Source: an uncultured Synergistales bacterium | GTDB lineage: Bacteria > Synergistota > Synergistia > Synergistales > Aminobacteriaceae | Reading direction: 5' to 3' | Assembly: GCA_905233215.1 (NCBI GenBank) | Contig: CAJODC010000018.1 | Coordinates: 1 to 50,559, forward strand | DNA: 50,559 nt | Shown: one piece after another, positions 1 to 50,559 of the stretch | Layout of the letters: each line of letters begins with the position of its first letter | Numbering within the stretch: the first letter of the stretch is position 1 | Program-made: the position numbers and the translations under genes | The notes under the pieces: model-generated | Told to the model about the DNA's origin: nothing | The model's database searches: none | What the model saw: only the letters and a program-made list of their open reading frames with translations

Positions 1-297
1 CAGAGGCTGAAGGAAGATACATGGCAAAATGTTGAACTTGTCCTAAATTACTACGGATTCACTTACGAGAAAAAATCCGACTGGGTATGTTCCCATTCTG
101 AATTTGTCGAATTGATAAAAAATCCTCGTGCAAAAGAGCTTCTGCAAATGGTGGGTCTTAGTGCTTCTGGAAATTTTACTATCGCTGTAACACATGGTAC
201 AGGTCGTAAGTCTGGAATGGTGATTCGTTGCTACTTGAACAACATTCTGAAAGCTGTCGAGCTTCTCGAAGTTATACGGAGGAGGAAAGCGCAATGA
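1..297 (+). CDS. hicA: HicA-like toxin, 5' end outside window
   Basis: The frame is open from base 1 to a TGA at 295-297, giving at least 98 residues with no start codon required, so the gene begins upstream of the window. The C-terminal half contains a stretch HGTGRKSGMVIRCYLNNILK that resembles the nucleic-acid-binding part of HicA-type mRNA interferases (known to cleave mRNA when free of antitoxin). The stop codon overlaps the ATG of the next gene (ATGA), and that gene is HicB-like, so the pairing supports the call more than the toxin sequence does. The protein is somewhat longer than the smallest HicA proteins. The catalytic His of HicA cannot be assigned with certainty here. Confidence 0.6.
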   Translation, partial: QRLKEDTWQNVELVLNYYGFTYEKKSDWVCSHSEFVELIKNPRAKELLQMVGLSASGNFTIAVTHGTGRKSGMVIRCYLNNILKAVELLEVIRRRKAQ

Positions 298-584
298 TAA
301 AAGATTTGAATTACTATATGACTCTGCCTTATGCAATCAAGGTTGAAGAATTGTCTGAAGATGATGGCGGAGGGATATTTTTGTCAATCCCCCTGCTCGG
401 AGAAATGGCTGTGTGCGCTCATGGTGAAACATACTCTGAAGCGAGGTCTCATCTTGAACTTGTGAAGAAAGACTACTTTGAGATGTGGCTCGAAGATGGT
501 GTTGAGATTCCAGAACCGCAACGTAAAAATTGGGTTGAGGACTCGAAAATATATGTGAGGGAGCTTGAAGCTGTTGGTGTATAG
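294..584 (+). CDS. hicB: HicB-family antitoxin
   Basis: A 96-residue protein, read from the ATG that overlaps the stop of the preceding HicA-like gene and lies behind GGAGGAAAG. Residues about 8-75 show the HicB fold pattern: a TLPYAIKVEEL strand, an acidic-Gly turn EDDGGGIF, a P-L-L strand and a helix, ending in LEDGVEIPEP, a phrase typical of HicB. HicB proteins bind and neutralise HicA and often repress their own operon. An in-frame GTG/TTG further upstream lies inside hicA and lacks a binding site. No separate DNA-binding domain is evident in the short tail after residue 75. Confidence 0.8.
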   Translation: MIKDLNYYMTLPYAIKVEELSEDDGGGIFLSIPLLGEMAVCAHGETYSEARSHLELVKKDYFEMWLEDGVEIPEPQRKNWVEDSKIYVRELEAVGV

Positions 585-614
585 CTGACCGTACAAAAAA
601 ACGTACAACGCAAA

Positions 615-654
615 AAAGAAAATATTTATGATTTAAAGAAAATATTTATGATTT
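615..654. repeat. Two tandem copies of a 20-bp AT-rich unit
   Basis: The unit aaagaaaatatttatgattt occurs twice back to back (615-634, 635-654) with no mismatch, between hicB and the larE terminator. Only two copies exist and no spacer is present, so this is not a CRISPR. It could be a slippage product or a paired regulator site for the hicAB operon; no function can be assigned. Confidence 0.8.
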
Positions 655-710
655 ATAGATATAGAAAGGGTTTGCATATTTAATTCAGTTTCTCCATTCT
701 CCGCTAATAG

Positions 711-740
711 AGTCCTGTATCAATGGTACAGGACTTTTTT
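711..740 (+). terminator. Rho-independent terminator just before larE
   Basis: A perfect 9-bp stem AGTCCTGTA/TACAGGACT (711-719, 727-735) closes a 7-base loop and runs into six T. The T run ends only 24 bases before the larE start codon and 10 bases before its SD, so it either ends hicAB transcription or works as a leader attenuator of larE. Confidence 0.85.
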
Positions 741-763
741 GTTTGTTGACGGAGGAAATTCAC

Positions 764-1570
764 ATGAACAAGCTGGAAACTTTAAGGGAATATTTATCGT
801 CATTGGGAAACGTCGCAGTCGCTTTTTCGGGAGGCGTTGACAGTACGTTACTGCTCAAAGCCGCTCATGACGTTCTCGGAGACAGAGCGATCGCCGTAAC
901 AGTGTCGGCTTCATTCACGGCTCAACGAGAAATGAATGAGGCTGACGAGTTTTGCCGTAACAATAACATCGCTCACGTGAAAATTCATGTCGACATGTCC
1001 GAGATTGACAGCTTCGAGTCTAATCCTCCCGACAGATGCTACGTCTGCAAGCACGCACTGTTCACGAGAATTTTTCAGTCAGCAAAAGAACGGGGCATCA
1101 ACAACGTTATTGACGGCTCAAATCTTGATGACTTAGGCGACTATAGGCCGGGAATGAAAGCTCTTGATGAACTCGGAGTAATCAGCCCCCTTCGTGAATG
1201 CGGGTTCACAAAAAATGATGTCCGTGAAATTTCTCGTGAACTAGGTTTGACGACATGGAACAAGCCTTCTTTCGCCTGCCTTGCCTCAAGATTCGTTTAC
1301 GGTGAAAGAATCACTCCCGAAAAACTCATCATGATCGAACGTGCCGAGAACTTCCTGATTGACATGGGATTTCGTCAGGTCAGGGCACGCATTCACGGCG
1401 ACATTGCGAGAATCGAAATCATGCCGGAAGATTTCGCCGAGATTCTTCGTGACAGTGTCCGTGAAAAAATTTATGACGCTCTCACCTCTTACGGCTTCAG
1501 TTATGTTACACTCGATCTCAAAGGCTACAGGACTGGCAGCATGAATGAACAGCTTGACATTCAACGCTAA
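764..1570 (+). CDS. larE: ATP-dependent sacrificial sulfur transferase LarE
   Basis: A 268-residue PP-loop protein. LarE adenylates and then thiolates the pyridinium dicarboxylate precursor during synthesis of the nickel-pincer cofactor of lactate racemase. Visible are the PP-loop SGGVDST at 22-28, a DRCYVCK motif (Cys92, Cys95), the family phrase GSNLDD...DYRPG at about 118-130, and Cys172 in FACLASR, which aligns with the sacrificial Cys of Lactobacillus plantarum LarE. Some LarE proteins instead hold an Fe-S cluster on three cysteines; which type this is cannot be settled here. The start is the ATG behind GGAGGAAATTCAC; an earlier in-frame TTG falls inside the terminator. No larA, larB or larC is present in the window. 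Confidence 0.9.
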   Translation: MNKLETLREYLSSLGNVAVAFSGGVDSTLLLKAAHDVLGDRAIAVTVSASFTAQREMNEADEFCRNNNIAHVKIHVDMSEIDSFESNPPDRCYVCKHALFTRIFQSAKERGINNVIDGSNLDDLGDYRPGMKALDELGVISPLRECGFTKNDVREISRELGLTTWNKPSFACLASRFVYGERITPEKLIMIERAENFLIDMGFRQVRARIHGDIARIEIMPEDFAEILRDSVREKIYDALTSYGFSYVTLDLKGYRTGSMNEQLDIQR

Positions 1571-1576
1571 GTGTGT

Positions 1577-1618
1577 AATTATTCTCACAGTTCTGAAATC
1601 TTCATTAGGAGAATAATT
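1577..1618 (+). promoter_or_regulatory. Inverted repeat able to mask a ribosome binding site
   Basis: AATTATTCTC at 1577-1586 and its exact complement GAGAATAATT at 1609-1618 are separated by 22 bases. The right arm includes part of the only SD-like sequence (AGGAG, 1607-1611) before a small open frame at 1624. As RNA this would form a 10-bp hairpin that hides the SD. There is no T run, so it is not a terminator. Function is inferred only. Confidence 0.45.
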
Positions 1619-1623
1619 TTACG

Positions 1624-1713
1624 GTGAATACATTAGTTCTTACATCAGCAATTTATTTCGTGTTTAACTTCTGGCTCTGGTTTCAAGAGTCTGATTTTCT
1701 TTGGCTGACGTAA
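1624..1713 (+). CDS. Possible 29-residue hydrophobic small protein
   Basis: A GTG-started frame of 29 codons plus TAA. The product is rich in Leu, Phe and Trp (four Trp in the last 13 residues) with a central stretch long enough to enter a membrane, and an acidic QESD patch near the end. AGGAG lies 12 bases upstream, slightly too far for an ideal site, and inside an inverted repeat. It could be a leader peptide, a small membrane protein or a chance frame; composition and the SD are the only support. I do not recognise it. Confidence 0.3.
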   Translation: MNTLVLTSAIYFVFNFWLWFQESDFLWLT

Positions 1714-1753
1714 GAAGATAATTCACACTACAATCAATCACGGAATAACCCAG

Positions 1754-1795
1754 CACCTTCTGAATCGGTCAAAGATTTTCAGAAGGTGTTTTTTT
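1754..1795 (+). terminator. Rho-independent terminator upstream of the AroB-like gene
   Basis: An 11-bp perfect stem CACCTTCTGAA/TTCAGAAGGTG (1754-1764, 1778-1788) is followed by seven T. It ends 25 bases before the AroB-like start codon. Confidence 0.88.
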
Positions 1796-1820
1796 GTGCA
1801 GGAAGGAATGATTTTCACCA

Positions 1821-2888
1821 ATGCCCGCTAATGTAAAAGTAAACAGCTCAAAGCCCTACAGTGTCAGAATAAGGCGAGGAATAATTGCCCGTCTAGGCGT
1901 GGAGATGTTAAGGCTTGTTCAAGATGATTACACCGAGATTCTAATCGTTACGGACGAAAAAGTATCAGGTCTCTACCTTCAGGACGTAATCATGAACTTT
2001 CAGGAATGCCCGAAGCCCGAAGGAAAACGAATCAGAGTCTGCGAACTGTTAATCAACGCTCACGAAGGGACGAAAAATTTTCAGACGGTAGCGAAATTAC
2101 TCGATGACATGGCCTCTTTGGGTCTTTCGGGAAACTGTTTCGTTGTCGCACTCGGAGGCGGTGTAGTCTGTGAGACAGCAGGATTCGCCGCAGGCTGTTA
2201 CATGGGAGGAGTCAAACTCGTTTTAGTGCCGACAACTTTAGCGGCGATGATCGAGACTTCAGCTTGGAGCAGCGCATTCATCAATCTCAGTTCGGGCAAA
2301 AACCTCGCTGGCATGTCTTGCAGTCCTTCGCTTGTGCTTTGCGACACCGAATGTCTCAAGACTCTCTCACAGGAAGAATATCAATCGGGAATCGCTGAGG
2401 CCCTCAAGACTTCGTTAATGTCGGGCGAAGAGCTGTTCAAAATATTTGAGCGCGGCGATGTTCAGCACAACATAGAGAAAATCATAGAGGGCTGCATAGA
2501 ATACAGAGCAGGTCTAACCCCAGATGTCAAAAGAAAATGTCTCGGTTACGCTCTCGGCAACGCTATAGAATCCCTCAGCGGTTACAAAATTCAGCACGGC
2601 CTCGCATTGTCTCAGGGTCTTGCGTTGACGGCGAAAGTGTCGGCGAAAATGAAGTGGTGCAGTCAGTCAACAGCCGACAGGATAATAAACGCACTCGTGA
2701 AAAATAATCTTCCCGTAAATTGCAGAAAATTCACGGCAGGCGAGATAACTCAGGCTTTATTCAACGGCAGAAAAATCTCAGGCAGCAGCTTTGATCTTGT
2801 TGTACCGGCGGAAATAGGACGCTGTGAAATCATGAGCATCACTGCGCTTGAACTTGAAGGGGTGATTTTGTCGGGCATGACTGCGTGA
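1821..2888 (+). CDS. AroB-like protein lacking key catalytic residues
   Basis: A 355-residue protein whose whole length follows 3-dehydroquinate synthase: VTDEKVSGLY near 43-52, GGGVV at 112-116, PTTL at 137-140, GKN at 159-161, and a normal C-terminal half. Active-site positions are altered: the Lys of the GGKT motif becomes Ser151, and both His of the GHTxGH motif become Tyr243 and Asn247. The first of those is a zinc ligand in Aspergillus nidulans DHQS. The other two ligands, Glu193 and His259, remain. The D of VDSS is Glu145. It is therefore unlikely to make dehydroquinate; a different reaction or a regulatory role is possible. The start is the first ATG after an in-frame stop, with GGAAGG rather far upstream. 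It precedes hpf. Confidence 0.75.
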   Translation: MPANVKVNSSKPYSVRIRRGIIARLGVEMLRLVQDDYTEILIVTDEKVSGLYLQDVIMNFQECPKPEGKRIRVCELLINAHEGTKNFQTVAKLLDDMASLGLSGNCFVVALGGGVVCETAGFAAGCYMGGVKLVLVPTTLAAMIETSAWSSAFINLSSGKNLAGMSCSPSLVLCDTECLKTLSQEEYQSGIAEALKTSLMSGEELFKIFERGDVQHNIEKIIEGCIEYRAGLTPDVKRKCLGYALGNAIESLSGYKIQHGLALSQGLALTAKVSAKMKWCSQSTADRIINALVKNNLPVNCRKFTAGEITQALFNGRKISGSSFDLVVPAEIGRCEIMSITALELEGVILSGMTA

Positions 2889-2895
2889 AATGTAA

Positions 2896-2901
2896 TATAA
2901 T
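2896..2901 (+). promoter_or_regulatory. Putative -10 box for hpf
   Basis: TATAAT lies 38 bases before the hpf start, just after the AroB-like stop. No convincing -35 box is seen at 16-18 bases, so this is a weak call. Confidence 0.35.
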
Positions 2902-2938
2902 ATTCACATCAGCTTTGAACATTAGGAGGGCCAAAAGA

Positions 2939-3466
2939 ATGGACATTCGTTTTGTACAGCGCGGTTGCGAGATTGACGAGAAACTCAGGGATTACATGGA
3001 GAAGAAAATCTCCAAACTCGAAAAGTTTTTCCGCCGTATTCTTAACTGTCAGATCGTCGTAACTCATCACAAGGGCAGCTTCAACGTTGAGACTACAGCC
3101 AATGCAAACGGTGTAATTCTCAGGGCAGAAGAGGACGCTTTAGAGCCGAGAAAAGCATTTGACCAGTCGCTGAAGAATCTTGAGCGCAGAATCAAGAAGT
3201 ACAATTCTTACCTCAAGGACAGGGCGCAGTTAGGTGCTGAAGAAGATTTCTCGTTCAGTGTCGATGATGATCTTGACACTAACGCTCCGGCAATCGACAA
3301 GGTGAAGAAAGTAGAAGTTCACCCTATGGAAGCAGCCGAAGCAGTCATGCAGATGGAGCTTGTCGGACATGCTTTCTTCGTGTTCCAGAACGCAGCGTCA
3401 GGCGAGATCAATGTTGTCTACAAACGAGGCGAAAACAGTTACGGCCTGATTGAGCCGGTGAGATAA
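2939..3466 (+). CDS. hpf: Long-form ribosome hibernation promoting factor
   Basis: A 175-residue protein with two parts. Residues 1-100 form the S30AE ribosome-binding domain (DIRFVQRGCEIDEKLRDY...). Residues about 120-175 match the long-HPF dimerisation tail (VHPMEAAEAVMQMELVGH, then GEINVVYKRG and YGLIEP). Long HPF pairs 70S ribosomes into inactive 100S dimers in stationary phase. The start is the ATG behind AGGAGGGCC; an upstream in-frame ATG would overlap the preceding gene and has no SD. Confidence 0.93.
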   Translation: MDIRFVQRGCEIDEKLRDYMEKKISKLEKFFRRILNCQIVVTHHKGSFNVETTANANGVILRAEEDALEPRKAFDQSLKNLERRIKKYNSYLKDRAQLGAEEDFSFSVDDDLDTNAPAIDKVKKVEVHPMEAAEAVMQMELVGHAFFVFQNAASGEINVVYKRGENSYGLIEPVR

Positions 3467-3476
3467 GATAACAGTG

Positions 3477-3512
3477 AACAGGAGTCAGGATTATGTCCCG
3501 GCTCCTGTTTTT
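3477..3512 (+). terminator. hpf terminator
   Basis: AACAGGAG pairs with CTCCTGTT (3477-3484, 3502-3509) and runs into TTTTT. The right arm and T run lie inside the 3' end of the convergent Hsp70-like gene, so the two genes share these bases. Confidence 0.75.
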
Positions 3513-4474
3513 GTATCCCTCAAATCACGCAGAAGATTCTCCATCATCGTTATCATTCCAGTGTCATTCATTCCTTCGGTCTGTTTGAACAGAATGTAGA
3601 GCCTGTCTTTTTGCTGGCGTGTCAAAGAGTCCTCAAGCCTCAGTATTTCCGCTCTGATTTCACGGATTTTTGTTACTGTGTCGGGCTTGTTTTGACGGAC
3701 TGACTGTTTCGACATTCCGAGTGCCTTTATTGCCGTGCCCTTCACTATAAGTCCGTCAATGGTCTCGGAATTTTGAGAGACGAAAAATTTTTGTACCAAA
3801 GGAATTTTTGCACAGCCTCCTGTGAGTATGATTCTTTCGGGCTTCATTACACGTCTTAACCTGTTGAAAGTGTGTGAGGCTCTCTTCACCGGGAAATATA
3901 TCAATCTCTCGAAATCTTCTTTCATTATGTTCATGTTGTGCCACAAACGGGACTCGTTTTCGCTGAGTATGTGCTTGATTCTTTTCGCCTCGCTGAGAAT
4001 GAAAGTGTCATTCTCTTTGAGCAGTCTTCTTTCTGTCAGATAGTCGGCAAAAATTTCATCGAACATGTTACCGCAGACATCAACGCTGGCACTATCAATG
4101 ACTCCGTCTCTCTCGATAACAAACATTCTCGTTGCAGACGCTCCCAAGTCGCAGACAATCGTTCTCTTCTCTCCGTCAATCACCGTCATTATCGCCTCGT
4201 CAGCCGTGATTATCTCCGAGTCGGAAAAGCCAGCTTCTTTCGCCCTGAGCTTGAAATCATTTCTCTGTCTCGATGTCAGGCCGTCATTCACAGCGATAAC
4301 GCAGGAAGAAATCATGTCGTCAAAAAAAATTTCAGCCTCTTCCCTCAGTGTCAAAAAGTCAAAACCTTCTGACACAGCGATGATTCTTGTGCCTAAGTTG
4401 TCGGAATAAGCCAGCTTTGATGAACTTGAGCCAGCGTCAATCCCTGCGCATACATTCAAACTTGATGCCGTCAA
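3491..4474 (-). CDS. Hsp70/actin-fold ATPase-like protein, no substrate domain
   Basis: A 327-residue protein with the nucleotide-binding signatures of the sugar kinase/Hsp70/actin superfamily: phosphate-1 GIDAGSSSSKLAY near the start, phosphate-2 CDLGASATRMFVIE near 110-123, and adenosine motif IILTGGCAKIPLVQ near 215-228. The lobe order matches the DnaK ATPase domain, but the substrate-binding domain is missing and the C-terminal 80 residues look helical and charged. Chaperone-like or scaffold roles are possible. The TTG start is backed by GAGGTGA seven bases upstream. It overlaps the end of mtaB by 38 bases, so it is the last gene of a long minus-strand chain. Confidence 0.65.
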   Translation of the reverse strand: MTASSLNVCAGIDAGSSSSKLAYSDNLGTRIIAVSEGFDFLTLREEAEIFFDDMISSCVIAVNDGLTSRQRNDFKLRAKEAGFSDSEIITADEAIMTVIDGEKRTIVCDLGASATRMFVIERDGVIDSASVDVCGNMFDEIFADYLTERRLLKENDTFILSEAKRIKHILSENESRLWHNMNIMKEDFERLIYFPVKRASHTFNRLRRVMKPERIILTGGCAKIPLVQKFFVSQNSETIDGLIVKGTAIKALGMSKQSVRQNKPDTVTKIREIRAEILRLEDSLTRQQKDRLYILFKQTEGMNDTGMITMMENLLRDLRDTKTGAGT

Positions 4475-5711
4475 AATTTATCACCTCAGCATTCACAATC
4501 TCGTTGTCATTGCCTTGACATGACGCTTCGATATAGTGTCTTGTGTAGCCCTTGTTATCACGTTCGATAAGGACTTCGGTTTTTTTGCCGACAAAAATTT
4601 TAGCGTAGTCAGCAAATAATTTTCTTCCCAATGAAATTGCTTCTGACGTTCTGGAAATTTTCACGCTCTTCGGGACTTGGCCTGACATTTTCGCCGCCAA
4701 CGTTCCCTCTCTCGGTGAGTAAGGGAAAACGTGAGCGCGTGCAATCCCTGCGGCTTTCATCGTGTCAAGCGTCCGTGAAAAAGCAGAGTCATCTTCGCCC
4801 GGAAAGCCGACTAGAATATCGCTCGAAATGTGAATGTCATCTGCTATTCTCTCACGTGCCTTCTCGCAGACTTTCACGAACTCTTCAGACGTGTAGCCCC
4901 TCCTCATTGCCTTGAGAATCTCATCGTCTCCGCTCTGTAACGGAAGGTGAATGTGATGACAGAATGACTCGCTCCCGGCAAGAGCGTCAATCAGATCGTC
5001 ATCAAGACAGAAAGGTTCAAGCGATCCGAGTCTGAGCCGAGTCAGTCCGTCAATGTCCGAGACTTTCCGCACAAGTTCAGCAAGAGAAGTCCCGATTTCA
5101 CGTCCGTAAATCCCTAAGTGAATCCCGGTGAAAATAATTTCTTTCGTGCCTGACGAAATCAAACGCTCAATCTCGGCGATGATGTTCTCCGGCGGTCTGC
5201 TGAACGGTCTGCCCCTCAAGAACGGTATCACGCAGTAAGTGCAGAAATGGTCGCAGCCGTCTTGAATTTTCACGAACGCCCTCGAGTGCATCACCGTTGA
5301 CGCTATCGGCAGTTCTTCCCATTGAGACAGTGAAGAGCGAATGTCGATAAAATTCCGTCCTTCCTTCATCATTTTGTCGACAGAAGAAGGGACTAAACTT
5401 TTTCCCCGTGAGCCTGCGAGAATGTCAACACCCTCCGCTTTTGCCGACTGTGAGTCCAATCCTTGAGACCAACAGCCGCACACAGCAAGTACGCCGTTAT
5501 TGCCGAGAATTTTTCGGACTCTTCGGACTAACTGTCTGCACTTCCTGTCAGCCTCAGACGTTACAGAACATGTTACGATGACGGCGGCGTTGATTTCGGG
5601 CGATAGTTCTTCGGTTACTTCATGGCCGAGCGATAACAATTCACCGGCAATGTATTCGCCTTCACAGAGGCTAGAACGGCACCCGAAAACGTGAACGTAA
5701 ATCAAACTCAT
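4437..5711 (-). CDS. mtaB: tRNA methylthiotransferase MtaB (radical SAM)
   Basis: A 424-residue MiaB-family enzyme. MtaB adds a methylthio group to t6A37 of ANN-reading tRNAs. The N-terminal UPF0004 part has its three cysteines (VFGCRSS near 10, VTCSVTSEAD near 48, CGCWSQ near 82). The radical SAM motif is DGCDHFCTYCVIP (CxxxCxxC) near 153-165, followed by the MtaB-like phrase RGRPFSR. A C-terminal TRAM-like region follows. The start ATG comes one base after the upstream chromate transporter stop, without a clear SD, which suggests translational coupling. Confidence 0.88.
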   Translation of the reverse strand: MSLIYVHVFGCRSSLCEGEYIAGELLSLGHEVTEELSPEINAAVIVTCSVTSEADRKCRQLVRRVRKILGNNGVLAVCGCWSQGLDSQSAKAEGVDILAGSRGKSLVPSSVDKMMKEGRNFIDIRSSLSQWEELPIASTVMHSRAFVKIQDGCDHFCTYCVIPFLRGRPFSRPPENIIAEIERLISSGTKEIIFTGIHLGIYGREIGTSLAELVRKVSDIDGLTRLRLGSLEPFCLDDDLIDALAGSESFCHHIHLPLQSGDDEILKAMRRGYTSEEFVKVCEKARERIADDIHISSDILVGFPGEDDSAFSRTLDTMKAAGIARAHVFPYSPREGTLAAKMSGQVPKSVKISRTSEAISLGRKLFADYAKIFVGKKTEVLIERDNKGYTRHYIEASCQGNDNEIVNAEVINFDGIKFECMRRD

Positions 5712-5712
5712 T

Positions 5713-6258
5713 CTAATACTTGAAGATTATTCCAACGACCGCAGAGAATGCTATCCATGTTACCGGGTGAAGTTTCTTCGTGAATGTTACGGCGTGCGTG
5801 AATAGCAAAAGTATCAGGGCGAGAATTAACGCCTTGATGTTGACGCTTCCGCCCGACAAGAAAACTACCCTCGCAAGGATTAGCCCTGCTGCCGTAATCA
5901 TGGCCGAACTTGCCGGTCTTAGTCCGTAAAACGCTCCGTTGACGTACTTGTTTTCGTGAAACTTATTCAGGAACGCAGCCACAAGCAATATCACAATCAC
6001 GCTCGGAGTGATGAGTCCTACAGTTGACACAACCGCGCCCGGCAATCCTGCTGTCAGGTATCCGGCGTATGTGGCCATGTTCACGCCTATCGGGCCGGGA
6101 GTCGACTCGCTCACCGCTATCATGTCCGCTAGCTGATGATGAGTGAACCAGCCTGTTCGGTCTGAGATGTCATACAAGAACGGAAGCGTTGCCATTCCAC
6201 CGCCGACAGCGAATAATCCTGTCTGGAAAAATTCCCAGAATAATTTTACGTAAATCAT
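5713..6258 (-). CDS. chrA: Chromate transporter, second half-size subunit
   Basis: A 181-residue membrane protein of the CHR family. It carries the conserved FFQTGLFAVGGGMATLP entry motif, SESTPGPIGVNMATYAGY, and about five hydrophobic segments. Short CHR proteins work as pairs with opposite topology. The start ATG overlaps the stop of the other half by four bases. The substrate need not be chromate; many members are uncharacterised anion transporters. Confidence 0.85.
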   Translation of the reverse strand: MIYVKLFWEFFQTGLFAVGGGMATLPFLYDISDRTGWFTHHQLADMIAVSESTPGPIGVNMATYAGYLTAGLPGAVVSTVGLITPSVIVILLVAAFLNKFHENKYVNGAFYGLRPASSAMITAAGLILARVVFLSGGSVNIKALILALILLLFTHAVTFTKKLHPVTWIAFSAVVGIIFKY

Positions 6259-6779
6259 CGCTTCAATATCACTCCAGCAAGTCCGGCAAGTACTACGAAG
6301 ATTACCGGCGACCAGTTCAAAAACACAGAGCCAGCAAGTATCAGCAAATACATTCCGAGTGTCCAGCGGTCAATTATCGCCTTTCCGAAAAGTTTTATCA
6401 CAGCGTTGAAGATCAGAACGCACACGCAGACTCGAATACCTGCGAAGGCATGTTTCACCCATTCGAGCGATGAATAAGCCTGAATGACTCCGGCCAGTAA
6501 CGCTATGATGACGACTGACGGGAAGACAACTCCGAGTGTCGCAACGATTCCGCCCGGAATCCCGGCAACTTTGCGCCCGATAAATGTTCCTACGTTCACG
6601 GCGATGACTCCGGGCGTGCATTGACCGATAGCGTAATAGTCGGCAAGTTCCTCATCAGTTCCCCAGCGTTTATTCTCGACAATCTCACGCTGTAATATCG
6701 GCAGCATCGCATAGCCTCCTCCGAATGTTACAGCTCCGATTTTTGCGAACGTTATGAACAAGTCGGCAAAAATTTTCAT
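6255..6779 (-). CDS. chrA: Chromate transporter, first half-size subunit
   Basis: A 174-residue CHR-domain protein with FGGGYAMLPILQREIV, a YAIGQCTPGVIAVNVGTFIG motif and several membrane segments. The start chosen is the ATG that follows AGGAGCTATTGAC; a longer frame with TTG starts exists but lacks a ribosome site. It begins one base after the stop of the L,D-transpeptidase gene and overlaps its partner by four bases, so the two subunits are made together. Confidence 0.85.
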   Translation of the reverse strand: MKIFADLFITFAKIGAVTFGGGYAMLPILQREIVENKRWGTDEELADYYAIGQCTPGVIAVNVGTFIGRKVAGIPGGIVATLGVVFPSVVIIALLAGVIQAYSSLEWVKHAFAGIRVCVCVLIFNAVIKLFGKAIIDRWTLGMYLLILAGSVFLNWSPVIFVVLAGLAGVILKR

Positions 6780-6780
6780 G

Positions 6781-7443
6781 TCAATAGCTCCTAATGTTTT
6801 TGACCGAATCAATAACGACAACACAGCCGTGATTCACGTGCTGAATCACCTTGCGCATGTCTTTTTCAGGGATAGCGACACAGCCTCCGGTGTATTTGTT
6901 CTTTGTTTGACAGTGAAGGAAGATAGCACTGCCTTTGTTGGGTGTGCCGTTATCGTTCCAGCTTATATTGAGACAATACTTGTAGGCCAAATCGTAATCA
7001 ATGATGTGTTCGCTCTGCTTTCTGTTGAAGGAGTCATAATCTCTTGTTGATACGAACTGATTGTAGCGGTCTGAATTTGAGTCGCCTACCCAGTAATGAC
7101 TCTCGTCAACCTTCGTGTAACCCATAGGGCAGCCGGGATCTTCAAGTATTCCGAATGCCATCGTGAACGTGTAGACACCTACGGGGGTTTTCATGTCGCC
7201 TTCTCTTGTTTTGCCGAGACCTTTTTTGCCGATGTAGGCAGGACATGAGACGATTTCGCGCCAAGTCCCTGTGCCGTCTTTCTCATGGAACGAGAAAAGA
7301 GCGTTAGAGCCGTTAGTGCGTGAGACTATCGCCAGCTGAGAAGCGTTTTCGGCGGCTTTGAGGCTTGAGACCCATTCAGGCGACTCGTCAGCGAAAACAG
7401 GCGGAACAAAAACTAAAAGCAATGCAGCTAAAAGTTTCAACAT
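6781..7443 (-). CDS. Secreted L,D-transpeptidase (YkuD domain)
   Basis: A 220-residue protein. A signal peptide (MLKLLAALLLVFVPPVFA) is followed by a YkuD domain. The catalytic pattern is seen as FLHC followed about ten residues later by GGCVAIP, giving the essential Cys. Such enzymes cross-link peptidoglycan or attach proteins to it in the periplasm. The ATG start is supported by AGGAGT nine bases upstream; longer frames overlap nth. It lies between nth and the chromate transporter pair without gaps. Confidence 0.85.
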   Translation of the reverse strand: MLKLLAALLLVFVPPVFADESPEWVSSLKAAENASQLAIVSRTNGSNALFSFHEKDGTGTWREIVSCPAYIGKKGLGKTREGDMKTPVGVYTFTMAFGILEDPGCPMGYTKVDESHYWVGDSNSDRYNQFVSTRDYDSFNRKQSEHIIDYDLAYKYCLNISWNDNGTPNKGSAIFLHCQTKNKYTGGCVAIPEKDMRKVIQHVNHGCVVVIDSVKNIRSY

Positions 7444-7454
7444 AATTTTCACTC

Positions 7455-8102
7455 CTAAAAATTTTTCATGCAGATTTTTGACAGTACACAAGACTCACAG
7501 TCGGCTTTCTGAGAATGACAGACAGCACGGCCATGAGCGATCATGTTGACATGGCCTCCGAGACAGCGTGAAGACGGCACGATTTCCTCAAACATTCGTG
7601 AAATTTCTTCGGGCGATGATTTTTGTGGGGCGATGCCTGTGCGTTTTGAGATTCTTGTTATGTGAGTGTCAACAGGAAAAGCGGCTATCCCGAAATCAAA
7701 CAGCAGTGTACAAGCCACAGTCTTTGCTCCGACACCGGGAAGGCTGCGAAGATATTGACGGATATATTCACGTTCATGAGAGGCGAGAGTCTTTATCGAG
7801 TATTCGCCGAAGTCAGCGTGAATTTTCTCGAGTATTGTTATGATTCGTTGTGATTTTGTGTGAGCGAGTCCGGCTGTTCTGATTGAGTCCTCAAGTTTTA
7901 ACGCTCCTGCTTCGACAACATCAGGCCATGCCGGGAAATTCTCTTTGAGTTTCTTGAAGGCTCTGTCACGGTTAATGTCGTTGGTGTTCTGTGATAAGAC
8001 GGTAAGAATAAGCCCGTCCAAAGGCTCTTCATGTCCTAAATTGGGCGGGTTTTGTTCGTTGTGGTACTGTGATTCCAATGCGTCAAGAATTTTGATTATC
8101 AT
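7455..8102 (-). CDS. nth: Endonuclease III
   Basis: A 215-residue base-excision repair glycosylase/AP lyase. The helix-hairpin-helix LPGVGAKT with catalytic Lys near 126, followed by FPVDTHITRIS with catalytic Asp near 145, is intact. The C-terminal Fe-S ligand set fits C-x6-C-x2-C-x5-C (CHSQKADCESCVLSKIC). Its start overlaps the end of the Lon-like gene by 20 bases. Confidence 0.92.
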   Translation of the reverse strand: MIIKILDALESQYHNEQNPPNLGHEEPLDGLILTVLSQNTNDINRDRAFKKLKENFPAWPDVVEAGALKLEDSIRTAGLAHTKSQRIITILEKIHADFGEYSIKTLASHEREYIRQYLRSLPGVGAKTVACTLLFDFGIAAFPVDTHITRISKRTGIAPQKSSPEEISRMFEEIVPSSRCLGGHVNMIAHGRAVCHSQKADCESCVLSKICMKNF

Positions 8103-10551
8103 TCTTTGCCTTAGTCAATGCCTTCTTCTTTCTCGGTGAACGTGAAAATTTCTTCTCAAGCCTCATTCCGTCAGAGAGCATTTTCTTTAACCTTGATTTC
8201 ACCATTCCGTGAACTGTCTTGTCGCTGAATGAGCCGTCTTTATGTGCTTTACCGGCCGTTACTCCCGTGAGAATCTCAAGTCCCTCGTCAATGTCCTTCA
8301 CTGCCCAGACGTTGAACTTTCCTTCACGGACTGCCTCTATCACTTCGTCATTCAGCATCAGGTGTCTAACGTTGGACTCAGGAATCATTACGCCCTGTTC
8401 GCCAGTTATGCCTGCTATCCTGCAATACTCGTAGAAGCCTTCAATCTTTTCGTTCACGCCTCCGATGGGCTGAATGTTCCCGAACTGGTCAACACTTCCA
8501 GTAACGGCTATGCTCTGTTTCAGCGGAAGCCCTGAGAGTGCCGACAGTATGCAGTAAAGTTCAGTAGATGACGCACTGTCGCCCTCAATCCCTGAGTAAT
8601 TCTGCTCAAACGTTATGTGTGCCGACAAACTCAACGGCATATCCTGAGCGTACTTTCTTCCGAGATAGCTCGATAAAATCATCAGCCCTTTGTTGTGAAT
8701 GGGACCGGTCATTTTCACTTCTCGTTCAATGTTTACGACACCTTCCTGACCCATGAATACGTTTGCCGTTATCCTCGAAGGGTGGCCGAACCTGTAATCA
8801 TTCAAGTCAATAACGCTGAGGCCGTTAATCTGTCCAATCTCTGAGCCTCTTGTGTCAACTCGAATCACTCCGTCCCTGAATGCCCGTGTCAGTTTCTCAC
8901 GGTAAAGCCCTAACCTATAATTTCTGTGTTCAACAGCCTTGATTACGTCATTTCTCGTTACCGTCTGACCTGATGACCAAGCACTTGACTCGGTGATGAG
9001 TTCCCGAAGTCTTCCAGTCTCAACCGAGAGCAAGTTCTGATCTTCAGCTTCACGGCCTGACCATTCGATTATCTCTGACAGTGCGGAAGCGTCAAAGGGT
9101 TTCAGGCTTCTTCGCTTGACATACTCGGCAATGTAACGGGCCATTCTCTTTTCGTTGACTGACGTTCTGGCCATGTCGTAATCGAAACTTGCCTTGACTT
9201 TGAATATCTTTCTGAACTCTGCGTCATAGTACTGCAAAAGTTCGTAGATATATTCAGTGCCTGTCATGATGATTTTGAGATTCATGTTGATTGCTGACGG
9301 TCTGAGAGATGCTACAGGCAACGCTCCGTACTGTTCGCCAAGATTCTCGATTGATGCCTCGCCTGTCCTCAAGATTCTTTTGACCGCCTCCCAAGCCATG
9401 AAGTTCATCAAAACTTTTTCAGCGTCAAGAACGAGAAATCCTCCGTTAGCTTTGTGGAAAGCTCCGGCCAAAATTCTCCTGAAGTCCGTGTACAAATAGC
9501 CCTGATGACTCTCGTATTCGACTCTTCCTGAAAGGTTGTAATACGTCGGGTTATTCTCCCAAATTACCGGCGCACCCTTTGAGGGGTCATTGCTGACGAA
9601 AAGATTTGCCTGATAGCGTGTGAAGTCAACTTCTGCGTTCTCGTCCCTTGCTGCCGTAATGAATGCCCCGAAATTTTCGATTACGTCATCAGTCATGGCA
9701 TCAAACCATTTCATCAGAGCGTCATTTCCGGAGTATTTTGCTCGGAGTTCGTCAATTATCGGCGATATTGCTGCCTTGCAGATTTCAGCATCAAGTTTGC
9801 CGAGAGTCTCCTTCAATGCTTTTTCCATGTTGCGAATCTCACGCATTCCCGAAACTGTGCGCTGTGAAATTTTCTCGCTTGCTGCCTGATATTTTTTCTG
9901 CTTCCTGTCGTCAAGGGCTTCGTACTCTTCGGGCTTCATCTCACGGACTATATCATTTCCGTTTTCGTCCTTGTCCTTGATTAACGGTATGTTCACGAAA
10001 CCTTGAGGAGTCCTCTTGAAACTGAAGTGTTCACGCTCTGCTCTGGCCTTGAGCTTGTCCATTATCGCTCCGGCCTTCTCTTGAAAGTCTTTGATTAAAC
10101 GCGCTTTAGTGTCCTCGTATTGACTCTGCTCAAACGCTCGGCTGATGACCGTCTTCAAGTCTTTGATCAACTCGTCGAGGTCATCGGATAATTTTTTCCC
10201 TCTTCCTGCTGACACTGAGACCGCTAAAGGTTCGCCGGGCTTGGCGAAGTTGTAGAGGTAAAGCCAGTCATCAGGCGTAGGAAGTTCTGAGGCTAAACGT
10301 TCCAGCCTTTCGAGAACGTAACTTGTTCTTCCGCTTCCGGGCTGACCGACGACGAAAATGTTGTAGCCTCTTCCGTTGACGGCAAGCCCAAACTCCATCG
10401 CTTCAAACGCTCTCTGCTGACCGATTAAGGGTTCAGGCTTGCGTGATTTCGTCAACGCTATGTCGTCTGTTGTTGAAATTTTCCAGCTCCCTACAGGTTT
10501 TACCCTCTTCAATTTATCGGGAGCAAGTTTATTTTTTTTCTCTGTGATCAA
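8083..10551 (-). CDS. Lon-like ATP-dependent protease (LonB/YcbZ type)
   Basis: An 822-residue protein. The N-terminal half has an AAA+ P-loop, VVGQPGSGRTS near 66-76, and a long insertion with coiled-coil-like charged segments (about 180-290). The C-terminal S16 protease domain shows the catalytic Ser in GDSASSTE and the Lys in GGVNEKIEGF. This order is typical of the archaeal-LonB-like or E. coli YcbZ family rather than classical LonA, because no N-terminal LAN domain is seen. A basic tail of about 50 residues follows. The TTG start is supported by AAGGAG. It probably degrades damaged or regulatory proteins in the cytoplasm or at the membrane. Confidence 0.9.
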   Translation of the reverse strand: MITEKKNKLAPDKLKRVKPVGSWKISTTDDIALTKSRKPEPLIGQQRAFEAMEFGLAVNGRGYNIFVVGQPGSGRTSYVLERLERLASELPTPDDWLYLYNFAKPGEPLAVSVSAGRGKKLSDDLDELIKDLKTVISRAFEQSQYEDTKARLIKDFQEKAGAIMDKLKARAEREHFSFKRTPQGFVNIPLIKDKDENGNDIVREMKPEEYEALDDRKQKKYQAASEKISQRTVSGMREIRNMEKALKETLGKLDAEICKAAISPIIDELRAKYSGNDALMKWFDAMTDDVIENFGAFITAARDENAEVDFTRYQANLFVSNDPSKGAPVIWENNPTYYNLSGRVEYESHQGYLYTDFRRILAGAFHKANGGFLVLDAEKVLMNFMAWEAVKRILRTGEASIENLGEQYGALPVASLRPSAINMNLKIIMTGTEYIYELLQYYDAEFRKIFKVKASFDYDMARTSVNEKRMARYIAEYVKRRSLKPFDASALSEIIEWSGREAEDQNLLSVETGRLRELITESSAWSSGQTVTRNDVIKAVEHRNYRLGLYREKLTRAFRDGVIRVDTRGSEIGQINGLSVIDLNDYRFGHPSRITANVFMGQEGVVNIEREVKMTGPIHNKGLMILSSYLGRKYAQDMPLSLSAHITFEQNYSGIEGDSASSTELYCILSALSGLPLKQSIAVTGSVDQFGNIQPIGGVNEKIEGFYEYCRIAGITGEQGVMIPESNVRHLMLNDEVIEAVREGKFNVWAVKDIDEGLEILTGVTAGKAHKDGSFSDKTVHGMVKSRLKKMLSDGMRLEKKFSRSPRKKKALTKAKNDNQNS

Positions 10552-10576
10552 TCGCTTTCTCCTTGCAATAATATTC

Positions 10577-11461
10577 TTAATTTGAAAGGCATTTGTTAGC
10601 CGCTAAAGTCTCAATCACTGAAACATCATCAGCACCAAAAAGCACACCGCTCATTTTTTCGTACTCCTCGAGTCCTCCAAGCGAGTCTATAGCGTCAAGC
10701 ACATATTCTCTCTCTCTTCCGTCAAAACGGTCGGTCAAAAGTCCAAACAATATAGTACCTCTTGTGAACCAGCGGAAAAAATCATCGGAGACCGAAACAA
10801 TATCATAATACATCAACGCGAAATCAAAAGCGTCATTTTCCTCATCGTCATCAGGTTCATCATAATAGCCGAGCATGTAGAAAGGCACATCAGGCGATAT
10901 GATCAGAGCGTCCCAGAACATGCTCGCACAGACAGATCTGCTCTTGCCCTGCGAACTTACCCACGCCGCTACGAGTCTCGAATAAGCCCAAGCAAGATCG
11001 TGAGTGTCATCTTTCATCGTAAGCAAAAGAATTTTCTGCCACTGTTCAAGCTCGATCATCGTTCGGTAATGCAGCTCTCTCAAACTGTGCGCAAGATAAG
11101 TATCAACATCATCTTCAGCCTCAAGAAGCCTCATAGCTTTTTCACAAGAAGAAAAAGCATCGTCAACCCTTCCTTCAGTCCAATAGACATGAGCGAGCCT
11201 GTAAGAAATCGAGAGCAGAAGCAGATCATGTTCATCATCGTTGTAATTCTTCGTGTCATCAAGAGAACGAAGAGCATGAAGCAATAAATTCTCTAGTTCT
11301 TCGAGGCTGCCGTCATCAAGCCTATTGTCGGCCAAAATAATCAGAGCGTCCGTGTTATCGGGGTTTATTGCGAGAACCTGACGAGCTAATGATATTGCTT
11401 TTGACGGGCTCTGACTGTCCCACGCCATATTCAGAAGTCTGTTTACTCTCTTGTCATTCAT
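10577..11461 (-). CDS. TPR-like protein
   Basis: A 294-residue acidic protein. Residues about 15-125 look like tetratricopeptide-type helical repeats (KAISLARQVLAINPDNTDAL, later YRLAHVYWTEGRVDDAFSSC). The rest is helical with an Asp/Glu-rich loop near 205-212. There is no signal peptide, so it is probably cytoplasmic, acting as a scaffold. It sits three bases after the secreted-protein gene and shortly before the Lon-like gene. No specific function can be named. Confidence 0.6.
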   Translation of the reverse strand: MNDKRVNRLLNMAWDSQSPSKAISLARQVLAINPDNTDALIILADNRLDDGSLEELENLLLHALRSLDDTKNYNDDEHDLLLLSISYRLAHVYWTEGRVDDAFSSCEKAMRLLEAEDDVDTYLAHSLRELHYRTMIELEQWQKILLLTMKDDTHDLAWAYSRLVAAWVSSQGKSRSVCASMFWDALIISPDVPFYMLGYYDEPDDDEENDAFDFALMYYDIVSVSDDFFRWFTRGTILFGLLTDRFDGREREYVLDAIDSLGGLEEYEKMSGVLFGADDVSVIETLAANKCLSN

Positions 11462-11464
11462 GAT

Positions 11465-12298
11465 TTATTCCACGTCCCATTGTCCGCCGTTGTTGTTATT
11501 CTGGTTTCCCTGCGGAGTGTCGTTGGTTTCCGGCGATGATGTACTGCTCTCGCTGAATGATGTCGTTGTTGTTTCAGTGCCTCCGCTGCCTTCATGGCCG
11601 TAAGTCTTGAACTTTTCGATGACTACGCGTCCTCCCCAAATCCAGCCCCATTGCCTTGCGAGGTCAGCGGCTTCGACAGGTTCACCGCCGTAATTGTAGG
11701 CGTGATTCTTGTGAAGTTCTGAGGCGATGTAGGGGCTTATGCGCTTTATCATCTGCCATGTGTATTCGCTCGAACGCGGCGAAAACTTCCTCCATTTGCT
11801 GCCGAGCCAGAAGTAGACACCGGGTTTGTGAGTGTCCCAAGCAATGATCGTGTTGACGTATTCATTGTAGAGCCAGCCCATTCGGTTGGCGGTAGTACGG
11901 CGTATCCAGTGAAATTCGGGACTGTTGAGACTTTTTCCCCAGCTCCAGACAGCGGCGATTCGGGTTATTCCCGGAACTCTAGAGGGCACGACCGAACCGA
12001 CAAGAATATTCGTAGGCATTATCGCACCGTCCGTGTTCAACTGACCGTAAACCCATCTGTTTTCGGCAATCTGTGCCACAGGGAAACCGTCAAACGTAGC
12101 GTACCAGCCTGCCGGTAAATCTTGAGGCTTCCAGACCTCAAAGTTCATAGCGTAAGATTTTTGATACGCAGAGATCACCGCTCCCGAATACGATCTTGCG
12201 CCGTAAAGCACAACGCCTCCGGGCTGAAATTGCAATCTTTCCGCTGAATGCAGAGGAACTGCGAGCAACAGCGAAATCAAGAGAATTAACGAGAACAA
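11465..12298 (-). CDS. Secreted protein of unknown function
   Basis: A 277-residue protein with a signal peptide (FSLILLISLLLAVPLHSA) and a Trp- and Tyr-rich central domain (many WxxW-like positions, e.g. WGWIWGGRVV near 220). The last 45 residues are low-complexity Thr/Ser/Asn/Gln (TETTTTS, NQNNNNGG). I do not recognise the domain. The TTG start has AGGTGA upstream. It lies just after the Synergist-CTERM gene in the same direction, so a surface role is likely. Confidence 0.6.
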   Translation of the reverse strand: MFSLILLISLLLAVPLHSAERLQFQPGGVVLYGARSYSGAVISAYQKSYAMNFEVWKPQDLPAGWYATFDGFPVAQIAENRWVYGQLNTDGAIMPTNILVGSVVPSRVPGITRIAAVWSWGKSLNSPEFHWIRRTTANRMGWLYNEYVNTIIAWDTHKPGVYFWLGSKWRKFSPRSSEYTWQMIKRISPYIASELHKNHAYNYGGEPVEAADLARQWGWIWGGRVVIEKFKTYGHEGSGGTETTTTSFSESSTSSPETNDTPQGNQNNNNGGQWDVE

Positions 12299-12312
12299 AA
12301 TTTTTCACCTAT

Positions 12313-14226
12313 TCACAGAGATTTTCGCACATTATAACAAAACAAGACGCAAACAAACGATAACGCAAGCCCAAAAGTATTACAGCCTCCTCCGCCTCCG
12401 CCTGACGAGTTGGTTGACAATTCCGATTCGTTTTGGTTTACAATAGAAATTGTGTAGTCCTTCGTTGACGGTGAGTAATTTGTCGAAGATGCTGTAGCGT
12501 AGAATGAGAAGTCCCCTTTTACTGTCGGAGTGCCTGAGATTGTACCGTCAGAACTCATCGTCAGTCCCGGAGGAATGATTCCGCCTGACACTGACCAAGA
12601 CGATGACGAAGGGTTAGCGACGAGATTTGCTGTGTAACTTTTGCCGATTACACCGTTGGGGAGCGATGATGTTTTTATGTCGACAGCATTGACAGGAACA
12701 TAATTCGCCGAAACCGTGAGGGTTAAATCCCTGCTTGCCGTTCCTCCTGCCGTCAGTGTTACGGTGAAAGGGTAAACGCCCGTCCTTGATGTCGTTCCTG
12801 AGAGTGTCCCGTCAGCACTTAGCGTGAAGCCTGACGGAAGATCACCGCTTGTCAGAGTCCACGAAGGAGAGTAGCCCGAAGGCGTTTCACATTCAAAAGT
12901 GTAAGAGTAAGGCGTGTTGATTCCTGCTACAGGGAGAGACTCGGTGAGAATTTTCACGGTCAAAGAAGGCGATGTGCCAACACAGCCGGTGTTGACGTTG
13001 GTTTTTTGGTTTTCGTCAATCCCGATGCCGTAAGCCGCCCCGCTGTAAGTATTGCCGCTGACGTTTGATGAGTTCCCGTAATGGTTATGAATCTCTCCGA
13101 TCACGCCTCCCTGATACGGTGCCGAACCTCTCACCGAAGCGAGCGAGTCGTTATCCTTCACGTAACCGAGTTCGAGAAGTCCTACCACGCCTCCTGCGGC
13201 TCTGATGTCAGCCGAGACCATTCCGCCGAGAACGTCATTGCCCTGAAGCGTTCCTCCTGTCGCAAGAAGCCCGGCGATTCCTCCAGCATAAACATTCCCG
13301 GAAATCTTCGTGTCATCGCCTACAGTGTTACCGCTGATGATGCCTCCGTAAGCAGTCCCCGTTATGCCTCCTGCTGTGTACTCGCTGTTTATCGCACCGC
13401 CCTCGAATGTACAGTCTGTTATTGTCGTACTGCTGTTGTTGGTCGAAAGGTCTTCAACCTCAAGAAATCCCACGATGCCTCCTGCTGATTTTGAGTTTCC
13501 GCTGTCTGATTCGCCGTTGGCCGTGATGACCGAGTAATGTTTCACCGTGCAGTTGGTGATGCTCCCTCCGCCCATTGCCCCGACAATACCGCCAGCGTAT
13601 GAGAAGAACGCTTCGCCCTCGCTGGTAACGTTCCCGGTAACTTCGCAGTTCACGATCTCACCGCCGTACATGTTGGCAGCGATTCCGCCAGCGTGTATCT
13701 TGTGAAGCTCGGTTTCCTCGTCTCCTGTTACCGTAACCGCTTCGACATCGCCCGAGAATGAACAGCCTTCGATTTTCCCGTCAACAAGAGTCGAAATTAT
13801 ACCGCCAGCAAGATAGCCCTCAACGGAACCGCCGACTCGAAGATTCTTCACGGCGTAATCGTCTTCGGTCTCAACATAACCGAATAATGCCCTGTCAAAC
13901 GAAAGCAGATTCGGGTTATCCTCCTCAAGCGGACGAATCTTGACGTAAATTATGTGATTGTTGCCGTCAAAATGCCCGGTGAAGCGTTTACCGCTCAATC
14001 CTACGGGAGCCTGTCTCGTCATTGACGATAATTGAAGGTCTGATGACAGTACATAATAGCTCCCGTCAGCGTCAAGGCCGTTGTTGACTCTGTACTTGAA
14101 ATAGCTGAAGTCGTCTTCGTTGTTGATGACGTAAGGGTCAGCCTCTGTGCCAGAACCGTAATACCATGCTGACGAAAACGAAGCAAACGACAACACAATC
14201 AGTATTGCGAGAAAAAATTTCTTCAT
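12313..14226 (-). CDS. Surface protein: GLUG-like repeats, Ig-like domains, Synergist-CTERM
   Basis: A 637-residue protein. It has a signal peptide (MKKFFLAILIVLSFASFSSA), then about 12 glycine-rich repeats of the AGGIVG/CxxxGxV type (about 120-400) that resemble beta-helix GLUG repeats, then two putative Ig domains with the phrase DGTLSGT / DGTISGTP (about 420-600). The C-terminus has SSGGGGGGCN, a hydrophobic stretch and a basic end (VRKS), the three-part layout of the Synergist-CTERM sorting signal, in which a dedicated protease is thought to cut near the Gly-Cys and anchor the protein. It is probably an adhesin or envelope protein. It starts two bases after the M48 protease stop. Confidence 0.75.
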   Translation of the reverse strand: MKKFFLAILIVLSFASFSSAWYYGSGTEADPYVINNEDDFSYFKYRVNNGLDADGSYYVLSSDLQLSSMTRQAPVGLSGKRFTGHFDGNNHIIYVKIRPLEEDNPNLLSFDRALFGYVETEDDYAVKNLRVGGSVEGYLAGGIISTLVDGKIEGCSFSGDVEAVTVTGDEETELHKIHAGGIAANMYGGEIVNCEVTGNVTSEGEAFFSYAGGIVGAMGGGSITNCTVKHYSVITANGESDSGNSKSAGGIVGFLEVEDLSTNNSSTTITDCTFEGGAINSEYTAGGITGTAYGGIISGNTVGDDTKISGNVYAGGIAGLLATGGTLQGNDVLGGMVSADIRAAGGVVGLLELGYVKDNDSLASVRGSAPYQGGVIGEIHNHYGNSSNVSGNTYSGAAYGIGIDENQKTNVNTGCVGTSPSLTVKILTESLPVAGINTPYSYTFECETPSGYSPSWTLTSGDLPSGFTLSADGTLSGTTSRTGVYPFTVTLTAGGTASRDLTLTVSANYVPVNAVDIKTSSLPNGVIGKSYTANLVANPSSSSWSVSGGIIPPGLTMSSDGTISGTPTVKGDFSFYATASSTNYSPSTKDYTISIVNQNESELSTNSSGGGGGGCNTFGLALSFVCVLFCYNVRKSL

Positions 14227-14228
14227 GA

Positions 14229-14930
14229 TTACTTGGCCTTAGACTTAGACTTTGATTTTGTTTTTGACGAGGCAGCTTTTGTTGACTTTTTGCTTTGGGC
14301 TGACTCTTTGACTGACTTCGCTTTTTCCTGAAGATGCTGAAGCCTTCGTTCAGTCGGCGGGTGTGAATTGAATCCGTTGGGCTGAGTCACAAATTTATTG
14401 TCAGCAAAAGCCTTCATCGCCTTGTACAGTCCATAGGGGTCATAACCTGCTTTAGCGAGAAGTTCAGTTCCGTAGTCGTCAGCTTCGACTTCCTGACCGC
14501 GAGAGAAACCGCTTTCGGCCAAATTCATACCGATCTGCCCGGCTCCCTGAGCGATTGTCCCGGCAAGACCGCCGATCCTCCCAAGCAGATTCCCGGCAAT
14601 CGTCCAGCCAACGGCACGGCTTACACCTTTGTTGTAATGTCCGAGTTTGACGTGGCCTATCTCGTGTCCCAAAACACCGGCGATTTCTTCTTCTGTGTTG
14701 AGAATTTTCATGAGACCTGTCGTTACGTGAACGCTGAAATCATTTTGGGACTTGAATTTTACCCAAGCGTTCGGCGAGTCTTCCTTCTCAAAATTGATTT
14801 GTACTTCCTTGAAGCCGTCAGCCTTTGCGATTCGTTTCCATGCAGCGTTGACGGTTTGTTCTGTGATTTCGGCAAAAGCGCAAGAACCTGACACAGTGAT
14901 AATGATTAAGGCCGTGAAAAATTTTCTCAT
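14229..14930 (-). CDS. M48-family periplasmic zinc protease
   Basis: A 233-residue protein with a signal peptide (RKFFTALIIITVSGSCAFA), the zinc motif HEIGH near 90-94, and the third ligand region EVEADDYG near 147-154. This is the BepA/Oma1-like secreted form that handles outer-membrane or periplasmic protein quality. The last 30 residues are Lys/Ser-rich. It heads the minus-strand gene chain: AAAGGAG precedes its ATG and a promoter-like pair lies further upstream. Its neighbour is a surface protein, which may be a substrate; that is only inference. Confidence 0.85.
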   Translation of the reverse strand: MRKFFTALIIITVSGSCAFAEITEQTVNAAWKRIAKADGFKEVQINFEKEDSPNAWVKFKSQNDFSVHVTTGLMKILNTEEEIAGVLGHEIGHVKLGHYNKGVSRAVGWTIAGNLLGRIGGLAGTIAQGAGQIGMNLAESGFSRGQEVEADDYGTELLAKAGYDPYGLYKAMKAFADNKFVTQPNGFNSHPPTERRLQHLQEKAKSVKESAQSKKSTKAASSKTKSKSKSKAK

Positions 14931-14957
14931 AATGAAAAGCTCCTTTCGTTGTGATGA

Positions 14958-14985
14958 AATGTATCCTAATTGTACAGCTAATCAA
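14958..14985 (-). promoter_or_regulatory. Promoter candidate for the M48 gene chain
   Basis: On the minus strand TTGATT (14980-14985) and TACATT (14958-14963) are 16 bases apart, 27 bases before the M48 start codon. Confidence 0.4.
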
Positions 14986-15006
14986 GGCGGCTGAAAACTT
15001 TTAGAG

Positions 15007-15012
15007 TATAAT
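15007..15012 (+). promoter_or_regulatory. -10 box for gltX
   Basis: TATAAT 41 bases before the gltX ATG in the divergent gap with the M48 gene. No good -35 match is seen. Confidence 0.45.
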
Positions 15013-15052
15013 TCAGTGGTCAGTCAAAAATTTTTCAACAAGGAGTATTAAC

Positions 15053-16393
15053 ATGTCAGAAGTTCGCGTAAGATTTGCCCCAAGCCCTACAGGAGCGTTA
15101 CACATCGGCGGAGGGCATACAGCTTTGTTCAACTGGCTGTGGGCAAGGCACAACAAAGGGAAATTCATTCTCAGAATCGAAGATACAGATTTAGTCCGTT
15201 CAACGAAGGAATACGAGTCAACAATCATGTCGGGAATGGTGTGGCTTGGACTTGATTGGGACGAAGGGCCGGACATCGGTGGAAATTTTGGGCCTTACCG
15301 ACAGTCGGAACGTCTTGAGATTTACCGGGACTACGCCGAAAAGCTCGTTGAAGCCGGGAAAGCCTACAGGGACGGCGAAGCGATAATCTTCCGTGTAGAG
15401 CCGGGACAGGATATATCGTTCAAGGATATTGTGTACGGTCAGATTGACGTGATGAGCGATGGACTTCGTGAGAAGGATTCCGACAAGCTCAAGGATATTG
15501 TCATCATTAAGAGCGACGGAATGCCGACGTATAATTACGCTGTAGTCATTGACGATCACTTGATGAAGATTTCCCACGTTATCAGGGGAGAAGATCACAT
15601 CTCGAACACTCCCAAACAGATTTTGATTTACCGTGCGTTAGGCTGGGAAGTTCCAGAATTTGCGCACCTTCCGATGATACTTGGACGAGACAAGAAGAAA
15701 CTCAGCAAGAGGCACGGAGCAACAAGCATCTACGAATACAGGGACATGGGCTACATGCCTGACTCGATGTTCAATTTCCTTGCGCTTTTGGGCTGGTCGG
15801 CCGGAGATGACAAAGAGATTTTCACACGTGATGAAGCTGCTGAACTTTTCGAGCTTTCTAGGGTAACAAGAAAGGCGGCAGTGTTTGATTTCGACAAGCT
15901 GAACTACATCAATCAGGAACATTTGAAGGCACTTCCGCCTGAAGTGAGGCTCTCAATGGTCAAACCGTTCTGGATTGAGGCAGGACTCCCTGTAGAAGAA
16001 GTGGAGTCAACAAGAGGAGTGAAATATCTTGAGGACGCATTGACGCTCATGGCCGGAAGAGGACGGACGGCGAAGGAGATGGCAGAGTTCTCGGATTATT
16101 TCGTATCGTTTGAGCCGGTGAAGGAACGATGGAACGCTGAAGCAGTAGACAGAGAGAAACTGCGCCCGTTCTTTGAGATGATATTCGCTCATGAAGCGTG
16201 GAAGGCGAGCGAACTTGAAGAGATAGCGCGTTCGTGGATAGGCCAGCATGAGGGGGCAAAGATGAAGGATTATGCGATGCCCCTGAGATTTGCGCTGACG
16301 GGAATGAAAGTGAGTCCGGGAATTTTTGAGGTTGCCGAACTTATGGGACGTGAAGAATGCAGAAGGAGACTTGAATTTTTCGGTCTACTCTAA
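15053..16393 (+). CDS. gltX: Glutamate--tRNA ligase
   Basis: A 446-residue class I aminoacyl-tRNA synthetase. The HIGH-type motif is SPTGALHIGG (10-19) and the KMSKS-type motif is KKLSKRHG near 220. The C-terminal half holds the anticodon-binding helical region. AAGGAG lies eight bases before the ATG. In organisms with two GltX copies one can be glutaminyl-specific; nothing here tells which type this is. Its end overlaps the convergent xth gene by nine bases. Confidence 0.93.
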   Translation: MSEVRVRFAPSPTGALHIGGGHTALFNWLWARHNKGKFILRIEDTDLVRSTKEYESTIMSGMVWLGLDWDEGPDIGGNFGPYRQSERLEIYRDYAEKLVEAGKAYRDGEAIIFRVEPGQDISFKDIVYGQIDVMSDGLREKDSDKLKDIVIIKSDGMPTYNYAVVIDDHLMKISHVIRGEDHISNTPKQILIYRALGWEVPEFAHLPMILGRDKKKLSKRHGATSIYEYRDMGYMPDSMFNFLALLGWSAGDDKEIFTRDEAAELFELSRVTRKAAVFDFDKLNYINQEHLKALPPEVRLSMVKPFWIEAGLPVEEVESTRGVKYLEDALTLMAGRGRTAKEMAEFSDYFVSFEPVKERWNAEAVDREKLRPFFEMIFAHEAWKASELEEIARSWIGQHEGAKMKDYAMPLRFALTGMKVSPGIFEVAELMGREECRRRLEFFGLL

Positions 16394-17152
16394 ATTGAAC
16401 TCAGCAGCAAGCGGTACATGATCTGAAGGACGCTCCCATTTTCTCGGAGCAGTATCGGGCTTGCACCACACTGCGAGATCGGCGAGTTTTTGAGATGCGA
16501 GCATGTGGTCTACGCGCCAGCCGATATTACGGTCAACAGCGTCTTTCACCTTGTAATCGTAATAAGTGAAGACGTTGGAATTTTTATCGAACAGTCTCAG
16601 AACATCAACGAGGCTGTTTTTTGTTTCACTGAAGACTTTTCGGATTTCGTCACAGAAGCAGACGTTATTTTTCTTTGTCTCAGGGCGAGTAACGTCAATT
16701 TTTTCCGGCGCAACGTTGAGGTCTCCCAGCCAGAGGAACAAGCCTTGATGTTGGTGTTCAATGATATTTTTGACACGGGACAGGAAATTTTTTTTGACTT
16801 CAAAGTCGGGGTTGTCGATAGATTTTCCTTGAGGAACGTAAGTGTTGAGGACGGTTAAATTTTTGTGACGCAAGGTGAGTACTCTTGTGTCAAAATCAGC
16901 GTCATCAAATCCGAAAGTAACATCAACGTCATCAATATTATTTTTGACGAGGACGGCGACACCGTTGTAACTTTTACCGCCGTGATAGTAAGAACGGTAG
17001 CCCATTTCCTGAAACGCTAGGGAGGGGAAAAATTCGTCTTGAGTTTTAGTTTCCTGCATGAAGAGGAAATCCGGCGAGGAATTTTTGAGCCATCGTTCTA
17101 GGATTGGGAGCCGTACCCGAACTGAATTGACATTGAATGTAGCTATAATCAT
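16385..17152 (-). CDS. xth: Exodeoxyribonuclease III
   Basis: A 255-residue EEP-family nuclease. Key residues are visible: NVNSVR at 6-11, QETK with metal-binding Glu near 33, WLGDLNVAP near 140-148, and the SDHVPL catalytic His at the end. ExoIII acts as an AP endonuclease and 3'-repair enzyme. The ATG follows GAGGTGATAAC. Confidence 0.92.
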   Translation of the reverse strand: MIIATFNVNSVRVRLPILERWLKNSSPDFLFMQETKTQDEFFPSLAFQEMGYRSYYHGGKSYNGVAVLVKNNIDDVDVTFGFDDADFDTRVLTLRHKNLTVLNTYVPQGKSIDNPDFEVKKNFLSRVKNIIEHQHQGLFLWLGDLNVAPEKIDVTRPETKKNNVCFCDEIRKVFSETKNSLVDVLRLFDKNSNVFTYYDYKVKDAVDRNIGWRVDHMLASQKLADLAVWCKPDTAPRKWERPSDHVPLAAEFNLE

Positions 17153-17170
17153 GTTATCACCTCATGAGAA

Positions 17171-17418
17171 TTATAGCCCAAGTGCCTCTGAATGACTCCC
17201 GATGTTGGGCAGAAACAGAATGTCATCACCTGTCATTTTGTAGACAAGAACAAGGTCAAAAGCAAGATGACATTCACACCTGTCCTTCATGTTACCTATC
17301 TATGATCCCGGTTGGAAGCGTCTAAAGTTCCGTCATCTTTCAGGACATCAATGACACGGGGAAGTTCATCAATTATGCTTCTATACTTTCCCCTTCCGAA
17401 GTATTTTGCCGATTTCAA
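17171..17418 (-). pseudogene. Remnant of a YafQ/RelE-type toxin
   Basis: Two overlapping frames on the minus strand together give a YafQ-like protein. The first reads KYRSIIDELPRVIDVLKDDG and ends with NRDH; a one-base shift then gives GNMKDRCECHLAFDLVLVYK and ends with IGSHSEALGL and TAA (17171-17173). This matches the family pattern RDH-L-GN...ECH...D.LLVY...GSHSE. The first frame hits TAG just after RDH. No start codon with an SD and no antitoxin gene are visible next to it. The toxin at 18981 is a related copy. Most of the 17153-17479 gap is explained by this remnant. Confidence 0.75.
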
Positions 17419-17479
17419 TCATAGCAATACTTTACATGAAGGAAGGGACTTTGCATAGCAAGTGGTTTTCATAAAACAC

Positions 17480-17516
17480 AAAAAAAGAAGCTCTCCGTTT
17501 GTTTTCGGAAAGCTTC
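17480..17516 (-). terminator. Terminator of tRNA-Asn
   Basis: On the minus strand GAAGCTTTCCG pairs with CGGAGAGCTTC (11 bp with one G-U) and is followed by seven T, directly downstream of the tRNA. Confidence 0.85.
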
Positions 17517-17527
17517 CTTTCTTCCAG

Positions 17528-17600
17528 CTCCGCCACCAGGACTCGAACCTGGAACCTAATGATTAACAGTCATCCGCGCTGCCGATTGCGCTATGGCGGA
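17528..17600 (-). tRNA. tRNA-Asn (GTT)
   Basis: A 73-base cloverleaf on the minus strand. The acceptor stem TCCGCCA/TGGCGGA is perfect, the anticodon loop reads CTGTTAA (anticodon GTT), and the T arm has GGTTCGAGTCC. The discriminator base is G. The 3' CCA is not encoded. Confidence 0.96.
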
Positions 17601-17636
17601 ACGCAACAAAAGAGATTTTACTCGCACCCCTCGTTT

Positions 17637-17664
17637 TTGTCAACACTCTCAACTTGAGTATAAT
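17637..17664 (+). promoter_or_regulatory. Promoter of the Tim44-like gene
   Basis: TTGTCA (17637-17642) and TATAAT (17659-17664) are 16 bases apart, 31 bases before the start codon. It begins between the tRNA and the gene. Confidence 0.7.
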
Positions 17665-17695
17665 AACGGCAAAATTAAACATGGAGGTCAAAAAC

Positions 17696-18667
17696 ATGAA
17701 ACGCCGATTTTTAGCCGGTCTGATAGTTTTCGCAACGTTAATTTTCGCTGGAATAGCTTATTCAGATTTTGGGAGCTTTTCGGGAAATTCTGATTACAGC
17801 AGTTCACATTCATCAAGTTCATCATCATCACATTCGTCATCGTCATCATCAGGTTCTTACAGCACGAGGACAACGACACGAAGTTCAGGCGGTAACGTCA
17901 ACTTCATTCCGACTGCCGGAGTATTGTCGCCTCATTCAAGTTCGAGCGATGACGATGATGATTTAGACGAGTTTGAAGGCGTAGCGATTACGCTTTTCGT
18001 GTTCTTCGTGATATGGATCATCATTCACCGCAGCAGCAAAAAGCGTCAAGGGCAGCCCAGCGTAATCAACGTTCAGGAAAATGTGAGAGTGTTACGGCCG
18101 ATGAGTGAATACTTGGAGCTTGACCCTCAGTTTGACGAGGAGAGAGTCAAAACGCTGATGTCGAACTTGTATGTACAGATGCAGGAGACGTGGCAGAAGA
18201 AGGACATTTCACCGCTGAGACCGTACATGACGGATAAATTCTTCTCGCAGATGGACGGTCAGCTCGAACAGTTCAGGAAACTTGGACGGACTGATTACAC
18301 GGAGAGAATCGCTGTGCTTAACACGGGGCTTGCAGGCTGGAGACAGTCGGCCGGAATGGACTACATCACGGTGAGTTTATCGTCAAGGATTGTGTCGTAT
18401 GTTCTTGACGACAGGACAGGGGAATTGATTTCAGGCGACAGGAAGCGCGAAAAGTTCATGGAGTACGAGATAGAACTTTGCAGGAAGTCCGGGAGCGTTA
18501 CGAATCCTGAGAGCGATGGCACGAAGTCCGAGACTTGTCCGCATTGCGGTGCGCCGATAAAGCTCAATGCTTCGGCACGCTGTGAGTACTGCGGAAGCGT
18601 GATAACGAGTGTGAATACTGACTGGGCGATCTGCGGAATGAGAGGTATTTCGCAGAGGACAGCGTAA
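17696..18667 (+). CDS. Tim44-like membrane protein with C-terminal zinc ribbon
   Basis: A 323-residue protein. A signal-like first helix (FLAGLIVFATLIFAGIAYS) is followed by a Ser/His-rich low-complexity stretch (about 35-65), an acidic DDDDD run, a second membrane helix (ITLFVFFVIWIIIH) and then a Tim44/MBA1-type domain. A CPHC...CEYC zinc ribbon lies near the end. Bacterial Tim44-like proteins are membrane-attached and poorly understood. The ATG with TGGAGGT upstream was chosen over an earlier start. Confidence 0.75.
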   Translation: MKRRFLAGLIVFATLIFAGIAYSDFGSFSGNSDYSSSHSSSSSSSHSSSSSSGSYSTRTTTRSSGGNVNFIPTAGVLSPHSSSSDDDDDLDEFEGVAITLFVFFVIWIIIHRSSKKRQGQPSVINVQENVRVLRPMSEYLELDPQFDEERVKTLMSNLYVQMQETWQKKDISPLRPYMTDKFFSQMDGQLEQFRKLGRTDYTERIAVLNTGLAGWRQSAGMDYITVSLSSRIVSYVLDDRTGELISGDRKREKFMEYEIELCRKSGSVTNPESDGTKSETCPHCGAPIKLNASARCEYCGSVITSVNTDWAICGMRGISQRTA

Positions 18668-18727
18668 TGGAAATGCCCCTGTGAGCGTAAAACTTGCGGG
18701 GGCTATAATTGTTTTGAGGTGATAATT

Positions 18728-19003
18728 ATGGAGGCAGTATTAGATAGACCGGCAAAAAATTTCTTATTCGACAGGAAAATGACAGATGAAGAGATAGAAG
18801 AGATTCTCGAACACTGGAACTATGATCCAAGTTACTACGATGATGACGATGAGAGTGATGAGCCTTCTCCTGTTTGGGACAAGTACGGGAATCCAACACG
18901 TGAGACTCTTGACGCAATGTATGAGGCAAGGCACGGCATCGGGTATGTTATGACAGTTGAGGAGGCTGTAGCTGAAATTCATGAGGCGTGTCGTGGAGAG
19001 TAG
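18728..19003 (+). CDS. RelB/DinJ-like antitoxin candidate
   Basis: A 91-residue acidic protein (a run of Asp at about 38-44). The last third, PTRETLDAMYEARHG...TVEEAVAEIHEACRG, resembles the toxin-wrapping tail of RelB/DinJ antitoxins. The first half is atypical, with no obvious ribbon-helix-helix. The start is the ATG behind GAGGTGATAATT; TATAAT at 18704-18709 may be its -10 box. It overlaps the YafQ-like toxin by 23 bases, the usual arrangement. Confidence 0.6.
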   Translation: MEAVLDRPAKNFLFDRKMTDEEIEEILEHWNYDPSYYDDDDESDEPSPVWDKYGNPTRETLDAMYEARHGIGYVMTVEEAVAEIHEACRGE

Positions 19004-19264
19004 CCCTTACAGGAGAGATATTAAGCGTGCAGGAAAGGGAATGTACAGCAAAACTCTTGATGAGGAACTGCCTGCTGTGATTGATGCGCTGGCTAAAGAT
19101 GAGACACTTCCGCTTTCGTATAAAACCACCAGCTTCATGGTAACTGGAAAGGCTCTAGGGAATGCCACATCAAGCCCGATTTCCTTCTCGTGTACGAATA
19201 CATAGGCGATGAATGGCTGAGGCTTGAGAGGCTCGGAACTCATGCGGAGATTTTTGGATTGTAG
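18981..19264 (+). pseudogene. YafQ/RelE-type toxin with one-base frameshift
   Basis: The frame from ATG 18981 reads RRDIKRAG, LPAVIDALAKDETLPLSYK and then diverges. One base missing near the AAAA at about 19122-19125 moves the rest to a second frame reading HQLHGNWKGSRECHIKPDFL, then LERLGTHAEIFGL and TAG at 19262-19264. Joined, they form a complete YafQ-type RNase of about 94 residues with the ECH and GTHAE motifs. YafQ cleaves mRNA on the ribosome. The upstream antitoxin is intact. It could be real loss of the toxin, phase variation in the A run, or a sequence error. Confidence 0.8.
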
Positions 19265-19267
19265 ACA

Positions 19268-20353
19268 ATGAGCGACAACAGCACAATCATCAACGGCGAC
19301 TCACTCATCGAGATGCCGAAGCTCCCTGCCGAATCAATCGACCTGATTTTCGCCGACCCTCCCTACTGGATGCGCACAGAAGGAGTCCTCCACCGAGTCG
19401 AAGGCACAGAGTTTCAGGGCTGTAATGACTCGTGGGACAAGTTCAACACCCTCGATGACTACGAGTCATTCACCCTTCAATGGCTCAGGGAATGCCGGAG
19501 ACTCCTCAAGCCCTCCGGCTCTCTCTGGGTCATAGGCTCAATGCAGTGCGTGTACACAATCGGCTCGGCCATGCAGCATCTCGGCTACTGGCTCATCAAC
19601 GACATCATCTGGCAGAAGTCAAACCCGACTCCAAACTTCATGGGTACACGCCTCAACAACAGCCACGAAACTCTAATATGGGCGGTCAAAGACAGGCGGG
19701 CAAAATTCACGTTCCATTACAAGACCGCTAAAGCCCTCAATCATGAGCCGCCCGGCAAACAAATGGGTTCAGTCTGGAAATTCCCAGTGTGTTCAGGAAG
19801 CGAACGCCTCAAAGATTCAAACGGCAGAAAACTTCATACTACGCAAAAACCTCTCGCCCTCCTTGAACGAATCATAGCAATTTCGTCAAACATAGGCGAC
19901 ACAGTTCTTGACCCTTTCGCAGGAACAATGACGACAGGAGCAGCAGCCAAGAAATTAGGCCGTAATTACGTCATGATTGAACGCGATGAAAATTATTACG
20001 CTTACGGTGAAAAGAGGCTTGATGAAATTTCTTTTGCTGACACTGAGATTGCCCGCGCTGATTTTGACGTTAAGCCCGTTAAAGTGTCAATTACCGAGAT
20101 GATAGAGGCTGGATTTTTTGTTACCGGCGAAAAATTCTACCTCAAAGACGGCCATGAATACGCAAAGTTGCAATCAAACGGAAAATTACTGTATCAAGGC
20201 GAAATTCTCGACATTCACACCTGCGCAGCACTTGCGAAAAATCTCAAGGCAAAGCGTGTCAACGGCTTCGATTACTGGCACGTGATGAGGGGAAATGGTC
20301 TTGTCAGTATCAAAATAATACGAGAAAATTACCGTACAAAAAAGGAGGAATAA
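19268..20353 (+). CDS. CcrM-like DNA adenine methyltransferase with RAMA-like tail
   Basis: A 361-residue beta-class (N6-adenine) methyltransferase: DPPY motif IV near 31-34 precedes the SAM-binding DPFAGTMTTG near 218-227. The C-terminal 90 residues (from IEAGFFVTGEKFYL) resemble the RAMA domain found in CcrM-type solitary enzymes that methylate GANTC. No restriction enzyme is adjacent, so it is probably an orphan regulator of gene expression or cell cycle. It starts three bases after the stop of the damaged toxin. The specificity is inference from family resemblance. Confidence 0.85.
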   Translation: MSDNSTIINGDSLIEMPKLPAESIDLIFADPPYWMRTEGVLHRVEGTEFQGCNDSWDKFNTLDDYESFTLQWLRECRRLLKPSGSLWVIGSMQCVYTIGSAMQHLGYWLINDIIWQKSNPTPNFMGTRLNNSHETLIWAVKDRRAKFTFHYKTAKALNHEPPGKQMGSVWKFPVCSGSERLKDSNGRKLHTTQKPLALLERIIAISSNIGDTVLDPFAGTMTTGAAAKKLGRNYVMIERDENYYAYGEKRLDEISFADTEIARADFDVKPVKVSITEMIEAGFFVTGEKFYLKDGHEYAKLQSNGKLLYQGEILDIHTCAALAKNLKAKRVNGFDYWHVMRGNGLVSIKIIRENYRTKKEE

Positions 20354-20355
20354 TA

Positions 20356-20985
20356 ATGAAAAAATTTCTTGCGGTCATTGCCGTGCTTCTTCTGTGCGTG
20401 TCATTATGTGAGGCTCGTTCAAAATTCGTTGAGTTCCCGACAGTCGGAGTGTGTACAGGCTCATACGTCCGTTACCGTGCTAACCCTGACACCGAATCTG
20501 ATATTTGGGGTCGGCTCAACGTTGACGACAAAGTAATAATTGATGGTCAGACTGTTGTTGACGGTGAACTTTGGTACGAAATTCTGCCGTCAAACGCTCA
20601 GGACTCTGCTTTCGTTTTCGGAAAATATATCGTCCCATACTATGACGAAGAAATACAACAGTCCGAAATCGGTAAATTTATCATTAAAATTCTTCTGACC
20701 TACGCTCCCTACAAGGACAACGATTATTATGACGAGTACGAGAGCGGACCGGAAGTCAAACGAAGATATGACGAAAAGGGCTGGCTTGTCAGAGTCGAGG
20801 CGTGGAAAACCGGCTGCAGTTTCGGTGATGTTAAGATCGGCGACAATGTGAGCGTACTTTCCGACAAACTCGGCGAACCCGACAGCATGAGCGATTCAGC
20901 ATGGCGGTACATTGCAGGGAGTTCTACTTTGTTGACGTTCAACATCAAGGACGGAAAGATAGTGCGAATGATCTACGAGGAATGA
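20356..20985 (+). CDS. Secreted protein with SH3-like domain
   Basis: A 209-residue protein with a signal peptide (KKFLAVIAVLLLCVSLCEA). Residues 30-95 look like a bacterial SH3 domain (VCTGSYVRYRANPDTESDIW, then DGELWYEI), as found in cell-wall-targeting proteins. The rest (about 125-205) has a repeated beta pattern of unknown type (GCSFGDVKIGDNVSVL). AGGAGG precedes the ATG, two bases after the methyltransferase stop. Confidence 0.65.
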   Translation: MKKFLAVIAVLLLCVSLCEARSKFVEFPTVGVCTGSYVRYRANPDTESDIWGRLNVDDKVIIDGQTVVDGELWYEILPSNAQDSAFVFGKYIVPYYDEEIQQSEIGKFIIKILLTYAPYKDNDYYDEYESGPEVKRRYDEKGWLVRVEAWKTGCSFGDVKIGDNVSVLSDKLGEPDSMSDSAWRYIAGSSTLLTFNIKDGKIVRMIYEE

Positions 20986-21593
20986 CGATTCTTGAGCGTG
21001 ATTTTTATCGCCGTGATGCCTGTACTGTTGCTGAAGAGTTAATCGGAAAAATACTCGTTCACGACTCGCCTGAAGGCAGAACATCAGGAATAATCGTTGA
21101 GACAGAAGCCTACAGAGGCCCGGAGGACAAAGCCGCCCACAGTTACAAAGGAAAGCGCACGGAACGCACCGAAATTATGTATCATGAGGGCGGATTAGCT
21201 TATGTCTACATGATTTACGGAATGTATTACTGCTTCAACGTTACGGCAAGCGTCAAGGGAAAACCCGAAGCCGTTTTGATTCGCTCACTTGAACCCCTCG
21301 AAGGCTTAACGCTCATGTCAGAAAGACGAAAAACAAAATCAACCGTCAATCTCTGCAATGGTCCGGGAAAATTATGTTCAGCAATGGGAATTTCACGAGA
21401 ACATTACGGAATTGATTTGTGCGGAAATGTCCTTTACATCTCGGAAGGAAGCAGAAATTTCCGAGTGAGAACGTCTGAACGTATCAATATTGATTACGCT
21501 GAAGAGTGCAGAAATTTTTTGTGGCGTTACTTTGCTGACGATAACAAATTTGTATCAAAAAATCCCCGCTGCCTCAAAAGCAACGGGGACTGA
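20982..21593 (+). CDS. 3-methyladenine DNA glycosylase (AAG/Mpg type)
   Basis: A 203-residue protein that removes alkylated purines. It shows ARDFYxR-type start (LERDFYRRD), the catalytic ETEAYRGPEDKAAHSY, MIYGMYYCFNV and CNGPGKLCSAMGI motifs of the family. The ATG overlaps the preceding stop by four bases (ATGA); earlier in-frame starts lie deep in that gene. The last nine codons double as the groEL terminator. Confidence 0.92.
   Translation: MTILERDFYRRDACTVAEELIGKILVHDSPEGRTSGIIVETEAYRGPEDKAAHSYKGKRTERTEIMYHEGGLAYVYMIYGMYYCFNVTASVKGKPEAVLIRSLEPLEGLTLMSERRKTKSTVNLCNGPGKLCSAMGISREHYGIDLCGNVLYISEGSRNFRVRTSERINIDYAEECRNFLWRYFADDNKFVSKNPRCLKSNGD
21557..21589 (-). terminator. groEL terminator inside the end of the glycosylase gene
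   Basis: On the minus strand TCCCCGTTGC pairs with GCAGCGGGGA (10 bp, one G-U) with a seven-base loop and then six T. The whole hairpin is coding sequence of the convergent glycosylase. Confidence 0.88.
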
Positions 21594-21605
21594 TTTTCAT
21601 TCGGT

Positions 21606-23511
<1,906 letters not shown>

Positions 23512-23535
23512 TTTATATTGCCTCCTGATGTCTTA

Positions 23536-23562
23536 ATGGCACTCAGTCAAAAAGAGTGCTAA
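23536..23562 (-). promoter_or_regulatory. CIRCE operator (HrcA site) of groESL
   Basis: On the minus strand TTAGCACTC, nine bases, GAGTGCCAT. The first half is the perfect consensus; the second differs at the last three bases (consensus GAGTGCTAA). HrcA is known to bind this element and repress groESL until heat stress. Confidence 0.93.
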
Positions 23563-23578
23563 CTGAACAACGCGGGGA

Positions 23579-23607
23579 ATATTAAACCCTTAGTCTCAAA
23601 ATTGCAA
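23579..23607 (-). promoter_or_regulatory. groESL promoter
   Basis: On the minus strand TTGCAA (23602-23607) and TAATAT (23579-23584) are 17 bases apart, placing transcription start just upstream of the CIRCE element. Confidence 0.65.
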
Positions 23608-23663
23608 TAGTTAATTTTACTTAGGCCCAAAAAATTCAGAGCGGGAAAATCCATAGACTTTAT

Positions 23664-23726
23664 CTGCTACGTAAAAAGTGTAATATTGTGCTGTGTACAC
23701 TCTTTCGAGTTTTCCTCGTTCTTTCC
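23664..23726. repeat. 63-bp repeat, identical to the end of the element at 36731
   Basis: These 63 bases, beginning CTGCTACGTAA, are identical to 36731-36793. They directly follow the stop codon of the minus-strand secreted-protein gene. In that direction they contain AGTGTA...TACACT followed by TTTTT, so the repeat may also act as a terminator. Only one end of the 211-bp element is present, so it is a truncated copy or an independent use of the same sequence. Confidence 0.9.
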
Positions 23727-24341
23727 TTAATCGTTCTTTCTGAACGCTTCGAGGACTACATCACCGCTGAAACCTTTTGCGCTCATGCGCTGATAGCCGA
23801 CAGCAATTCCGCCGTCTATGATAACAGGTCTCTCAAAAGGGATAGCGATACGCTTTTCGCTTACGTCAAAAGATTCGTAGCCGCCTTTAGCGATCATTGA
23901 GAGAGCTGAAATATCCCTATCGGAGTGTTCGCGCACTGAGCTTGTAGCAACTACTTTCTCATTAGATGATGACGACATGTTGACCGGGAAAGTTGAAGAC
24001 ATGTAGTCGGTGTAGCTGACGTAAGTCCCTGCCGATGATGAGCCGATAGAAAAATCCTTGTTGAAGACAACGCCGTTTTCCGTGAAGTCATAGAAGCCCG
24101 CTGTCAGTGTGTAGGAGCTTTTATCACTTTCGTTAAACTCAGCGTTGAGGATCATGAGAGAATCTTTCTGCATTGAGATGTCGCCTGACGTACGGTTTGT
24201 AACATGCCTGATTATGTCGGGTATCTGACTCAATGGCAGAGGGTTTTGCCCCGTGCTGTCAGGAACGATTACCGCTTGGCTCGTCCCTGAGCCGAGAAGA
24301 ATGAGGAGTGTCAGCAGTAACGCACAAAACTTGTGTTTCAT
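23727..24341 (-). CDS. Secreted protein of unknown function
   Basis: A 204-residue protein with a signal peptide (KHKFCALLLTLLILLGSGTSQA). The rest has alternating beta-type segments and Ser-rich turns; no known motif is seen. The ATG at 24341 was chosen because it starts the signal peptide; an in-frame TTG 12 codons upstream is possible, and neither has a strong SD. The gene ends exactly where the 63-bp repeat begins. Confidence 0.55.
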   Translation of the reverse strand: MKHKFCALLLTLLILLGSGTSQAVIVPDSTGQNPLPLSQIPDIIRHVTNRTSGDISMQKDSLMILNAEFNESDKSSYTLTAGFYDFTENGVVFNKDFSIGSSSAGTYVSYTDYMSSTFPVNMSSSSNEKVVATSSVREHSDRDISALSMIAKGGYESFDVSEKRIAIPFERPVIIDGGIAVGYQRMSAKGFSGDVVLEAFRKND

Positions 24342-24444
24342 TACAAATTCATTCTTGATTAAAGAAAATTTTTCCAATTATGTTATTTTATAACAGAAAA
24401 GTGAATGATATTATTTTTTAATAATTAACCTGAAAGGAGTTTTT

Positions 24445-27171
24445 GTGTTGAAAATTTCATTGCCAGCCGATACCCCTAAAGGCCAGCTCGAAGCAATCAC
24501 GGCGGACGAAAAAATAATCACCGTTGAAGCCGGAGCAGGCACGGGAAAAACTTGGGTTTTATCACAACGTTACTTGAGGCTATTGCTTGATGATGATGAT
24601 TTAATGCCATCGGACATTCTCACGCTGACTTACACCGAAGCAGCAGCAGGAGAAATGAAAGCCAGAATCGAATCGCTCATCACTGAATCCCTTGAACGAT
24701 TCCCAGTTGAACGAAGGCAGAAAATTCTTGACGGCCTCAGCGATACATGGATCTCAACGATACATTCATTCGCCGGGAGATTGATACGTGAGTCGGGACT
24801 CTCGCTTGACATTGACCCGAAAGCCTCAGTGATTTCACCTCATCAGGAGCAGGCATTCTGGGAAGATGTCCGAAACGCCGCTCAATTCGCTTCACTGTCG
24901 AGAATGGCACGGAATTACACGGGCGGTGAAATTCTCAAGGCGGCGAAATTTCTTGACCGTGATGAAGTTATGAGTTCTGCCGTGTCGAAATGGGGAGCGA
25001 AGACTCTGAGTGATTTCGCCAAAGACTGTGCAGAGCTTCACGCTTCATCGGGGCATTCTTGGGAGGACATGATGAAATGGGCTGATGATGACTCGGAAAT
25101 TGTTTCTGTGGCGAGCGAGATAGTTAGAGATATTCTGCGTTCCGAGTGGAGAAAAGTTTGGAGCTTGTTCTATTCTATGGAGCTTCCGAGAGCAAATAAT
25201 CCTAACGGGAACGGCGCAAGGCTGAACAATTTGCTGGCGGAGCAAAAATCACAAGAAGTAAACGACTCTTCACTCGAAAAATTTTACAGGGACATTGTAC
25301 TGAATGAGTCAGGTATCACAGCTAATGCAGGTCAGCCCTTCGCAGCATTGAGCGAAAATCTAGGAATGACTCTGGGAAACTGGCGGAATAGTCAGCCGTC
25401 AGCCGTGAAAGCTGTAACAGAAAACTTCAGCGCACCGCTCACGAAACAAGAAAAACAAATGCGTTCCGCTCTGATGAAATTCTGCGCTGTCTCTTGGGGA
25501 ATGTGGGACATGATGAAATCAAAACGTGGTCTTCTCTCCTTCTCTGACATGATACTTCACGCAAAACGCACCGTTGAAAAACAAGGCATAAGGCGGACAT
25601 TCAAACACATTCTAGTTGACGAGTTCCAAGACACTGACCCCCTCCAGTTCGGAATGATTTACTCTCTCAAAGGCTACAGGGAAGACTCAAGCCTCTTCGC
25701 CGTCGGAGACCCTAAACAGTCAATCTACAAGTTCAGGCACGCTGACCCTTCACTTTTCGCGCACCTCAGCGGACGTTCTGATACAAAGAAAGTCAGCCTT
25801 GACCAAAGTTTCAGGACAAGAGCCGGGCTTTTAGCGAAAATTAACACGATGTTCAAAAATTTATGGCCTCATGGCATAAGCCGTCAGCCCTCAATGATGG
25901 GAGTCAAGTATAACATTCTTGCTCCATTCGATTACGGCAATGAGAGAGAATCTGGAACGATGCCGGAATTTGACGTATACCTTCTGCGCAATGACTATGG
26001 ATCAGCCGAAAGCAAGAAAATTTTGGCGGAACATATAGCGTCAAAAATATCGTCATGGGTGAAAGGCGGCTTCACGGTCTGGGACAAGAAGAACAAAATC
26101 ATTCGTCCCGTGAAATTTTCCGACTTCGCTATACTTTCAAGGGGAAGGGGAGCTTTCACTATACTTGAAGAAGCTCTGGAAAGTTTCGGCGTTCCTTCGT
26201 TGCAGGACAGGAGCAGCAATTATTTCAACAGAGGCGAGATAGGCGATGTTGTCTGTACGTTGAGGGCTGCTGCTGACATGAGCGATAATTTTTCGGTAAC
26301 AGGCTGGCTAATGTCTCCGTTCTCAGGCGTGAAGGAAGATGATGCCGTAACGAAATGCCTCGCTATTGTCGACAAAAAACACAGTCCGATTGACTTGATA
26401 CGTGAAAACCTGCCTGACGCTTACGCATTGCTCGAAAAACTTTCTGTCATCGGCGAACATGAAGGGGCTTCGGGGATTTTGTCGTATTACGATAACAATC
26501 GCAAGTGGCTTTCTTGTTACAGTGAAAGAGACAGGCTGAGAGTTTTGCGAAACGTAAGACTCGCTCTCGGAATAGCACGCGAATTTCAATCATCAGTCGG
26601 CGGAAGTCTTGTCTCATGCGCTGAATACATGACACGTTCAGTCAGGAACGAGGCATCGCTTGACGAACCTTCATGGCATGATGAAGACGAAAACGCCGTG
26701 AGACTCGGAGCTGTTCACTCAGCGAAGGGACTGGAATACCCGGTAACAGTAATATTCGAGGACAGGACACGCAAAAAAATTGACTCGTCAAAACTGAGGG
26801 CTTCACGCGAATTAGGCTTAGTCTTCAACAGCGTGCCGGACGAAATATCAGGCAGTGAAAATTTAGCGATGAAGTTCTCACAGTGGCACCGCCTCTTATC
26901 GGAACAAGGAGACGAAGAAGAGGAAGAGAGATTATTCTACGTTGCCTGCACGAGGGCTCAAGACAGCTTGATATTCTGCGGACTGATTAAGCCCCTCAGC
27001 AGGAGAGATATTGACGCAGGCGACTTCAGGCCGAAAGGTTATGACGGCACGTGGTCAGAATTTTTGTTGAGAAGCATTGAGGGAATGAATGACGTAACGC
27101 CTGAAATTATTGACAGAGATGATGACCTTCCCGGAAGAAACGCTGACAAAACTCACAGTGCAGAAGGCTGA
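24445..27171 (+). CDS. UvrD/RecB-family helicase (AddA-like, without nuclease)
   Basis: A 908-residue superfamily 1 helicase. Motifs in order: Q/Walker A VEAGAGTGKT near 27-36, Ia TLTYTEAAAGEM, Walker B LVDEFQDTD near 390, III AVGDPKQSIYKFRHAD, V AVHSAKGLEYPVT, VI EERLFYVACTRAQD. It lacks the C-terminal nuclease of AddA; that domain is the next gene, with a 53-62 base overlap. Together they probably process DNA double-strand ends for recombination. GTG or the next TTG codon is the start, behind AAGGAG. Confidence 0.88.
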   Translation: MLKISLPADTPKGQLEAITADEKIITVEAGAGTGKTWVLSQRYLRLLLDDDDLMPSDILTLTYTEAAAGEMKARIESLITESLERFPVERRQKILDGLSDTWISTIHSFAGRLIRESGLSLDIDPKASVISPHQEQAFWEDVRNAAQFASLSRMARNYTGGEILKAAKFLDRDEVMSSAVSKWGAKTLSDFAKDCAELHASSGHSWEDMMKWADDDSEIVSVASEIVRDILRSEWRKVWSLFYSMELPRANNPNGNGARLNNLLAEQKSQEVNDSSLEKFYRDIVLNESGITANAGQPFAALSENLGMTLGNWRNSQPSAVKAVTENFSAPLTKQEKQMRSALMKFCAVSWGMWDMMKSKRGLLSFSDMILHAKRTVEKQGIRRTFKHILVDEFQDTDPLQFGMIYSLKGYREDSSLFAVGDPKQSIYKFRHADPSLFAHLSGRSDTKKVSLDQSFRTRAGLLAKINTMFKNLWPHGISRQPSMMGVKYNILAPFDYGNERESGTMPEFDVYLLRNDYGSAESKKILAEHIASKISSWVKGGFTVWDKKNKIIRPVKFSDFAILSRGRGAFTILEEALESFGVPSLQDRSSNYFNRGEIGDVVCTLRAAADMSDNFSVTGWLMSPFSGVKEDDAVTKCLAIVDKKHSPIDLIRENLPDAYALLEKLSVIGEHEGASGILSYYDNNRKWLSCYSERDRLRVLRNVRLALGIAREFQSSVGGSLVSCAEYMTRSVRNEASLDEPSWHDEDENAVRLGAVHSAKGLEYPVTVIFEDRTRKKIDSSKLRASRELGLVFNSVPDEISGSENLAMKFSQWHRLLSEQGDEEEEERLFYVACTRAQDSLIFCGLIKPLSRRDIDAGDFRPKGYDGTWSEFLLRSIEGMNDVTPEIIDRDDDLPGRNADKTHSAEG

Positions 27172-27946
27172 GAGAGCTTTGAGACAGTTTTCGGCGACAT
27201 CGTTCGCTCTGTTTGAGTGGTGCCCTTTTGCGTGGCGGAGAAAGTACCGTCAAGGGAGGACTCTCGAATGGGAGATGACAGACCGTGAGAATAACGATGA
27301 TGTTGTTGGCGGTGCTGAACTTGGGAGTCTTGTACACTGGATTTTGTCGAAAATAAATTTCAGCGGTGATTACGAGACCGAGATTGATCACTATCTTCAT
27401 GACAAGAACGAAATACTTTCACGCCTGCCCGGTCATATTCGTGATGCTTGGCGAAGGAATGACCGAAACGAGAAGTCTCAAGTCAAAGAATGGCTGATGA
27501 ATTTTATCGAAAGTGAAACGGGAATCATGATGCGTAACACTCAGGGCGTTGAGCGTGAACATCGCTTCAGGATTTCTCTTGACGGAAAAACGGTTCTAGC
27601 CGGAGCTGTTGACGCTGTGATTGATGACATGATTGTTGACTACAAGATCACTGAAGTTAATGACGTACCGCCGGGACTGTATGAGTCTCAAATGGATTTT
27701 TACGCTTACGTTATACACGACATGAAGAAACTTGACCGAGTCAGAACGATTGCGGTATTTCTGAAAGAGAATGAGACAAGAGAGAGAGTCATCACTGATT
27801 TTGAGGGAATACGTGAGAGAATAGCGAGGGCTGCGGAAATGTGTGCGTCAGATTTGGAATCGTCGTACAATGCGAAAACTGAACACTGCGGATTATGTCC
27901 GTTCAAGAAAGGCTGTGTGAAGAATGCAGGAACAATTCAAGAGTGA
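27119..27946 (+). CDS. PD-(D/E)XK nuclease, RecB/AddB C-terminal type
   Basis: A protein of about 275 residues with the RecB-nuclease motifs: GSLVHWIL (His), AGAVDAVIDDMIVDYKI (catalytic Asp and Lys) and YESQMDFYAYVI. Four cysteines, one in FEWCPFAW and three in HCGLCPFKKGC, fit the Fe-S cluster of AddB/Cas4-type nucleases. Translation starts inside the helicase gene at ATG 27119 or at TTG 27110; the start is uncertain. It presumably supplies the nuclease activity to the helicase. Confidence 0.82.
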   Translation: MMTFPEETLTKLTVQKAERALRQFSATSFALFEWCPFAWRRKYRQGRTLEWEMTDRENNDDVVGGAELGSLVHWILSKINFSGDYETEIDHYLHDKNEILSRLPGHIRDAWRRNDRNEKSQVKEWLMNFIESETGIMMRNTQGVEREHRFRISLDGKTVLAGAVDAVIDDMIVDYKITEVNDVPPGLYESQMDFYAYVIHDMKKLDRVRTIAVFLKENETRERVITDFEGIRERIARAAEMCASDLESSYNAKTEHCGLCPFKKGCVKNAGTIQE

Positions 27947-28685
27947 ACAGCACAAAGAGTTACACAAGGAACTTCATCGGGAATTTTACCTGACCTGTGA
28001 ACAGTACTATATATTTGAGCTTCTTGCTGTTGCCGGAGGAATGATGGGACTTTACACGTACAGTTTGAGGGGGCAGGTTTTCTGCAACGCTCAGACTGGA
28101 AATATTGTGAAGATGGCGGCTGCTGTAGGCTGGGGAAGATATGGAGTTGCTTTTTACTATATTATTCCGTTTTTCGCATACATAGCCGGGACGATATTGT
28201 CGGAAATTCTGCCTCAAAAAGTCAGGCAGGCAAAGTTCATCAGATGGGACACTCTTTTAGTCGGCATTGAGATTGTTACACTGTTTATTGTGGGGTTTAT
28301 ACCGTTTACATGGCCGGATCAAATTGTGCAGGTGATAATATGCTTTTTGTGTTCGATGCAGTTCAACACGTTCCGTCAAGCTGAAGGTGTGCCAATGGCG
28401 ACAACGTTTGTTACGAATCATGTCAGGCAGATCGGGATAAGCATAGCGAGGATCATCAAGCATCATGAGCAGGAAGCCGAAGCCCGTGCGAAGATGGCCA
28501 AGCACGCGAAGATAATACTTGCGTTTTTCGGGGGCGGAGCGACTGTTACGGCACTTGCGCCGATGATGAGACAGTACACTATATGGCTGGCGATAATCCC
28601 ATTGAGCGCGTGTTTCTGTGTCATGCTGCATTCGGATTTAGTGTACGAGAAAGCCATGTTGAATTTGACTCCTCACGGGCATTAA
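27924..28685 (+). CDS. DUF1275/YoaK-family membrane protein
   Basis: A 253-residue protein with about six membrane helices and the family phrase NAQTGNIVK near 50-58, later MQFNTFRQAEGVPMATTFVT. Members are uncharacterised membrane proteins. Its ATG lies inside the end of the nuclease gene (23-base overlap), so it is translated from the same message. Confidence 0.85.
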   Translation: MQEQFKSEQHKELHKELHREFYLTCEQYYIFELLAVAGGMMGLYTYSLRGQVFCNAQTGNIVKMAAAVGWGRYGVAFYYIIPFFAYIAGTILSEILPQKVRQAKFIRWDTLLVGIEIVTLFIVGFIPFTWPDQIVQVIICFLCSMQFNTFRQAEGVPMATTFVTNHVRQIGISIARIIKHHEQEAEARAKMAKHAKIILAFFGGGATVTALAPMMRQYTIWLAIIPLSACFCVMLHSDLVYEKAMLNLTPHGH

Positions 28686-28714
28686 CAGACCGGGTATTTT
28701 CGCCCGGCCTGCTA

Positions 28715-29062
28715 TCATGCGCCTATTGCATTAAGTTTTTCTTCGACAGTATCGTTTATGAAATTGTTGACAGTTTGATCGTGTGTCATTGCGTAGATTG
28801 CGATTCGTCTGTGTGTATCAGGCTTTTTGAAGTGAATGTTTAATCTGTCATTGAAAGCGGCTTCAGGTTCGTAACCTTCTTCTGCGCACGAGGCAAGATA
28901 GTCATCGACAGCACCGTGAAAATCGTCTAGAAGTTCCTGTACTGATGTACCCTCGTAGGAGATTAAGGAACGAATGCCCTGTACTTTGCCGAATAAGATG
29001 CCATCGTTTTCGGAGAACTCTACGCTGCCCACGTAGCCTTTATACTGCATGATGTTATTCAC
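28715..29062 (-). CDS. hicB: HicB-family antitoxin
   Basis: A 115-residue protein. YVGSVEFSENDGILFGKVQG, ISYEGTSVQELLDDFHGAVDDY and a C-terminal segment like a ribbon-helix-helix are typical of this HicB subtype. The GTG start overlaps the TGA of hicA by four bases and is preceded by GAGGAGGAGG; an ATG four codons later is an alternative. It should bind a HicA toxin, but its own hicA contains a stop codon. Confidence 0.9.
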   Translation of the reverse strand: MNNIMQYKGYVGSVEFSENDGILFGKVQGIRSLISYEGTSVQELLDDFHGAVDDYLASCAEEGYEPEAAFNDRLNIHFKKPDTHRRIAIYAMTHDQTVNNFINDTVEEKLNAIGA

Positions 29063-29316
29063 AGCAACCCCTCCTCCTCTAAATGCTGAATTAGCTGCTT
29101 AATTTGGTACTCTAGAAGTTCTTTACGCTGATGAGGCTTGTGCAGTAAAATTTTCGTCTTTTACTGCTCGCTTTTGAACATGACTCTTGAAGCGCTGGTT
29201 TTCCCTTTGTTGCTGCGGTAATAAGTGAAATACCCCAGTAATGTTTCGGCCTCGTCAAAAGTGAAAGTTTTCGGAGATGATTTCAGTTTGGCAATGAGCT
29301 TCTCTTTTTGACCCAA
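29059..29316 (-). pseudogene. hicA: HicA toxin with internal stop codon
   Basis: An 85-codon frame starts at TTG 29316 behind AAGAAGG and ends at TGA 29061. Codon 52 is TAA (29161-29163). The first 51 residues end SRVMFKSEQ; the following 33 continue in the same frame with LLHKPHQRKELLEYQIKQLI, the diagnostic HicA tail. No other damage is seen. The known HicA fold needs both parts, so free 51-residue product should be inactive. A -10-like TATACT sits 25 bases upstream. Confidence 0.88.
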
Positions 29317-29340
29317 TCGAATCGCCTTCTTTGAAAATGT

Positions 29341-29346
29341 AGTATA
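29341..29346 (-). promoter_or_regulatory. -10 box of the hicAB operon
   Basis: TATACT on the minus strand, 25 bases before the hicA start; a -35 match is weak. Confidence 0.4.
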
Positions 29347-29397
29347 ACATATTCTTCACACGCTCTGCTAATCACTTACCTAAAGCCTTCACAGCGT

Positions 29398-29403
29398 TAT
29401 AAT
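29398..29403 (+). promoter_or_regulatory. -10 box of the DEAD-box helicase
   Basis: TATAAT 41 bases before the TTG start; it faces the hicAB promoter in the divergent gap. A -35 box is not clear. Confidence 0.4.
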
Positions 29404-29443
29404 ATCCAGATAAACATAAATATTTTGGAGGAAAAATATTATT

Positions 29444-31051
29444 TTGGATTTCAAAAGCTACGGCCTCAGAAAAGAATTACTCTCCGCACTCGATCATCAC
29501 GGCTTCTCATCTCCTATGGAAGTTCAAGACCGTGTACTCTCCGAAGACTGGAACCATGACTTAATCGTCCGGGCAAAAACAGGGTCAGGAAAAACATTAG
29601 CGTTCCTTCTGCCGTTGATGCAGGAGATGAAAATCGGCGAGCGTAACCCGCAAGTGTTAATCCTCGCGCCCACAAGAGAACTCGCCCAGCAGACAGCGGA
29701 CGAAGCGGAATATCTCGGCAAATTCCTCAAAATATCATGCGCCTCATTAGTCGGAGGAATGGACATCGTACCGCAGTTGAAAGCCCTCAAGCACGGAGCA
29801 GCCATAATAGCAGGCACGCCCGGAAGAGTCCGAGACCACATTCAGCGTGGCAGTTTCGCCACCGATGACATTCACAGCGTTGTTCTTGACGAAGGCGACT
29901 TGATGCTTGACATGGGATTCCGTGAGGAACTTGAAGCTATACTCGATGCTTTGCCCAGCGGTAGACGATGGCTATTTTCAGCGACAATGCCACCGGAAGT
30001 CCGTGAACTTGCCGAACGTTATCTCGATGAGCCTATAATGCTAGCCGTTAATGACGAAGGCGAACAGCATGGCGATATTACTCACAGGGTCTACAGGATT
30101 CCATCGCAGAAAAGGTTTGAGGGACTTGTTGACATTCTCTTATGGGAACACCCTTCGAGGAGTCTTGTTTTCTGTCACACAAAAATGGAATCAATCGAAA
30201 TCGCTCAGAGGCTTCAAGATCACAGCTTCAGCGCGGCAGCCTTGCAGGGCGATATGACTCAGGGCGAAAGAAACGCAGTACTTGCCTCGTTCAAATCGGG
30301 GTCAGTGCCTTGTCTCGTTGCAACTAACGTGGCAGCAAGAGGACTTGACATTGAAGGAGTGAGCCACGTCATACAGCTAGGACTTCCTGACGACAGGGAG
30401 ACATTCATTCACCGTTCAGGAAGGACAGGGCGAGCAGGTCATGAAGGTGTCAACATAGTGTTACTGGCACCGCCTGAAATCGGACGCTTCAGAGAGATGT
30501 TGAGAGGGACGAACATAAAAACCGAATGGCTTGACATTCCCGGCATCGACAAGATACGTTCAGCATGGAGGGATTCAGCGGAACAGGATATTTTTTCGGC
30601 ACCTGTTGACGCTGATTACTCGGAGTGCGTGAAGTGGGCTAATGACCTGATGACACGGGCTGAACCGAAAGTGATAATCGCAAAACTTCTCTCGGTCTTG
30701 AGCACACGCAACAAAGGCTACGCCCTCGACCGTGAATTACAGCGTGAACAGGAACGTCGAAACAAAAAGCCCTCAAAGCGTCCAATGCCCCAACCGAAAA
30801 CGTCAAAGCCTAAAGGAGCGTTCAAAAGTTTCAAGAGCATTCAAGCTCAAGATGTCGGCCATGTACTGAACGCTATGTGCCGTGCGCTGAAGGTTGAACG
30901 TTCAGAAGTCGGAGCAATAAGGCTCAAGGACAATCACGTTATCGTTGAGTTAATGCCTCTTGCTGTGTCGAGACTTGAACAGGGAGCGGCGGGTCTGTCA
31001 AAATTCGGATTATTCCCTGATGAGGAAGGAAGAAGACGGAGCAGACGTTGA
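29444..31051 (+). CDS. DEAD-box RNA helicase (DEGD variant)
   Basis: A 535-residue SF2 helicase. Motifs: AKTGSGKT near 44-51, PTRELAQQ, GTPGR, motif II VLDEGD near 147-152 (Gly in place of the usual Ala), SATMP, ARGLD and HRSGRTGRAG. A basic Lys/Pro linker and a C-terminal RNA-binding-like domain (about 465-520) follow, as in DeaD/DbpA proteins. It probably helps ribosome assembly or mRNA turnover. TTG start with GGAGG 12 bases upstream. Confidence 0.88.
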   Translation: MDFKSYGLRKELLSALDHHGFSSPMEVQDRVLSEDWNHDLIVRAKTGSGKTLAFLLPLMQEMKIGERNPQVLILAPTRELAQQTADEAEYLGKFLKISCASLVGGMDIVPQLKALKHGAAIIAGTPGRVRDHIQRGSFATDDIHSVVLDEGDLMLDMGFREELEAILDALPSGRRWLFSATMPPEVRELAERYLDEPIMLAVNDEGEQHGDITHRVYRIPSQKRFEGLVDILLWEHPSRSLVFCHTKMESIEIAQRLQDHSFSAAALQGDMTQGERNAVLASFKSGSVPCLVATNVAARGLDIEGVSHVIQLGLPDDRETFIHRSGRTGRAGHEGVNIVLLAPPEIGRFREMLRGTNIKTEWLDIPGIDKIRSAWRDSAEQDIFSAPVDADYSECVKWANDLMTRAEPKVIIAKLLSVLSTRNKGYALDRELQREQERRNKKPSKRPMPQPKTSKPKGAFKSFKSIQAQDVGHVLNAMCRALKVERSEVGAIRLKDNHVIVELMPLAVSRLEQGAAGLSKFGLFPDEEGRRRSRR

Positions 31052-31184
31052 CGCGGGACTAGCAGTTTTCTAACCACCGTCAAAAATTTTCACTTGGTGG
31101 AAAATAATTTTGCCTCTGCTTGCTTAAAGTATGGATTATCGTGTTATCATCATCGCAATCAATTTCAACGAGGGGGAAACAGTA

Positions 31185-32315
31185 ATGTCATACTTAGGCG
31201 AAGAGATCGGCAAATTAGGTTTCGGGTTAATGCGTCTTCCGAGAGTTGCAGGCTCTGATGACGTTATCGACATTGAGCAGACAAAACAAATGGTTGATGA
31301 GTTCTTAGCGGCTGGCTTCACGTATTTTGATACGGCTTGGGCTTATCCAGGAAGTGAGGACGCTGTACGTAAAGCACTCGTGGAACGTTACCCGAGAGAG
31401 AAATTTCAGCTAGCGACAAAAAACGCAGCGTGGATTAAATGCGCGTCAAAAGAAGACGCAATCGCTCAATACACAACTTCACTCAAGCAGACCGGAGCAG
31501 GCTACTTTGATTTTTACCTTCTTCACAATTTGGGCGATGCTAGGACCAAACCTTTTGAGGAGTTCGGATTGTGGGATTATTTTCTCGGTGAAAAGGAAAA
31601 AGGCAGCATCAAACACTTGGGCTTCTCGTTCCATTCAACGCCAGAACAGCTCGAAGAGATTCTCAACAAGCACCCTGAAGCGGAGTTCGTACAGCTTCAG
31701 ATAAATTACGCTGACTGGGAGAGCCACGCTATACAGTCCCGAAGGTGCTACGAGGTCGCAAGAAAGCATAACAAGCCCGTCATCATCATGGAACCCGTCA
31801 AGGGCGGAAATCTTGCCACGCCTCCTGAGTCGGTCGCAAAAATCTTCAAGGATTACGACCCTGACGCTTCATGCGCTTCATGGGCGTTGAGATTCGCCGC
31901 GGACCTCGAAGGAGTCATCACCGTTCTTTCGGGAATGTCGAACATTGAGCAGATGAGGGATAACCTTTCGTTCATGAAGGGCTTTACACACCTGACTGAC
32001 GAACAAAAAGAAGTCATCAGGAAGGCAGGCGAGGAGTTAGCACGCGTTCCGATTATTCCGTGTACGACATGCAACTACTGCGCCAAAGTCTGTCCGATGG
32101 ACATCGGTATATCAGGCTCATTCGGTGCGCTCAACATGTACACGCTTTACGGGAATTACGAGCTTGCTCAGGGCCGTCATGACTGGGACGTTAAAGGGCA
32201 GGGACACAAGACCGCTGACGAGTGCATAAAGTGCGGAGCATGTGAGTCGGCCTGTCCTCAACACATTGAGATTCGCAAAGAACTTGAGAGAGTCGCTGAG
32301 ACCTTCAAATTGTAA
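31185..32315 (+). CDS. Aldo/keto reductase with C-terminal ferredoxin motifs
   Basis: A 376-residue protein. The aldo/keto reductase barrel has GFGLMRLP at the start, FDTAWAYPGSE (catalytic Asp/Tyr) and LHNLG. Two 4Fe-4S motifs lie near the end: CTTCNYCAKVCP and CIKCGACESACP. This fusion is common in anaerobes, where electrons may come from ferredoxin. AGGGGG before the ATG decides the start. Confidence 0.88.
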   Translation: MSYLGEEIGKLGFGLMRLPRVAGSDDVIDIEQTKQMVDEFLAAGFTYFDTAWAYPGSEDAVRKALVERYPREKFQLATKNAAWIKCASKEDAIAQYTTSLKQTGAGYFDFYLLHNLGDARTKPFEEFGLWDYFLGEKEKGSIKHLGFSFHSTPEQLEEILNKHPEAEFVQLQINYADWESHAIQSRRCYEVARKHNKPVIIMEPVKGGNLATPPESVAKIFKDYDPDASCASWALRFAADLEGVITVLSGMSNIEQMRDNLSFMKGFTHLTDEQKEVIRKAGEELARVPIIPCTTCNYCAKVCPMDIGISGSFGALNMYTLYGNYELAQGRHDWDVKGQGHKTADECIKCGACESACPQHIEIRKELERVAETFKL

Positions 32316-32321
32316 CAAAAA

Positions 32322-32360
32322 AACAGCCTCCGAAAATTTTGGGGGCTGTTCTGTTTTTTT
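32322..32360 (+). terminator. Terminator between convergent genes
   Basis: AACAGCCTCC pairs with GGGGGCTGTT (10 bp, one G-U), followed after two bases by GTTTTTTT. An A run on the left makes it usable from both strands, serving the reductase gene and the ABC transporter genes. Confidence 0.85.
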
Positions 32361-32366
32361 ACTGTC

Positions 32367-33424
32367 TTACTTCTCCAAGTCGTCAACAAGTACCTTCGTC
32401 AACGCAGGGTCAAACGTCAATGAAACTTTCTCGCCTTCGTCCCAGATTTTTTTGACATCAGGGTTATCAATCTGTACGAGAACGTTGCCCAAGTCCGTTT
32501 TAACCCAAGTCTCTACGCTGTTGCCGAGATAGATATTCGCCGTAACAACTCCGTCTTCAACACCCTTTCCCGGTTCACCGACAGAAAGCGACTCAGGTCT
32601 GGCCATGACCAACGCTTTGTCGCCAGCCTTGAGGGATTTCGCCCATCTCGGAGCGGTGAAAGTCCTTTCACTTCGCACGGGAAGAATGCCACCTTCCCAA
32701 CAAAGCCCGCAACAAATGTGTCAACTGGATCCCTATAGATGTCGCTCGGCGTTCCTATCTGGATAATGTGTCCGAGCTTCATCACTATGATTCTGTCAGA
32801 CAAGCTCATAGCTTCCACCCGGTCGTGAGTAACATACATGGCCGTTATTCCGAGCGATTTCTGTAACCGCCGAATTTCTACTCTCATCTGTTCACGGAGC
32901 AGTGCGTCCAAGTTCGACAAAGGCTCATCGAGTAACAGCACTGACGGTTCAACAATCAGGCTTCTTGCGAGGGCGACTCTCTGCTGCTGTCCTCCTGAAA
33001 GTCTTGAGGGCGGACGTTTCCCCATTTGTCCAAGCCCTACCATTTCGAGAAATTTTTGAACCTTTGTGTCGATTTCGTTCTGAGGAATTTTTCGGAGCTT
33101 CAGACCGTAACCGACATTCTCGGCAACGTTCATGTGAGGGAATAGTCCGTAGCTCTGGAATACCATCGCTGTGTCCCGCTTGTTGGGGGGCGTGTTCGTA
33201 ACGTCATTATCCCCGATCATGATTTTTCCTGACGTTGGCTGTTCAAATCCTGACAGCATTCGCAGAATCGTTGACTTTCCACAGCCTGAAGGACCGAGAA
33301 GCGTTACCAGTTCACCGGGCTCAAGCCTGAATGATACTCCCGCAACTGCTGCTACGTCCTGCCCTGACTGTGGATCACGGAATATCTTTTTTATGTTGTC
33401 AAATGTTACTGACTTACTCGCCAA
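32367..33424 (-). pseudogene. Iron-type ABC transporter ATPase, frameshifted
   Basis: The first frame (32513-33424) encodes a complete nucleotide-binding domain: Walker A GPSGCGKST near 41-49, Q-loop VFQSYGLF, signature LSGGQQQR, Walker B LLLDEP and H-loop THD. After GFVGKVAFFP (about 32690) it loses homology. The C-terminal TOBE-type part continues in a second frame to 32367 (RTFTAPRWAKSLKAG, then VMARPE). At least one base was lost or gained, possibly with a small deletion. The ATPase core may still be made and work without its regulatory tail, so loss of transport is not certain. ATG start at 33424. Confidence 0.82.
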
Positions 33425-33445
33425 TTTCTTTTTCTCCCTTCTTCA

Positions 33446-35650
33446 TCACGTTACATTCTTTGTGAGGTTGCTGTTCTCACGCACCACAAGCCGCATTATT
33501 CCGAACGCTCCGAATACGATTATGATTAACACCGTTGACAGTACGCTGGCAAGTCCGAACCTGAGATTTTCCGAGAAGTTGTAGATTAAAACGGTTATGT
33601 GATACCACCGAGCTGAAATCAGGAAGATTACCGCGCTAACCGCCGTCATCGAACGAACAAAAGTATATGACAGGCTCGAAAGGAATGCAGGTCTCACCAA
33701 CGGTAACACTATCGTTCTGAACACTGTAGCCTGATCCGCTCCCAAGTCCGTAGCGGCTTCCTCTATTGACGGGTCAATCTGTCTCAATGACGCTATACCG
33801 CCCTCAATGCCTACAGGAAGTTCACGTATAACGTAATTGATGATGATTATCGCAGCTGTTCCGACGAGAATTATCGGTGCATGGTTGAACGCTAGAATAT
33901 AGCTGATTCCGAGAAGAGTTCCGGGAAGTGCGAACGGTGTCATCAGTAACATCTCAAGAAGTTTTTTGCCGTGAAATTTTCTGCGGACTATCAACAGTGC
34001 TGCTATCATTGCGATAATTCCGGCGATTGGCGTTGCTATTGCAGCGAGCGTTACAGTGTCGAACAGAGCGTCAGTCGAACGTGTTATAGCTTCCGTGATG
34101 TTCTCAAGGCTGAACGTGTAATCAATTCCCCAGTTCTTGACGAAACAGCCAGCGAATATCGTACCGTACAGCATGATCAGGAAAATGATTATCGCAAAGA
34201 TTATCCCCGTCAAAATCCTTCTCACTATCGGTGTCGTAAGCTCTGTGATTCTTCCTGAAGGTTTGCCGGTTACAGTAACATAAGAACGTTTCGCCACCCA
34301 GAATCTTTGAGCTAGGAAGGCCGTTAATGTCGGCAGGAGCAACAATATCGACAATGCCGCGCCGTGTCCGAGTCTGTTCATGCCTGTAACCTCGATGTAG
34401 GACTCAAGCGACAAAACTTTCAGGTCTCCAGCGAGTAACAGAGGGTTGGCGAAATCGGCCAATGATGTTGTGAACACCAAGAGCCACGCGCTTAATATGC
34501 CCGGTATGGCGAGTGGGAATGTGATTTTGCTGAACGTCTGGAAACGGCTCGCAGACAAATTCAATGACGCTTCCTCAAATGTTGAGTCAATCGCCTGCAA
34601 GACTCCCCCAAGTGTCAAGAAAGCGATCGGAAACATTCCCATTGTCTGAACGAGAACGAGTCCCGGCAATCCGTAAATCGAGAAGTCCAAGCCGATAACT
34701 CTCAGCCATCGTGTAATCAGTCCGTTGTTGCCGAAAAGGAGAATGATTGAGAGCGTCAACGAGAATGGAGGCGATATTACCGGCAGTACGCCCATTGTTG
34801 AGATTAACTTCTTGCAGGGAGCGTTTGTTCTTGAGACAACGAAAGCGAAAAGGAAGCCTACAATCGTTGAGAATGTTGCCGTCCAACAGCCGAGTTTGAG
34901 ACTTCCCCATAACGCTGACATGTAGCCTTCTGATTGTAGTATCGTCTTCCATGTTGAGAGAGAAAATTTCCCGTTCTCAAGGAATGACAGCCTCAAAGCC
35001 TCGAACAATGGGTAAGCTACAAAAATCAGCGTCATCAGGAACAGTCCGGCAAGAGCGAAACCGACAATAGGATCTCTGCTCATCATGAGCTGCCAAATGA
35101 CTACAGCGAAAAGCACGAATGCGCAGAAAAACAGAGTGTTCATCATTCTCATGAAGTTCTGTTCTCCGTCAGTGCTGAATGAGAACACCAACGCCCCTTC
35201 AACATCGTGTGTCTTCATGTCGATTGCTGGAGCGAAGAATAGAGCTTGTTCTTCATTTTTGCCGACAGTCCAGTTGTGTGAACTCTTGTAGATTTCCTCG
35301 TAGGCTGCATTGTCGAAACCTTTTGCGAACTCAGGGTCAAGAGCGTTTTCCGACACTAACGATGAAAGCTCGCTGTCTCCTTGAGGTGTTGACGTGAGCT
35401 TTTCGCCTGGCATGGGCAGTTCAGGAACGAACGCGACACGATAAGTTGACGTTTCAGCTTCGAGTCTCTTGAGCCACTCGATGACTTCCTCATTGCCCGA
35501 AGGATAACCGGCTGCTACTGTCTCAACTGTACGACGCTGAGACGCTCCCGTCTGCTTCATGAACTCATCGCTGACACTGGAATATATCCAGTAACCGACA
35601 AGCACAACAAACAGAAGCGTAACGATGAAGTTGATTATCTTCTTGTTCAC
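33446..35650 (-). CDS. Iron-type ABC transporter permease, two fused halves
   Basis: A 734-residue protein. After one membrane helix near the N-terminus comes an extra-cytoplasmic domain of about 140 residues (rich in Glu and Thr, no motif recognised), another helix pair, and two binding-protein-dependent permease domains, each with an EAA-type loop (EEASLNLSASRFQTF and EEAATDLGADQATVF). It is FbpB-like but longer at the N-terminus. GTG start is chosen because AAAGGAGG lies seven bases upstream; an earlier TTG is part of that site. It lies between the ATPase and the binding protein. Confidence 0.85.
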   Translation of the reverse strand: MNKKIINFIVTLLFVVLVGYWIYSSVSDEFMKQTGASQRRTVETVAAGYPSGNEEVIEWLKRLEAETSTYRVAFVPELPMPGEKLTSTPQGDSELSSLVSENALDPEFAKGFDNAAYEEIYKSSHNWTVGKNEEQALFFAPAIDMKTHDVEGALVFSFSTDGEQNFMRMMNTLFFCAFVLFAVVIWQLMMSRDPIVGFALAGLFLMTLIFVAYPLFEALRLSFLENGKFSLSTWKTILQSEGYMSALWGSLKLGCWTATFSTIVGFLFAFVVSRTNAPCKKLISTMGVLPVISPPFSLTLSIILLFGNNGLITRWLRVIGLDFSIYGLPGLVLVQTMGMFPIAFLTLGGVLQAIDSTFEEASLNLSASRFQTFSKITFPLAIPGILSAWLLVFTTSLADFANPLLLAGDLKVLSLESYIEVTGMNRLGHGAALSILLLLPTLTAFLAQRFWVAKRSYVTVTGKPSGRITELTTPIVRRILTGIIFAIIIFLIMLYGTIFAGCFVKNWGIDYTFSLENITEAITRSTDALFDTVTLAAIATPIAGIIAMIAALLIVRRKFHGKKLLEMLLMTPFALPGTLLGISYILAFNHAPIILVGTAAIIIINYVIRELPVGIEGGIASLRQIDPSIEEAATDLGADQATVFRTIVLPLVRPAFLSSLSYTFVRSMTAVSAVIFLISARWYHITVLIYNFSENLRFGLASVLSTVLIIIVFGAFGIMRLVVRENSNLTKNVT

Positions 35651-35678
35651 ATTTTTTCCTCCTTTACGCAAAAATACA

Positions 35679-35707
35679 GCCTCCCATGACTCAGCATCAC
35701 AGGAGGC
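35679..35707 (-). terminator. Hairpin between binding protein and permease genes
   Basis: GCCTCC and GGAGGC (35679-35684, 35702-35707) pair, followed on the minus strand by TGTATTTTT. It probably lowers permease expression relative to the binding protein. Confidence 0.5.
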
Positions 35708-35721
35708 AGAATGTCATCTCG

Positions 35722-36723
35722 TTACTTTTCGGGAGCAGTTGAAATTTCCCTGTTCCAGCGTTCAAGCAGACGTTCTTTGTTGGCTGCGTCCCACTGGTCG
35801 TCCTGATTAACGAGCTTCATGCTTGTGAGTGAAAATCCCGTCTCAGTCGGCGTGGCTTTGTCCGACAACGGAATGACGTACCATTTCGCTATTGTATCCA
35901 TTGCCTTCTGACCGAGTACCCAATCATAGAGCTTCTTCGCGTTCAACTGATCGGGACCGCCCTTGAGGATTGACATTGAAGCTGTCTCAAAGCCTGTACC
36001 GTCAGAAGGGATAACGATTTCAATCTTCGCGCCCTCACGCTGTAATTTAATCTGGTCGTGAAGGTAGCCGATCGCTATCGGAATCTCACCGAGTGCGCAG
36101 GATTTGCCCGGTGCTGAACCTGAGCGTGTGAACTGTTCAACAGACTTGGCCAGCTCCTTGAAGTAGGCAAACGCTTTGTCTTCATCACCGCCGTTGATTC
36201 TGATAACGGTGGTAATCATGTTGTAGGCCGTGCCTGACGTGCTTGGGTGAGCGACTCGGATTTTCTTAGCGTACTCGGGCTTGAGGAGGTCTGCCCAGCT
36301 CTTTGGCATTTCGAGGCCGAGTTCCTTCGCTCTTTCCGTGTTCATGCAGAACGCTATCGGTCCGACATAAAGTCCGGTCCAAAAATTTTCGGGGTCTCTG
36401 TACTTTGAGGGAATGCTTCCAGCAGCCCTTGAACGGTAAGGCGTTGAAAGTCCTCGCAGCTTCGCCTCAATATGCTGAGTGCCTACACCGCCGACCCAGA
36501 TTGACGCCTGCGGGTTAGCCCTCTCAGCCTCAAGACGTGCGATCGCTTCACCGCCTGACAGCCTTACCCATTCAACTTTGATGCCCGTGTCAGCCTCGAA
36601 AGCGTCAAATAACGCCTTCGCTAACGGCTCTTCCATCGTGGTGTAAGCCTTGACGGACTCGGCAGCAGAAGCCATGACTGCAAACATCATGACCATTACG
36701 AGAGCAATGACAAATTTTTTCAT
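35722..36723 (-). CDS. ABC transporter substrate-binding protein (FbpA-like)
   Basis: A 333-residue periplasmic protein with a signal peptide (KKFVIALVMVMMFAVMASAAE) and the type 2 binding-protein fold of the iron/thiosulfate family (VKAYTTMEE, WVGG, HPSTSGTAYN). Such proteins usually capture ferric iron, but phosphonate or polyol ligands are possible. The ATG is preceded by CAGTAGCACA, with no SD: the likely original site AAAGGAGGAATAAT lies beyond a 211-bp element at 36942-36960. Confidence 0.85.
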   Translation of the reverse strand: MKKFVIALVMVMMFAVMASAAESVKAYTTMEEPLAKALFDAFEADTGIKVEWVRLSGGEAIARLEAERANPQASIWVGGVGTQHIEAKLRGLSTPYRSRAAGSIPSKYRDPENFWTGLYVGPIAFCMNTERAKELGLEMPKSWADLLKPEYAKKIRVAHPSTSGTAYNMITTVIRINGGDEDKAFAYFKELAKSVEQFTRSGSAPGKSCALGEIPIAIGYLHDQIKLQREGAKIEIVIPSDGTGFETASMSILKGGPDQLNAKKLYDWVLGQKAMDTIAKWYVIPLSDKATPTETGFSLTSMKLVNQDDQWDAANKERLLERWNREISTAPEK

Positions 36724-36730
36724 TGTGCTA

Positions 36731-36941
36731 CTGCTACGTAAAAAGTGTAATATTGTGCTGTGTACACTCTTTCGAGTTTTCCTCGTTCTTTCCGCATTTC
36801 TGCGACATTTCCTGCCCCCGTTCGCTAATTCTACTAAGGTTTGTACGGCAGTCCAGAGGCTTTAACTTCCCCCCTAGCCGGAGGTAGCCCAATTTCTCAG
36901 GTTTGGTGATGCCTGTCCAGCACTCTGACATTACGTAGCAG
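36731..36941. mobile_element. 211-bp element with 11-bp terminal inverted repeats
   Basis: CTGCTACGTAA at 36731-36741 is the exact complement of TTACGTAGCAG at 36931-36941. The first 63 bases are identical to 23664-23726. No transposase is encoded, and a target duplication of more than one base is not seen. It therefore looks like a MITE. It sits between a good SD on the minus strand and the fbpA-like ATG. Family unknown. Confidence 0.7.
36734..36931 (-). CDS. Open frame carried by the 211-bp element
   Basis: A 65-codon frame starts ATG just inside one end of the element, 16 bases after the displaced AAAGGAGG, and stops 10 bases before the fbpA-like ATG. The product (rich in Lys, Cys, Asn) is not recognised. 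It may be a chance frame, but its position would allow ribosomes to enter at the SD and reach the next start codon. Confidence 0.25.
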   Translation of the reverse strand: MSECWTGITKPEKLGYLRLGGKLKPLDCRTNLSRISERGQEMSQKCGKNEENSKECTQHNITLFT

Positions 36942-37101
36942 ATTATTCCTCCTTTATCATTTTGTCAAGGTGCTTTTGGGTAACACTTTACATGACAATT
37001 TCAAATATTTTTAGAAGCTAGACACATCTCCTCCTGAATATGATTTTGAAAAAAGATTGATTGAAATATTTTAGACCTTCAACGGAAAAATAGCTACATA
37101 C

Positions 37102-37130
37102 AAAAATTCCCCCTCCATTCACGGAGAGGG
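37102..37130 (-). terminator. galU terminator
   Basis: CCCTCTCC pairs with GGAGGGGG on the minus strand (8 bp, one G-U) and AATTTTTG follows. Confidence 0.75.
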
Positions 37131-37138
37131 CGTTATCT

Positions 37139-37990
37139 CTACTTCACAATATTCATGACAACTTCACGAAGTTCATCATCTTCGAGGGCAAGCTGAATGT
37201 TCGCACTCAGCCAGCCCTTTTGCGTTCCGCAGTCAAACCTCTTTCCGCTGTAAACGACTCCCCAGACCGGCTCCCTCTTCGCAAGTCCGCATATAGCGTC
37301 AGTCAGTTGAATCTCTCCGCCTGTACCTGCCTGTTGCGTGTGAAGCAACGGGAAAATTTCCGGCGACAAAACATACCTTCCCATGATTGCGTAACGTGAC
37401 GGAGCGTCCTCAAGTTTCGGCTTCTCTACCATTCCGCTAATCTTGAAGATGCCCGGTTCAGTCTCTTCACCTGCAATGATTCCGTAGCGTGATACGTCTT
37501 TGTCCTCAACATGCTCAAGTGCCACAACGCTTCCGCCGAGCCTCTCATGAACTTTCACCAGTTGAGACAGTACCGGCTCTCCTCCCACAAAAACATCATC
37601 AGGCAGTATCACTCCGAAATATTCGCCCTTGCAGACAGGTTCACCGCAAAGAACAGCATGACCAAGCCCCAAAGGTTCACGCTGTCGAATGTACATCATC
37701 TCGGCCATCTCGGAAATTCGTATCATCTTGTAGTACAGTTCCATTTTTCCGCGCTTCTTCAAGATGTCCTCAAGTTCAAACGATCGGTCAAAATAATTTT
37801 CGATTGACCTCTTCGTTCTTCCCGTTATCATCACAATGTCCTCACAGCCTGACGCTAAAGCCTCCTCGACTCCGTACGATATGATCGGACGGTTGACCAA
37901 CGGCAGCATTTCCTTAGCGATTTCCTTCGTAACAGGCAAAAACCTCGTGCCTAATCCAGCTACAGGGAACAGGCATTTTTTGACCGGCAT
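37139..37990 (-). CDS. galU: UTP--glucose-1-phosphate uridylyltransferase
   Basis: A 283-residue nucleotidyltransferase. It has AGLGTRFLPVTK near 11-22, KEMLPLVNRPII, a GLGHAVLC motif and GGEIQLTDAI, all typical of bacterial GalU. It makes UDP-glucose for cell-surface polysaccharide. AAGGGG lies upstream of the ATG. It follows glmM by 15 bases, so both nucleotide-sugar genes share a message. Confidence 0.95.
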   Translation of the reverse strand: MPVKKCLFPVAGLGTRFLPVTKEIAKEMLPLVNRPIISYGVEEALASGCEDIVMITGRTKRSIENYFDRSFELEDILKKRGKMELYYKMIRISEMAEMMYIRQREPLGLGHAVLCGEPVCKGEYFGVILPDDVFVGGEPVLSQLVKVHERLGGSVVALEHVEDKDVSRYGIIAGEETEPGIFKISGMVEKPKLEDAPSRYAIMGRYVLSPEIFPLLHTQQAGTGGEIQLTDAICGLAKREPVWGVVYSGKRFDCGTQKGWLSANIQLALEDDELREVVMNIVK

Positions 37991-38005
37991 TATTCTTCTT
38001 CCCCT

Positions 38006-39328
38006 TTAACAGTATTCTTCAAGCCTCGATGAAAGTATTTCTGATAATTCAGTAACAGTATCATTCTCAGGAGCTTCGACAAGTATACGCAGCAAAGGTT
38101 CAGTCCCTGACGTTCGGATAAAAATTCTTCCGTTTGTTACTTTTTCTTGATACTCCGATACAATAACATCAATCGCTTTCATGTCAACAGCTTCACGAGG
38201 TCTCTTCAGCGTCAAATTCGTGAGCCTCTGGGGATAACGCCCGAATCTGTCGACAAGAGTCGAAACGTCTTCGTCCAAATCGTGGACGGCGTTCAGGAAT
38301 AACATAGCCGTGCATAGTCCGTCTCCTGTTGAAGTGAATTTGCCAGCGATTATGTGTCCTGACTGTTCACCGCCTAGACCTGCCCCCGATTCCCTCATCG
38401 TTTCGAGAACGTATCTATCGCCCACAGGACAGCGGAGAGTCTTTATTCCCTCGTTGGCCAGATGCGCTTCAAGTGCCATGTTGCTCATGACGGTAACAAC
38501 AACCTTGTCATTTCCCGAACGTTTCAGCCATCGTCCCAAAACCCACAGGATAATATCGCCGTCAATGATTCGTCCGTTCTTGTCGGAGATTAACACCCTG
38601 TCAGCGTCTCCGTCAAAAGCGAATCCGATGTTCATTCCGTTTTCCTTGACGAAGCCTGTGAGATTGGCCATGTGCATGACTCCGCATTGCCTGTTGATGT
38701 TGAGACCGTCATAATCTTTTTCGATGATTGAAGTTTTGAGGCGTGAAAATTTTGTTGACTGAACGAGAACGGGAACGCTTTTGGCTGACGCTCCGTTGGC
38801 GCAGTCGAAGGCTGTTTTGTCGATTGCCGCTTCAGGGTTGAGAAGAGAGGCGATGTGTTTGGCGTAATCAGTAACGAGTTCAGGAGAGTCGAAAATTCTC
38901 CCGATGTTGTGCGAAGTGCTGCGGTGGTCATGAGCGAGTATGTCCTCAACGGCCAGTTCATCATCATCAGAGAGCTTGCAGCCGTCAGGACCGAGAAACT
39001 TTATTCCGTTGTACTCGGCCGGGTTATGAGACGCTGAGATCACCGCTCCTCCGTCAGCATTCAACGCTTTGACGGCGTAACTCACTCCCGGTGTCGGGAT
39101 TATTCCAGCCGTGTAAACGTCTGCACCTTCCGAACTCATGCCGGAGTATAACGCGCCTTCGAGCATTCTTCCGCTGATACGGGTATCACTGCCGATGACG
39201 ATTCTTTTTGCGTGTGTGAACTGGACGAACGCCCTGCCGAGTCTCAACGCAAGTTCCGGTGTCATGTTGCCGGAATTTGCTAAATCACGAACGCCGTCTG
39301 TACCGAATAATTTTCTTTCACGTGTCAA
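38006..39328 (-). CDS. glmM: Phosphoglucosamine mutase
   Basis: A 440-residue phosphohexomutase. The catalytic loop is ISASHNP near 97-103, metal site FDGDADR near 239-245, and phosphate-binding RTSGTEPLLRI near 405-415. It converts glucosamine 6-phosphate to the 1-phosphate for peptidoglycan and LPS. The start is TTG at 39328, with AAGGA some 13 bases upstream; this is weak. A TnpB element lies about 42 bases before the start, so its promoter region may have been changed. Confidence 0.93.
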   Translation of the reverse strand: MTRERKLFGTDGVRDLANSGNMTPELALRLGRAFVQFTHAKRIVIGSDTRISGRMLEGALYSGMSSEGADVYTAGIIPTPGVSYAVKALNADGGAVISASHNPAEYNGIKFLGPDGCKLSDDDELAVEDILAHDHRSTSHNIGRIFDSPELVTDYAKHIASLLNPEAAIDKTAFDCANGASAKSVPVLVQSTKFSRLKTSIIEKDYDGLNINRQCGVMHMANLTGFVKENGMNIGFAFDGDADRVLISDKNGRIIDGDIILWVLGRWLKRSGNDKVVVTVMSNMALEAHLANEGIKTLRCPVGDRYVLETMRESGAGLGGEQSGHIIAGKFTSTGDGLCTAMLFLNAVHDLDEDVSTLVDRFGRYPQRLTNLTLKRPREAVDMKAIDVIVSEYQEKVTNGRIFIRTSGTEPLLRILVEAPENDTVTELSEILSSRLEEYC

Positions 39329-39370
39329 TTTCTTGTACCATTCCTTAAAAGTTTTGCCCTGCTCTGTATT

Positions 39371-40614
39371 GTGAACTACTCCCCCTTACGGTTATGGGAG
39401 CTTCCTAATTCAACGAGGCTGCGCCGCGATGTTCTGCCAGCGTCTTACGTCCTCTCCAAAGGCGTAAATTTCCTGCGTCCCACAGGTATTTCTTTTACTC
39501 AGCAATATCATGTTACGCGCCGCGTTGATGTCTCGGTCTTCTCTATATCCACATGAGCATTCATATACTCTATCTGCTAGGGTTATGTCCTTGTTCAGCT
39601 TTCCGCACTCTGGACAGTATTTCGTAGTTGGCTCTCTTGATGACAAAACTGTTACACGCTTGTGTTTTATCAGTTTCGCTTTTATTAACCCTAATACTGA
39701 ATGCTGCACTGTCCGGCCGAACAAGCCCTTATGCCAGCCTGTTAGATTTTCATCCTGCATCTCGTTAATCTTTGATATGCTCTCTGTAACAACTTCCTCG
39801 CTTTGTACCGATTGCTTGAACCCTTTTTACGCCGAGCTATTAACCGCTGGCATTTCTTCAGCCGTTCACTTTCTTCAATCTGTACTTGATATTTCATACC
39901 CTCCGATGTCGTTATTGTCGTTTTTATTCCCATATCTATCCCGATTTCGGGCTTACATTTCTTCGTCTCACCTCCCCTATTCTGGTAAGTCGTTATTGCT
40001 AGATAATAGCCATCGGGAAGATTAAGCAGCTTGGCATTTGCAAAATCTAAATTAGGTATATTCCAGAACTGTTTAGCTCCCCTAATTCGTATACGTTCCT
40101 TGAAGCCCTGAAGCCCTATGTGATTCTCATCGTAAAACCTGTATGTTACTCGATGTTGCTGAAGATTGATTGATATGATTATGTTTCTTCAGGGCGGCTA
40201 ATCCTTTAAGACTGTGCTTTATGCCCTGTACCACAGACTGCTTCATCTGCGAGCCTAAATATTCAAGCTCATGTGTAACAGGCTGTTTGTCTTTGTCTAG
40301 TCCGTGAACTGTCCGAATTGATGTATCGTAGTCGTTAATATTATGTTCATGTGTGAAAGCCAGCGCATCATTATACAGCCATTTAGCCTCAACAAAAAGC
40401 ATTTTGAGGTGAACTCTTTGTGCTTCATTCAGGTGAGAGATGTCTATCTTCATACGATACACTCGGCAGATTTGACTTTTGCGTTTTTCTCTGGTCTGTC
40501 TGCCTTGTTCGCGTATACGGTTATTCTTGGCTAATCTCTCTTCTTCTGTCATATGGATATTATATCTTAACAGCGCAATTCATCTCTCACTTATAGAAGT
40601 AGGAGTCTTCTTGC
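39371..40614 (-). mobile_element. TnpB (IS605/IS1341-type) element, decayed
   Basis: The element is bounded by subterminal hairpins rather than inverted repeats. Left end (40573-40614): GCGCAA/TTGC with an inner stem of the form CTCCTACTT/AAGTGAGAG. Right end (39371-39400): CTCCC/GGGAG hairpin followed by TTCAC. It carries only the tnpB remnant, without tnpA. The left-end hairpin closely matches that at 50472-50515. Exact ends are inferred. Confidence 0.8.
39410..40552 (-). pseudogene. tnpB: TnpB RNA-guided nuclease, broken
   Basis: Three frames on the minus strand make up one TnpB. Part 1 (to about 40160) has RMKIDISHLNEAQR and LFVEAKWLYNDAL and ends at KHNHI. A tandem AATCAATC follows; removing four bases joins it to INLQQHRVTYRFYDENH, then KQFWNIPN and GIDMGIKT with the first RuvC Asp. 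A second break after LLQRAYQ, with about 20 residues missing, leads to MQDENLTGWHKGLFGR, the zinc finger KYCPECG...CSCGY and DRDINAARN with the last RuvC Asp. TnpB nucleases use a transposon-end RNA guide; this copy cannot be full length. Confidence 0.9.
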
Positions 40615-40682
40615 AATTTTATGATAAAAAATAACATTATGTTCAAAACAATTCCGCGCAGAAAAATTTAAGTATATTTTAA

Positions 40683-40711
40683 TTGAGAAGTAAAGCAATC
40701 TGGTATACAAT
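40683..40711 (+). promoter_or_regulatory. Promoter of the HIT gene
   Basis: TTGAGA (40683-40688) and TACAAT (40706-40711) are 17 bases apart, 32 bases before the ATG. Confidence 0.65.
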
Positions 40712-40743
40712 TCATGAAAAAATTTTGAGGAGGCAAAAAATTC

Positions 40744-41082
40744 ATGAGTGATTGTATTTTCTGCAAGATAGCTAACGGGGACATACCGTCCGATTTCGTC
40801 TACCAAGATGAGAATGTTGCGGCTTTCCGTGATGTCGATCCGCAGGCACCCGTTCATATACTCGTCATTCCCAAGAAGCATTACGCCTCCTCCGCAGCTG
40901 TCGATGACCCATCAGTGTGGAGCAGCTTAATGGGCAGTGCCGTCAAAATTGCCCGTCAACTTGGACTTGAGGAGAATGGCTATCGTATGGTAATCAATAC
41001 GGGAAAACAGGGCGGGCAGTCAGTTCCTCACCTTCACCTGCACCTGCTGGCAGGACGTAATCTCGGCTGGCCTCCCGGCTAA
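40744..41082 (+). CDS. HIT-family hydrolase (HinT-like)
   Basis: A 112-residue histidine-triad protein. The zinc CIFC motif is at 4-7 and the triad HLHLHLL is near 97-103. HinT enzymes hydrolyse purine phosphoramidates. GAGGAGG precedes the ATG. It lies upstream of rpsU and yqeY. Confidence 0.93.
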   Translation: MSDCIFCKIANGDIPSDFVYQDENVAAFRDVDPQAPVHILVIPKKHYASSAAVDDPSVWSSLMGSAVKIARQLGLEENGYRMVINTGKQGGQSVPHLHLHLLAGRNLGWPPG

Positions 41083-41126
41083 CCGAGTCCCATGCTGTGA
41101 TAGAACACGAAGGGAGGTAATGTAAC

Positions 41127-41324
41127 ATGACTACTGTTGTACGCAAGGAAGGCGAGCAGATCGAGGATACCCTCAAGAGATTCAGGCGCGAAGTTGCCAG
41201 AGTGGGTACGCTCAGAGAAGCGAGGAAACGCGAGCATTACGAGAAGCCCAGCGACGCTAAGAAAATCAAGCGGGCAGAAGCAGCCCGTAAAAGAAAATCA
41301 ATGCGCCGCAGAAATCCGGGTTAA
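41127..41324 (+). CDS. rpsU: Ribosomal protein S21
   Basis: A 65-residue basic protein matching S21 throughout: [18 protein letters not shown] at the start, [14 protein letters not shown], and a Lys/Arg-rich tail. GGAGGTAATGTAAC precedes the ATG. S21 is the small-subunit protein near the anti-SD. Confidence 0.95.
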
Positions 41325-41336
41325 GTTTGAACATTT

Positions 41337-41365
41337 ACGGGGGCTGGAATATGCTCCCGTTTTTT
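41337..41365 (+). terminator. rpsU terminator, next to yqeY
   Basis: ACGGGGGC pairs with GCTCCCGT (8 bp, one G-U), loop of eight, then six T. It ends about 20 bases before the yqeY start codon. Confidence 0.85.
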
Positions 41366-41385
41366 GTTGACGGGAGGAATTTTTC

Positions 41386-41835
41386 ATGTTGACACAAGAT
41401 ATTGCTCATGACCTCACGCAGGCCATGAAATCACGGGAAGAGCCGAGACTTTCAACACTGAGAATGCTCAAGGCCGAATTGCAGAAACTTCAGGCTGACA
41501 AAGGCAAGGGAGTCGAGATTACAGACGATGACGTTCACGCAGTGATACGCCGTCTCATCAAGCAGAGAAAAGACGCTGCCGAACAGTACAAAGCCGGAGG
41601 AGCTGTTGACCGTGCAGAGTCTGAACTTTCCGAGATAAAAATTCTTGAGCCTTATCTGCCGAAACAGATCGGCGATGAAGAAATTGACGCGATGATAGCG
41701 GAGGCGGCAAAAGAAATCGGAGCGTCTTCGCCAAAAGACATGGGCAAATTGATGAAGGCTGTAATGTCAAAGGCAAAAGGACAGGCTGACGGTTCAAGAG
41801 TCAAAGAAAGGGTTACTGCTTTTCTTAGTAAGTAG
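41386..41835 (+). CDS. GatB/YqeY domain protein
   Basis: A 149-residue YqeY-family protein (RLSTLRMLKAELQKLQ, AAEQYKAGG, EPYLPKQ, DMGKLMKAVM). The fold resembles the tRNA-binding tail of GatB; its role is not firmly known. GGGAGGA precedes the ATG. rpsU-yqeY order is common in bacteria. Confidence 0.92.
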   Translation: MLTQDIAHDLTQAMKSREEPRLSTLRMLKAELQKLQADKGKGVEITDDDVHAVIRRLIKQRKDAAEQYKAGGAVDRAESELSEIKILEPYLPKQIGDEEIDAMIAEAAKEIGASSPKDMGKLMKAVMSKAKGQADGSRVKERVTAFLSK

Positions 41836-41857
41836 TAATTTATATGGAAGGTTTCGG

Positions 41858-41884
41858 GCCGGAGGATTTGCGATCTCCTCCGGC
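41858..41884 (+). terminator. yqeY terminator hairpin
   Basis: GCCGGAGGA and TCCTCCGGC form a perfect 9-bp stem with a nine-base loop; the T run after it is poor. Confidence 0.65.
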
Positions 41885-41978
41885 TGTTGTATTCTCTGAA
41901 AGGTAGTCCGAAAAGATATTGTTTACATTCGCAATATGTAGTGAATTGATTTGAGCCGGAATTTTACACCGTCTCTTT

Positions 41979-42290
41979 CTATCTGTCAAATATTTCGGCA
42001 GGCATCTTCTCAAAATTTAATTTCATCTCAACAAGCATATCATCTCCTTCATGAGCTACATAACGATGAAAATTTTTCTGTTTAATGAGTTTTTATTGTT
42101 GTCATTCCGTATGTATCACAAAAATTTATGAACTAATCTTTTTGTTGACTTCAGAAAATTTAGCGATGTAAATCAATGCTTTGTCCTTCGGCAAATTTTT
42201 TGACAGCCTCGTTAGGTCGATAAAAATTACGGAAAGTTTTGCGATAAATTTGAGTCTTTCGGGAATTTTGACGGCCTTATTTTTTACGGC
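41979..42290 (-). pseudogene. Degraded protein-coding remnant in a 540-bp gap
   Basis: The 41836-42378 gap is AT-rich and holds no intact gene. On the minus strand one open stretch (up to 42290) reads KIPERLKFIAKL and KNLPKDKALIYIAKFSEVNK before a stop. After about 40 bases a second frame reads KNFHRYVAHEGDDMLVEMKL and ends PAEIFDR with TAG at 41979. The second piece looks like a real C-terminus. Inside it, GGAGATGAT before ATG 42038 would allow a 19-residue product. I do not recognise the family. Confidence 0.35.
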
Positions 42291-42378
42291 TCATTTTGAT
42301 GACGAATCAAAAGCTGTGATTGTGTGATAAAATTTCGTAACGGTCAAAGATGACAAAAAATTTCTGGAGGTGCTTCCA

Positions 42379-42951
42379 ATGGCACAAGTAGCAGACACCA
42401 CGACATTCTATGTGGGATTGAAATTACGCTGGCAGGACGGAATATGGGAAATCGTAGAGTATGACCATCACAAAATGGGCAGAGGCGGAGCAGTCGTCCG
42501 AACAAAACTCCGCAACGTTGAGACCGGCTCAATCGTCGAAAACTCATTCAAGCCCGGCGAAAAGTTCGAGCGCATAATCTACGAGGACAAACCCGCTCAG
42601 TATTCCTACAGAGATGGAGCCGATTACGTCTTCATGGACTTGGCGACTTACGAGGAAATGAGACTCTCTCCTGAAGTTCTCGGCGATGCTGCGAAGTATC
42701 TCGTTGATGACATGGAGATTCAGATCGAGTACTTCGAGGGCAAAGTCATGGGAATCGAATTGCCCAAGAGCGTTACGATGAAAGTTGTTGACACTCCCCC
42801 AGCGTTCAAGGGCGACACGGTAACAGGCGGAGGCAAACCCGCAACGCTTGAGACAGGACTTGTCGTAACAGTCCCGGTATTCGTTGAACCCGGCGAGATG
42901 ATAGTTGTTGACACACGCACAGGAGCGTATTTAGAACGAGCAAAGAAATAA
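42379..42951 (+). CDS. efp: Elongation factor P
   Basis: A 190-residue protein that relieves ribosome stalling at polyproline. It has the three-domain EF-P pattern, DTPPAFKGDT near 138-147 and GLVVTVPVFVEPGE near the end. The loop that carries the modified residue reads HHKMGRGGA, so the tip is Arg35, as in Thermus, rather than Lys. No modifying enzyme is adjacent. GGAGGTG supports ATG 42379. It starts the cluster efp-asp23-unknown-nusB. Confidence 0.95.
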   Translation: MAQVADTTTFYVGLKLRWQDGIWEIVEYDHHKMGRGGAVVRTKLRNVETGSIVENSFKPGEKFERIIYEDKPAQYSYRDGADYVFMDLATYEEMRLSPEVLGDAAKYLVDDMEIQIEYFEGKVMGIELPKSVTMKVVDTPPAFKGDTVTGGGKPATLETGLVVTVPVFVEPGEMIVVDTRTGAYLERAKK

Positions 42952-43361
42952 TGCCAGATAATGACGACAAAAAGTCCTCAAACGGAGGCATGATACACAT
43001 CTCTGAGGACGTAATAGCAGAGCTTGCCCGAAAAACTATTCAGGGTATCCCGAACATTAAGACAGCAGGTTTAGCCCAGCGTTTCAACATAGGCAGGAAG
43101 AGCAGCGGCATTCGAGTCTCAGTTGAACACTCACAGGGCAAAATTTCTGTTGACGCTTACGTTTTGGTGAAGTACGGCCAGAGGATTCCCGATTTAGCGT
43201 GGGACGTTCAGGAAAAAATCAAGGACAACCTCGAACGCTACACCGGCTACGATGTCAAAGCGGTAAACGTAAACGTTCAAGGCATATACACGAACAGCGG
43301 CGACAATATCAGCATGAATATCGAGCCCGAATCCATTTCACCAGACGAAGAGGCTGACTAA
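42951..43361 (+). CDS. Asp23/Gls24-family protein
   Basis: A 136-residue protein with an Asp23 domain (IHISEDVIAELARKT, then VSVDAYVLVKYG-like strand and VNVNVQGIY). These proteins are linked to envelope stress in Gram-positives and often sit next to nusB. Its ATG shares one base with the efp stop. Confidence 0.9.
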   Translation: MPDNDDKKSSNGGMIHISEDVIAELARKTIQGIPNIKTAGLAQRFNIGRKSSGIRVSVEHSQGKISVDAYVLVKYGQRIPDLAWDVQEKIKDNLERYTGYDVKAVNVNVQGIYTNSGDNISMNIEPESISPDEEAD

Positions 43362-43362
43362 A

Positions 43363-43809
43363 ATGTATTACCTGTGGAAAAATACACCTTACGGAATAAT
43401 ACGGGTATCATGTTCGGGTCTTTTTGATTTTGTCCTTGACGCTGTGAAATCAAAGCTGAAACTCTACAGCGTTGCCCTTGAGCCTTCAGGTAAAAAGGAA
43501 CACGCTAATTTGACTCTGGTTCTCTCAGAAGAAGACCTCTCGCCCGAAACAAAGTCAAAAGTCGAGGCTCACATCTCGTCAGTCTTAAAGCCTATGGGGC
43601 TGAGAGCGTCAATAGTGTGGGCAAGTCCAGAACGAGACATCATGACAGTGATACAGAGTCCTTATGCTTGGGCAGGGTTTGCATCGTGCTTGGCTGTGGT
43701 GATAACGGCAGGCTTTGAGGGATTTTTCTGGACTCTTTTCTGGGGCGGAGCGGTCTGGTTTGTGATAAGAGGAATGAAATTCATCGCTGAAAGATTCAGG
43801 AGAGCTTAA
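43363..43809 (+). CDS. Membrane protein of unknown function
   Basis: A 148-residue protein: a soluble first half of beta/alpha type, then two membrane segments (AWAGFASCLAVVITAGF and FFWTLFWGGAVWFVI) and a basic end. No family recognised. It starts one base after asp23 and ends one base before nusB, so it may assist the Asp23-like protein at the membrane, comparable in position to AmaP in Gram-positives; this is inference. Confidence 0.6.
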   Translation: MYYLWKNTPYGIIRVSCSGLFDFVLDAVKSKLKLYSVALEPSGKKEHANLTLVLSEEDLSPETKSKVEAHISSVLKPMGLRASIVWASPERDIMTVIQSPYAWAGFASCLAVVITAGFEGFFWTLFWGGAVWFVIRGMKFIAERFRRA

Positions 43810-43810
43810 A

Positions 43811-44299
43811 ATGTCAAAGCAGTCAAAGAAAAAGAAGACAATCGGCCGTAAATTTGAGGCAATTCACAGATCCCGTGAACTTGCAGTGCAGTTTCTGTGT
43901 TCGCTTGACATTCGCCCTGAACAGGATTTCAGCCAGTCTCTTGAACTTTTCCTGAGTCTTGACGGCTTTGTTCAGAGCGACAAGCCCGAAGTGAAAGAAC
44001 GATGCAGGAATTTAGTGCTTGAGTTCTGGAACAGAAGGAACGAGATTGATTCCTTACTGCTCAGGGTGTTGACGGGCTGGAGGCCAGAAAGAATGGTGAG
44101 TGTTGACAGGACAGTTTTGCGCTTGATGATTCTTGAGGCCTTTATACTGAAGACTATCCCTATCGGAGCAGCGATAAAAGAGGCGCAGAATCTTGCTAAT
44201 GATTTCGGAACAGAAGACTCTCAGCGTTTCGTCAACGGCGTGATGTTCAAGATTATAAAATATTTTGAGGCTGAAAACTCAGGCAGCAGCGGTCAGTAA
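43811..44299 (+). CDS. nusB: Transcription antitermination factor NusB
   Basis: A 162-residue helical protein: SRELAVQFLCSLD near the start, DRTVLRLMILEAF near 97-109, IGAAIKEAQNLANDFGTEDSQRF with FVNGV near 135. NusB binds boxA with NusE during rRNA transcription. Basic N-terminal extension of about 20 residues. It ends the efp cluster. Confidence 0.92.
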   Translation: MSKQSKKKKTIGRKFEAIHRSRELAVQFLCSLDIRPEQDFSQSLELFLSLDGFVQSDKPEVKERCRNLVLEFWNRRNEIDSLLLRVLTGWRPERMVSVDRTVLRLMILEAFILKTIPIGAAIKEAQNLANDFGTEDSQRFVNGVMFKIIKYFEAENSGSSGQ

Positions 44300-44308
44300 T
44301 TTGACCGC
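44289..44308. terminator. Hairpin between nusB and the convergent TerD-like gene
   Basis: GCGGTCA/TGACCGC with a six-base loop spans the nusB stop; the T run (CTCAATCTTTTC) is weak, so efficiency is doubtful. Confidence 0.5.
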
Positions 44309-44309
44309 C

Positions 44310-45419
44310 TCAATCTTTTCTGCCTTTAACCCAGCGTAAGCCCCAGCCGTAATAGTTATCCATGTCGGAATGTCCGCCGAAAAATTTTACCAGCTTCTCG
44401 ACACTGAAAGCATTGCCGCCGACATTCTCAAGCATGGCTACAGCACACATGATTTCAGATGTGTTGTACTCGTCAAGTTTGACGATGACATCAGGGTTGC
44501 CGGGACATTTCACCGTTGCTTTGCCGTCAGCATCGCGCCAATTCGCAATGCCTTCGTAGATGAAAGTGTAGACCAGTATTCTCTTGAAGCGTGAGATTTC
44601 TGCACTGTTGATTCTGAGATTCTCTCCGCTGTCAACATCGCCCGTCCTGTCATCGCCGTCAAGCGAAATGTACGGGAATGAGTCGAGAGTTCCGAAATTA
44701 CCGCCTAGTGCCTGAACAGATCCTTTTCTTCCGTCATTCATCTCGTACAGGCAGCCCAAGTCAAGATCTATTGCTCCCTCTTTCTTTGAGAACACAGACA
44801 TTAAACGCTTGCGTTCGTTTCCTTTGTGCCAGTTCAAATTGATGATGATTTCGCCGGGACTCTCAGGTTTCTTTTCGAGGCTGACTTTCTGACCCTTCTC
44901 AAGTATTACGGGCTTCGCTTTCGGTTCAGGACTTGTCATCTCTTCACCGCCAAAGTGCTTCAAAAGTTCCCGAAGTCCTCCGTCAAAACCTGACGCTACA
45001 GCAGCAATACGCCAATTATCTTTTCTGTAAATCTCAACGCTGATTATCGCCCGTTCGTTCTGAAAATCTCTTCCCGATAACTTCATCGTCATTACTTCGC
45101 CAGCACCTTCAAGAGTTACCGTGTGCGATGAAATTTCACCCATCGTCCCGGCTCCGTCAATGCTCACAGTGAACACTAATTTTGCGATTGATGCCGGCAG
45201 TTTCGAGAGCCTTACCGTGAACTTTGAGCCGTCATATGTTATCTCGCTGCCGGGCGATTGTGTCTGATTGTAGAATATCATGTAGCGGTCATCGGATAAC
45301 CTGCCGTCATCGTCAACGCCGAAGCACGCGAAATCATAAACTGCTCCGCCTTCAACCGTCATGTGAAGCGTGAACTCATCAAAAGGAACTGTACCCCTAA
45401 ATCCTCGTATCATTTCCAT
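44310..45419 (-). CDS. TerD-TerA-like fusion protein
   Basis: A 369-residue protein. The first 170 residues follow the TerD fold (CFGVDDDGRLSDDRYMIFYN, then acidic calcium-binding-type positions). Residues about 190-369 resemble TerA (INLNWHKG, DLDLGCLYEM, FPYISLDGDDRTGD). TerD proteins bind calcium and occur in stress and tellurite-resistance clusters; here no terB, terC or terZ is nearby. The ATG at 45419 has GGAGTG upstream; longer frames extend into the uvrA gene. Confidence 0.78.
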   Translation of the reverse strand: MEMIRGFRGTVPFDEFTLHMTVEGGAVYDFACFGVDDDGRLSDDRYMIFYNQTQSPGSEITYDGSKFTVRLSKLPASIAKLVFTVSIDGAGTMGEISSHTVTLEGAGEVMTMKLSGRDFQNERAIISVEIYRKDNWRIAAVASGFDGGLRELLKHFGGEEMTSPEPKAKPVILEKGQKVSLEKKPESPGEIIINLNWHKGNERKRLMSVFSKKEGAIDLDLGCLYEMNDGRKGSVQALGGNFGTLDSFPYISLDGDDRTGDVDSGENLRINSAEISRFKRILVYTFIYEGIANWRDADGKATVKCPGNPDVIVKLDEYNTSEIMCAVAMLENVGGNAFSVEKLVKFFGGHSDMDNYYGWGLRWVKGRKD

Positions 45420-45476
45420 GTTAATATTCACTCCGAAATTTTTTTCTAAACAGTATACATGAAGAGGCGAAATTTT

Positions 45477-48287
45477 TTGGACACAATAAAAATCAGAGGC
45501 GCAAGAGAACATAATCTCAAGAATATCAACATCGACATAAAGCGAGGAAAATTCACTGTCATCACAGGCCCTTCAGGTTCGGGGAAATCATCGCTTGCTT
45601 TCGACACTATTTACGCTGAAGGACAGAGGCGTTACGTTGAGAGTCTATCAGCTTATGCCCGGCAGTTCTTGGGAGTTCAGAAGAAGCCTGATGTTGATGA
45701 AATTTCAGGGCTATCACCGGCGATCTCAATCGAACAGAAAGGTACAGGCCACAATCCGCGTTCGACAGTCGGAACAGTAACAGAAATTTACGACTACTTC
45801 CGATTGCTTTTCGGACGCATCGGAATCCCTCACTGCCCTAAATGCGGAAAACCCGTTCAGCGTCATTCAATAGATGAAATTTTGGGCTACATTCTCGAAC
45901 ATGAGGACGGATTGAAAGCTGAAATCTATTCGCCTCTCGTCAAAAGCAAAAAAGGAGAGTTCCGAAACCTTTTCAGCAAGGTACGTGAAAAAGGTTACAC
46001 AAGAGCAAGGGTTGACGGAACTGTTTACTATCTTGACGAAGAAATTTCTCTCGACAAAAACAAACGACATAACATTGAAATTGTCGTTGACAGACTGAAA
46101 GTGTCAGCCGAAAAAAGAACTCGAATAGCCGAAAGTGTCGAGTCAGCCCTGAAACTGTCAGGAGGCTACGTGATGATTCACGCTGAAGGCCATGAAGAAT
46201 ACACGATGACCGAAAATTATTCCTGCCCTGACTGCGAGATAGGAATGCCTGAGATTGAGCCGAGATTGTTCTCGTTCAACAACCCTGCCGGAGCCTGTCC
46301 TGACTGCGGAGGATTGGGAAGCCATGAACACTTTTCCCGTGAGCTTGCTATCGACCCGGAACGCTCAGTGCTTAACGGCGCGATAATTCCTTGGAGGTCA
46401 AAGCCCTACTCTGTAACAAAACTCAACATGTTCGCCGAAAAACACGGCTGGGATTTGTCGGTTGCATGGAAGGATTTAGCCCCTGAAATTCAAGACTTCA
46501 TCTGGAACGGTTCAGGCGATGAGAAATTACCCATGATATTTGATGAGAAAGGGATCGCACGGCCTTACATGGGAAGATTTGAGGGCGTTGTAGGCTGGCT
46601 TGAGGCGAAATTGAAGTGGTTTGCCGAAAATGAGAATGTTATTGACGAGATAGCGCAATACCGTGAAGAGGACATCTGCAAGACCTGCGGAGGCTTGAGA
46701 CTGAGACAGGAAGCGTTGAACGTCAAAGTTTCAGGTTACGGCATCGGTGATTTTCTCGTTATGCCGGTTGAAAGACTCGTGAAAGTCATGAAGAATTTGA
46801 CGCTGACGAAAACAGAGTCGTCAATAGTCTCTCAACTCATGCCGGAAATAATACGCCGTCTTGAATTTCTCTGTGATGTAGGCGTTGGCTATCTTTCACT
46901 TTTGAGACGTGCCGACACTTTATCGGGCGGTGAGACTCAAAGAATCAGACTCGCCACTCAAATAGGCTCGAACTTGAGCGGAGTGCTTTACGTTCTCGAT
47001 GAACCGACAATAGGGTTACACTCAAGGGACACAGAGAAGTTAATACGGTCGCTGAAGTCGATTCAGTCTTTGGGCAACACTGTCGTTGTTGTCGAACATG
47101 ACCGTGAAATGATGCAGGCTGCTGACGAACTTGTTGAGCTCGGCCCTGAAGCTGGCATGAACGGCGGAGAGATTCTCTACGCAGGGAGTTATGACGAAGT
47201 GTTGAAGTCAGACGGCAAGACAGGGAAATATCTTCGAGGCGAGTCAAGCGGTATAGTCAGACCAAAAACGAGACGAACTCCAACAGGCTGGGTACACGTT
47301 CACGGAGCGGCTCACAATAATTTGAAGAACATTGACGTTGATGTACCTGTCGGAGTTTTTGCGTGCGTATCGGGCGTATCAGGTTCAGGAAAAAGCAGCT
47401 TCCTTTATGATGTTCTGTATCGTGGAATGAGAAGGATACTGGACAAAGATTTCAGGGAACGTCCCGGAAAATTCAAGTCAATCGAAGGTGCTGAACAGTT
47501 CGAGAATATTATTCTTGTCGACCAGAGTCCGATCGGCAGAACTCCCCGCTCAAATCCTGCGACATACACGGGAGTATTCACGATGATACGGGAATTTTTC
47601 GCGTCTCTTCCCGACTCGAAGGTCAGAGGCTGGAACGCTGGACGCTTCAGCTTCAACGTCAAGGGCGGAAGGTGTGAGTCATGTGGCGGAGCAGGGAGCG
47701 TGAAAACGTCGATGCTCTTTCTGCCTGACATATATTCTGACTGCGATGTATGCGGAGGGACTCGCTACAATCATGAGACGCTCGAAGTCAAATTCAAGGG
47801 GAAGAATATCGCTGACGTTCTGAAGATGACGGTTGACGAAGCAGGGGAATTTTTTGCTGACATTCCGAAAATTTCGGCCAAATTGAGATTGATACACGAT
47901 GCCGGATTGGGATATATACAGCTTGGCCAGTCCGCTTTGACGTTATCGGGCGGAGAGGCTCAAAGGGTGAAGCTGTCAAAGGAATTGTCGAAGCGTTTTG
48001 GCGGTAGGACACTGTATTTGCTTGACGAGCCGACAACGGGACTGTATTACACGGACGTGAAGAAGCTGCTTGAGATAGTACACAGGATAACGGACAACGG
48101 AAACACGGTGATATTCATCGAACATAATCTTGACGTGTTAATGTCGGCTGACTATGTGATTGACTTAGGGCCTGAAGGCGGTGAAATGGGCGGAAATGTC
48201 GTAACGTTCGGAACGCCTGAAGAGGTCATGAAGAAGGGCAAGGGGTATACGTCAAAGTTTCTGAGAGAGTATTCAACGCTGTGTTAA
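45477..48287 (+). CDS. uvrA: Excinuclease ABC subunit A
   Basis: A 936-residue damage sensor of nucleotide excision repair. It begins [16 protein letters not shown], with two ABC modules: Walker [10 protein letters not shown] and GVSGSGKSS, two LSGGE(T/A)QR signatures, and zinc modules CPKC, CPDC...CPDC and CESC...CDVC. The usual UvrA N-terminus and GAGG nine bases upstream favour TTG 45477; an in-frame ATG six codons earlier (45459) is possible but has no SD. Divergent from the TerD-like gene. Confidence 0.97.
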
Positions 48288-48381
48288 AAGTATACGAGGG
48301 ATAAAGGTAATCACAACATCTGAAGGTTACAAGGATTTGCTGATCTATCAGCCCACCGCATTGTTGAACGAGGAGGATTAA
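48265..48381 (+). pseudogene. Remnant of a small gene after uvrA
   Basis: A frame without any normal start runs from inside the uvrA end to TAA 48379-48381. The part after the uvrA stop reads KVITTSEGYKDLLIYQPTAL and ends NEED, a protein-like composition. The final codons form the GAGGAGGA ribosome site of the next small gene, so the two once formed a coupled pair. Family not recognised; a toxin or antitoxin remnant is possible. Confidence 0.35.
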
Positions 48382-48383
48382 GA

Positions 48384-48575
48384 ATGGAAGACACAATGAA
48401 ATTGGGAATCAGTTCCCGATTTGATGTCGATGATATTCGCAAAATCAGAGATTACAATTCAGCACGCCATTCAAAGATGACACGCTCAGAAATTGTTGAG
48501 GACATTCGGAACGGTGCAGAAGCTATTATTCGGAAATACGGCCTAAACGTAACCTATGCTCAGAAGCTCAGGTGA
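48384..48575 (+). CDS. Small protein, 63 residues
   Basis: A charged, helical protein (SSRFDVDDIRKIRDYNSARH, then TRSEIVEDIRNGAEAIIRKY) behind GAGGAGGATTAAGA. Size and charge fit an antitoxin-like protein, but no family is recognised. It ends eight bases inside the convergent glycosyltransferase gene. Confidence 0.55.
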   Translation: MEDTMKLGISSRFDVDDIRKIRDYNSARHSKMTRSEIVEDIRNGAEAIIRKYGLNVTYAQKLR

Positions 48576-49287
48576 GAAAATATTTCACAGTCTCAAAAAT
48601 CAACCTGTAGGGATAATACAATCTGCTCATGCCGTACTTTTTGTGAATGCCGTAAATCTGCCTGAGCCGTCTTTTTACCTCGCTGAACTTTCTCTGTGTA
48701 CTCATTCCCCCGAAAGTAAAGTTGCTTATCACTTTATCAAGGGGGATTAACTTTTTCCCGTCAACATAAAGATGAGTCGCAAAATCAAAATCATCATGAG
48801 GAGTCTCAAGCGGATAAGGGTATTGTAACAATATCTCACGTGAAGCGAATGATGCAGGGTGGCACCAATGAGACGCTGACCAGAATAAACCGCGCTTGGC
48901 ATGTTTGATGAAATTCCTTGAGCCCGTCATAACGTTCAGGCTTCCCCATGCTAGGTCGTAATGCTCACGTTCGTACAGTTCCGCCATCGTCTGAACTGCG
49001 TCAGGCTCGTACCAGTCATCAGCGTTAATTTGACCGACTATCTCACCATGTGCCAGCCTTGCACCCTTATTGAGTGCGTCAAACATTCCCCTGTCAGGCT
49101 CGGAAATCACAATCATTTTCCGTCCGGGCTTGCTGTTGAACTTGTCAATATATGACCGTGCGGCTTCGGCTGTATTGTCCTTTGACGCTCCGTCTATCAC
49201 TATGTACTCTATGTCATCGTATGACTGATTCATTACGCCCTCAATCGTTCGTGATATTGTCGCCTCTGCGTTGTATGCCACCGTCAA
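48568..49287 (-). CDS. Glycosyltransferase family 2
   Basis: A 239-residue GT-A enzyme. TVAYNAEATISRTIEGV is the first strand and helix; YIVIDGASKDNT and NADDWYEP (DxD-type) follow; no membrane helix. It probably adds a sugar to a cell-surface polysaccharide. The TTG start used here clips the first strand: in-frame codons upstream encode KITIPVTIL but contain no ATG, GTG or TTG, so the true start may be a rare codon or has been lost. Confidence 0.8.
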   Translation of the reverse strand: MTVAYNAEATISRTIEGVMNQSYDDIEYIVIDGASKDNTAEAARSYIDKFNSKPGRKMIVISEPDRGMFDALNKGARLAHGEIVGQINADDWYEPDAVQTMAELYEREHYDLAWGSLNVMTGSRNFIKHAKRGLFWSASHWCHPASFASREILLQYPYPLETPHDDFDFATHLYVDGKKLIPLDKVISNFTFGGMSTQRKFSEVKRRLRQIYGIHKKYGMSRLYYPYRLIFETVKYFLT

Positions 49288-49444
49288 AATCGTTACAGGT
49301 ATCGTGATTTTGCTTACCCCCTGTGAAAAAGTTATTGTGATTATAGCACTAGGACATTATGCGGAAGAATTATATTTGTTGACTTTCACAAAATTCTTTG
49401 TTAGCCTTCAAAAAACAAAGAAAGCTGGGGAAATAGGATTTATT

Positions 49445-50458
49445 TTGTCAAAATTAACGGTGTCTTCGTGCGTTGAACAAGGGCTGACGTGTGGTCTTGT
49501 TGTTCTGAATTATGTTGACTTTGCGATGACTCGGAAGCTCCTTGAGATTGTGAAGGATTTTCCGGAAATTGACCATATTGCCGTAATAGACAACAAATCG
49601 CCAAATGAGTCATACAAAATCCTGAAGGAATACGAAAACGACAAAATTACCGTTATTCAGTCCGAAAAAAACGGGGGCTATTCGTATGGCAATAATATAG
49701 GTGTTAGGTACCTCATCGAAAATTTTAATCCCGATATAATCGGCATCGCCAACCCTGATACTATCTTCAGCAATTTCTTCGTCAGACGAATAAAAGAGCT
49801 GTTCATTGCGAATGAAGATTACGCCGTCATAACCGGCTTTCAGTTGGACGCAGACAACAAAACAGGAAATCACCCCTTCTGGGAAGATACAAGCAAAGTA
49901 TCAACAACACTTTATCCCATGATTCATTTCGTCTTCATATCAACATTTGAGAACATATTTAGAAGAATATTCCGAATGAAACATGTACATAACGACATTC
50001 ACATGGTTTACAACGAAAGATACAGGGATTACTGCGAGAAAATCAGGAATAGTCCGACACCATTAAATCAAGTGTGGGCAGTTGAAGGAAGTCTTTTCTT
50101 CATCAGGACAAAAGATTTTGAGGATGTCGGCTTATTCGATGAAAAAATTTTCCTGTACTTCGAGGAAGATGTTCTCGCAAAAAAACTGGCACTTCTCGGA
50201 AGAAAAGTCGGAGTCGCTAACGATATAACATACATACACGATCACAAAGTCCAGCCGGAAAACGTTGGCTCTTTAGAACTCACAAAAGGCGACAAGGCTA
50301 AAATATTCTACTTCAACAATTATGTATCGGACAGCCTTATACTTCAGAAGCTCTTGGTATTTTTGATGAAAGCAGAAAAGTTCAAGATTGTCGCTAGTCC
50401 CCGAACAAAAACAGTAATCAAATCGGTAATCAGAAAATTGATATTTCGCAAAAAATAA
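49445..50458 (+). CDS. Glycosyltransferase family 2 (rhamnosyltransferase-like)
   Basis: A 337-residue GT-A enzyme. It has GLVVLNYVDFAMT, VIDNKSPN, EKNGGYSYGNNIGV and IANPDT (metal site), later AVEGSLFFIRTKDFEDVGLF and FYFEED-like acceptor motif LYFEEDVLAKKL, as in rhamnosyltransferases. A TTG start with AGGA six bases upstream is preferred; the frame is open for a further 58 codons upstream but that part overlaps the divergent gene. Confidence 0.8.
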   Translation: MSKLTVSSCVEQGLTCGLVVLNYVDFAMTRKLLEIVKDFPEIDHIAVIDNKSPNESYKILKEYENDKITVIQSEKNGGYSYGNNIGVRYLIENFNPDIIGIANPDTIFSNFFVRRIKELFIANEDYAVITGFQLDADNKTGNHPFWEDTSKVSTTLYPMIHFVFISTFENIFRRIFRMKHVHNDIHMVYNERYRDYCEKIRNSPTPLNQVWAVEGSLFFIRTKDFEDVGLFDEKIFLYFEEDVLAKKLALLGRKVGVANDITYIHDHKVQPENVGSLELTKGDKAKIFYFNNYVSDSLILQKLLVFLMKAEKFKIVASPRTKTVIKSVIRKLIFRKK

Positions 50459-50471
50459 AATTTACCGTAAC

Positions 50472-50559
50472 GCGCAAGAAGGCTCCCACTTCTACAAGTG
50501 GGAGATGAATTGCGCTAAGTTAAGTGTGTTATAATCCTTCATGTTGAATAACTGGAATC
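50472..50559 (+). mobile_element. Left end of a second TnpB element
   Basis: GCGCAA (50472-50477) pairs with TTGCGC (50510-50515), enclosing a perfect 9-bp stem CTCCCACTT/AAGTGGGAG. The sequence matches the left end of the element at 39371-40614 almost base for base. TATAAT at 50530-50535 is a likely -10 box, and ATG 50541 starts an open frame that leaves the window, probably tnpB. Confidence 0.75.

Follow-up and report, generated by a model that had tools for sequence, protein, structure and literature searches.

At positions 36731–37027 (minus strand), the 50,559-nt stretch of DNA analyzed here (the window) carries a 297-bp sequence that is almost certainly a non-autonomous IS607-type element. 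Judged by its sequence, it combines transposon ends with a RAGATH-18/TnpB reRNA, a guide-RNA scaffold, and is inserted exactly after the AGGAG of a Shine–Dalgarno sequence (SD). In the reading that we favor, with a probability of about 0.57, it is a solo reRNA transposon that resides in SDs, possesses an SD of its own, and would bridge the distance from this SD to the start codon of its host gene by a helix, P1.

Extent and Insertion Site of the Element

The preliminary description had delimited a 211-bp element at 36731–36941 with perfect 11-bp inverted ends (CTGCTACGTAA and TTACGTAGCAG), directly preceded by AAAGGAGGAATAAT and followed, 7 nt past its end, by the ATG of an fbpA-like gene. All of these features are present, but the 211 bp represent only the 3′ part of the element. 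The sequence upstream is also common to the copies, and because filled and empty sites rejoin at AGGAG, the complete element as defined by these sites and by the alignment of copies spans 297 bp, including an 86-bp left end (36942–37027, minus strand) that is kept among copies. It consists, in order, of the left end, an internal SD, the 5′ arm of P1, the reRNA, and the right end. The left end features a AAAGTGTTAC motif, an approximate mirror of ATTACACTTTTT in the right end. Both ends form imperfect AT-rich inverted repeats, as in IS607-type elements, and comparison of filled with empty sites revealed no target-site duplication. Genes for tnpA and tnpB are absent from the window element. Where the 211 bp recur, they form the right-hand portion of mobile DNA and do not belong to a larger gene.

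The host gene encodes an fbpA-like solute-binding protein (35722–36723, minus strand; Pfam SBP_bac_6), the ATG of which follows the right end after 7 nt. Its SD, AGGAGGAG (37028–37035, minus strand), terminates in the AGGAG that serves as target or TAM directly left of the element. In 29 orthologous sites without the element, the fbpA leader typically reads CAGGAGG-9 nt-ATG (in one of the 29, L148, an upstream ATG was picked automatically). Rejoining the flanks of the window element (left, CAGGAGGAG; right, TAGCACA-ATG) yields AGGAGG-9 nt-ATG. The same is seen at rpsK, which is filled in one genome (AGGAG, element, GTAATCAAAAAGTG) and empty in others (AGGAGGTAATTACAAAGTG). The original proposal for this locus, that the element separates an SD from the start codon, thus holds and is the rule for the whole element family, whereas the SD itself had been misassigned: AAAGGAGG (36948–36955, minus strand), then taken for that of the host, is internal to the element, and the 29 element-free sites identify AGGAGGAG in its place. 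The dN/dS of fbpA is about 0.03, and some of the other host genes, for example those of ribosomal proteins, are essential; the host genes are therefore very probably translated. The neighboring fbpC-like ATPase gene (32513–33424, minus strand) appears frameshifted at its C terminus.

Copies and Their Placement before Start Codons

We searched the source genome and 40 relatives with the 211 bp and found 15 matches in the source genome, further ones in nine congeneric genomes, and none in other genera. A wider search of the order returned matches in 1 of 59 genera, again a single genus. This recurrence within the source genome and the genus shows that the element is not a chance sequence. Named records that contain the right end are metagenome-assembled genomes (MAGs) of Synergistaceae or Synergistales, many from ruminant foreguts. 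The other genomes compared are mostly fragmented, and many copies lie at contig ends; in the source genome, contigs C16, C24, C25, C33, C44, C47, C49, C56, and C59 end in or beside copies of the element family. The window itself contains a truncated right-end relic of 63 bp (23664–23726, minus strand), 100% identical to the end of the complete element, which is located directly after the stop codon of an open reading frame (ORF) at 23727–24377 and about 150 nt before groES.

Most copies are directly preceded on the left by AGGAG; a few show AGAAG, CGGAG, or no clear motif. Downstream, an ORF of at least 85 codons starts 5–14 nt after the right end in 31 of 35 solo copies, the gene starts being inferred from ORFs. 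By comparison, 23 of 103 AGGAG sites are similarly placed (Fisher p = 3e-12), a baseline that is drawn from the window only. Selection against intragenic insertions may produce the same bias as targeting. When all right ends found are counted, 45 of 57 are placed before an ORF start. The hosts include rpsK (S11), rplS (L19), yidC, and genes for KARI- and PurH-type domain proteins. They are unrelated to one another, and the element is present or absent at orthologous genes.

Guide-RNA Scaffold and TnpB Relatives

The core of the reRNA (36779–36859, minus strand) matches RAGATH-18 in Rfam with 22.9 bits, below the gathering cut-off of RF03064 (44.9 bits). Relatives whose right end is identical or nearly so, however, reach about 54 to 62 bits (54.4 for L009). 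Within the genus, 31 of 43 genomes contain RAGATH-18, 30 of them with a score above the cut-off. RNAs of this family serve IS607 TnpB nucleases as guide-RNA scaffolds. Tests of 22 strains gave AGGAG as the TAM in 18 and GAGGG in four; AGGAG is also the published TAM of ISFba1 TnpB (PMC11061315). AGGAG is itself an SD sequence, and the placement of 31 of 35 solo copies 5–14 nt before ORF starts accords with this.

Several elements with the same right end still bear tnpB. Their TnpB proteins comprise 399–412 amino acids, end 83–152 nt before the right end, and match ISFba1 TnpB (PDB code 8IAZ) with an E value of 7e-121. They retain Asn-61, Asn-62, Lys-80, Lys-83, Asn-121, and Asn-122, the contacts of the AGGAG duplex. 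The general guided_TnpB model scores above its cut-off and the IS607-specific NCBIfam model below (172 versus 350 bits), so that the designation “IS607-type” is based on the match to 8IAZ, the ends, and the target. The source genome encodes a single TnpB of the ISFba1-like type, which has lost ∼19 residues, including Asn-61 and Asn-62, runs off its contig, and adjoins a TnpA remnant. Genes for the IS607 serine recombinase TnpA score above the cut-off in 8 of 43 genomes; the source genome has the remnant only.

The tnpB-bearing elements examined in the genus that share this right end (L199–L203) possess neither the internal SD nor the 5′ arm, and such copies precede genes such as argB and murC. 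Their tolerance indicates that the SD–arm device is not strictly required.

A decayed IS200/IS605-type TnpB, broken into several ORF pieces (PF07282, PF01385), lies nearby at 39410–40552 (minus strand), upstream of a phosphosugar mutase-like gene. We rejected it as the origin of the element, none of whose sequence occurs there; RAGATH-18 likewise gave no match within this remnant at the gathering threshold. Other RAGATH-18 subtypes with different right ends (TATCGTAGCG; TTTTTATAAGTCTTCTGTAACGG) exist in the genus (L109, L110, L124, L125, L130, and L131), and some of these copies also lie just before start codons.

Internal SD and Complementary Arm

The element's own putative SD, AAAGGAGG, precedes the 5′ arm of P1, CTGCTACGTAA (36931–36941, minus strand), which is complementary to the terminal right end, the 3′ arm TTACGTAGCAG (36731–36741, minus strand). 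Each of the 34 copies for which upstream sequence is available has a purine-rich SD (AGGAGG or near) 6–7 nt upstream of the arm. As copies were chosen by right end and arm (≤1 mismatch) and not by the SD, this count is independent. The mean column majority amounts to 0.91 for the SD block and 0.96 for the arm, compared with 0.57 just upstream and 0.72 in the linker. Arm and right end change together, as seen in the pairs CTGCTACGT/ACGTAGCAG and CTGCTACAT/ATGTAGCAG within the genus and CTGCTACTG/CAGTAGCAG in a second genus, G096.

The copies fall into two classes with respect to promoter-like boxes. Those of class 1 feature TTGACA, a 17-bp spacing, and a −10-like hexamer, mostly TAATCT; in the window, TTGACA, a possible −35 box, is located at 36963–36968 and TAATCT at 36940–36945 (minus strand). 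Class 2 copies lack TTGACA and keep the SD, and a promoter alone is therefore insufficient to explain the conservation upstream of the arm. Nevertheless, transcripts from a class 1 promoter would start downstream of the SD, which counts against bridging.

In G096, which belongs to the same family, another RAGATH-18 type is represented by 12 right ends, 11 of which are found 8–14 nt before an ORF. The exception (L272) carries its own purine tract, and its next ATG, at a distance of 15 nt, falls outside the set limit. In 11 copies, the decayed tnpB genes of this genus (L261–L273) contain AGAAAGAAGGTGAAA(C/G) and, next to it, CTGCTACTG, which is complementary to the right end CAGTAGCAG. By eye, this stretch resembles the class 2 segment AAAGGAGGTAAAATCTGCTAC, and the sequences suggest that the SD–arm segment may descend from a piece of tnpB. 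The arm lies within the decayed tnpB, and the purine tract reads AAGAAGG, not AAGGAGG, which again counts against bridging. The 11 copies keep the SD–arm-like segment despite very different deletions.

Fold of the RNA

A seven-helix model accommodates 34 aligned copies with 95.5% paired cells. On four of the five measures, covariation over the whole fold was higher than in any of 500 shuffles; on the fifth, 4 of 500 shuffles reached it. P1 shows 98.4% paired cells in the 34 copies, a value partly built in by the choice of copies. It contains one compensated pair, in three related class 2 copies; at the same pair, three other class 2 copies (L078, L080, and L088) change the arm without a matching change of the right end. 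In thermodynamic folding, no more than 17 of 35 copies gave P1 a probability >0.5, and part of the internal SD was often paired. A pseudoknot-type pairing, PK2, is proposed between a GGCUA loop and UAGC of the right end; it is nearly invariant, and covariation accordingly speaks neither for nor against it. Both P1 and PK2 would draw on one set of 3′ nucleotides in the right end, so that the guide-RNA fold and the translated fold should exclude each other.

Proposed Mechanism

Through its AGGAG target motif, the element lands in SDs, so that AGGAG and the start codon of the host are parted. The 20 nt immediately following the right end, which span this codon, would then become the guide; in the window, this predicted guide region, deduced from RAGATH-18 reRNAs (PMC11061315), lies at 36711–36730 (minus strand) and contains the fbpA ATG. 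From what is known of the family, TnpB supplied in trans would be expected to cut the empty allele and thereby favor retention of the element.

In the read-through mRNA, P1 may close over the ∼200-nt reRNA and draw the internal SD toward the AUG. The effective SD–AUG distance would be about 13 unpaired nt in the window (6 + 7) and about 16 nt typically; the latter exceeds the usual spacing, which is a further point against bridging. The bridged SD would restore translation of the host gene. That P1 indeed brings the element's SD near the AUG and so keeps the host gene translated is a proposal we make tentatively. Slightly bolder is the extended model, in which an SD-TAM guide-RNA transposon carries a portable translation bypass and, through competition of P1 with PK2, a single transcript alternates between the roles of host mRNA and TnpB guide.

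The most serious competitor, doubtful though possible, retains the same element and position and dispenses with bridging. Translation of the host genes would then dispense with an SD and could rely, for instance, on an internal promoter together with the U-rich right end; the purpose of the internal AGGAGG and the arm would be transposition, reRNA transcription, or reRNA folding. The TTGACA-17-TAATCT arrangement in most class 1 copies fits this view, as do the weak prediction of P1 in half of the copies and the tnpB-bearing copies of the genus, which precede real genes without SD and arm. It does not explain, however, why conservation is higher in the SD block than beside it, why this block persists without a −35 box, why the arm covaries with the right end, or why AGGAGG, which a promoter spacer does not need, is there at all. 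Much less probable is a domesticated regulatory leader, in which the reRNA fold would have become a cis-acting switch of host genes and ceased to be a transposon. Such a leader would agree with the strongly conserved, covarying fold and the uniform placement before start codons, but hardly with presence and absence at orthologous genes, unrelated hosts that share no common pathway, and tnpB-bearing relatives with the same ends.

Self-splicing would offer another way to account for the tolerance of insertions in essential genes: in IStrons, where an IS607-type element is coupled with a group I intron (PMC4227781), the element leaves the mRNA, and here the SD would be rejoined to the ATG. We consider this very improbable, since searches gave no group I intron in the window at Rfam thresholds or in six related loci at E values up to 5, and no other known RNA family at the thresholds used, and the reRNA already accounts for the conserved fold. 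Least credible of all are the two earlier interpretations, a knock-out of fbpA or coupled translation through a 65-codon frame (36734–36931, minus strand). This frame is open in the window copy, yet among 35 copies just three (the window, L015, and L018) have it, or a similar frame, continuing as far as the right end, and it is broken or absent in nearly all copies, for which reason we dropped it as a gene. A knock-out is at odds with the purifying selection on fbpA and with copies that precede essential single-copy genes such as rpsK.

Relation to Known Systems and Significance

The element shares with ISFba1 (PMC11061315; PDB code 8IAZ) the reRNA core with its flanking hairpins, the TnpB of its relatives, the AGGAG target, a guide directly 3′ of the right end, and possibly PK2. 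It differs in lacking tnpA and tnpB and in having gained its own SD within the element, together with an arm that matches the right end by complementarity; placement between an SD and a start codon is not mentioned for ISFba1 (PMC11061315). Like MITE-type derivatives, it is short, present in multiple copies, devoid of a conserved ORF, and bounded by ends common to protein-coding relatives, but in contrast to these it retains a complete structured guide-RNA scaffold and an SD. With IStrons (PMC4227781), it has in common that an IS607-type element would reduce the cost of insertion at the RNA level; the group I intron is missing, and the proposed bridging would take the place of splicing. A precedent for bridging is known from genes 38 and 25 of T4, where RNA structure shortens the SD–AUG spacing from 22 to 5 nt and from 27 to 11 nt, respectively (PMC3014915). 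Whereas those are short structures of the gene's own leader, the present case would involve a mobile 200-nt RNA with its own SD. Our search of the literature, of incomplete coverage, returned no matching account of SD-targeted TnpB or solo reRNA elements, and we provisionally regard SD targeting and the SD–arm device as undescribed so far.

If correct, our reading would account for the persistence of a transposon at sites where translation of essential genes is initiated, and would tie the target motif of an RNA-guided nuclease to the ribosome-binding site. In other bacteria, too, elements with an AGGAG TAM are then predicted to occupy SDs. The helix between arm and right end would provide a sharp and inexpensive test case for structure-bridged initiation, and bridging would constitute a second solution to the problem of harmless insertion, beside that of the self-splicing IStrons.
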